Assembly: GCA_013824245.1 (NCBI GenBank)
Contig: PNNN01000031.1
Location: forward strand, 1 to 33,539
Origin: Chlorobiaceae bacterium
Lineage (GTDB): Bacteria; Bacteroidota; Ignavibacteria; UBA10030; SZUA-254
Reading direction: 5' to 3'
DNA length: 33,539 nt
Positions 1-33,539 of the stretch are shown here, one piece after another; position 1 is the first letter of the stretch, and every line of letters starts with the position of its first letter. The position numbers and the translations under genes are program-made. The notes beneath the pieces are model-generated. The model did no database searches and was not told the DNA's origin. It worked only from the letters and a program-made list of their open reading frames with translations.

Positions 1-254
1 TCGTTCTGAATTCATATAGAATATATAGGATTTGTTTGATTTCCAAATTATATAAGTTGATTTTTGTTGCGGATTCATCTATATTTCCGGTGATAAAAAC
101 AGGACTTTTTAGTTGAATACTGTTTTAAAATATCGATATATTTCCGTGGCATCGTTTTCAAATCCCATCATTCGATGGAATGCAGAATATTTATATCTTT
201 TTTCTAAAAATTCTAAAATATTTAAGTACAATTCTGATAATCAGCGGAGGTGCA
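1..254. other. Left-edge region without a clear gene
   Basis: No complete gene can be supported here. The plus strand is AT-rich leader sequence for the GAF/GGDEF gene. On the minus strand two short open stretches (about 240-121 and 124-1), in different frames, could be joined by a single frameshift and weakly recall the end of a response-regulator receiver domain, but the resemblance is short and may be chance in AT-rich DNA. Confidence 0.3.
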
Positions 255-1271
255 ATGACTATCGATAAAGACTTAATGCTAAAATCGATTGGTAACATAA
301 TCGGGTTAGTGAAATCGACAACCCACCATGAAAGAATATTTCATGAGGTAATTATTCTACTGCACAGCGTTCTAAAATGTCGGTCGTGCGCTTTCGGGAT
401 GATTAATCCGAAAACTGAATATTTGAATATTATTTCCAGCCACGGATTGTCACATTCATTCGTTAAAGAATACAGAAGTAAAATTGCGACCTCTGCAATT
501 GGGAAGTTGATTTGGACAGGCGAGCCGATATTGATTGTTGATAGTTCTCTTGACCAAAAATTAGCAGATGAAATTATGTTGGAGAAACCCTTTAATTCTT
601 GCCTTGCCGTTCAAGTTTCGATACATCAAAAGACACTCGGATTTTTATTCGTCGACAGTGATCAAAAGAATTATTATTGCAAGGAAGATATCGAAATACT
701 TCAATTGCTTGCCGACATTGCCGCGCTATCATATTATAAGTTCCTGATAAGTGAAGATAATTTACGACTCGATAATATCGATCACGATCTCGAAATCGAG
801 AAATATCATCCTTTTATTTCTCGCCTACACGATGTTGTAAAGAAAAGTGAAAAACTGAATATTCCGATAAGCGTAATCGTTTTGGATGTTGATAATTTCA
901 AGATGATCACGAATACTTATGGACATGAGGTAGGCACGATGGTGCTAAAAGATATTGTAAATATTGTTCATGAAGAATTGGAAGGGATATTTCACTTAGG
1001 AAGATTTGGTTTTGACGAGATTATCGCGCTTATAGAAGATTGCACACTGGAAAATGCGATCAGGTATGCGCGCAGGATTGTGGAGAGAATCGATAAACAT
1101 AAATTCACCGAACAAAATATTTTATCAACTGTGAGCATCGGTGTTTCCAATATCACTAGGAATGCTACAACTGCCGATGGGTTGATTGTTTGCGTGAAGA
1201 ATGCGTTATTCGAAGCTCAAAGAACCGGAAAGAATAAAATATTTTATTACGAAAATGAATGGTATAAATGA
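255..1271 (+). CDS. GAF domain protein with degenerate GGDEF domain
   Basis: A signalling protein of about 338 residues. Residues about 10-170 look like a GAF sensor domain (small-molecule or redox sensing), followed by a GGDEF domain at about 195-335. The GGDEF fold is recognisable from the VLDVDNFK stretch (D211, D213) and the TYGHEVG helix, but the signature loop reads G-F-D-E-I at 252-256 instead of GG[D/E]EF, and no RxxD inhibitory site lies before it. Cyclic-di-GMP synthesis is therefore doubtful; a role as a nucleotide-binding or partner-binding module is possible. The start is placed at ATG 255 because GGAGG lies at 246-250. The longer reading from 180 would add 25 mostly hydrophobic residues and has no ribosome binding site. 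The next gene follows after 30 bases. Confidence 0.8.
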   Translation: MTIDKDLMLKSIGNIIGLVKSTTHHERIFHEVIILLHSVLKCRSCAFGMINPKTEYLNIISSHGLSHSFVKEYRSKIATSAIGKLIWTGEPILIVDSSLDQKLADEIMLEKPFNSCLAVQVSIHQKTLGFLFVDSDQKNYYCKEDIEILQLLADIAALSYYKFLISEDNLRLDNIDHDLEIEKYHPFISRLHDVVKKSEKLNIPISVIVLDVDNFKMITNTYGHEVGTMVLKDIVNIVHEELEGIFHLGRFGFDEIIALIEDCTLENAIRYARRIVERIDKHKFTEQNILSTVSIGVSNITRNATTADGLIVCVKNALFEAQRTGKNKIFYYENEWYK

Positions 1272-1301
1272 TCTCTGTTTAAGAATCAGGAGAAATGGTT
1301 T

Positions 1302-1490
1302 ATGAAAAACCCAAAGAGTAAAAGAAACACGGGTGGTAAAATGAAAATAAGTAGAGATAAAATAAATGATAAAAGTAAAATATTGCGGCGTAGAATTCGA
1401 ACATTGGAGAAAGAAATATCCAAATGTGAAGATCAAATCAAAATAATGCGGATAAAACTCCAACGCGGCATTCAAGATTTATCATCCTAA
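1302..1490 (+). CDS. Small basic coiled-coil protein
   Basis: A 62-residue, lysine- and arginine-rich protein of unknown function. AGGAGA at 1288-1293 gives a well-placed ribosome binding site, which supports it being translated. The first 20 residues are basic and probably disordered. From about residue 25 to 57 there is a likely coiled-coil or single amphipathic helix with heptad-like I/L spacing and two cysteines near C42. It sits 30 bases after the GAF/GGDEF gene and may be cotranscribed with it. No signal peptide or membrane segment is visible. It could bind nucleic acid or a partner protein, but nothing in the sequence settles this. Confidence 0.55.
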   Translation: MKNPKSKRNTGGKMKISRDKINDKSKILRRRIRTLEKEISKCEDQIKIMRIKLQRGIQDLSS

Positions 1491-1639
1491 AATATGAAAT
1501 AGTTACCTAGCGAACGGACAGTATTCTCTTAGTCAAATATTCTGCATATTATAGCATCATCGTACATCTTTTTTATTCTTGCTAAAATTATTTAAATTAG
1601 ACAAACAAAAATATCAATAGATAATAATCGGAGAAAATA

Positions 1640-4327
1640 ATGAACAAAAATAGTTTTAATTCAATGAAAGTAATGGCAATTGGGAAGAAAAATTATACAA
1701 TATATTCATTGCGTCAACTTTCTAAATCCATTGAACAATTTCCATTCTCGATTAGAATTCTTCTTGAAAATTTGTTGAGGCATGAAGACGGTGTAAATGT
1801 GAGGGCAGAAGATATCGAAGCGTTGATAAATTGGAACCCAAAAGCGCAATCAGACAAGGAAATAGCGTTTATGCCTGCCCGTGTGTTGTTGCAGGATTTT
1901 ACAGGAGTTCCTTGCGCTGTTGATTTGGCTGTTATGCGTGATGCGATGATTGAAATGGGCGGCGATCCTAAAAAAATCAATCCTCTGCAACCGGTTGATT
2001 TGGTGATCGATCATTCCGTGCAGGTCGATTATAACGGATCACCCGATGCATTTAAGATGAATACAGAACTTGAGTATCAAAGAAACAAAGAAAGATATAC
2101 CTTCTTGAGATGGGCACAGCAGGCATTTAAAAACTTCAGAGTTGTTCCACCGGAAACAGGAATTATTCATCAGGTTAATCTTGAGTACTTAGCTCAGGTT
2201 GTCTTTACAAGAGAACAGGATGGTGTTGAGTATGCTTATCCTGATACACTTGTTGGAACAGATTCTCATACGACGATGATAAATGGTTTAGGTGTTCTTG
2301 GATGGGGAGTTGGCGGTATAGAAGCGGAAGCCGCGATGTTAGGGCAATCAAGTGCCATGTTAATTCCTCAAGTTATTGGATTTAAAATTTTTGGTAGTCC
2401 CAAACCGGGGACAACTGCTACAGATATTGTCCTCACCGCGACTCAATTGTTGCGAAAGAAAGGCGTAGTCGGAAAGTTTGTTGAGTTCTTCGGTCCAGGA
2501 ATTGGTTCACTCAGTTTAGCAGATCGTGCGACTCTTGCCAACATGGCTCCTGAGTATGGTGCCACGATGGGCTATTTCCCTGTTGATCAGGAAACTTTGA
2601 ATTATTTAAAATTTACCGGTAGAAGTAATGAACAAATTACTCTCATCGAAACATATTGTAAGGAGCAAGGTCTGTTCAGAGATAATTCAATGCCCGATCC
2701 AATTTTCTCTGATACACTTGAACTTGATCTATCAACGGTCGAACCAAGTCTTGCCGGTCCAAAACGTCCGCATGATCGTGTTTCTCTCAATGCCGTGAAA
2801 ACAGGTTTCCGTTCTGAACTTGCAAAAATGTTGGAACCAAAAGGAATAAAGGTAGATGGAACTCTCCGCTCTGCTTCTGTACAAAATAATGGTTCAACAT
2901 TTAAACTTGGTGATGGATCGGTTGTGATAGCGGCAATTACAAGTTGCACTAACACTTCCAATCCGTCTGTTCTTGTTGCTGCTGGACTTCTTGCTAAGAA
3001 AGCCGTTGCGCTTGGTTTAAAATCAAAACCATGGGTGAAAACAAGTTTAGCTCCGGGTTCCAAAGTTGTTACTGATTATCTGAATAAAGCACAATTGACC
3101 GAGCCATTGAACCAACTTGGTTTCAATCTTGTCGGATATGGATGTACAACATGTATCGGCAATAGCGGACCTTTACCGGAACATATAGTGAAGAGCATTC
3201 AAGAAAACGATTTTGTTGCTGTTGGTGTTTTATCAGGCAATCGGAATTTTGAAGGACGGGTACACGCTAACGTGAAAGCAAATTATCTTGCTTCACCGCC
3301 ATTGGTGGTCGCATATGCGCTTTCGGGAACTATCGATATCGATTTTCAAAATACTCCAATCGGAATAGGTAACAATGGTAAAGAAATATTTTTAAAAGAC
3401 ATTTGGCCCACCAACGAAGAAATTAATGCAACCGTAAAATCTTCAGTTGGATCCGAAATGTTCATAAAACAATACTCAAATGTCTTTGAAGGTGATTATC
3501 ATTGGAAAAATCTTCAAGTTCCATCAGGCGATAGATTCTCTTGGGATGGAACTTCAACTTATATAAAAGCGGCTCCGTATTTTGAGAAAATGCCGAAGAT
3601 ACCTTCACAGTTAAAAGAGATTCGGAATGCGAAAGTACTTGCAATGTTTGCAGATTCAATTACAACAGATCATATTTCTCCGGCAGGATCAATTTCTGCA
3701 AAAGGACCGGCAGGAAAATATCTTAACACACTCGGAGTTGAGCAAAAAGATTTTAACCAATATGGAGCGCGCCGTGGGAATCATGAGATAATGATGCGTG
3801 GAACATTTGCCAATATCCGACTCAAAAATCTTCTCGTACCTGGAGTTGAAGGTGGTGTTACAATTCATCCTTCTTCGAAAGAACCGATGAGTATATTCGA
3901 TGCAGCGATGAAATATAAAAACGAAGGCGTGGCTCAGATAATTATTGCAGGCAAAGAATATGGCTCAGGTTCATCGCGCGATTGGGCTGCGAAAGGTCCT
4001 AAACTTTTAGGTGTCAACGCTGTGATTGCCGAAAGTTATGAACGAATTCATCGAAGTAATTTGATAGGTATGGGAATACTTCCGTTGCAATTTGAAGCCG
4101 GACAGAATCGAGAATCGTTGAATCTATCTGGGTTTGAATTATATGATATCGAAGGAATCGTTGATAATCTTGCACCCGGCAAGAAAATGAAAATATCGGT
4201 TAAACAAGATGAAAAAATAAATAAAACATTTACTGCCATTTGCCGTCTTGATACTCCGATGGAAGTTGAATATTATAAGAACGACGGAATTCTTCAATAT
4301 GTTCTCCGATCATTATTAAAGAAATAA
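1640..4327 (+). CDS. acnA: Aconitate hydratase, AcnA/IRP1 type
   Basis: Interconverts citrate and isocitrate through cis-aconitate in the TCA cycle, in the cytoplasm, using a [4Fe-4S] cluster. The 895-residue length matches the AcnA/IRP1 family (about 890). The cluster ligands are C436 in the SCTNTSNPS motif and C502 and C505 in the GCTTCIGNSG motif, nearly the same numbers as in human IRP1. The substrate-binding DSHTTMINGLGVLGWGVGG region (about 208-226) and the C-terminal swivel domain with GSGSSRDWAAKG are intact. GGAGA at 1630-1634 supports the ATG at 1640. The FmdB-type gene starts 6 bases after its stop and the DUF302 gene follows, so the three probably form one operon ending at the hairpin near 5000. 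Nothing indicates an RNA-binding moonlighting role. Confidence 0.97.
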   Translation: MNKNSFNSMKVMAIGKKNYTIYSLRQLSKSIEQFPFSIRILLENLLRHEDGVNVRAEDIEALINWNPKAQSDKEIAFMPARVLLQDFTGVPCAVDLAVMRDAMIEMGGDPKKINPLQPVDLVIDHSVQVDYNGSPDAFKMNTELEYQRNKERYTFLRWAQQAFKNFRVVPPETGIIHQVNLEYLAQVVFTREQDGVEYAYPDTLVGTDSHTTMINGLGVLGWGVGGIEAEAAMLGQSSAMLIPQVIGFKIFGSPKPGTTATDIVLTATQLLRKKGVVGKFVEFFGPGIGSLSLADRATLANMAPEYGATMGYFPVDQETLNYLKFTGRSNEQITLIETYCKEQGLFRDNSMPDPIFSDTLELDLSTVEPSLAGPKRPHDRVSLNAVKTGFRSELAKMLEPKGIKVDGTLRSASVQNNGSTFKLGDGSVVIAAITSCTNTSNPSVLVAAGLLAKKAVALGLKSKPWVKTSLAPGSKVVTDYLNKAQLTEPLNQLGFNLVGYGCTTCIGNSGPLPEHIVKSIQENDFVAVGVLSGNRNFEGRVHANVKANYLASPPLVVAYALSGTIDIDFQNTPIGIGNNGKEIFLKDIWPTNEEINATVKSSVGSEMFIKQYSNVFEGDYHWKNLQVPSGDRFSWDGTSTYIKAAPYFEKMPKIPSQLKEIRNAKVLAMFADSITTDHISPAGSISAKGPAGKYLNTLGVEQKDFNQYGARRGNHEIMMRGTFANIRLKNLLVPGVEGGVTIHPSSKEPMSIFDAAMKYKNEGVAQIIIAGKEYGSGSSRDWAAKGPKLLGVNAVIAESYERIHRSNLIGMGILPLQFEAGQNRESLNLSGFELYDIEGIVDNLAPGKKMKISVKQDEKINKTFTAICRLDTPMEVEYYKNDGILQYVLRSLLKK

Positions 4328-4333
4328 TTCATT

Positions 4334-4570
4334 ATGCCGATTTTAGAATATGAATGTGTTGGATGTGGAACGAGGTATGAAATATTTCACTTCACGCGCG
4401 AAAAAGAAGATGACATTATTTGTCCGGCTTGCGATTCAACACAATATAAAAAATTGATGTCGGTTCCTTCTATTAATTCTCGCATCAAATCAGAAGCATC
4501 CAGTAACGCACCCGCTTGTAAATATGCGAATACAAATCGGTGCCATGGAAACTGTGATTTAATGGATTAA
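4334..4570 (+). CDS. FmdB-family zinc ribbon protein
   Basis: A 78-residue protein of the FmdB putative regulatory family. The family hallmark is an N-terminal zinc ribbon that begins MPxYEYxCxxCG; here C8/C11 and C30/C33 form the two CxxC knuckles. The C-terminal part carries three more cysteines (C62, C70, C74), also common in this family and possibly a second metal site. The gene begins 6 bases after the aconitase stop, without a strong ribosome binding site, which suggests translational coupling. The family's biochemical role is not well established; the name comes from a regulator in formamide metabolism, so a regulatory role here is only a family-based guess. Confidence 0.85.
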   Translation: MPILEYECVGCGTRYEIFHFTREKEDDIICPACDSTQYKKLMSVPSINSRIKSEASSNAPACKYANTNRCHGNCDLMD

Positions 4571-4589
4571 TTCTTCAAGGAAATTTAAA

Positions 4590-4973
4590 ATGAAATACGG
4601 ATTTTCTAAAACGGTCGATTTGTCATTTGAAGCAGCAATTGAGAAAGTAACTGTCGAGTTAAAGAAAGAGGGCTTTGGCGTTCTTACAACGATCGATGTT
4701 AAAGAGACAATGAAGAATAAGCTCAATGTCGATTTTCCAAAATATAAAATTCTCGGTGCCTGCAATCCAACGTTAGCACATCAAGCTCTTTCAACTGACG
4801 ACCAGATCGGACTATTGCTTCCGTGCAATGTAATTGTTTATGAAAAAGAGAATCAAATTCATGTAAGTATTTTCAATCCTATGCTGATACCGAGGATAAT
4901 TGAAAATGATAGCATGAATGAAATGGCGGAAAGCGTAACAAATAAATTAGAGCGAGTATTATCAGCAATTTAA
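4590..4973 (+). CDS. DUF302 domain protein
   Basis: A 127-residue protein that is essentially a single DUF302 domain. Recognisable features are the N-terminal FSKTVDLSFEAAIEKV segment, the EGFGVLTTIDVKET strand-turn, the KILGACNPTLAHQAL segment and the LLPCNVIVYE strand, in the usual order. DUF302 proteins are small, mostly cytoplasmic and structurally characterised, but have no firm biochemical role; they are often found near metal- or sulfur-related genes. AAGGAA lies about 8 bases before the ATG. It follows the FmdB-type gene by 19 bases and is the last gene before a hairpin terminator, so it is read as the end of the aconitase operon. Confidence 0.88.
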   Translation: MKYGFSKTVDLSFEAAIEKVTVELKKEGFGVLTTIDVKETMKNKLNVDFPKYKILGACNPTLAHQALSTDDQIGLLLPCNVIVYEKENQIHVSIFNPMLIPRIIENDSMNEMAESVTNKLERVLSAI

Positions 4974-4994
4974 GCATTCGTACGATTGATAACG

Positions 4995-5031
4995 AAAAGG
5001 AATCCTCAAATAAGACGATGATTCCTTTTTT
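4995..5031 (+). terminator. Rho-independent terminator after DUF302 gene
   Basis: A perfect 10-base stem (4995-5004 pairing with 5020-5029) encloses a 15-base loop and runs into a T tract (5026-5031). It lies 21 bases after the DUF302 stop and before htpX, so it closes the aconitase operon. Because the stem has A on its left and T on its right end, it may also work on the other strand. Confidence 0.8.
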
Positions 5032-5058
5032 GTTAATTACCGATTATTTACGTAAATT
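5030..5058 (+). promoter_or_regulatory. Candidate promoter for htpX
   Basis: TTGTTA at 5030-5035 and TAAATT at 5053-5058 are separated by 17 bases, resembling a sigma-70 type promoter, although each box has only about 4 of 6 consensus bases. Its left box overlaps the T tract of the preceding terminator. In AT-rich DNA such matches arise easily, so this is tentative. Confidence 0.2.
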
Positions 5059-5085
5059 TTCAAAGATTAAAAGGATTATTTGATT

Positions 5086-5937
5086 ATGAATACGATGAAA
5101 ACAGTCATTCTCATGACCGCTATGATGGTTCTGCTGATTTTGGTGGGATCTCTAATAGGAGGCGAGCAGGGAATGATTATGGCATTTATTATTTCTTTAT
5201 TGATGAATTTTGGCGCTTACTGGTTCTCCGATAAAATTGTTTTAATGATGTACAAGGCGAAAGAAGTTACAGAGGCAGATGCCCCCAAACTATTTTCGAT
5301 GGTAACGCGAGTGGCAACCCAAGCACAGCTTCCTATGCCGCGTGTTTACATTATACCGGGTGAAACCCCAAACGCTTTTGCAACAGGTCGAAATCCTGAG
5401 AATGCCGCAGTGGCAGTTACCGAAGGAATTATGCGTACACTTAGTGATGATGAATTAGAGGGTGTACTTGCACATGAATTTGCTCACATTAAACACCGCG
5501 ATATATTAACCGGAACAATTGTAGCAACCCTTGTTGGGACAATCACATTTATTGCACGTATGGCTGGCTGGTCGATGATGTTTGCAGGCAGAGGGAATGA
5601 TCGCCGCGATTCAAATGGCATGGCTGAACTTGCGCTTCTTATCATAGCTCCTATCGCTGCAATGATGATTCAACTCGCAATTTCGAGATCGCGCGAGTTT
5701 GCAGCTGATGAAGGCGCAGCGAGAATGTCGGGGCGACCTCTCTCTTTGGCGAATGCCTTGCAAAAATTAGAGCGCGGTGTTGAACGCCTTCCTATGCAAA
5801 GAGTATCTCCGGCATCGGCACATATGTTTATCGTTAATCCGTTGCGAGCAGGAGGGGTTATGAAGTTATTCTCGACTCATCCGCCAATTTCCGAACGAAT
5901 CGAACGACTTGAAACAATTGCAAGAGGCGGATTATAA
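5086..5937 (+). CDS. htpX: HtpX-like membrane zinc metalloprotease
   Basis: An inner-membrane M48-family protease that degrades misfolded membrane proteins, overlapping in role with FtsH. The zinc site is HEFAH (H130, E131, H134) with the third ligand E204 in the REFAADEGAARMSG segment, and the C-terminal STHPPISERIERL motif is typical. Hydrophobic segments near residues 5-25 and 28-48 and two more around 145-200 flank the catalytic helix as in the family. The length of about 283 residues is close to E. coli HtpX (293). The start is taken as ATG 5086, since AAAAGGA lies about 10 bases upstream; an in-frame TTG at 5080 is less likely. It starts after a terminator, so it begins a new transcription unit, and the following envelope genes fit a cell-envelope quality-control setting. 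Confidence 0.95.
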   Translation: MNTMKTVILMTAMMVLLILVGSLIGGEQGMIMAFIISLLMNFGAYWFSDKIVLMMYKAKEVTEADAPKLFSMVTRVATQAQLPMPRVYIIPGETPNAFATGRNPENAAVAVTEGIMRTLSDDELEGVLAHEFAHIKHRDILTGTIVATLVGTITFIARMAGWSMMFAGRGNDRRDSNGMAELALLIIAPIAAMMIQLAISRSREFAADEGAARMSGRPLSLANALQKLERGVERLPMQRVSPASAHMFIVNPLRAGGVMKLFSTHPPISERIERLETIARGGL

Positions 5938-5983
5938 TAATACAAAATCTCCATCTCCAAATGAAAGATCTGAAAAGAATAAT

Positions 5984-6613
5984 ATGCTAAAAAGTATAAT
6001 ATTCCTTTTTATATCTTGTTTGTTTTATTTTCCAGGGTTAGCGAAGCAAGAAAAAACATCTCATATCCCTTTTTCAAACTTAAAGATGATAGAAAAAGGC
6101 GTAGCAATAATTGCCGATTCGGTATTTACAAACAGTCGGATAACTCCTTCGCGGGCGATTTCTCTCACAACAGAATTATTTGAATATAACTGGATTCCGA
6201 AACAAGCTGTTTCAAATTACTTGAAAGAAAAAAGTTATCTTTTATACGACGACAAGATTGATTCAGTAGTTTCTTTAAGAATTAGCAGTTTTCAGTCAAA
6301 TATTATTTACGGAGCGCAATTCTGCGAAAGTTTATTCGGTTCGTCAAAAACAGAAAGACAAGTAGATGTTCAAATCGGTTTTTCTCTAACCGATAATACC
6401 TCAAAAGAAATTTTAATTAATTCATTGTTTCATTCTACGATAAAAGATACAATCTTCGTTAATATGATTTCAAACGTTGAAGATAAATCAATCTCTTTAA
6501 CGATTGCACCTATGCCGCTGGGAAATTATTTAGATCGCTTCGTTGAACCTTTTCTGATATTAGGAGCAACAGGAGCGGCTGTGTATCTTTTTTATTACGT
6601 AAGAACAAAATAG
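5984..6613 (+). CDS. Envelope protein of unknown function, upstream of bamD
   Basis: I do not recognise this family. The 209-residue product starts with a signal-peptide-like hydrophobic stretch (residues about 3-19) and ends with a second hydrophobic segment (about 186-205, LILGATGAAVYLFYY) followed by a short basic tail. This suggests a periplasmic domain held in the inner membrane by a C-terminal helix. The middle part is rich in beta-strand-like alternation and contains a lone cysteine in GAQFCESLFG. ATG 5984 is chosen because it puts the hydrophobic segment at the N-terminus; a longer in-frame start at 5909 would overlap htpX and bury the signal peptide. It lies 46 bases after htpX and 7 bases before bamD, so a role in outer-membrane biogenesis is possible by context only. 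Confidence 0.7.
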   Translation: MLKSIIFLFISCLFYFPGLAKQEKTSHIPFSNLKMIEKGVAIIADSVFTNSRITPSRAISLTTELFEYNWIPKQAVSNYLKEKSYLLYDDKIDSVVSLRISSFQSNIIYGAQFCESLFGSSKTERQVDVQIGFSLTDNTSKEILINSLFHSTIKDTIFVNMISNVEDKSISLTIAPMPLGNYLDRFVEPFLILGATGAAVYLFYYVRTK

Positions 6614-6620
6614 ATTTTAT

Positions 6621-7415
6621 ATGAAAATAAATATGAACAAAATAATTGTTTTATCCTTGAGCATTTTAATAATATTCTTACTCAATGCCTGTTCTTCATC
6701 CGATGTCGTAAAATCGATCACTGCAGATGAACGGTTTGAGATGGGTAAAAAGTTATTCGATGATGAGGATTATCTTGATGCAATACATGAATTTGAAATA
6801 GTGAAAATTCAATTTCCGGGAAGCACTGTCGCGGATGACGCCCAATATTATCTTGCCGAGTCTCGTTTCAAAATGGAAGAGTATCTGCTTGCCGCGCAAG
6901 AATATCAAGAACTAATCAGAAATATGTCGGCAAGCTCATTTGTACCGCTGGCACAATTTAAAGTCGGTTTGTGCTATTACAATATATCTCCCGGATCTTC
7001 ATTGGATCAACAATACACTCATCGTGCAATCGATGAATTTCAAACTTTTATCGAATATTATCCGACTCATGAATTAGTTCAAGAAGCGACCGCGAATATT
7101 AAAAAGTTGAATGAAACTCTTGCAAAAAAACTTTACGAAACAGCCAAATTATATATGAATATGGAATATTATAAATCGGCAACAATCTATTTTAATACTG
7201 TAATAGAAAAATATCATGATACACCGTATGCCGAAAGCGCATTTATAGGCAAAGTGCGAGCGTTGGTTTTACGTAAAAAATATTCCGATGCAGAACTGGA
7301 AATTGATAAATATTTCGAAAAATATGCAAACGGATCGATGAAAAAAGAAGCTGAAAATCTTAAAAAACAAATTGAGGGAGAATTAAAGTCGAATAAATCT
7401 GTAAAAAATAGCTAA
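6621..7415 (+). CDS. bamD: BamD-like outer membrane assembly lipoprotein
   Basis: A component of the BAM complex that inserts beta-barrel proteins into the outer membrane. The N-terminus is a lipoprotein signal with the lipobox L-N-A-C, lipidated at C24. The rest is made of TPR-like helical repeats: DERFEMGKKLFDDEDYLDAIHEFE, then YYLAESRFKMEEYLLAAQEY, then KLYETAKLYMNMEYYKSATIYF and a last repeat near 220-240, the order seen in BamD/YfiO. The 264-residue length fits the family (about 245-280). A second ATG at 6633 is a possible alternative start with the same lipobox. It is 7 bases after the unknown envelope gene and 19 before the thioesterase. Confidence 0.9.
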   Translation: MKINMNKIIVLSLSILIIFLLNACSSSDVVKSITADERFEMGKKLFDDEDYLDAIHEFEIVKIQFPGSTVADDAQYYLAESRFKMEEYLLAAQEYQELIRNMSASSFVPLAQFKVGLCYYNISPGSSLDQQYTHRAIDEFQTFIEYYPTHELVQEATANIKKLNETLAKKLYETAKLYMNMEYYKSATIYFNTVIEKYHDTPYAESAFIGKVRALVLRKKYSDAELEIDKYFEKYANGSMKKEAENLKKQIEGELKSNKSVKNS

Positions 7416-7434
7416 TGAATCGATATATAATCTT

Positions 7435-7941
7435 ATGAAAATAAATTCAAAAAATAAACGGTTTGTCAAAGCATCTGAGGTAGAGATGACTGAACTCGTA
7501 CTTCCCAACGATACAAATCAGCTTGGCAATTTGTTGGGTGGTCGCTTGATGGAGTGGATAGATATTGCCGCAGCAATCGCAGCCCAGAGACATTCGAACC
7601 GAGTTTGTGTAACAGCCGCCCTTGATAATCTCGTGTTTCATCATCCAATCCATTTGGGAGAAGTTGTAACTCTTCGAGCTTCGGTTAATCGAGTTTTTTC
7701 TACTTCGATGGAAGTTGGAGTTAAGGTGATAGCAGAGAATCAATTGACATCTGATCGGAGAGTTACAAATACGGCATATCTTACATTTGTAGCAGTTGAC
7801 GATCATGGAAAATCGGTCAAGGTTTCTCCGATACATCCGCAAACTGTGGATGAGAAGAAACGATATAAAGAAGCACTTGTTCGCAGAGACACTCGTCTTG
7901 TTCAAAATAACCACAAAGGTAACCGCCGAACGAGTGTTTAA
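7435..7941 (+). CDS. Acyl-CoA thioesterase, hotdog fold
   Basis: Hydrolyses acyl-CoA to free acid and CoA in the cytoplasm. The 168-residue protein has the YciA/BACH-type hotdog signature: P24-N25-D26, N28, GNLLGGRLMEWID (31-43), where the central helix carries the conserved GG and D43, followed by the SNRVCVTAALDNLVFHHPIHLGEV strand region with the substrate-side FHHP. The basic C-terminal tail (about 140-168) is variable in the family. It follows bamD by 19 bases. Its last 8 bases overlap the GTG start of the FG-GAP gene, so the two are probably translationally coupled. Chain-length preference cannot be read from the sequence. Confidence 0.9.
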   Translation: MKINSKNKRFVKASEVEMTELVLPNDTNQLGNLLGGRLMEWIDIAAAIAAQRHSNRVCVTAALDNLVFHHPIHLGEVVTLRASVNRVFSTSMEVGVKVIAENQLTSDRRVTNTAYLTFVAVDDHGKSVKVSPIHPQTVDEKKRYKEALVRRDTRLVQNNHKGNRRTSV

Positions 7942-10132
7942 TAATCACCTTCAAATTATTTGCATCATATTCTTTTTTATTCTTTCAATTAGCAATGACA
8001 TTTTTCCGCAGGATAAAAAAGGGAGTGAATATTATTATAATACTTTCGGACTAGTATCTGTTTATAAGACTCAAAGCTCACCATCAACATTAATTAAAGG
8101 TGATTATAACGACGATGGACGGGATGATATTTCTGTACTAAGTGAAGATCAATTACGCCTTTTCTATCAAAAAAGAGATTCAATTGGATTTGATGTTTCG
8201 GTTATTAATTTCTCAAATCATATCTCGATGGGCGCGTTTTCAAAACTTAAAAAAGATAAACTGTCGATCTTTATCCTTGCCACCGCCGATCCTGATGAAC
8301 TTCAAAGTTACTCTACACTTAAATTATCGAAAAAAATAATATTGTGGAGAACTAATCTTCAGGAAGAGTTCGAAAATATCGTGCTGAATGATTTGAACGG
8401 AGACAAGAGAACCGATATCATTCTATTTGGTCGTAAGCAATTGGGAATTACATATTATCGAGGTAATGGTGATGGAACCTTTCAAAATCCGATACAATTA
8501 TTTACAGATTATTCTTTCAACAATGTTTCAATTTCAACATTGCACGACAGTGAATCGCCTGATTTCGTAGGATCAAGTTGGCTGACAGACCAAATTCTCA
8601 TCTTCGCGAACGATGGTATGTTAAAATTTAGTCCACCTCTTATCATCAATGCTGCAGGCGAACCGGAAAAAATAATTACCGCAGATATTAACAAAGATCT
8701 ATACATCGATCTTATAACTTTCAATAAAAGAGAAAATAAAATAATATTATTCAATGGCGAGCTTGGCGGCGGGTTTCTTCCAAAAGAAAACAGATTAATT
8801 CCATGCATTCCTTCAAAGATTGAAATCGCCGATTGCAATAACGACGGAGTAAAAGATTTTATCATCGGAAGTTCTGTATCTAAGACGGCTGAGATATTAC
8901 TTTGCGATATAAATGGAAACTTTGTTGAAGATATCCATTATGATGGTGGAGAATCAACTTCTGACATGATGGTTTTCAGAAATAAAAAATCATCGTTTAG
9001 TAATTTGGCAATTCTTGATCAATTAAATTGCGAATTGAAAATATTATACAACGCGGCAATTCAGCAAAATAATTTTAAGAATATTGCCTATGCTGTGGGA
9101 GTAGAACCAACATCGCTTTATGTGGAAGACCTCAATAACAACGGATTAGCTGATGTTATTGTATCAAATAAAAAATCAAAATCGTTATCTCTTTTCATCA
9201 ACTCAACAGAAAGCGGATTAAAAGGACAGATTGCATTTGATATGTCCGGACATCCATCAACACTAAATATTTGTCGAAATAAAGATAATAATGTTGTAAT
9301 TGTATCTTCAGATATTGATGATCCGAAAATCCTAATTTCAGAAATAAATATATCATCATTCTCATCAAAAACATCGTCATTTTCAACCCAGCATAAGTCG
9401 TTTGTATTAAACACAATCTCGGGAACAAAGACCGAACCACTTAGGATATTTTGCTTGCAGGAGATTTCGAAAAATGAACCGGTGTCATTTGTGTTGTATG
9501 AAAGACTCAAACGTGAACGGTTTATTGAGAAAGTGATGAATCCTGTCCCGTGCGAAATTCTGAAAGGAGTAATATTTGCTGATAACAATAAAAATGTTAT
9601 TTATGCGTCGAGGTTACATTCGCAAAATAAAATTGAATTATATCGTACAATATTTACCGGTGATGATGAATTATCAAATGGTAAAAAGATGTTTACAATC
9701 GATAGCATAAAGAATTGTCCCCTTAAATTATATTCAGTTCGGTTGAACCATGATGATCTGGATGATTTGGTTGTTTCACTTGGAGAACCGGAAAATAAGC
9801 TTTATATTTTTTATGGAATGAAAGAATATTCATCAGGATCATCACAAAATCAGGGAAATATAATATTAACTAATATCGAATCGGCTAATATTCAATTTTA
9901 TGATCTTGATAATAATGGAATAAAAGATATAATATATTTAAATAAAATCACGAAAACGATCGATGTTCGATTTGTTGAGAATAATGGTGCAATCAGCAAT
10001 GTTGGGCAAATTACAACCGCTGTTGGAATATCGGATTTCAGATTTGCCGATTTGAACAATGATGGTTCACCTGAACTTTTACTTACAGATTTTGAAAATG
10101 GTTTATTAAAAATAATTCGAATGAAAGATTAA
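7934..10132 (+). CDS. Secreted FG-GAP/VCBS repeat protein
   Basis: A 732-residue exported protein, probably a beta-propeller on the cell surface. After a signal peptide (residues about 5-23, ending near FPQDKKG) it carries at least seven FG-GAP/VCBS units with Ca-binding DxNxDGxxD-like loops: DYNDDGRDD, DLNGDKRTD, DINKDLYID, DCNNDGVKD, DLNNNGLAD, DLDNNGIKD and DLNNDGSPE. No C-terminal sorting domain follows the last repeat. The start is placed at GTG 7934, overlapping the thioesterase by 8 bases, because it puts the signal peptide at the N-terminus; an open frame back to ATG 7796 would run antiparallel-free through thioesterase coding DNA and bury the signal. The metallopeptidase starts 3 bases after its stop. 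Such propellers often bind sugars or proteins; the ligand is unknown. Confidence 0.85.
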   Translation: MFNNHLQIICIIFFFILSISNDIFPQDKKGSEYYYNTFGLVSVYKTQSSPSTLIKGDYNDDGRDDISVLSEDQLRLFYQKRDSIGFDVSVINFSNHISMGAFSKLKKDKLSIFILATADPDELQSYSTLKLSKKIILWRTNLQEEFENIVLNDLNGDKRTDIILFGRKQLGITYYRGNGDGTFQNPIQLFTDYSFNNVSISTLHDSESPDFVGSSWLTDQILIFANDGMLKFSPPLIINAAGEPEKIITADINKDLYIDLITFNKRENKIILFNGELGGGFLPKENRLIPCIPSKIEIADCNNDGVKDFIIGSSVSKTAEILLCDINGNFVEDIHYDGGESTSDMMVFRNKKSSFSNLAILDQLNCELKILYNAAIQQNNFKNIAYAVGVEPTSLYVEDLNNNGLADVIVSNKKSKSLSLFINSTESGLKGQIAFDMSGHPSTLNICRNKDNNVVIVSSDIDDPKILISEINISSFSSKTSSFSTQHKSFVLNTISGTKTEPLRIFCLQEISKNEPVSFVLYERLKRERFIEKVMNPVPCEILKGVIFADNNKNVIYASRLHSQNKIELYRTIFTGDDELSNGKKMFTIDSIKNCPLKLYSVRLNHDDLDDLVVSLGEPENKLYIFYGMKEYSSGSSQNQGNIILTNIESANIQFYDLDNNGIKDIIYLNKITKTIDVRFVENNGAISNVGQITTAVGISDFRFADLNNDGSPELLLTDFENGLLKIIRMKD

Positions 10133-10135
10133 ATT

Positions 10136-11866
10136 TTGTTATCAAGAAAAATATATCTGATGTTTCTTCTAATCATCGCTTTATTGGTTTGTCAGTTCTA
10201 TGCTCTATCCCAGAATGCCGGCGGGAAACATCTAGAATTACAACAATTCTTAAATAACACTGAAACTTACAATCAAGATCAGTTAAGTCGGCAAATCCCG
10301 GCAACCGAATCTTATGGCGGTAAATGCGGATTTGGATTGATGTCTCAGATTCATGAACGATGGACAAAATATACTGACGAGCAAAAAAAACAACTAAGAT
10401 CTATTTTAGAACCGACAATAATGCAAAGCGATACTATCATAGGTAAATTCCATATATATTTCGATACAAGTGGAATCAATACACCAGCGATGCTAGATTT
10501 AAATTCGGACAGAATTGAGGGAACGTGGAGGCAATATGTAGATTCAGTAGGAAAATATTTGAACTACACATGGAATTATTTCACCGATACGCTTGGTTAT
10601 GATTCCCCTCCGTTCCAAACAGGAAATAATTATTACAATATTTTCATCGAAGAATTATACACAACTTTCAATCCCCTTTATGGAGAAACAGTTTTTCAAG
10701 AGTCGGATTTGTACGGCAACTATAATCCACCTCGATATACATCGTATATAAGAATCGATAACGATTTTAAAGATTTGAAAAGTGAAGGTATGGCAGGTCT
10801 CTCTGTAACTTGCGCTCATGAATTCCACCATGCCTTTCAATTAGGAAGTTACGGATATCGTGGAAACGATATTTATTTTTATGAGATAACATCTACATGG
10901 ATGGAGGATGTTTTATTCCCGGATGTAAATGATTATTTACAATATTTGAAAACTTCTCTTGGTTATCCTAAAGGACAATTTCTTTATCCCGATGTTTCTT
11001 TTACCTCACAATCATGGATGGTGAGTTATAGTCGTGGTATTTGGGGGAAATACATACAAAAGAAATATTCGCCACAGGTTATGAGGAATGCGTGGAATTA
11101 TTTCAGACAGAAACCGGCTCTAAATGCGATGGACGATGCACTTGCAGATGTGGGTAGTTCTTTCCGTAAATCATTTTTGGAATGGACAATTTGGAATAAT
11201 AATACCGGACCAATATCTGATACAGTTTTGTATTATGACGATGGAAAATATTTTCCTCAGATGAAATCTAACGCGTCTATTACATATTTTTCGGAGATGA
11301 GAGCGTTCAGTGATTCACTCGAAAATCTCAGCTCAATCTACCAGCCGGTTTGTTTGTTAAGTTCACCATCGGATAATTGCAATTCAAATCCGCAAATGAT
11401 GGTGATAGTAACAAATCTGAATTCATCCGTTCCATCAGGATCAAATGTCGCATTCAATTATGAACTCTCCCCGGTAGGTGGTGGAGATTTCAAACAGTTA
11501 TCAAACGGAATATTTACCCGACTCAATGTTCCCGATCCGGAGAATTGGTTTTCACAAGAAAGCATTCCAAGCATTATTTCAGAGATATTAGTTTTTCCAA
11601 ATCCGTTCAAAACGCAGAATTTGAAACCTCTGATATTTCGTTTGCCGCCAACTACGAAAGAACATGTTAATTTATCAATTTTCACTTCGTCAATGGATAA
11701 AATCATCCAACTAGATATAAATGTGGTGAGCCAAAATTTCGAACCATATATCAGTTGGGATGGACATGATGAAAGCGGCAGATTAATTTCTACCGGAATA
11801 TATTTTTATGTTTTGACATTAAATGATAAAGATTACATCGGAAAATTTGCCGTTATAAAAGAATGA
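10136..11866 (+). CDS. Secreted zinc metallopeptidase with C-terminal sorting domain
   Basis: A 576-residue secreted protease. A signal peptide (about 1-25) is followed by a pro-like region, then a catalytic domain with H228-E-F-H-H232 in TCAHEFHHAFQ and a downstream STWMED glutamate segment, resembling the MXAN_6640-type putative metalloproteases of FCB and myxobacterial genomes. The last 90 residues (from about VFPNPF) form a FlgD-like/type IX-secretion sorting domain ending in GIYFYVLTLNDKDYIGKFAVIKE. The start is uncertain: TTG 10136 gives an N-region with R-K before the hydrophobic core, whereas ATG 10160 removes all positive charge, so TTG is preferred. It lies 3 bases after the FG-GAP gene and overlaps ccmA by ATGA. 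It is probably exported across the outer membrane by the type IX system encoded elsewhere. Confidence 0.85.
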   Translation: MLSRKIYLMFLLIIALLVCQFYALSQNAGGKHLELQQFLNNTETYNQDQLSRQIPATESYGGKCGFGLMSQIHERWTKYTDEQKKQLRSILEPTIMQSDTIIGKFHIYFDTSGINTPAMLDLNSDRIEGTWRQYVDSVGKYLNYTWNYFTDTLGYDSPPFQTGNNYYNIFIEELYTTFNPLYGETVFQESDLYGNYNPPRYTSYIRIDNDFKDLKSEGMAGLSVTCAHEFHHAFQLGSYGYRGNDIYFYEITSTWMEDVLFPDVNDYLQYLKTSLGYPKGQFLYPDVSFTSQSWMVSYSRGIWGKYIQKKYSPQVMRNAWNYFRQKPALNAMDDALADVGSSFRKSFLEWTIWNNNTGPISDTVLYYDDGKYFPQMKSNASITYFSEMRAFSDSLENLSSIYQPVCLLSSPSDNCNSNPQMMVIVTNLNSSVPSGSNVAFNYELSPVGGGDFKQLSNGIFTRLNVPDPENWFSQESIPSIISEILVFPNPFKTQNLKPLIFRLPPTTKEHVNLSIFTSSMDKIIQLDINVVSQNFEPYISWDGHDESGRLISTGIYFYVLTLNDKDYIGKFAVIKE

Positions 11867-12507
11867 TGGAGACGATTTTATTTCAAATCGAGAAGATTGG
11901 CAAGACGTTCAACAATCGGAAGATATTTAGCGAGATATCCTTTTCTCTGAAGGAAAAAGGTTCGATTGCAATTACGGGAAGAAACGGCTCCGGGAAATCG
12001 ACGTTATTAAAAATTCTTGCAGGTGTTCTTACTCCAACACGCGGTACAACTGAATTGAAAATTAACAACACGACTATCAAACCTGAAGACTATTTTAATC
12101 AGCTTGGATTGGTTTCGCCATATTTACAGTTGTATGATGAATTTACCGGGTGGGAAAATTTAGATTTCTTTCGCCGTGTGCGAAATATAAACGTTGAAGA
12201 TAAATGTTTAGATGAACTGTTATACAGATTTAATATCTGGGATAGAAGAAACGATTACGTCCGCACTTATTCATCCGGTATGAAACAACGTCTCAAATAT
12301 GCATTCGCTCTCATTCATAAACCGTCAATTCTTTTATTAGATGAACCAACATCAAATTTAGACGCCGAAGGAATCGTTACAGTTTATCGGATTATGGAAG
12401 AGCATAAACATAATGGTATTCTTATTGTAGCAACCAATGATGCCGAAGATATCAAGCGATGTGATGAGGTGATTGATTTGAATAATCAAATCGGAAAAAG
12501 AAAATAA
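11863..12507 (+). CDS. ccmA: Heme exporter ATP-binding protein CcmA
   Basis: The ATPase of the CcmABCD complex, which releases heme-loaded CcmE for cytochrome c maturation. The 214-residue ABC protein has Walker A GRNGSGKST (about 39-47), signature YSSGMKQR (about 142-149), Walker B SILLLDEPTSNLD (about 160-172) and a switch-type threonine/asparagine (ATND) in place of the usual H-loop histidine, as is frequent in CcmA. Its short length and position directly before ccmB identify it; on sequence alone it would be a generic ABC ATPase. The start overlaps the peptidase stop (ATGA); ATG 11866 is an equally possible start, one codon later. Confidence 0.85.
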   Translation: MMETILFQIEKIGKTFNNRKIFSEISFSLKEKGSIAITGRNGSGKSTLLKILAGVLTPTRGTTELKINNTTIKPEDYFNQLGLVSPYLQLYDEFTGWENLDFFRRVRNINVEDKCLDELLYRFNIWDRRNDYVRTYSSGMKQRLKYAFALIHKPSILLLDEPTSNLDAEGIVTVYRIMEEHKHNGILIVATNDAEDIKRCDEVIDLNNQIGKRK

Positions 12508-12508
12508 T

Positions 12509-13183
12509 ATGGTCGAATCAATAAAGATTATTCTGACAATATTTAAAAAAGATTTATATTCTGAATTAAGAACGAGGTATGCACTAAATGCGTTGCTGAT
12601 GTTCGTTATTACCACATTATCAATAATTCTTTTTTCAATCGGAAATGAAAGCGTATCACCTGAATTACTTTCAGGTGTTCTATGGATTATCATTTTCTTC
12701 TCAACAATGTCGGGACTCTCAAGAACATTCGTAAGTGAAGAGGAGAGAGGTACTGTCATGACTCTTCATTTGATTGCAAAACCATTAAAAATATATTTCG
12801 GTAAATTACTTTTCAATCTGGCGCTCCTTTTAGGACTAAATATTTTCACCGTCGCACTTTATCTTTTATTTGTTACAAGCTTCTCGGTCGGCAACTATGC
12901 AATATTTATTACGACTATAATTTTAGGAACGCTCGGACTTGCCAGCGGTTCAACAATTATTGCGGCGATAATAGCAAAAGCGAATACAAAGGGAACCTTA
13001 TATCCTGTGTTGTCGTTTCCAATATTATTACCGTTACTTTTAACTGTAATCAATGCAACAAAACTATCTGTTGAAAACGCCCTGTTTGCAGAAGCATTAG
13101 GAGAATTTCAAATTTTATTTTCCTATCTGATCGTGCTTACAGTTATTTCTTTTTTATTATTTGAATTCATCTGGAAAGAATAA
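12509..13183 (+). CDS. ccmB: Heme exporter permease CcmB
   Basis: The CcmB membrane subunit, partner of CcmA in the heme-handling ABC complex at the inner membrane. The 224-residue protein has six hydrophobic segments (about 25-45, 52-72, 98-120, 126-150, 155-178 and 195-218). It contains the family's FVSEEERGTVMTLHLIAKP cytoplasmic loop, which interacts with CcmA, and the GLASGSTIIAAIIAKANTKGTLYPVLSFPILLP segment that is highly typical of CcmB. It starts 1 base after the ccmA stop. A 79-base gap to ccmC may hold a second promoter. Confidence 0.92.
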   Translation: MVESIKIILTIFKKDLYSELRTRYALNALLMFVITTLSIILFSIGNESVSPELLSGVLWIIIFFSTMSGLSRTFVSEEERGTVMTLHLIAKPLKIYFGKLLFNLALLLGLNIFTVALYLLFVTSFSVGNYAIFITTIILGTLGLASGSTIIAAIIAKANTKGTLYPVLSFPILLPLLLTVINATKLSVENALFAEALGEFQILFSYLIVLTVISFLLFEFIWKE

Positions 13184-13191
13184 CAGATATT

Positions 13192-13220
13192 TTGCTCTAT
13201 AATTTTAATTTGCGTATTTT
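13192..13220 (+). promoter_or_regulatory. Candidate promoter before ccmC
   Basis: TTGCTC (13192-13197) and TATTTT (13215-13220) are 17 bases apart in the only sizeable gap inside the ccm run. The match to sigma-70 consensus is weak and the region is AT-rich, so the ccm genes may equally be read through from ccmA. Confidence 0.18.
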
Positions 13221-13262
13221 TACACTGTAATTTATCATAAAACAGTCATATTTCGATCATAA

Positions 13263-13949
13263 ATGGCATTTAAACTGATTCTTGGTGCTTGGCTGAGCAT
13301 AATCCTCATTGTTGGGTTTTCTTTCCCAATAACAACAAATCCAACTAACTGGTACGATCTACCATTTGTTCCTGGTCTTGAAGACAAAGCACGAATATTA
13401 TTCTTTCATGTTCCCATGGCATGGGTAACAACGTTAGCTTTTATCATATCATTGATATATGGTATCAAATATTTGACGAAAAAAAATTTAGATTATGATA
13501 TTATCTCATCTTCTTCTGCTGGACTTGGCATGATGTTTTGTGTACTTGCGACCGTTACTGGTTCGCTGTGGGCAAAATTCACGTGGGGTTCTTTTTGGAA
13601 TTGGGATCCGAGAGAAACCTCTATTTTTGTTTTACTTTTAATTTATGGAGCATATTTCGCTCTCCGATCTGCTATCGATGGAGATGAAAAGAAAGCAACG
13701 CTTTCGGCTGTGTATGCTATCATCGCAGGTATTACGGTACCGTTTTTCATTTTTATAATGCCACGAATAGTTGAAGGTCTTCATCCGAATGAAGCAATAG
13801 TCAGCCAGGGTAAAATATCGATGAACAAAACTATGTTGGTAATATTTTTAAGTTCACTGGCAGCTTTTACGGGACTATTTTTTTGGATTCTTAATCTAAA
13901 AGTCAGAGCTGCACGGCTCGAATCAAAATATTATTTGAAAGGAGAATAG
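13263..13949 (+). CDS. ccmC: Heme transporter CcmC, WWD domain
   Basis: An inner-membrane heme-handling protein that presents heme to CcmE. The 228-residue length and six transmembrane segments fit CcmC (about 245). The tryptophan-rich WWD motif is WGSFWNWDPRETS (about residues 109-121), and the two external histidines are in FFHVPMAW (near 50) and GLHPNEA (near 172). The short form without extra helices points to CcmC rather than CcmF or CcsA. No classical ribosome binding site is seen before the ATG. It follows ccmB by 79 bases, and the ccmD-like gene starts 1 base past its stop. Confidence 0.92.
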   Translation: MAFKLILGAWLSIILIVGFSFPITTNPTNWYDLPFVPGLEDKARILFFHVPMAWVTTLAFIISLIYGIKYLTKKNLDYDIISSSSAGLGMMFCVLATVTGSLWAKFTWGSFWNWDPRETSIFVLLLIYGAYFALRSAIDGDEKKATLSAVYAIIAGITVPFFIFIMPRIVEGLHPNEAIVSQGKISMNKTMLVIFLSSLAAFTGLFFWILNLKVRAARLESKYYLKGE

Positions 13950-14084
13950 ATGTTCGAATTCTTTTCACAAAACGCGTTATATATTGTCATGTCGATAGTT
14001 CTTATTGGTTGGGTGGGAATCTTTTGGTACCTTTTAAGGTTAGATAAGAAAATGAACAAGATTGAAAAGATGTTTAAGGAATAA
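13950..14084 (+). CDS. ccmD: CcmD-like small membrane protein
   Basis: A 44-residue protein with one transmembrane segment (about 9-29, ending in two tryptophans) followed by a basic, amphipathic tail (LRLDKKMNKIEKMFKE). This is the CcmD topology: a small subunit that stabilises the CcmABC-CcmE assembly in the inner membrane. The position between ccmC and ccmE and the strong AAAGGAG at 13938-13944 before ATG 13950 support it. Sequence similarity between CcmD families is low, so the assignment rests on size, topology and context. Confidence 0.8.
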   Translation: MFEFFSQNALYIVMSIVLIGWVGIFWYLLRLDKKMNKIEKMFKE

Positions 14085-14087
14085 AAA

Positions 14088-14477
14088 ATGAAATTAAAGA
14101 TTATCATCGGCGGAATTATCATTGTTGCAGCAGTAGTATTCGGTGCGCTTTCTTTCGTTGAATCGAATGTAGAGTATATGGATTTCGGCAAAGCGATGAA
14201 TGTTAAAAAGAAAGTTCAGGTGAAAGGAACTTGGATGAAGGATAAAGAATCTTCGTTCAATGCGAATTTAAAAGAATTTTCATTTTATATGAAAGACGAT
14301 AGCGGTGTAGAACAACGGGTGGTGTTCAAAGGAGCAAGACCAAATAATTTTGAAATTGCTGATGCACTTGTTATAAAAGGGAAGTACGATAACGGGACAT
14401 TCCATGCGAGTGAGATATTGACGAAATGTCCATCGAAATACGATGTTAAACCGGCTGAACAAAGCAAGCCAATGTAA
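14088..14477 (+). CDS. ccmE: Heme chaperone CcmE, cysteine type
   Basis: A periplasmic heme chaperone anchored by one N-terminal helix (about 3-22) with an OB-fold domain after it, seen in the VQVKGTW, FSFYMKDDSG and DALVIKGKYDNGTFHASEILTKCPSKY strands. In classical CcmE, heme binds covalently to a histidine in an HxxxY motif; here the same place holds C114-P-S-K-Y118, the CxxxY form known from Desulfovibrio and some archaea. The 129-residue length is slightly short but normal for the type. It is the last gene of the ccm run and is followed by a hairpin terminator 28 bases after the stop. ccmF, ccmG and ccmH are not present in this window. Confidence 0.9.
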   Translation: MKLKIIIGGIIIVAAVVFGALSFVESNVEYMDFGKAMNVKKKVQVKGTWMKDKESSFNANLKEFSFYMKDDSGVEQRVVFKGARPNNFEIADALVIKGKYDNGTFHASEILTKCPSKYDVKPAEQSKPM

Positions 14478-14505
14478 ATATTTTAGTAAATTCGAAATAG
14501 CATTG

Positions 14506-14534
14506 AAGGTTGTCTAAAGAGGCAACCTTTTTTT
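14506..14534 (+). terminator. Rho-independent terminator after ccmE
   Basis: A 7-base perfect stem (14506-14512 with 14523-14529), extended by a possible U-G pair, encloses a loop of about 10 bases and is followed by a T tract to 14534. It closes the transcription unit that ends with ccmE. Confidence 0.8.
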
Positions 14535-14607
14535 GTTTGATTAATTTGATGCGGAATTCTTGGGTGAGTGAAATAAATTTATTATCTTTCACGAAAAGGA
14601 GAATAAT

Positions 14608-15324
14608 ATGAAATCAAAAAAGACACATTTAAAAATCACATGGCTCGGTCATGCCGCATTCCTTCTCGAAACATTGCAGGGAAAGAGAATCCTGATAGAT
14701 CCCTGGTTGGAGAATCCGAAAGCGCCAGCGAATGCTATCGGTATTCAAAATATCGATCTGATATTGATCACTCACGGGCACTCTGATCATATCGGAAATA
14801 CAAGTGCTATTGCAAAAAGAACAAATGCAAAAGTTATTGCCATTTTTGAACTATATCTTCATTTAATGAATCTTGGATTAACGAACGTTCAGGGAATGAA
14901 TAAAGGCGGAACTTTAAATCATGCCGGTATAAAAATTACGATGGTCGATGCGAAACATAGCTCCGGTGTTGATCATGAAGCGAAGGTGCTCACCGGGGGT
15001 GAAGCAGCCGGTTTTGTAATTGAATTGGAAAATGGTTTTAAAATTTATCATGCTGGTGATACATCTATCTTCGGTGATATGAAAATTATTGGAGAAATTT
15101 ATAAACCAGATCTGGTCTTGCTACCTATTGGCGGAGTTTATACAATGGGACCGGAAGAAGCATCTTATGCCTGCAAATTATTAAAACCAAAGCATATCAT
15201 TGGAATGCACTATGGCACATTCCCGATACTTACAGGTACACCTGATGAGTTGAAGAAATTATTGTCTAAAGAGATGAAAAATAAAGTTATCGAATTAACA
15301 CCGGGAGAGATGATAACTATTTGA
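14608..15324 (+). CDS. UPF0173-type metal-dependent hydrolase
   Basis: A cytoplasmic metallo-beta-lactamase fold hydrolase of the UPF0173 / UlaG-like group, 238 residues. The dinuclear metal site is H56-G-H58-S-D60-H61 in LITHGHSDHIGN. Further ligands are expected in VDAKHSS, IYHAGDTS and GMHYGTFP, all present in order. The N-terminal WLGHAAFLLET and LIDPWLENP segments are diagnostic of the group. The natural substrate is not known for most members. AAGGAGA at 14596-14602 supports the ATG. It is a single-gene unit between the ccmE terminator and a convergent small gene, with only 13 bases to that gene's stop. Confidence 0.9.
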   Translation: MKSKKTHLKITWLGHAAFLLETLQGKRILIDPWLENPKAPANAIGIQNIDLILITHGHSDHIGNTSAIAKRTNAKVIAIFELYLHLMNLGLTNVQGMNKGGTLNHAGIKITMVDAKHSSGVDHEAKVLTGGEAAGFVIELENGFKIYHAGDTSIFGDMKIIGEIYKPDLVLLPIGGVYTMGPEEASYACKLLKPKHIIGMHYGTFPILTGTPDELKKLLSKEMKNKVIELTPGEMITI

Positions 15325-15337
15325 AGAAGAGATTTAA

Positions 15338-15571
15338 TTACTTAGATTTAAATTCTTTTTGAGACACAGACTCGGCAATAAATAGACGGGAACAAACATC
15401 TCCGTTGAATTTTTTGGTTTTTTTACATTGCTCATGGTGTTGCTTTATTGCTTCGATATTGTTTACGTCTTTCGAGAAACAATAATCATCCAGAGTTTCA
15501 CCGCATTCAGTGCAATATCTATTGCTGCTATTATTTTTTTTATTTTTTAAATTATTTGACAATGTTTTCAT
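15338..15571 (-). CDS. Small Cys/His-rich putative zinc-binding protein
   Basis: A 77-residue protein without an assigned family. After a lysine/asparagine-rich N-terminus it has C20-x2-C23, C31, H45-H46, C49 and C60, a pattern suited to one or two zinc sites, with the conserved-looking stretch FNGDVCSRLFIAES. The start is set at ATG 15571; a TTG at 15610 would add 13 residues of no evident value. No clear ribosome binding site is visible. It is convergent with the UPF0173 gene. The regular spacing of metal-ligand residues is the main reason to believe it is real. Confidence 0.55.
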   Translation of the reverse strand: MKTLSNNLKNKKNNSSNRYCTECGETLDDYCFSKDVNNIEAIKQHHEQCKKTKKFNGDVCSRLFIAESVSQKEFKSK

Positions 15572-15689
15572 TCGATTTTGTCTGTAGTAATTGAATATAT
15601 TAATATACAAAAATGGTTTTAATATTTCCTATTATAAACAACAGAATAATGCGAAAAGAAGTTCACGCTATTGAAAGATAAAGGTATAA

Positions 15690-16730
15690 ATGCTAAAAAC
15701 TTACATTAATGCAATAACTCTTTTCTTTTCGATTTTTTTTCAGTCTTCAATCGGAACGGCGCAATCAATTAGACCAATCCGCGATGATGTAGGATATTGC
15801 TGGAAAATGGATGAAATGACGAAATTAATCGACTATCTGGGAAAAATAGAAACGGATAAAAGAGTCGGAAATATTATCGCAGGTATTTCCCCGCATGATG
15901 ATTATCTTTATGCGGCAAAGGTTTATTACCCGCTGTATCGCTCCTTAAAAGCTAAAGAAGTACTAATCTTTGGGGTTACACACGGAACAGTCCGTAAAGA
16001 AATCGGTGATCAGCAGAATATTCTTATCTTCGATGATTTTAATGAATGGATTGGACCGTTTAAAAATATTCAGATATCTCCGTTGCGCGAATTCATCAAG
16101 AGCCGGTTAGATACCCCATATTTCAGTGTAAATAATAAAGCCCACACGCTGGAGCATTCAATCGAAGGACAATTACCGTTCTTGCAATTTTTCAATCCGG
16201 ATATTAAGATAACTCCGATAATGGTGACAGCAATGCCTTTCGAAAGGATGGAGGAGGTTTCGGAAAAACTTTCGTTGATCATTTCTGAATATATTTGTTC
16301 CAAAAATTTAGTGATTGGGAAGGATATAGTTTTTCTGATCTCATCAGATGCAAATCATTATGGCACTGACTTTAGCAATATTCCATTTGGAGAAGATTCT
16401 CTTGCTCATTGGAAAGCTACAGAACAGGATAAACGAATTGCAAAGGATTATTTAAGTGAGGTTGTTCAGCCGGAAAAAATAAAAATATTCACTGATGAGA
16501 TGAAGAATGTTGTTTGGTGCGGGAAGTTTTCTATCCCATTTGGCTTGCTGACAACAGAGAAAGTTGTGAAGAAAGTTCTCAACAAAAATTTAACCGGAGA
16601 ACTACTCCGATACTCAGATACGTTCACTGAGGGAGTGCTCCCGGTAAAAGGTACGCAAATGGGAATAACAGCGCCATTCTCGCTTAAACATTGGTGTGGA
16701 TTTCTAAGTGCAGCGTTTTATGCTGAATGA
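15690..16730 (+). CDS. Exported Memo-family (AmmeMemoRadiSam B-like) protein
   Basis: A 346-residue protein of the Memo family (AmmeMemoRadiSam protein B), which shares its fold with extradiol dioxygenases. Motifs in order are ISPHDDYLYAAKVYYPLYR (H69), GVTHG (about 98-102), E155-H156-SIEGQLPFLQ, LISSDANHYG (about 216-225) and WC277GKFSIP. These correspond to the PHAGY, EHSxExQLPFL, SSDxSHY and CG segments of Memo proteins. Most bacterial Memo proteins are cytoplasmic; here an N-terminal hydrophobic segment (about 5-24, ending in GTAQS) looks like a cleavable signal peptide, so this one is probably periplasmic. The usual AMMECR1 and radical SAM partners are not adjacent. AAAGG at 15680-15684 supports the start. 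It ends at a palindromic repeat. Confidence 0.82.
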   Translation: MLKTYINAITLFFSIFFQSSIGTAQSIRPIRDDVGYCWKMDEMTKLIDYLGKIETDKRVGNIIAGISPHDDYLYAAKVYYPLYRSLKAKEVLIFGVTHGTVRKEIGDQQNILIFDDFNEWIGPFKNIQISPLREFIKSRLDTPYFSVNNKAHTLEHSIEGQLPFLQFFNPDIKITPIMVTAMPFERMEEVSEKLSLIISEYICSKNLVIGKDIVFLISSDANHYGTDFSNIPFGEDSLAHWKATEQDKRIAKDYLSEVVQPEKIKIFTDEMKNVVWCGKFSIPFGLLTTEKVVKKVLNKNLTGELLRYSDTFTEGVLPVKGTQMGITAPFSLKHWCGFLSAAFYAE

Positions 16731-16732
16731 GT

Positions 16733-16792
16733 TCACCACAGAGACGCAGAAGACGCTGAGAATATACTCTGCGAACTTAGCGTCAGCGGTGA
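16733..16792. repeat. Imperfect palindromic intergenic repeat, copy 1
   Basis: A 60-base imperfect palindrome with outer arms TCACC (16733-16737) and GGTGA (16788-16792) and inner GAGACGC/GCGTC-like blocks. It fills the gap between the convergent Memo-like and copA genes. A related element lies at 32220-32280; both begin three to seven bases after a plus-strand stop, with the shared stretch ATGAGTTCACC. It is GC-richer than its surroundings and could serve as a two-way terminator. Confidence 0.75.
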
Positions 16793-16799
16793 TATAATA

Positions 16800-19013
16800 T
16801 TATTTGTAACGTTTAAGACGCAATGAGTTTGCCACAACCGAGACCGAACTTAATGCCATCGCTCCTGCCGCAAGCATAGGATCGAGTATGCCAAAGGCGG
16901 CAAGTGGTATCAAGATTATGTTATAGATGAAAGCCCAGAAGAGATTCTGGCGTATGGTTTTCATCGTTCGCTTTGAAAGTTCTATCGCTGTTATTACATT
17001 CCTTAAATCTCCATGAACAAGAATGATATCACCGGTCTCGTTTGCAATATCGGTGCCTGTACCCATCGCTATTCCAATATCGGCTTGTGCAAGAGCAGGG
17101 GAATCGTTTATCCCGTCGCCAACCATAGCTACAGTTTTACCTTGCTCCTGAAGTTTTTTGACATTTAGAACTTTATCCTGCGGTAAAACTTCGGCAATGT
17201 AATTAGTAATTCCAACTTCGTTTGCAATGTTTGCCGCAGTTCGCTTGTTATCGCCGGTTATCATCCAGACGGATAATCCGGAATTGCTCATGGTCTCAAC
17301 TGCAGATTTTGATGTTTCTTTTATTTGATCAGCAACTGATATGAGACCCGCAAGCTTACCGGTAATTGCAACAAAGACAACTGTGTTACCTATCGATTCT
17401 AAATTTGCAACTGCTGATAAATCTTCACCCGATGATTTTATTACTTCTTCTAAATAATTATAGTTTCCAACTTTAACAAGTTTCGTATCAACAATTGCCT
17501 CGCTACCTTTTCCGGGGACAGAATCGAACTGGTAGGGTGTATCTAATTTGATTTCCAGTTTGGCGGCATGTTCAATAATTGCATGTGCAATCGGATGCTC
17601 GGAATATTTTTCGACCATCGCGGCGTAGTAGATCAATTCATTTTGTGTATATGGTTGAAATGCGATAACCTTCTTGACAGATGGTTTGCCATAAGTGACA
17701 GTTCCAGTTTTATCCAAAACAATCGTATCAATTTTATGAGCTATTTCTAGGCTTCGTGCATTTTTGATAATGATTCCATGCTCCGCTCCCACACCAGTGC
17801 CAACCATAATTGCAGTAGGGGTTGCTAAACCTAATGCGCATGGACATGCAACTACTAACACCGCAACCGCGCTGAAGATAGCATGAACAAAATTATGCTC
17901 ACCTCCAACCAAATACCAAAGTGTAAATGTGAGTATTGATATAAGAATTACTGAGGGAACGAATACAGACGCTACCCGATCTGCCAATTGTTGGATTGGA
18001 GCTTTAGATGATTGGGCATCTTCGACCAACTTAACGATCTGGGCAAAGAGTGTATTCTTCCCAACTTTCTTTGCTTGAAATATGAAACTGCCTGATTGGT
18101 TTATAGTTGCGCCGATTACCTCACTTCCAATCTGTTTCTCAACCGGGAGACTTTCTCCGCTTATCATCGATTCATCGACTGATGAATACCCTTCAGTAAG
18201 AATTCCATCTACAGGTATTCGCTCTCCAGGTCTCACAATGATCAGATCATCAATCACAACTTGCTTGATGGGAATATCCATTTCTTGACCATTTCGAATA
18301 ACACGTGCTGTTTTTGATTGTAAATGCAGGAGTTTCTTAAGAGATTCAGACGCTTTCCCTTTTGCTCGTGCTTCGAGTAATCTACCCATAAGAATGAGTG
18401 TAATAATCACCGCAGAAGTGTCGTAATATGTTGTAGGATGTTCTCCAATACCTGTTAGTATTTCTGGAAAGAAAGTAACTACAGAGCTGAAAACAAAAGC
18501 GATAGATGTGCCTACCGCAACCAACGTATTCATATCGGCAGAGAAGTGTTTTAACATCTTCCAGAAGCCAATGAAGAATCGCCTGCCAGACCAAAGGAGT
18601 ACCGGCGCTGTTAGAACAAAAAGGAGATAATTGATCCAGAATACTGAGTGAGAGAAGAACATATTCAGGATTGAAATAGGGACTGTTAGGATCGCACTTA
18701 AAATGAAGTCTCTTCTTAAAGATGCAGATTCTTTTTGCTCGAGATTTTCTTTTACATCTTCGAGATTATCTTCTTCTGCAACAACAACTTTATAGCCAAT
18801 ATCTTCAATTGATTTCTTGATACTTTCAATTGAAATCGTGGAGTCATCAAATGCTATTGTCGCTAATTCTGTGGCGAGATTGACAGAAGCGGAGTTAATG
18901 CCATCAAGTTTAGCAAGATTCGTTTGGATACGGCTGACACAACTTGCACACGACATTCCCTGAATTGGTAAGATGATCTTTTGATATTTTAACGAATCTG
19001 AAATTTCTGTCAT
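16800..19013 (-). CDS. copA: Copper-exporting P1B-type ATPase CopA
   Basis: Pumps Cu(I) from the cytoplasm across the inner membrane at the cost of ATP. The 737-residue protein has one N-terminal HMA domain with G19-M-S-C22-A-S-C25, eight predicted membrane helices, and the transport-site motif C390-P-C392. The phosphorylated residue is D434 in [10 protein letters not shown], followed by the nucleotide-binding SEHPIAHAI (HP motif) and the [12 protein letters not shown] hinge. The late helices carry the N-Y/MxxS type residues YNIILIP and [17 protein letters not shown] that mark Cu(I) pumps. It lies 36 bases after the secreted HMA gene. Its stop abuts the palindromic repeat. Confidence 0.96.
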
Positions 19014-19049
19014 AAGTTATATTGGCAAGCAAATATTAAAATCAAAATA

Positions 19050-19388
19050 TCAGCCATGTTTACAGCATTCATCTAAATTTTCATAAGCGTCGGGATCACG
19101 CTTCTTATCGTTTGCGTCATAACCGGCTCTGGTAAGTGTAATCTCAATTGTTTGAAGATTAGTTTGGGCAGGGACAAATTTCACTTCAATGTTTTTCTTC
19201 TCCAGATCGACATTAACCTCCTTAACACCCTCAAGCGCGTAGATAGCTTTTTTAATATTATCCTCACAGTGTGCACAACCGATACCTGCTGAATGAATAA
19301 TAACGGTTTCAAGTTGTGGCTGCTTAACGCAGTTGAATGATTGGACAATTAACAAGAGAATGGCAAGAGATAAAAGTCGTTTAGACAT
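19050..19388 (-). CDS. Exported heavy-metal-associated (HMA) domain protein
   Basis: A 112-residue protein with an N-terminal signal sequence (about 4-19) and an HMA fold: GIGC38-A-H-C41-EDN is the CxxC metal site, followed by the typical GVKEVNVDLEKKNIEVKF and TLTRAGYDA segments. It resembles periplasmic MerP/CopZ-like metal carriers. C20 in SFNC could be a lipidation site, but the residues before it are not a classical lipobox. The C-terminus has an additional ECCKHG, another potential metal-binding cluster. It stands between the YHS and copA genes, so passing copper to or from CopA is a reasonable inference. ATG 19388 is followed by S-K-R, normal for an N-region. Confidence 0.85.
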   Translation of the reverse strand: MSKRLLSLAILLLIVQSFNCVKQPQLETVIIHSAGIGCAHCEDNIKKAIYALEGVKEVNVDLEKKNIEVKFVPAQTNLQTIEITLTRAGYDANDKKRDPDAYENLDECCKHG

Positions 19389-19410
19389 ACAATTCCTTAC
19401 AAAATATTAT

Positions 19411-19596
19411 TTATGATTTATTCATTCTGTGCATTGGTTCTGCCGGTGAGTTTGGATCGAGGTATTTTTTCGGGTCGGCATCAAATTTCTTTTTGCATGA
19501 GATGGCGCAAAAGTAATAAGTCTTTCCGTTAAACTGACTTTTTCCGGGAGCAGTATCTTGTTCCACTTTCATTTTACATACAGGATCTATTGTCAC
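19411..19596 (-). CDS. YHS domain protein
   Basis: A 61-residue protein that is a single YHS domain, read from DPVCKMKV to the YYFCAISCKKKFDADPKKYL segment. YHS domains occur in copper ATPases and in stand-alone proteins, and their cysteines bind metal. The start is set at GTG 19596, because AAAGGAG lies 8 bases upstream; another GTG at 19605 would leave no room for the ribosome binding site. It lies 22 bases before the HMA gene. The end of the FN3 protein gene (stop at 19602-19604) is six bases before this start and overlaps its ribosome binding site, so translation of the two is probably coupled. Confidence 0.85.
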   Translation of the reverse strand: MTIDPVCKMKVEQDTAPGKSQFNGKTYYFCAISCKKKFDADPKKYLDPNSPAEPMHRMNKS

Positions 19597-19601
19597 TTTA
19601 T

Positions 19602-22136
19602 TCACTCCTTTATTTTTGATGGTGATGATTTTCGTAATATTCCTACAACATTAACTGAAGCGTTGCCAAAATTATTCAAAATTAACTTGCCTGCTTGAGA
19701 TACCTTAAGCCAATATCCGAGCATTGGTCTTAGTGAATCGGCTGGAGTATAGTTAATATCATATTGGTAAAATTCTGAAATAATAATTCCCGGTGGAATG
19801 GTTGATATTAATTCGACTGGACAAGTATTCGCGGTTGATCCGATCAAATTCCATCCTTGAGATACATTCAATGTTTCGGCTATATTCGGTATTCCTTTCA
19901 AAGTTATTGTTTCGGCTGAATCAAATTTTAGCCAGTAACCACGTCCGACCGCCAAACTTTCACATGGCACGTAAACGTTATCGTATAGAAATGCACTTGA
20001 TATTGCCGATGGAAAGATCACAGATTTTCTCTCATCAAGTTGAGTGAATGGGAGGGATACAATATTCCAGTCCTGATTGATGCGAAAAGATATAACTTGA
20101 GAATCAGCGCGGGTAAACGACCATATCTCCGAAAACAGACCCCAGCCGGCGATATTCATAGCTCGCACTCTCCAATAATATCTCTGCAATGAATCTAAAC
20201 CGGTTATGGAAAATGTTGTGTCGGACATTGTTGAATCCTGATAGACGATGGGATCGAATAACTTTGTTACCGATATCTGGAAATTGTATCTCGATATTCC
20301 GGAAATAGAATTCCAGGTAAAGGAAATAGTATCTGTAAGTCCGGTAATTCCATTTGGCGGAGAGATGAGTTGAACCGGATCCGGTACTGCAAGAACAGAG
20401 AACATTCTTGCTAAACTGGGTGGTCCCCATCCCGCGGCATTTTTCGCAGACACACGCCAGTAATATGAACCGCCTGATAAATTTGGAATAGTAAAAACAG
20501 AATCGACTACGTTGGAATCTGATATAGCAATCGTGGAGAATGAATAATCGGATGCGAGTTCAAATTTATAATTGACCGCGTCTGGAACGATGTGCCATGT
20601 ACAAACAATCGGTTGAAGCAAATCGATTGATGAATCGGCAGGTAGTTCGAGTTGAACGGATGGAGGAACATCCCACGTTGTAAAAAACCATATTGAACTG
20701 TAAGCACCCCATCCGGCATTATTCTTCGCAAGCACCCTCCAGTAATAAGTGGTATTCAGTAAGAGTCCAGGAATAGTCGTAGCAGTATCTACAAGAGTTG
20801 AATCCAAAACAACATAGGATGTAAATGTATTTGAAGTCGAAAGATCATATTGATACTTTGTTGCAGTTGTTTCCTTACGCCATTTGCATATCGTTGGAAT
20901 AGGAATCATTGAACTTGCATCCGATGGTATAGCAAGTACAATCTGTGACGGAACATTCCAAGTAGTGAAGCTACGAATTGCACTGAAAGCCCCCCATCCC
21001 GAATTATTTTTTGCACGAACACGCCAATAGTATGTTGTATTCAGTGCCAGACTGGAAATAGTCGTTGTAGTATCAATTAAAGATGTATCAGAGATAATGA
21101 ATGTTGAAAAAGTATTTGATGTTGATAGATCGAACTGATATTTTGTTGCAGTAGAAGTTTGTCTCCATTTAAAGGTGGTCGGAATCGTAACCTCAGTGCT
21201 GAGATCATTCGGTGAGACAAGTACAACTTGAGCAGGTGGAGATTGTTGAGGCGAAACTAACCATAGACAAGTGTTGAGGAATACGATATTATCAGTTGCA
21301 CCGGCTTCTGTCCAGCCGTTGTAAAGTGTGTTGCCAGATTGACCTGTACCGTCATCTGCTGGAGAGCTGTCGCCAATGCCGGCAACTTTACCAAGTCCGT
21401 ATCGGGATGTTGCCGCTACTATTTGTGTTGTACCGTGAGAGATTCCATTCATCCAGATATGACCTCTTGCAGATGTGTTCGAGGAGGTCAATCGCATAGA
21501 TGTACCGCCATGATAACTTAATGCGGTAACGGTTCCGGCTGAGCCGTTGATAATTGAATCAACGCCGGTTTCAATATTTGTATAAACGCCTGTAATGTAA
21601 TTGTTAGTTTCGCCGCCAGATTGAAAATGAATTCCAAACAAACTGTCCGACCTAAGATCGTTCCATACTTCAGGTGAATCCCAGCCATCACTATCGCGGT
21701 CGGAAGCATTATGATCTGCGACCATCATCAATCCGCCACCATTTTGTACAAAAGATTTGATCGCTAATTTTTCAGCAGCACTGAAAGGATTCTGCGGTTC
21801 GCACACGATGAAAAGATTGTAATTAGATAAATCGTATAGATTCCCTGCATTTCCATAAGTTATACCATAAGAACTTGTAAGTGTATGAACGGTAAATCCC
21901 AATTTAACCAGATCAACTCCCCATGCAGATATAGCACCGAGCCAATAAGTTTCAGGGGTTGAAGTTGTAATTCCGGATTGTGCAGGAGAGGGGATAGGTT
22001 GTTGAGTATCAATAATCCAATCGGCATTACCGGCTGTTTCATTTTTTGTGTTATCGAAAAGGGCTTTATACGTCTGTGCCGATGAAAAGGCAGTTGCAGA
22101 AAGAAAAATAAAAATGTATAAGAAGTACTTTGGCAT
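19602..22136 (-). CDS. Secreted protein with four FN3 repeats
   Basis: An 844-residue exported protein. After the signal peptide (1-20) comes an alpha/beta domain of about 270 residues containing NYNLFIVCEPQNPFSAAEK and FVQNGGGLMMVADHNASDRD, which looks like a glutamine-amidotransferase-like/GldG-type fold, function unknown. Four tandem FN3-like repeats of about 95 residues follow (about 303-680), each with a W in the first strand and an YYWRVxAxNxxGWG signature. The last 150 residues hold two copies of a DWNIVSLP / GWNLIGS module, each followed by a GYWLK segment. No typical C-terminal sorting domain is seen. It may bind polymers or surface components. It is the first gene of the minus-strand group that continues into the copper genes. 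Confidence 0.85.
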   Translation of the reverse strand: MPKYFLYIFIFLSATAFSSAQTYKALFDNTKNETAGNADWIIDTQQPIPSPAQSGITTSTPETYWLGAISAWGVDLVKLGFTVHTLTSSYGITYGNAGNLYDLSNYNLFIVCEPQNPFSAAEKLAIKSFVQNGGGLMMVADHNASDRDSDGWDSPEVWNDLRSDSLFGIHFQSGGETNNYITGVYTNIETGVDSIINGSAGTVTALSYHGGTSMRLTSSNTSARGHIWMNGISHGTTQIVAATSRYGLGKVAGIGDSSPADDGTGQSGNTLYNGWTEAGATDNIVFLNTCLWLVSPQQSPPAQVVLVSPNDLSTEVTIPTTFKWRQTSTATKYQFDLSTSNTFSTFIISDTSLIDTTTTISSLALNTTYYWRVRAKNNSGWGAFSAIRSFTTWNVPSQIVLAIPSDASSMIPIPTICKWRKETTATKYQYDLSTSNTFTSYVVLDSTLVDTATTIPGLLLNTTYYWRVLAKNNAGWGAYSSIWFFTTWDVPPSVQLELPADSSIDLLQPIVCTWHIVPDAVNYKFELASDYSFSTIAISDSNVVDSVFTIPNLSGGSYYWRVSAKNAAGWGPPSLARMFSVLAVPDPVQLISPPNGITGLTDTISFTWNSISGISRYNFQISVTKLFDPIVYQDSTMSDTTFSITGLDSLQRYYWRVRAMNIAGWGLFSEIWSFTRADSQVISFRINQDWNIVSLPFTQLDERKSVIFPSAISSAFLYDNVYVPCESLAVGRGYWLKFDSAETITLKGIPNIAETLNVSQGWNLIGSTANTCPVELISTIPPGIIISEFYQYDINYTPADSLRPMLGYWLKVSQAGKLILNNFGNASVNVVGILRKSSPSKIKE

Positions 22137-22190
22137 TTAGAAATAACAAGATTAATAATGATATATAAAAATATGAATTATTTCTCTAAT

Positions 22191-22219
22191 TTGCTATATT
22201 GGAACATCACTTCTATATT
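22191..22219 (+). promoter_or_regulatory. Candidate promoter for the ammonia-lyase gene
   Basis: TTGCTA (22191-22196) and TATATT (22214-22219) are separated by 17 bases, with about 4 and 5 of 6 matches to sigma-70 consensus. The leader to the ATG would be about 45 bases. The 133-base divergent gap must also drive the minus-strand FN3 gene; no convincing site for that was found. Confidence 0.3.
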
Positions 22220-22269
22220 TAGCTCTTTATAAATAATTATCCACTTAAATTGGTCTAAAAGGAATTCCC

Positions 22270-23793
22270 ATGTCAATTATTTTAAACGGTTCTGACTTAA
22301 CAGTAGAAAAATTAGTACGAATCGCTCGCCATGGCGAGAAAGTTGAATTAGCAAACGAGGCATTGGCAAGAATTAAAACTTGCCGGACAATGCTCGAAGA
22401 AAAGTTAAAAGCACGAGAAATTATGTACGGAACAAACACCGGAATCGGTGAATTTTCCGAGGTTGTTCTAAACGATGAACAGGTAAAAGAGTTTCAGAAA
22501 TATTTAATCTACAATCATGCCGCCGGTATTGGCGATCCCGCACCAATTGAGTATGTGCGTGGTGCGATGGCTGGCAGAATTAATGTCCATGCCCACGGTA
22601 ACTCTGGCTGTCGTCCTGAAATAACTCTTACATTGGTCGAGATGCTGAACAAAGGTGTAACACCTGTTGTTTGTCAGAAGGGATCGGTGGGTGCGTGTGG
22701 CGATCTTGCGCCGATGTCTCAGATTGCATTGCTTATGATGGGTGAGGGTGAAGCATACTACAAAGGTGAAAAGTTTCCCGGAAAAGTTGCGATGGAAAAA
22801 GCGGGTATTCCAATTCCTGGTTTACAAGCTCGTGATGGCTTAGCCACAATCAACGGCTCGAACTTGCTGACAGCAATGAGTGCAATCCATCTCTACGACA
22901 TCAATCGCTGGTTGAAGCAAGCAGAGATTGCATGTGCTATGTCGCTTGAAGCTTTGTTTGCTAACTTGAAACCGTATGATACACGACTGCATGAGCTGCG
23001 TGGGTTCTACGGCGCCATACGAAGCGCTAAAGCAATCTTGGCTTGCATAAAGGGAAGTGATTTACAAACAGGAAAGATAAAAACAAAAGTTCAGGATGCA
23101 TATTCGATGCGTTCATCGCCGCAGGTTATCGGTACGGCACACGATGCAGTTGCTTATGCGAAAAAACAAGTTGAAATAGAATTGAATGGAGTTGGCGATA
23201 ACCCTATTTTTCTTCCAGAGCATAAACTGACTTTGACCGGTGCAAACTTTCAGGGCTCACCTGTTTCGTTGCCGATGGATATGGTAGGTATTGCAGTAAC
23301 AATGGTGAGTGTACTTTCGGAACGGAGATTGAATCGTCTTTTGAATCCGGCATTAAGCGTTGGACTTCCTGCATTCTTAACAAAAGGGGCAGGAATGTTT
23401 TCAGGTTTGATGCTTAGCCAGTACACTGCTGATATGCAAATTGTTGAGCAGAGAATTCTTTCAACACCTGCATCAATTCAATCCATTCCTGCGGCGGCAG
23501 ATCAGGAAGATTTTGTTTCGATGGGAATGAACACTGCCATTAAGAACGCTCAGATTTTAGATAACGCTTACGGAGTTCTGGGAATCGAGTTTATGGCGGC
23601 GGCACAGGCACTCGATTTCCGTGAATTCACACCCGGTATTGGGAACAGGAAAGCAAAGGAAGTAATCAGAAAACATGTTGCTCATCTCGACGTAGATCGA
23701 CCGCTCTATCCCGATCATACGAAGATGAAAGAAGTTGTTAAGTCATGTGAGATATTGGAAGAAGTTGAGAAAGTGGCAGGAAGTTTGGAATGA
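22270..23793 (+). CDS. hutH: Histidine ammonia-lyase-like enzyme with Ala-Cys-Gly cofactor triad
   Basis: A member of the MIO-dependent aromatic amino acid ammonia-lyase family, 507 residues (HAL is about 510). It would release ammonia from histidine to give urocanate, in the cytoplasm. HAL-like features are YGTNTGIGEF near the N-terminus, NHAAG where HAL has SHAAG, the TINGSN segment, and an E in IVEQRIL at the place of the HAL-specific glutamate. The cofactor triad, normally Ala-Ser-Gly, is A142-C143-G144 in GSVGACGDLAPMSQ. AAAAGGAA shortly before the ATG is a good ribosome binding site. No hutU or hutI gene is nearby, so histidine use is inferred from residues only; another aromatic amino acid is possible. 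Confidence 0.85.
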   Translation: MSIILNGSDLTVEKLVRIARHGEKVELANEALARIKTCRTMLEEKLKAREIMYGTNTGIGEFSEVVLNDEQVKEFQKYLIYNHAAGIGDPAPIEYVRGAMAGRINVHAHGNSGCRPEITLTLVEMLNKGVTPVVCQKGSVGACGDLAPMSQIALLMMGEGEAYYKGEKFPGKVAMEKAGIPIPGLQARDGLATINGSNLLTAMSAIHLYDINRWLKQAEIACAMSLEALFANLKPYDTRLHELRGFYGAIRSAKAILACIKGSDLQTGKIKTKVQDAYSMRSSPQVIGTAHDAVAYAKKQVEIELNGVGDNPIFLPEHKLTLTGANFQGSPVSLPMDMVGIAVTMVSVLSERRLNRLLNPALSVGLPAFLTKGAGMFSGLMLSQYTADMQIVEQRILSTPASIQSIPAAADQEDFVSMGMNTAIKNAQILDNAYGVLGIEFMAAAQALDFREFTPGIGNRKAKEVIRKHVAHLDVDRPLYPDHTKMKEVVKSCEILEEVEKVAGSLE

Positions 23794-23904
23794 TAAGATA
23801 GAGTATAGTTTCTGTTGGAACAGAGTTGCGATGTATCCACCAAAAAGAAAATAGATGACATTCGTTTGTACAGTAATTAATCACAATGCACACAAGGAGT
23901 GTTG

Positions 23905-24657
23905 ATGGAATTCTCAGACATATTTAGAGAAGAAAGGTACTACTGCAATCATTTGTTTCGATTGCTTTGCCACGAAAAGGAAACAGGTGGGTTGAAGTCA
24001 GGACTTGGTGCTGTCATATCTGAACTCGGTTTATCTGACAATACAACCCATGCTGATATTAGAGATGCCCAAATTTACACGGAGGTTGCGGTCTTTCGGG
24101 ACGTGTTTGCTGCAGAAGCCGACAAGAATACTTTCACAGACAAACTTTATGAGCGATTTCTACCGATTATCTCTCCGCAATATAAAGGTAACGTCCGTAA
24201 TCCAATACCACCATCACAAATTCGAGAGAGAGTTGGGCTTATTCATCCAAGCAAATACGCTGATGAAGTTGAGAAGTTTACTCAAGACAAACAAGATATC
24301 CTATTCTATCGAGAATATTCTGCTCTGTTCAACGCTAAACCAGACTTCCTGATTGTTTTTAGAAATCAGATGCTCTGGTTCGAGGCTAAGTTTTGGGTTG
24401 CTTTTAGCTCTATTCAACTTCAACGGACTCGGAACATTGCGACACTCTGTAGCTCAGATGTGTTCGAGAGATATTTTGGAAAGAGACAGCCAATCATTGT
24501 TTTACTCGGATCAGATAAGCGACACAAGAAAGCTCAATCGTTTGACTCTACCCGTTTCCTTTCTTGGGAGAAGTGTTTGGATATTTCTACCAAGTTGTTG
24601 CCAAATGGCGAGAGTAATTACACGTCAAAGAGTTTCAAACAGATGCTCGCTATGTAG
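23905..24657 (+). CDS. Putative PD-(D/E)XK nuclease-like protein
   Basis: A 250-residue protein of no family I can name. Residues 146-162 contain P146-D147, twelve residues, then E160-A-K162, the spacing of the PD-(D/E)XK nuclease core, and Q171 follows in a helix that could be the supporting position. An N-terminal helix with two glutamates (E9-E10) could provide a further acidic residue. This would fit a restriction-like DNA nuclease. The start is set at ATG 23905 with AAGGAG at 23894-23899; GTG 23899 and TTG 23902 are in frame but overlap or touch the binding site. It is followed 24 bases later by the HEPN gene. The HP-rich middle part and lack of a signal peptide suggest a cytoplasmic protein. 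Confidence 0.7.
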   Translation: MEFSDIFREERYYCNHLFRLLCHEKETGGLKSGLGAVISELGLSDNTTHADIRDAQIYTEVAVFRDVFAAEADKNTFTDKLYERFLPIISPQYKGNVRNPIPPSQIRERVGLIHPSKYADEVEKFTQDKQDILFYREYSALFNAKPDFLIVFRNQMLWFEAKFWVAFSSIQLQRTRNIATLCSSDVFERYFGKRQPIIVLLGSDKRHKKAQSFDSTRFLSWEKCLDISTKLLPNGESNYTSKSFKQMLAM

Positions 24658-24681
24658 TATGTGTATACATTATGTGAAATT

Positions 24682-25959
24682 ATGAATCCAAAGACTAAGA
24701 CCTCAATTATTCAGCATCTGACCAAACTGGCAGAAAATGCCAGCGAGCCTTTCAAGGAAACTCAAGGACATACGAGGCACATAATGTCCGAAGGTGTTGC
24801 ATTCAGCCTATCGAATGAGTTTCTCGATTCCTTCGAAGATGTAGCTAGAACTCTTCTCCAAGACGAAAGTTGGAGTGAGAAATTCTCAGAAAAATATGTT
24901 GATGATCTGTTACAGAAAGTACTTGCGAAAACGCTTCGGGATGGCAACACAAACAAACTTGAGACGTACTTGGATGAAATTATCAATGAGTTCTCCAACT
25001 ATTCTCAAGAGCGAATTGTCTATATACCATTGGCTGGCATTCAGATGTCGATGGACGAACTCTCAATCGGTAAGGTTGTCTTGAAGAAAATGAAAGAATC
25101 AGATCTGGCGGCAATTACGAGTCAGATCGAAAAGGTCACCCAGTCTCTTAAAAACACGTCAGAGGAGAAGGCCTTAATTCTTGAACTTCAACAAAGAGAA
25201 ATCGGGGAAAACCTTAGAGGGCATGTCTGTTCGGTTTTCAAGGTGATCGCAGAACCTGAGCAGGCAAGAGAGCGAGCAGAAGAAGAAACAAGGCGAGTTA
25301 TAGATCTCTTACGTTTTGCGATACCTGCACTTTACCCAAAAGGCTATAATATTGCTATTGGCTTACAGGGTGAAGTATTTCGAGTAAGCCGATGGATTCC
25401 AATCATATCAACTGACGGCAAATCATTTAATACACACGCTAACCTTGTTGGACCTTTGATACCTTTCGAAATTAATGATCCTCATCTTGAGCATATGATA
25501 AAGATAGGAGTTTTCAAGGTGTCGAAAGTGCTTGCAAAACTTGGTAGAGATGTCGGAGATTTCGAGAGAGTTGTTCTGCGTGCACTTCACTGGCTTGCCA
25601 ATTCTCAAATCCAAGAGGAAAATGAAAACAAGCTACTGAATCTCATAACTTGTTTGGAGACTTTCTTGACTCCAAGAGATGGTGATCCAATAGGTACTTT
25701 CATTGCAGAAGGTGTAGCAATATTACTCGCTGATGACCTTGAAAGCAAAATAAGGCTCAAGAAAAGAGTTAAGGAACTCTATCATCTTCGAAGCGCAGTT
25801 TCCCATGGCGGCAGGAAAGCTATACTTGATAGTGACCTTGTTGAACTGGAAAACATTACAGGAGCTCTCACCATGACTCTTATTGACCGTATGGAAGAAT
25901 TCCAGTCGCACAAAGCGCTATTTGACTGGATCGAATCAAAGAAACTCGGTGGAAAGTGA
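24682..25959 (+). CDS. ApeA-like HEPN domain protein
   Basis: A 425-residue cytoplasmic protein. The C-terminal 130 residues fit an ApeA-like HEPN domain: helices ALHWLANSQIQEENENKLLNL and CLETFLTPRDGDPI, then the RNase signature R370-x4-H375 in LRSAVSHGG. The middle has a strand-rich section (ERIVYIPLAGIQM, ELSIGKVVLKKM) often seen ahead of such domains, and a charged coiled-coil-like helix at about 170-200. HEPN proteins with this motif are typically metal-independent RNases in toxin or anti-phage systems. ATG 24682 is chosen over GTG 24661, which has no binding site; both are weak. It follows the nuclease-like gene by 24 bases, and the pair is set between the ammonia-lyase and gatE. The N-terminal 100 residues match nothing I recognise. 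Confidence 0.75.
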   Translation: MNPKTKTSIIQHLTKLAENASEPFKETQGHTRHIMSEGVAFSLSNEFLDSFEDVARTLLQDESWSEKFSEKYVDDLLQKVLAKTLRDGNTNKLETYLDEIINEFSNYSQERIVYIPLAGIQMSMDELSIGKVVLKKMKESDLAAITSQIEKVTQSLKNTSEEKALILELQQREIGENLRGHVCSVFKVIAEPEQARERAEEETRRVIDLLRFAIPALYPKGYNIAIGLQGEVFRVSRWIPIISTDGKSFNTHANLVGPLIPFEINDPHLEHMIKIGVFKVSKVLAKLGRDVGDFERVVLRALHWLANSQIQEENENKLLNLITCLETFLTPRDGDPIGTFIAEGVAILLADDLESKIRLKKRVKELYHLRSAVSHGGRKAILDSDLVELENITGALTMTLIDRMEEFQSHKALFDWIESKKLGGK

Positions 25960-26063
25960 TGTGACAAAACTATATAAAAGTTAAAAGTGCTGGGAAGCGG
26001 GATCTTCGGCAAGAAACAAAGATATTGAACTATATTTTAATTTATACTTATTAAAAAATTACT

Positions 26064-27977
26064 ATGCACAAGTTTATATTTAAACCATTTGATGAGATGA
26101 CCGAAAAAGATTATGCAACGGTCGGATTCAAATCGGGTTTAGAAATTCATCAACAACTCTTAACAGAGAAGAAACTATTTTGCCGCTGTCCTGCCGGTCG
26201 GTACAGCGATAAGTATGATGCTGAAATACTTCGTCATATGCGTCCGACACTCTCAGAGCTTGGCGAGTATGACGGCACTGCGTTGATGGAATTCAAAACG
26301 AAAAAAGAAATCATTTACCGCATCAAGCGCGAAACAGTTTGCACCTACGAGATGGATGATACGCCGCCATTTCAAATTGATGATCACGCGCTTGACAGCG
26401 CTCTTGCTATCGGGATGCTCTACGGATGCACAATGGTGGATGAAGTTCACATCGCCCGGAAACAATATTTGGATGGAAGTATCCCCACAGGATTTCAACG
26501 GACAGCTATTGTTGGTGTTGACGGAAATATCCCTTACAAAAATCGGGAAATAAAAATTATACAACTTTCGATTGAAGAAGATGCATGTCGTGAAGTTAGC
26601 GACATCGGACATCGCAGAGTTTATATAACAGATCGATTGGGAATGCCGCTAATTGAAACAGTTACCGGTCCTGATATGCGAACACCTATTGAAGTTGCCG
26701 AAGTGGCTCAGATATGCAGACGCTTAGTCAGAAGCACCGGAAGAGTCCGAACTGGAATCGGTGCCGGCAGGGAAGATGTTAACGTGAGTGTTACAGGCGG
26801 AACAAGGATTGAAATAAAAGGCGTACCTCGAATCGTCAGCATCCCGCTCTTAACTTACAACGAGGCGATGCGGCAATGGAATCTTTTGCGACTGCGCGAA
26901 GAACTTAAGCGCCGTGGCATCACAGAAAAATCTTTTAAATCGAAAACTGAGAATGTTACCAAAATTCTCCGCAAAACCCGCTACCAACCGATACAAAACG
27001 CAATTGAACAGGGGATGAAAATAAATTGTGTGCTTCTGCAGGGATTCAAAGGATTATTGAGATGGCAAACTCAGACCGACACATATTTTTCGCGTGAGAT
27101 ATCTGATCGCGTTCGTGTTGTTGCTTGTTTAACCACTTTGCCGAACATAATTCACTCTGACAGTTCCGGTGATACAATCGCCGCATCTGAATGGCAAAAT
27201 ATAAAAAAGCAGATTGGTGGTAAAGATGATGACACCTTAGTGTTAGTCTGGGGTGATGAGCAAGATGCGAATACAGGCGCGCAGGAAATAGTAATTAGAG
27301 CGAAAGAAGCGACGATCGGAATTCCATCAGAAACACGGCAAGCGTTTCGAGACGGGACAAACGGTTTTGAGAGAATACTTCCCGGTCCGGATAGAATGTA
27401 CCCTGACACAGATTTACCTCCCAAACGGATAGAAGATGAGAAATTGGAAAAATTGCACCTCACTTTACCGAATCGAATTTGGGAAAATGAAAAGTGGTAT
27501 CGTAAATTAAAAATTCCAACAGATGTTATCGAACCACTCGCAGCATCTAAATACACAAAACTATTTGAGATGCTGGTGAAGGATTCGAAATTAAATCCCA
27601 CTTTAGTCGCAGTTGTATTAATTCAATATCAAAAGCGTTTAAAAACATATTTCCCGAAAGCGAAACAAATAGAAATAGAAACCTTTGAAGAAATATTTGA
27701 GGCATTTAAATCCGGTATAATTACCAGAGAAGGAATTATTTTGGCGATGAAGGGAGCGTTCACAAATAGTAAACTCAGATTCCCTAAAAAAATAAAATCA
27801 CCTGAACTGACAAAAGTTATAAAAGAATCACAAAAGGCAATCAAAAAAATGAAAGTTCAAAAAAAGGACAAGGCAACTGAAATATTGATGGGAATGATAA
27901 TGCACAAAGTTAGAGGCAGGGTAGAGGGTAGAGTTGTTGCGGAGCGGATTGGATTTTCGGGAAAGGGGAAAAACTAA
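26064..27977 (+). CDS. gatE: Glu-tRNA(Gln) amidotransferase subunit E
   Basis: The kinase/transamidase subunit that converts Glu-tRNA(Gln) to Gln-tRNA(Gln), with ammonia supplied by GatD. The 637-residue length matches archaeal GatE (about 620-630) rather than GatB (about 480). The domain order is a GatB-like cradle with G25-L-E-I-H-Q-Q and KLFCRCPAG, an inserted AspRS-type GAD domain (about 290-420, with LLQGFKGLLRW and LVWGDEQDANTGAQEI), then RILPGPDRMYPDTDLPP and a YqeY-like helical tail with GVVxERIGF-type ending. No ribosome binding site is obvious. Its stop overlaps the gatD start by one base (TAATG), so subunits are coupled. GatDE is an archaeal trait and unusual in a bacterium. Confidence 0.95.
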   Translation: MHKFIFKPFDEMTEKDYATVGFKSGLEIHQQLLTEKKLFCRCPAGRYSDKYDAEILRHMRPTLSELGEYDGTALMEFKTKKEIIYRIKRETVCTYEMDDTPPFQIDDHALDSALAIGMLYGCTMVDEVHIARKQYLDGSIPTGFQRTAIVGVDGNIPYKNREIKIIQLSIEEDACREVSDIGHRRVYITDRLGMPLIETVTGPDMRTPIEVAEVAQICRRLVRSTGRVRTGIGAGREDVNVSVTGGTRIEIKGVPRIVSIPLLTYNEAMRQWNLLRLREELKRRGITEKSFKSKTENVTKILRKTRYQPIQNAIEQGMKINCVLLQGFKGLLRWQTQTDTYFSREISDRVRVVACLTTLPNIIHSDSSGDTIAASEWQNIKKQIGGKDDDTLVLVWGDEQDANTGAQEIVIRAKEATIGIPSETRQAFRDGTNGFERILPGPDRMYPDTDLPPKRIEDEKLEKLHLTLPNRIWENEKWYRKLKIPTDVIEPLAASKYTKLFEMLVKDSKLNPTLVAVVLIQYQKRLKTYFPKAKQIEIETFEEIFEAFKSGIITREGIILAMKGAFTNSKLRFPKKIKSPELTKVIKESQKAIKKMKVQKKDKATEILMGMIMHKVRGRVEGRVVAERIGFSGKGKN

Positions 27978-29362
27978 TGGCATCTGACGATTATAAAGGT
28001 TATCGAGGAGAAGCATTATCCACGCTGAAAAATTTCGATGCTTTAGTTTGGAGTGATGTTGAGATTAAAACAAGCAGAGGAAGTTATACCGGTATAATAT
28101 TGCCGCGTTCAGAGACTGCTGATCCACTGCATGTCGTGATCAAATTGCGATCGGGGTATAACATCGGAATCGCTGTAAGTAAAATTCAGAATATTAAGAT
28201 TACCGGAAGGAAAGAGGCACATTACAAAATTCCCGAGAAAGCATTTCCATATGATCCAAAAAAACCTAATGTGAAACTGCTTGGAACAGGCGGTACAATT
28301 GCAAGTCGTTTAGATTACCGTACAGGCGCGGTGATCCCGGCATTTTCGCCAGGCGAATTATACGGCTCCGTTCCTGAACTCGCTGATATATGTAATCTTG
28401 AAACAGAAAAACTCTATGGAGTCTTCAGTGAAAATATGGGACCTGAACAATGGCGCGGTACCGCAGAAGCAATCGGGCGTGAAATCGAAAAAGGTGTTCA
28501 GGGAATTGTAATCGGGCATGGTACTGATACGATGCACCATACTGCGGCAATACTTTCATTCATGGTGCAGAATTCGCCGGTACCGATTGTCATGGTTGGC
28601 TCTCAACGTTCCAGCGACCGACCTTCTTCGGATGCAGCATTAAATTTGCAGCATAGCGTAAAGACAGCGGCTGAAAGTGATATTGCTGAAGTGATGGTTT
28701 GTATGTTCGGACCAACATCAGATACGTACGGATTGCTTCACCGAGGAACGCGTGTAAGAAAAATGCATTCCAGTTACCGCTCAACTTTCAGAACAATCGG
28801 AGATATACCTATTGCCATGGTGAGTACGGAAAAGATTACTCCAATACGGACAGATTATAAGAAGCGAAGGAATGATAAAAATGTAATAATCAATACTGCA
28901 TTCGAAGAGAAAGTCAGCATCGTTTATTATTATCCAAATATGAAACCTGATATTATTGATTCACTGATCGATAATGATTATAAGGGAATTGTGATTGCGG
29001 GTACCGGACTTGGACATGTCAACAAACCGCTATATCCAGCTTTGAAGCGGGCTAAAGAAAAAGGGATAGCAGTTTACATGACTGTGCAAACTTTGTGGGG
29101 GTATGTCCAGATGTATGTATATGACACAGGACGCGATATGATGGAATTAGGTGTGATACCGGGGGAAAATATGTTGCCTGAAGTCGGCTACATGAAGTTG
29201 GGTTGGGCGCTCGGGCAGACAAATGATTTAGAAAAAGTAAGAGATATTATGATGACACCAATAGCCGGTGAAATCACTGAACGCGAACCGAGTAATGGGT
29301 ATCTGATCTTTCAGGGTGGCATACCTGAAGTTGAGGAGTTTATATCGAAATATAGGAAGTGA
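27977..29362 (+). CDS. gatD: Glu-tRNA(Gln) amidotransferase subunit D
   Basis: The glutaminase/asparaginase-like subunit that releases ammonia for GatE. The first 90 residues form the small beta-barrel domain of GatD that is missing from plain asparaginases (YRGEALSTLKNF...YTGIILPRS). The asparaginase domain follows, with LGTGGTIAS (T107) and the GHGTDT motif (T183, D184), the SSDAALNL segment, and a late lysine expected in the active site. The 461-residue length fits archaeal GatD (about 430-440), not type I or II asparaginase (about 330). The start is fixed by its one-base overlap with gatE. The MFS gene follows 9 bases later and may be cotranscribed. Confidence 0.95.
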   Translation: MASDDYKGYRGEALSTLKNFDALVWSDVEIKTSRGSYTGIILPRSETADPLHVVIKLRSGYNIGIAVSKIQNIKITGRKEAHYKIPEKAFPYDPKKPNVKLLGTGGTIASRLDYRTGAVIPAFSPGELYGSVPELADICNLETEKLYGVFSENMGPEQWRGTAEAIGREIEKGVQGIVIGHGTDTMHHTAAILSFMVQNSPVPIVMVGSQRSSDRPSSDAALNLQHSVKTAAESDIAEVMVCMFGPTSDTYGLLHRGTRVRKMHSSYRSTFRTIGDIPIAMVSTEKITPIRTDYKKRRNDKNVIINTAFEEKVSIVYYYPNMKPDIIDSLIDNDYKGIVIAGTGLGHVNKPLYPALKRAKEKGIAVYMTVQTLWGYVQMYVYDTGRDMMELGVIPGENMLPEVGYMKLGWALGQTNDLEKVRDIMMTPIAGEITEREPSNGYLIFQGGIPEVEEFISKYRK

Positions 29363-29371
29363 TTTCTGTAG

Positions 29372-30571
29372 ATGTATTCGGAAAATAAATCTAAGGATAC
29401 CGAGCCTCTCGGCAAACGCAACGTCAAAGCCCTCGGATTGGTTAGCATGTTCAACGACATCGCTTCCGAGATGGTCTATCCAATCATACCTATTTTTCTC
29501 ACAGCAGTTTTAGGAGCTCCGGTTGCAGTTGTGGGCATTATCGAGGGGGTCGCAGAAGCAACTGCAAGCATACTGAAAGTTTTCTCCGGTTGGCTATCGG
29601 ATAGATTACGCCATCGTAAAACGTTTGTAGCATCGGGCTATACGCTCTCAGCTTTAGCAAAAATTATTCTTTCGGTTGCTGCATCATGGTTGTATGTCCT
29701 CTTCGCGCGATTTATAGATCGGTTCGGCAAAGGTATTCGCACATCTGCACGCGATGCGCTTATCGCCGACTCTTCAACTCCGGGAACACGCGGTGCGGCA
29801 TTTGGTTTGCACCGAGCACTCGATACTGCCGGAGCGGTAGTAGGTCCATTATTGGCGCTCGTACTACTTCACTTTCTGGATAATAAATATTCGCTCATAT
29901 TCCTTCTTGCCTCTATTCCAGCATTTATCGGTGTTGGAATTTTACTATTGGTAGTAAAAGAACCAAAGCATGATATCAAGAAAACTGAATTCAAACTGAA
30001 ATTCTCTTTACGATCGTTTAGCAAACCGTATAAAATATTCCTGCTGGTGAATGTTCTCTTTGCACTTGGTAATAGTTCGGATGCTTTTCTAATTTTACGT
30101 ACGCAATCCCTCGGTTATACAGCGACCGGCGCGGTTTTACTTTATGTAGTATTCAACGCATTTTATTCCTTATTATCATATCCACTTGGAAAATTGTCAG
30201 ATCGTTTTGGCGCACGACCAATCCTGATCGCATCGTTTCTTTTGTTCGCGGTTGTCTATGCGGGTTTTGGAATCGCCGGTAGTGGATTTATCCTCTGGAT
30301 ATTATTTCCGATGTACGGATTGTATATGGCTATGAGTGAAGGTATCAGCAAAGCTTATATTTCCAATCTTGTTCCGTCAGAAACACGGGCAACAGCAATC
30401 GGCCTCTTCTATACATCGACAGGAATCATAACATTCTTCTCAAGCTTGATTGCAGGTTTACTCTGGAATTATATCGGGGTTTCGGCACCGTTTTATTTTG
30501 GGGCAGTCTGCTCGTTGATAGCAATGGTTTTGTTTCTCAAAGATAACTTTCTTAGCGAAGCCTTAAATTAA
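29372..30571 (+). CDS. MFS transporter
   Basis: A 399-residue integral membrane transporter of the major facilitator superfamily, with about twelve hydrophobic helices. The cytoplasmic loop between helices 2 and 3 has GWLSDRLRHRK, close to the MFS motif A, and the half-way repeat GKLSDRFGARP occurs after helix 8. A family stretch DRFGKGIRTSARDALIADS and GLHRALDTAGAVVGPLLA is shared by a subgroup of uncharacterised bacterial MFS proteins. The substrate cannot be told. It starts 9 bases after gatD without a clear ribosome binding site. Context with gatD is probably not functional. Confidence 0.9.
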   Translation: MYSENKSKDTEPLGKRNVKALGLVSMFNDIASEMVYPIIPIFLTAVLGAPVAVVGIIEGVAEATASILKVFSGWLSDRLRHRKTFVASGYTLSALAKIILSVAASWLYVLFARFIDRFGKGIRTSARDALIADSSTPGTRGAAFGLHRALDTAGAVVGPLLALVLLHFLDNKYSLIFLLASIPAFIGVGILLLVVKEPKHDIKKTEFKLKFSLRSFSKPYKIFLLVNVLFALGNSSDAFLILRTQSLGYTATGAVLLYVVFNAFYSLLSYPLGKLSDRFGARPILIASFLLFAVVYAGFGIAGSGFILWILFPMYGLYMAMSEGISKAYISNLVPSETRATAIGLFYTSTGIITFFSSLIAGLLWNYIGVSAPFYFGAVCSLIAMVLFLKDNFLSEALN

Positions 30572-30722
30572 TTGCATCCAACAAAATTCTTGATTACATT
30601 ATATCCAACCAGTCACCCATCAACCGGATAAATGTGACTGCATAAACTGCCTTGCGCTCCCGGCGATATGCGTTATTTTGGCGGAATGTTGTACCGATTT
30701 GATCTTTAAGGAAAGCCGAGCG

Positions 30723-32213
30723 ATGAAAGTTCTTTTTGTCTATCCCCGCTATCCAGATACGTTCTGGAGTTTTAAGCACGCATTAAAATTCATATCTAAA
30801 AAAGCAAGTCTTCCACCTTTAGGACTTCTAACTGTTGCCGCAATGCTTCCGACAAATTGGGAGAAGCGTTTGAATGACTTGAACGTTACCAACCTCGAAG
30901 ATGACGACATCCGGTGGGCAGATTATGTTTTCATTAGCGCCATGTCAATTCAGAGTGAGTCTGTTAAAACAATAATTCAACGATGTAAGTTACTTGGGAC
31001 AAAGATAGTCGCAGGTGGTCCGCTTTTCACTGCACGACACGAAGAGTTTACGGATGTAGATCATTTCGTACTTAACGAGGCGGAGATCACGCTACCATTA
31101 TTTTTAGAAGATTTAAAAAATGGGACTGTCAAGCAAATCTACACAACAGATGAGTGGGCTGACATTGGAACTACGCCAACACCACTTTGGGAGCTGATTA
31201 ATTTCAAACACTATGCAACGATGAACATCCAGTACTCTCGCGGTTGTCCCTACGATTGCGATTTTTGCGATATCACAGTCCTTTACGGTCGGAAGCCGCG
31301 AACGAAAGAAAAAGAACAGGTCATCGCGGAATTAGAAACGCTTTATACATCTGGATGGCGGGGTCCTGTTTTCTTCGTCGATGATAATTTCATCGGCAAT
31401 AAAGGAAAAGTAAAAAAGGAAATTCTGCCTTCGATAATTGAATGGATGAATAAGAGAAAACATCCATTCGTATTCCACACCGAAGCATCTATCAATCTTG
31501 CTGACGATGAAGAATTAATGAGTCTAATGGTGCAGGCAGGTTTTGACGCTGTGTTCATTGGTATCGAATCGCCCAATGAAGATAGTTTAATCGAGTGTGG
31601 AAAAGTTATGAATAAGAATCGCGACATGATCGCGTCTGTTAAAAAGATTCAGCAGTTTGGACTGCAAGTTCAAGGCGGATTTATTGTTGGGTTTGATAAC
31701 GATCCTGCTTCGATATTCGATAAGCTATCGGCATTTATTCAGGAGAGCGGTATTGCTACAGCAATGGTTGGATTGTTGAATGCACCGAAAGGTACAAAGC
31801 TTTACAAGCGGCTTCATAGTGAGGGAAGATTATTAAAATCGTTTACCGGCGACAATACCGACTTCTCGCTGAACTTTATACCGAAGATGGGTCGTGAAGC
31901 CCTTATTGAGGGATACAAAAATATTCTTCAGCATATTTATTCACCGAAGCAATATTACGCGCGGGTAAAAGAGTTACTTAAGAATTATAAACAACCCCGC
32001 ATGGGTATATATAATTTTAAATTTAACAGATTGATGGCGTTGTACAAATCTATGTTGTTACTTGGTGTGTTTGGGAAAGAACGATATCAGTACTGGAAAC
32101 TTTTTATATGGACGCTCGTACGTCATCCGCGACTTTTTCCGCTCGCTATTACACTATCAATTTACGGTTTTCACTTCAGGAAAGTGTTTGAGCAGAACAT
32201 CGCGAATCTATAA
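30723..32213 (+). CDS. B12-binding radical SAM protein, DUF4070 type
   Basis: A 496-residue radical SAM enzyme. The N-terminal 150 residues have the cobalamin-binding Rossmann fold (VLFVYPRYPDTFWSFKHALKF, LPPLGLLTVAAML, DYVFISAMSIQ, GGPLFTA). The core has the [4Fe-4S] motif C175-x3-C179-x2-C182 in RGCPYDCDFCD. The C-terminal part resembles DUF4070, as found in HpnP (hopanoid C-2 methylase) and related methyltransferases. Hopanoid methylation is one possibility, but no hopanoid genes are near and the family has many unstudied members. The start is ATG 30723, with AAGGA about 10 bases upstream, giving the usual MKVLFVYP beginning; an in-frame ATG at 30678 adds 15 unrelated residues. Confidence 0.9.
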   Translation: MKVLFVYPRYPDTFWSFKHALKFISKKASLPPLGLLTVAAMLPTNWEKRLNDLNVTNLEDDDIRWADYVFISAMSIQSESVKTIIQRCKLLGTKIVAGGPLFTARHEEFTDVDHFVLNEAEITLPLFLEDLKNGTVKQIYTTDEWADIGTTPTPLWELINFKHYATMNIQYSRGCPYDCDFCDITVLYGRKPRTKEKEQVIAELETLYTSGWRGPVFFVDDNFIGNKGKVKKEILPSIIEWMNKRKHPFVFHTEASINLADDEELMSLMVQAGFDAVFIGIESPNEDSLIECGKVMNKNRDMIASVKKIQQFGLQVQGGFIVGFDNDPASIFDKLSAFIQESGIATAMVGLLNAPKGTKLYKRLHSEGRLLKSFTGDNTDFSLNFIPKMGREALIEGYKNILQHIYSPKQYYARVKELLKNYKQPRMGIYNFKFNRLMALYKSMLLLGVFGKERYQYWKLFIWTLVRHPRLFPLAITLSIYGFHFRKVFEQNIANL

Positions 32214-32219
32214 ATGAGT

Positions 32220-32280
32220 TCACCGCTGAGACGCCGAGAACACAGAGATAATCTCAGCGACCTCTGCGTCTCTGCGTTGA
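32220..32280. repeat. Imperfect palindromic intergenic repeat, copy 2
   Basis: A 61-base imperfect palindrome related to 16733-16792. The outer arms (32220-32239 and 32261-32280) match at about 17 of 20 positions when one is reverse-complemented. It fills the gap between the convergent radical SAM and Spy-like genes and begins 7 bases after the radical SAM stop. Confidence 0.75.
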
Positions 32281-32289
32281 TTGTTTTTA

Positions 32290-32661
32290 CTATTCTTTAA
32301 ATTTTCTTCCTTTCGTACTGCTTCGCATTTGGTTCATTCGCTCTTTCTTGTACGACTCATACTTTTTTAATTGTTCCGGTGTGAGAAGTGGCTCAATCTC
32401 TTTATCCATTGCCGTCAAGCGTGATCGATTGTTTTTCATCATCGCTTTTTTATTCATTGGTTTCGACGATTGTTCCTGAGTTGCTTTTTGTTCATTGCGT
32501 GTCATGATTTCTGAAATCTTTGCTGTTTGGTCATCGTTCAGTTTCAATGCTTCCTTCAGTCGTAGAACACGATTCTCGGTACGCGGTTGATTTTGTGCAC
32601 TGATTAAACCGGTTAATCCGATAAAAAGCGTAATAAGCAGGAGGGACTTGTATATTTTCAT
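32290..32661 (-). CDS. Spy/CpxP-like periplasmic protein
   Basis: A 123-residue exported protein with a signal peptide (1-22, ending LISAQ) and a short helical body. Two LTxxQ-type motifs are visible, LNDDQTAKI (about 41-49) and LTPEQLKKYE (about 92-101), which mark the Spy/CpxP family of periplasmic chaperones and stress sensors. The C-terminal end is rich in lysine and methionine. Members of this family respond to envelope stress or metals. AAGGAA about 7 bases upstream of ATG 32661 is a good ribosome binding site. It diverges from the Ycf48-like gene over 168 bases. Confidence 0.82.
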   Translation of the reverse strand: MKIYKSLLLITLFIGLTGLISAQNQPRTENRVLRLKEALKLNDDQTAKISEIMTRNEQKATQEQSSKPMNKKAMMKNNRSRLTAMDKEIEPLLTPEQLKKYESYKKERMNQMRSSTKGRKFKE

Positions 32662-32747
32662 CTTTCGTTCCTTATTTTTAATTAATGATCGATAGTCTGT
32701 ATTTAGGACAATTGAAATATAAGATAGGTTTCATTGGGAATCAAATC

Positions 32748-32776
32748 TTGATTAATCCAAAGCAATATTATATATT
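32748..32776 (+). promoter_or_regulatory. Candidate promoter for the Ycf48-like gene
   Basis: TTGATT (32748-32753) and TATATT (32771-32776) lie 17 bases apart, about 4 and 5 of 6 matches to sigma-70 consensus, leaving a leader of about 45 bases to the ATG. The same right-hand box is seen before the ammonia-lyase gene. Confidence 0.3.
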
Positions 32777-32829
32777 CAGTCACTCAATGCGATATGCATC
32801 TATAAATTAGTAATTTAAAAAGGAAAGAG

Positions 32830-33539
32830 ATGAAAAGATTATTTTACCTGTTCACAATATTAATTATCGGATTAACCAGTAATTCATTACACGCACAGTG
32901 GGTGCAACAAATAAACCCACTAGGCACTGCAGATTCAGCAATGCTTGGCAAGGTTCAATTTGTAAGTCCCACTGAAGGATGGATTTCAGGCAGTAGAGGC
33001 GATTTCCTTCACACAACAGATGGCGGCAGTAATTGGTTAGTGATAACACCTTTTCCAGATGATACTATATGGAGTCCTTCTGACGCCGCATTGTCTATGT
33101 CTTGGGTCAATCAAACTCACGGCTGGAAAATTAATTCTATTGGACCAGCATTTGGCATTTCGTACGGAGTCGTAATCCATCAAACCACCGATGGAGGAAG
33201 CACATGGCAAAAGAAAGTGCTTTCGACTACGGAAGGTGATTTTGCTGTCCAGATTCAATTCGTAGATATTAATAACGGATGGCTACTTGTTTTTAATTTT
33301 ACAACACAGATTGCAACCTTTTTGAGAACCACCGATGGCGGAAATAATTGGAGTCCGTTTACTGGTGCTGGTATCTTTTACTTTGTAGATGCTAACAATG
33401 GTTGGGCTTTTTATGGATCTGGCCAAAATGGCGCTGAACCTCCATACAAGATATTGCGCACTACAGATGGAGGTACAGATTGGACAGAGCAATTTTCAGA
33501 CAATATAACTGGTGGTTACAATGCAATGTATTTCTCGGA
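32830..33539 (+). CDS. Secreted Ycf48/BNR-like repeat protein (partial)
   Basis: The first 236 codons of a gene cut by the end of the window. A signal peptide (about 1-22, ending LHAQ) is followed by repeats of the Ycf48/BNR beta-propeller type, in which each blade has an F-V/D...GW strand and an RTTDGGxxW turn: LHTTDGGSNW, HQTTDGGSTW, LRTTDGGNNW and LRTTDGGTDW. Such secreted proteins in FCB bacteria often end in a type IX sorting domain, which would lie beyond the window. AGGAAAG at 32821-32827 supports ATG 32830. The role is unknown; the name reflects the fold only, not a photosystem function. Confidence 0.85.
   Translation, partial: MKRLFYLFTILIIGLTSNSLHAQWVQQINPLGTADSAMLGKVQFVSPTEGWISGSRGDFLHTTDGGSNWLVITPFPDDTIWSPSDAALSMSWVNQTHGWKINSIGPAFGISYGVVIHQTTDGGSTWQKKVLSTTEGDFAVQIQFVDINNGWLLVFNFTTQIATFLRTTDGGNNWSPFTGAGIFYFVDANNGWAFYGSGQNGAEPPYKILRTTDGGTDWTEQFSDNITGGYNAMYFS

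Follow-up and report, generated by a model that had tools for sequence, protein, structure and literature searches.

The window, a stretch of 33,539 nucleotides, carries on its forward strand the two genes of an archaeal-type GatDE amidotransferase (Table 1). The stop codon of gatE and the start codon of gatD overlap by one base (TAATG, positions 27975 to 27979). The first-pass annotation had described a full-length GatE of 637 aa and a full-length GatD of 461 aa coupled in this way, and both the profiles and the open reading frames (ORFs) confirmed it. GatE was matched over its full length by NF003107 (540 bits; cut-off, 456) and TIGR00134 (460 bits; cut-off, 319.55), with Pfam matches to GatB_N (154.6 bits) and GatB_Yqey (27.9 bits; cut-off, 27), while GatD was matched over its full length by TIGR02153 (524 bits; cut-off, 324), its GatD_N (PF18195), Asparaginase (PF00710), and Asparaginase_C (PF17763) matches each lying above the Pfam cut-off. 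The position of the GAD insertion of GatE agreed with that proposed earlier, although its score was under the Pfam cut-off of 23.4.

Table 1. Features of the gatE-gatD locus (positions are those of the window; the list of invariant GatE residues was drawn from 61 sequences)
Feature	Positions	Strand	Description
gatE, bacterial subfamily	26064..27977	+	637 aa, full-length ORF; TIGR00134 and NF003107
GatE cradle (kinase/transamidase) domain	26109..26978	+	Residues 16-305; H29, E171, E172, and E198 invariant
GAD (AspRS-like) insertion of GatE	26991..27272	+	Residues 310-403; PF02938, 19.9 bits
Helical and YqeY-like tail of GatE	27561..27947	+	PF02637, 29.3 bits (genome search); fold predicted
gatD, amidohydrolase subunit	27977..29362	+	461 aa, full-length ORF; TIGR02153; T107, T183, D184, K262
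GatD N-terminal barrel (GatD_N)	28052..28201	+	Residues 26-75; PF18195, 54.1 bits
C-terminal extension of bacterial GatD	29285..29359	+	Residues 437-461, past the archaeal match

The N-terminal barrel, T107, and the T183-D184 site that had been assigned to GatD were borne out by PF18195 and by alignment with the archaeal enzymes, which added K262 to the site. T183, D184, and K262 were invariant, and T107 nearly so, in 25 bacterial GatD sequences. The GatB equivalents of the invariant GatE residues H29, E171, E172, and E198 act as metal ligands. The GatD of the window was 72 to 98% identical to the 24 other bacterial sequences, the 72% case being a shortened ORF. Archaeal alignments to it stopped at residue 436 or 437, past which 13 of the 25 residues of the extension (E437 to I456) were invariant across the 25 bacterial sequences. 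For its part, GatE was 59 to 94% identical to the other bacterial GatE proteins in the sorted list, with a single exception (43%), and 33 to 36% identical to three archaeal ones. An N-terminal stretch of GatE was also conserved among the bacterial members. The order gatE then gatD on one strand was kept in 92 of the 92 loci, among 103 read, from which both ORFs were recovered together.

The AlphaFold model of GatE (mean pLDDT, 81.9; values below 50 in parts of residues 50 to 79, 94 to 100, 136 to 143, and 440 to 450) had as best Foldseek matches the archaeal structures 1ZQ1 (E value, 2.8e-43) and 2D6F (E value, 6.1e-40), with TM scores by query length of 0.64 and 0.62, respectively, and rmsd values of 5.6 to 5.9. 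The predicted folds of the cradle, helical, and tail domains agreed with those of archaeal GatDE. For GatD, the model was of poor quality (pLDDT, 64.5) and was excluded from the analysis.

The source genome is bacterial, as had been deduced from the gene context, and a profile search for GatB in it gave no match. In G172, a genome of the same genus, hutH, gatE, gatD, and the MFS and radical SAM genes were collinear on a 793-kb contig, and two GatE matches in other species sit in chromosome records (CP054675.1 and CP053447.1). GatDE is not a chance match, and a chimeric assembly with archaeal DNA, which had been named beforehand as a finding that would speak against a transfer, is unlikely because of this collinear locus and the two chromosomal matches.

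Two overlapping samples together gave at least 65 distinct GatE-containing bacterial genomes. The scan of genome contigs was run with exact peptide patterns taken from the window protein and retained 80 of 99 matches, the best ones, so the absence of archaea among them carries no weight. GatE over the cut-off was present in 22 of the 296 genomes sampled from the phylum, all 22 among the 73 of its own class, where its presence is patchy; vertical inheritance throughout the phylum, the other contrary finding named beforehand, was thus not observed. All bacterial GatE proteins formed one clade, with approximately 30 to 37% identity to the three archaeal sequences, and the two groups lay on either side of a single branch (SH-aLRT, 100), a second tree giving bootstrap/SH-aLRT values of 100/100 for the same branch. 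Regarding the old transfer from archaea that had been suggested, which stays conjectural, a separate, long-stemmed bacterial clade was recovered against this very thin archaeal sample of three sequences, and no donor lineage emerged; a search of viral contigs for further archaeal GatE gave none. At 51 columns on which two archaeal GatE proteins agree, at least 95% of 102 bacterial sequences share a different state, which is another residue at 48 columns and a gap at 3; 30 of the 51 columns fall within residues 16 to 305. Convergence on GatB gave no clear signal, GatB agreeing with bacterial GatE at 5 and with archaeal GatE at 3 of 19 fixed-difference sites. Within the class there was some vertical signal, GatE distances following GluRS distances with a Mantel r of 0.50 (21 genomes; 1 of 2,000 permutations as high), while GatE required a minimum of 14 gains or losses on the best GluRS tree (71 rows).

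The source genome also encodes AsnRS and a GlnRS that matched its profile over 524 of 524 positions (778 bits, over the cut-off), the latter in a gltX-glnS operon. A check of the genome for glnS and gatCAB had been proposed, and it yielded GlnRS and no GatB. The idea that GatDE replaced the bacterial enzyme is thus not supported, given the presence of GlnRS and AsnRS, whereas GatDE may have supplemented that enzyme. GlnRS was present in 60 of the 65 GatE-containing genomes. Among the five without GlnRS, GatB occurs in four; the last one, G337, appears incomplete and was the one exception to GlnRS or GatB being over the cut-off (64 of 65). These counts contradict GatDE as the sole glutamine route, and since GlnRS accompanies GatDE in nearly all these bacteria, GatDE probably has an extra job beyond standing in for GlnRS.

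Within the class, 42 of 44 GlnRS-containing genomes had at least one amidotransferase: 22 with GatB had no GatE, 14 with GatE also retained GatB, and 2 of the 44 had neither. GatE was present in 6 of the 8 genomes without GatB over the cut-off, and its association with the absence of GatB is weak (Fisher p, 0.11; 4 independent pairs). AsnRS was over the cut-off in all 8, so GatDE is not needed there for Asn, and a role as their Asn-tRNA route was discarded. The association of GatE with GlnRS (20/22 versus 24/51; Fisher p, 0.0005) was set aside, as it is not independent of kinship: when kinship was controlled for, 7 independent pairs gave 1.1 in the same direction, 0 in the opposite one, and 5.9 without difference.

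Both tRNA-Gln genes of the source genome (CUG and UUG) have U1-A72, G2-C71, and G73. This is the set of tRNA-Gln for bacterial GlnRS in the passages concerned of PMC9976931, where amidotransferases also rely on the first pair, U1-A72; archaeal tRNA-Gln has A1:U72 and A73 in the corresponding section of PMC9499178. Among 17 GatE-containing genomes, tRNA-Gln(UUG) had U1-A72 in 16 and A1-U72 in one (G160), with G73 in all 17. Its D arm is tRNA-Glu-like, with the GluRS elements C9, U11-A24, C12-G23, and U13.G22, and its variable loop is of 4 nt. Such a loop was found in 14 of the 17 genomes with GatE, GlnRS, and a tRNA match (3 of 20 had no match), in 20 of 24 with GlnRS and no GatE, and in 1 of 27 without GlnRS (2 of 29 had no match), as counted by a pattern search with the table tallied by eye and non-tRNA-like matches dropped; G172 has in addition a copy with a 5-nt loop. 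The loop tracks GlnRS rather than GatE, and therefore the idea that this tRNA, with its tRNA-Glu-like D arm, is the GatDE substrate was not supported.

The type of GluRS, also proposed as a check, was assessed by the Arg at Thermus thermophilus position 358. This residue was present in 71 of 72 GluRS sequences (a set that leaves out G004 and G251), including those of GlnRS-less genomes; the criterion fails its own control and hence does not discriminate in this class. At three columns that separate GluRS of genomes with and without GlnRS, the source GluRS fell in the group with GlnRS, the split following the tree. In two genomes of family f10 (G160 and G196), which combine GatE with GlnRS, GluRS grouped among the GlnRS-less rows (SH-aLRT, 86 to 90), and these two enzymes could make Glu-tRNA(Gln) in need of clearing.

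The GatE core showed dN/dS values of 0.02 to 0.04 (nine distinct pairs), and GatD showed values of 0.014 to 0.029. Such strong purifying selection indicates that GatDE is in use. An internal TAA was found in one of the 22 GatE frames over the cut-off (G082) and in none of the other 21. The cradle had a mean identity of 76.4% (740 bacterial pairs, each less than 70% identical overall), and 138 of its 290 positions reached 98% invariance or more across 102 bacterial sequences. The catalytic core of bacterial GatE is conserved to about the same degree as that of GatB.

The C-terminal tail of known amidotransferases reads the tRNA elbow and contributes to the distinction between tRNA(Gln) and tRNA(Glu), and in archaeal GatDE it reads the small D-loop of tRNA-Gln. 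In the same 102 bacterial GatE proteins, residues 500 to 628 had a mean identity of 30.7%, and a single one of the 129 positions reached 98% invariance. At cradle identities of 70 to 85%, the last 75 residues were 24 to 30% identical, versus 56 to 67% for the GatB tails of the class at equal cradle identity and 36 to 39% for archaeal GatE tails at a cradle identity of 56 to 57% (3 pairs). Purifying selection persists in the GatE tail (dN/dS, 0.07 to 0.20), whose residues 531 to 630 are predicted to form helices (block pLDDT, 84 to 94).

We give about even chances to bacterial GatDE being a working tRNA-dependent glutamate amidotransferase that serves as a second, clean-up route beside GlnRS. 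GatD would draw ammonia from glutamine or asparagine, and the Glu-tRNA(Gln) substrate would arise from a GluRS with residual mischarging of tRNA(Gln) or from GlnRS misactivating Glu. GatDE would thereby stand in for GatCAB in bacteria that have GlnRS and AsnRS and keep an amidotransferase, without replacing GlnRS. This is consistent with protein families, domains, and catalytic residues that are all intact, with the strong purifying selection, with the frequency of GlnRS and of amidotransferases beside it, with the U1-A72 pair of tRNA-Gln, and with the GluRS of the two f10 genomes. Against it stand the nearly unconserved tail, which looks odd in a tRNA(Gln)-specific enzyme, the 51 fixed differences from archaeal GatE, the weak link to GatB loss, the 22 plus 2 GlnRS-containing genomes without GatE, the doubling of the clean-up role in the 14 genomes that keep GatB as well, and the apparent grouping of the source GluRS with the GlnRS-containing set.

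The tail also bears on a bold, less likely alternative, in which GatDE would amidate glutamate or aspartate on some molecule other than tRNA(Gln), or on tRNAs without singling out tRNA(Gln), for a purpose outside normal Gln decoding; the catalytic pair would have been retained and the reader of the tRNA elbow released from constraint. Its divergence relative to both GatB and archaeal GatE tails points that way, as do the long stem to archaea, the fixed differences in conserved cradle loops, and the nearly constant presence of GlnRS, by which Gln-tRNA is already made. However, the catalytic residues and overall fold agree with the archaeal enzyme, the tail is under purifying selection, and no conserved neighbour gene pointing to another pathway was found across the 103 loci, a weak test since many loci end close by. 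The commonest neighbour, a putative PIN/PhoH-like protein of ∼447 aa, occurred at 21 loci, a count in which some genomes were entered twice and two cases lay more than 4 kb away. A tentative and rather improbable suggestion is a neofunctionalised GatDE subfamily, glutamine-dependent and with its catalytic pair retained. It would have lost its dependence on the tRNA(Gln) elbow and would serve an unrecognised step, acting on a different acyl-tRNA or on a glutamyl substrate that is not a tRNA, in bacteria whose GlnRS already provides Gln-tRNA. If the substrate has indeed changed, a translation enzyme would have been recruited to another use.

Replacement as in archaea, with GatDE as the main or sole source of Gln-tRNA(Gln) in the source bacterium, is very improbable: the genome lacks a GatB match and GatDE is complete, but a full-length GlnRS shares an operon with GluRS, both tRNA-Gln genes differ from the archaeal type, and GlnRS or GatB is nearly universal among GatE-containing genomes. 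The patchy presence of GatE, with 14 or more changes on the GluRS tree, could suggest a relic in decay, left from an indirect pathway that was superseded when GlnRS arrived. A relic would drift, though, and the low dN/dS of GatD and the GatE core, with one broken frame in 22, largely refutes this scarcely credible reading. As a member of the asparaginase superfamily and the better conserved of the two subunits, GatD could serve as an asparaginase or glutaminase that GatE only regulates or holds; the GatE core is, however, constrained about like GatD, including H29, E171/E172, and E198, which makes this highly unlikely.

The closest sequence and fold matches of bacterial GatDE are the archaeal enzymes of Pyrococcus abyssi (1ZQ1) and Methanothermobacter thermautotrophicus (2D6F, with tRNA-Gln), with which it shares subunits, domain order, and catalytic residues. 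It differs from them in its low GatE identity, its long separate clade, its unconserved tail, the conserved N-terminal stretch of GatE, and the C-terminal extension of GatD. Moreover, its hosts have GlnRS and tRNA-Gln of the bacterial type, whereas GlnRS is absent from all known archaea according to the section concerned of PMC9499178. The relevant parts of two reviews (PMC9499178 and PMC8007984) give GatDE as archaeal only, in agreement with the first-pass annotation; here it was present in at least 65 bacterial genomes, 60 of them with GlnRS.

With GatCAB (3AL0, 3KFU, and 2DF4), GatDE has in common the catalytic cradle and YqeY-like tail of GatB and GatE, and GatB, like GatE, is found in the class beside GlnRS and AsnRS. 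In contrast, GatD is of the asparaginase type and GatA of the amidase type, and tail conservation is high in the GatB proteins of the class but not in GatE. If the clean-up reading is correct, Glu-tRNA(Gln) would have to be cleared by an amidotransferase even in bacteria with GlnRS, a point relevant to the retention of GatB in many genomes of the class that have both GlnRS and AsnRS. A likeness exists in Bdellovibrio, Deinococcus, and Thermus, which keep GatCAB beside both direct synthetases, as described in the part concerned of PMC4206432; there AspRS accepts tRNA(Asn) and the substrate is therefore Asp-tRNA(Asn), whereas GatDE is of the glutamine type.

The first-pass annotation had described a full-length GatE and a full-length GatD joined by TAATG, and this was borne out, both proteins matching archaeal models (see the table below). 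The T107, T183-D184 site of GatD was retained, as was K262. For its part, GatE conserved H29, E171/E172 and E198, whose equivalents in GatB are metal-binding residues. In G172, a genome of the same genus, the genes hutH, gatE, gatD, MFS and radical SAM were collinear with those of the window, with DNA identities of 84 to 88%. Thus, a chimeric assembly with archaeal DNA, an alternative raised at the outset, is an unlikely source of the pair.

Features of the window and results of model searches and comparisons
Feature	Positions	Result
gatE	26064-27977	above curated cut-offs of archaeal equivalog models
gatD	27977-29362	above curated cut-offs of archaeal equivalog models
ORF between hutH-like gene and gatE	23899-24657	no Pfam match
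ORF between hutH-like gene and gatE	24661-25959	no match in Pfam or NCBIfam searches
Segment	23794-26053	no counterpart in the collinear block of G172
ORF	5909-6613	no Pfam match
ORF	7796-10132	FG-GAP repeats (Pfam)
ORF	10136-11866	no Pfam match

GatDE had been presented as the archaeal enzyme, in agreement with two papers: GatDE is described as now found in archaea only and GlnRS as absent from all known archaea (PMC9499178), and GatDE is likewise given as archaeal in the other (PMC8007984). A literature search, judged mostly by title, found no publications on bacterial GatDE. Automatic annotation very probably names these gatD and gatE genes already, since NCBIfam models match them.

Bacterial GatE was set apart from its archaeal counterparts by identities of about 30 to 37%, among the alignment rows listed, to P. 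abyssi and M. thermautotrophicus GatE and to a Natrinema copy with a frameshift, and by one very long branch, with the bacterial and the three archaeal sequences on opposite sides. In 51 columns the two complete archaeal sequences agreed with each other, while at least 95% of 102 bacterial sequences agreed otherwise (48 residues and 3 gaps). The window protein was 59 to 94% identical to other bacterial GatE proteins, the exception being that of G156 (43%), which carried the bacterial residue at 31 and the archaeal residue at 4 of 47 fixed-difference sites. G156, which belongs to the same class and has GlnRS and GatB as well, harbors a second, deep GatDE lineage (locus L289, 2539-5915).

The best 80 of 99 related GatE loci belonged mainly to Ignavibacteria, Kapabacteria and MAGs named Bacteroidetes, and included Aminicenantes, KSB1 and Marinimicrobia as well. 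In the tree, GatE from Aminicenantes, KSB1 and Fidelibacterota was nested amid other bacterial sequences, which points to transfer among bacteria. Vertical inheritance throughout the phylum did not fit the distribution observed, GatE exceeding the cut-off in 22 of 296 sampled genomes, all of them among the 73 of the class. The correlation between GatE and GluRS distances (r = 0.50, 21 genomes) indicates that its history was vertical in part.

Among the 73 class genomes, GlnRS, GatB and AsnRS were above the cut-off in 44, 65 and 70, respectively; G116, one of the eight without GatB, had a 124-aa frame matching GatB positions 368 to 480. GlnRS was found in 20 of 22 GatE-positive versus 24 of 51 GatE-negative genomes. 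The two GatE-positive genomes devoid of it, G287 and G251, both had GatB, and G251 showed only a GluRS/GlnRS-type frame of 135 aa (its genus mate G055 has both synthetases). A second GatE-positive sample, drawn from genome_contigs with exact peptide patterns of the window protein, was scored for GlnRS and GatB in 50 of its 80 genomes, yielding 47 with GlnRS (5 as gene pieces) and 29 with GatB. GlnRS was missing from G304 and G308 (GatB present) and from G337, which lacked GatB and had only a GluRS/GlnRS-type frame of 68 aa. The two samples shared 7 genomes, giving 65 distinct GatE-positive genomes. GlnRS was present in 60 of these, and at least one of GlnRS and GatB in 64. Therefore, GatDE is the sole Gln-tRNA route in no GatE-positive genome that looks complete.

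The source genome itself (3.23 Mb, 76 contigs, completeness of 100% by the tool's figure) contained two GluRS/GlnRS-class synthetases, gltX (510 aa) and glnS (566 aa), in one operon at C22. As glnS scored 778 bits (cut-off, 426) and GlnRS was so frequent among GatE-positive genomes, the earlier suggestion that GatDE may have replaced the bacterial enzyme was not sustained. The search for gatCAB and glnS advised at that time found GlnRS, and the GatB model matched GatE only, with no GatB in this genome. Similarly, PF02637 exceeded its cut-off in GatE alone, a second, weak match being a YqeY-like protein of 150 aa. The single amidase-family gene is, by reading only, probably not GatA, because its N-terminus is hydrophobic and the genes flanking it are secA-like and era-like. 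The Asp/Asn/Lys group of class II synthetases was represented by three members: AsnRS (497 bits, above the asnS cut-off), and AspRS and LysRS, named by reading.

The association of GatE with GlnRS in the class was significant when kinship was ignored (Fisher p = 0.0005). On the best GluRS tree (71 rows), the minimum numbers of changes were 3 for GlnRS and 14 for GatE, and well-supported branches forced 7 changes of the combined label GlnRS+GatE. In 7 independent pairs, GlnRS varied the same way as GatE in 1.1 on average, the opposite way in 0, and showed no difference in 5.9. Coexistence rather than dependence can fairly be claimed. GatB was absent from 6 of 20 GatE-positive versus 2 of 24 GatE-negative genomes with GlnRS (p = 0.11).

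GatD and the GatE cradle (catalytic domain, residues 16 to 305) were highly constrained, with dN/dS values of 0.014 to 0.029 for GatD (eight comparisons) and 0.02 to 0.04 for the GatE core (nine distinct pairs, some sharing a sequence). The window GatD was 72 to 98% identical to 24 other bacterial GatD proteins, the lowest value corresponding to a shortened ORF. The helical and YqeY-like tail of bacterial GatE was loose: at cradle identities of 75 to 80%, tails were 26.0% identical (2924 pairs), whereas GatB tails of the class were well kept (61.5%, 84 pairs). Archaeal GatE tails were 36 to 39% identical with cradles merely 56 to 57% identical (3 pairs). Aligning the C-terminal part alone gave the same outcome (31.1% over 557 pairs). 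Only 1 of 129 positions in residues 500 to 628 was at least 98% invariant (102 sequences), and the last 75 positions included 10 invariant ones in GatB (29 sequences) versus none in GatE (23 class loci, including the deep G156 lineage). The tail fold nevertheless seems to be kept, because the tail was modelled as confident helices and its dN/dS was 0.07 to 0.20. According to PMC4810234, the D-loop is the feature by which the tails of GatDE and GatCAB help to distinguish tRNA(Gln) and tRNA(Glu); in PMC4027206, deletion mutants of yeast GatB were constructed for testing its C-terminal domains.

We favor, at about an even chance, a role of bacterial GatDE as a putative clean-up amidotransferase, which would clear Glu-tRNA(Gln) with GlnRS staying alongside, because at least one amidotransferase was retained in 42 of 44 GlnRS-positive class genomes and GatDE was present in 6 of the 8 without GatB. 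The loosened GatE tail counts against this role, as does its assumption that GluRS of these bacteria mischarges tRNA(Gln). A changed substrate, which we consider rather unlikely, would account for the loose tail as well as for GlnRS being almost always present; however, no neighboring gene points to a pathway, the commonest neighbor occurring at 21 of 103 loci, many of them short.

A separate puzzle is posed by 22 GlnRS-positive class genomes (G039, G047 and 20 more) with GatB and without GatE, where an amidotransferase is retained beside both direct synthetases, AsnRS being above the cut-off in all except G200.

ARAGORN detected two tRNA-Gln genes in the source genome, CUG and UUG, both with U1-A72, G2-C71 and G73. 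The two isoacceptors (L146, 101-172, and L137, 1500-1573) differ in the D arm and variable loop, the UUG one having C9, U11-A24, C12-G23, U13.G22 and a 4-nt variable loop, like tRNA-Glu. This 4-nt loop tracks GlnRS across the class. In G160, a GatE- and GlnRS-positive genome without GatB, the first pair of tRNA-Gln(UUG) is A1-U72, the archaeal GatDE identity pair (C109:13400-13600, L328), versus U1-A72 in 19 other genomes read. Finally, the two tRNA-Asp(GTC) genes of the source genome (L124, 1501-1576, and L140, 101-174) have very different sequences.
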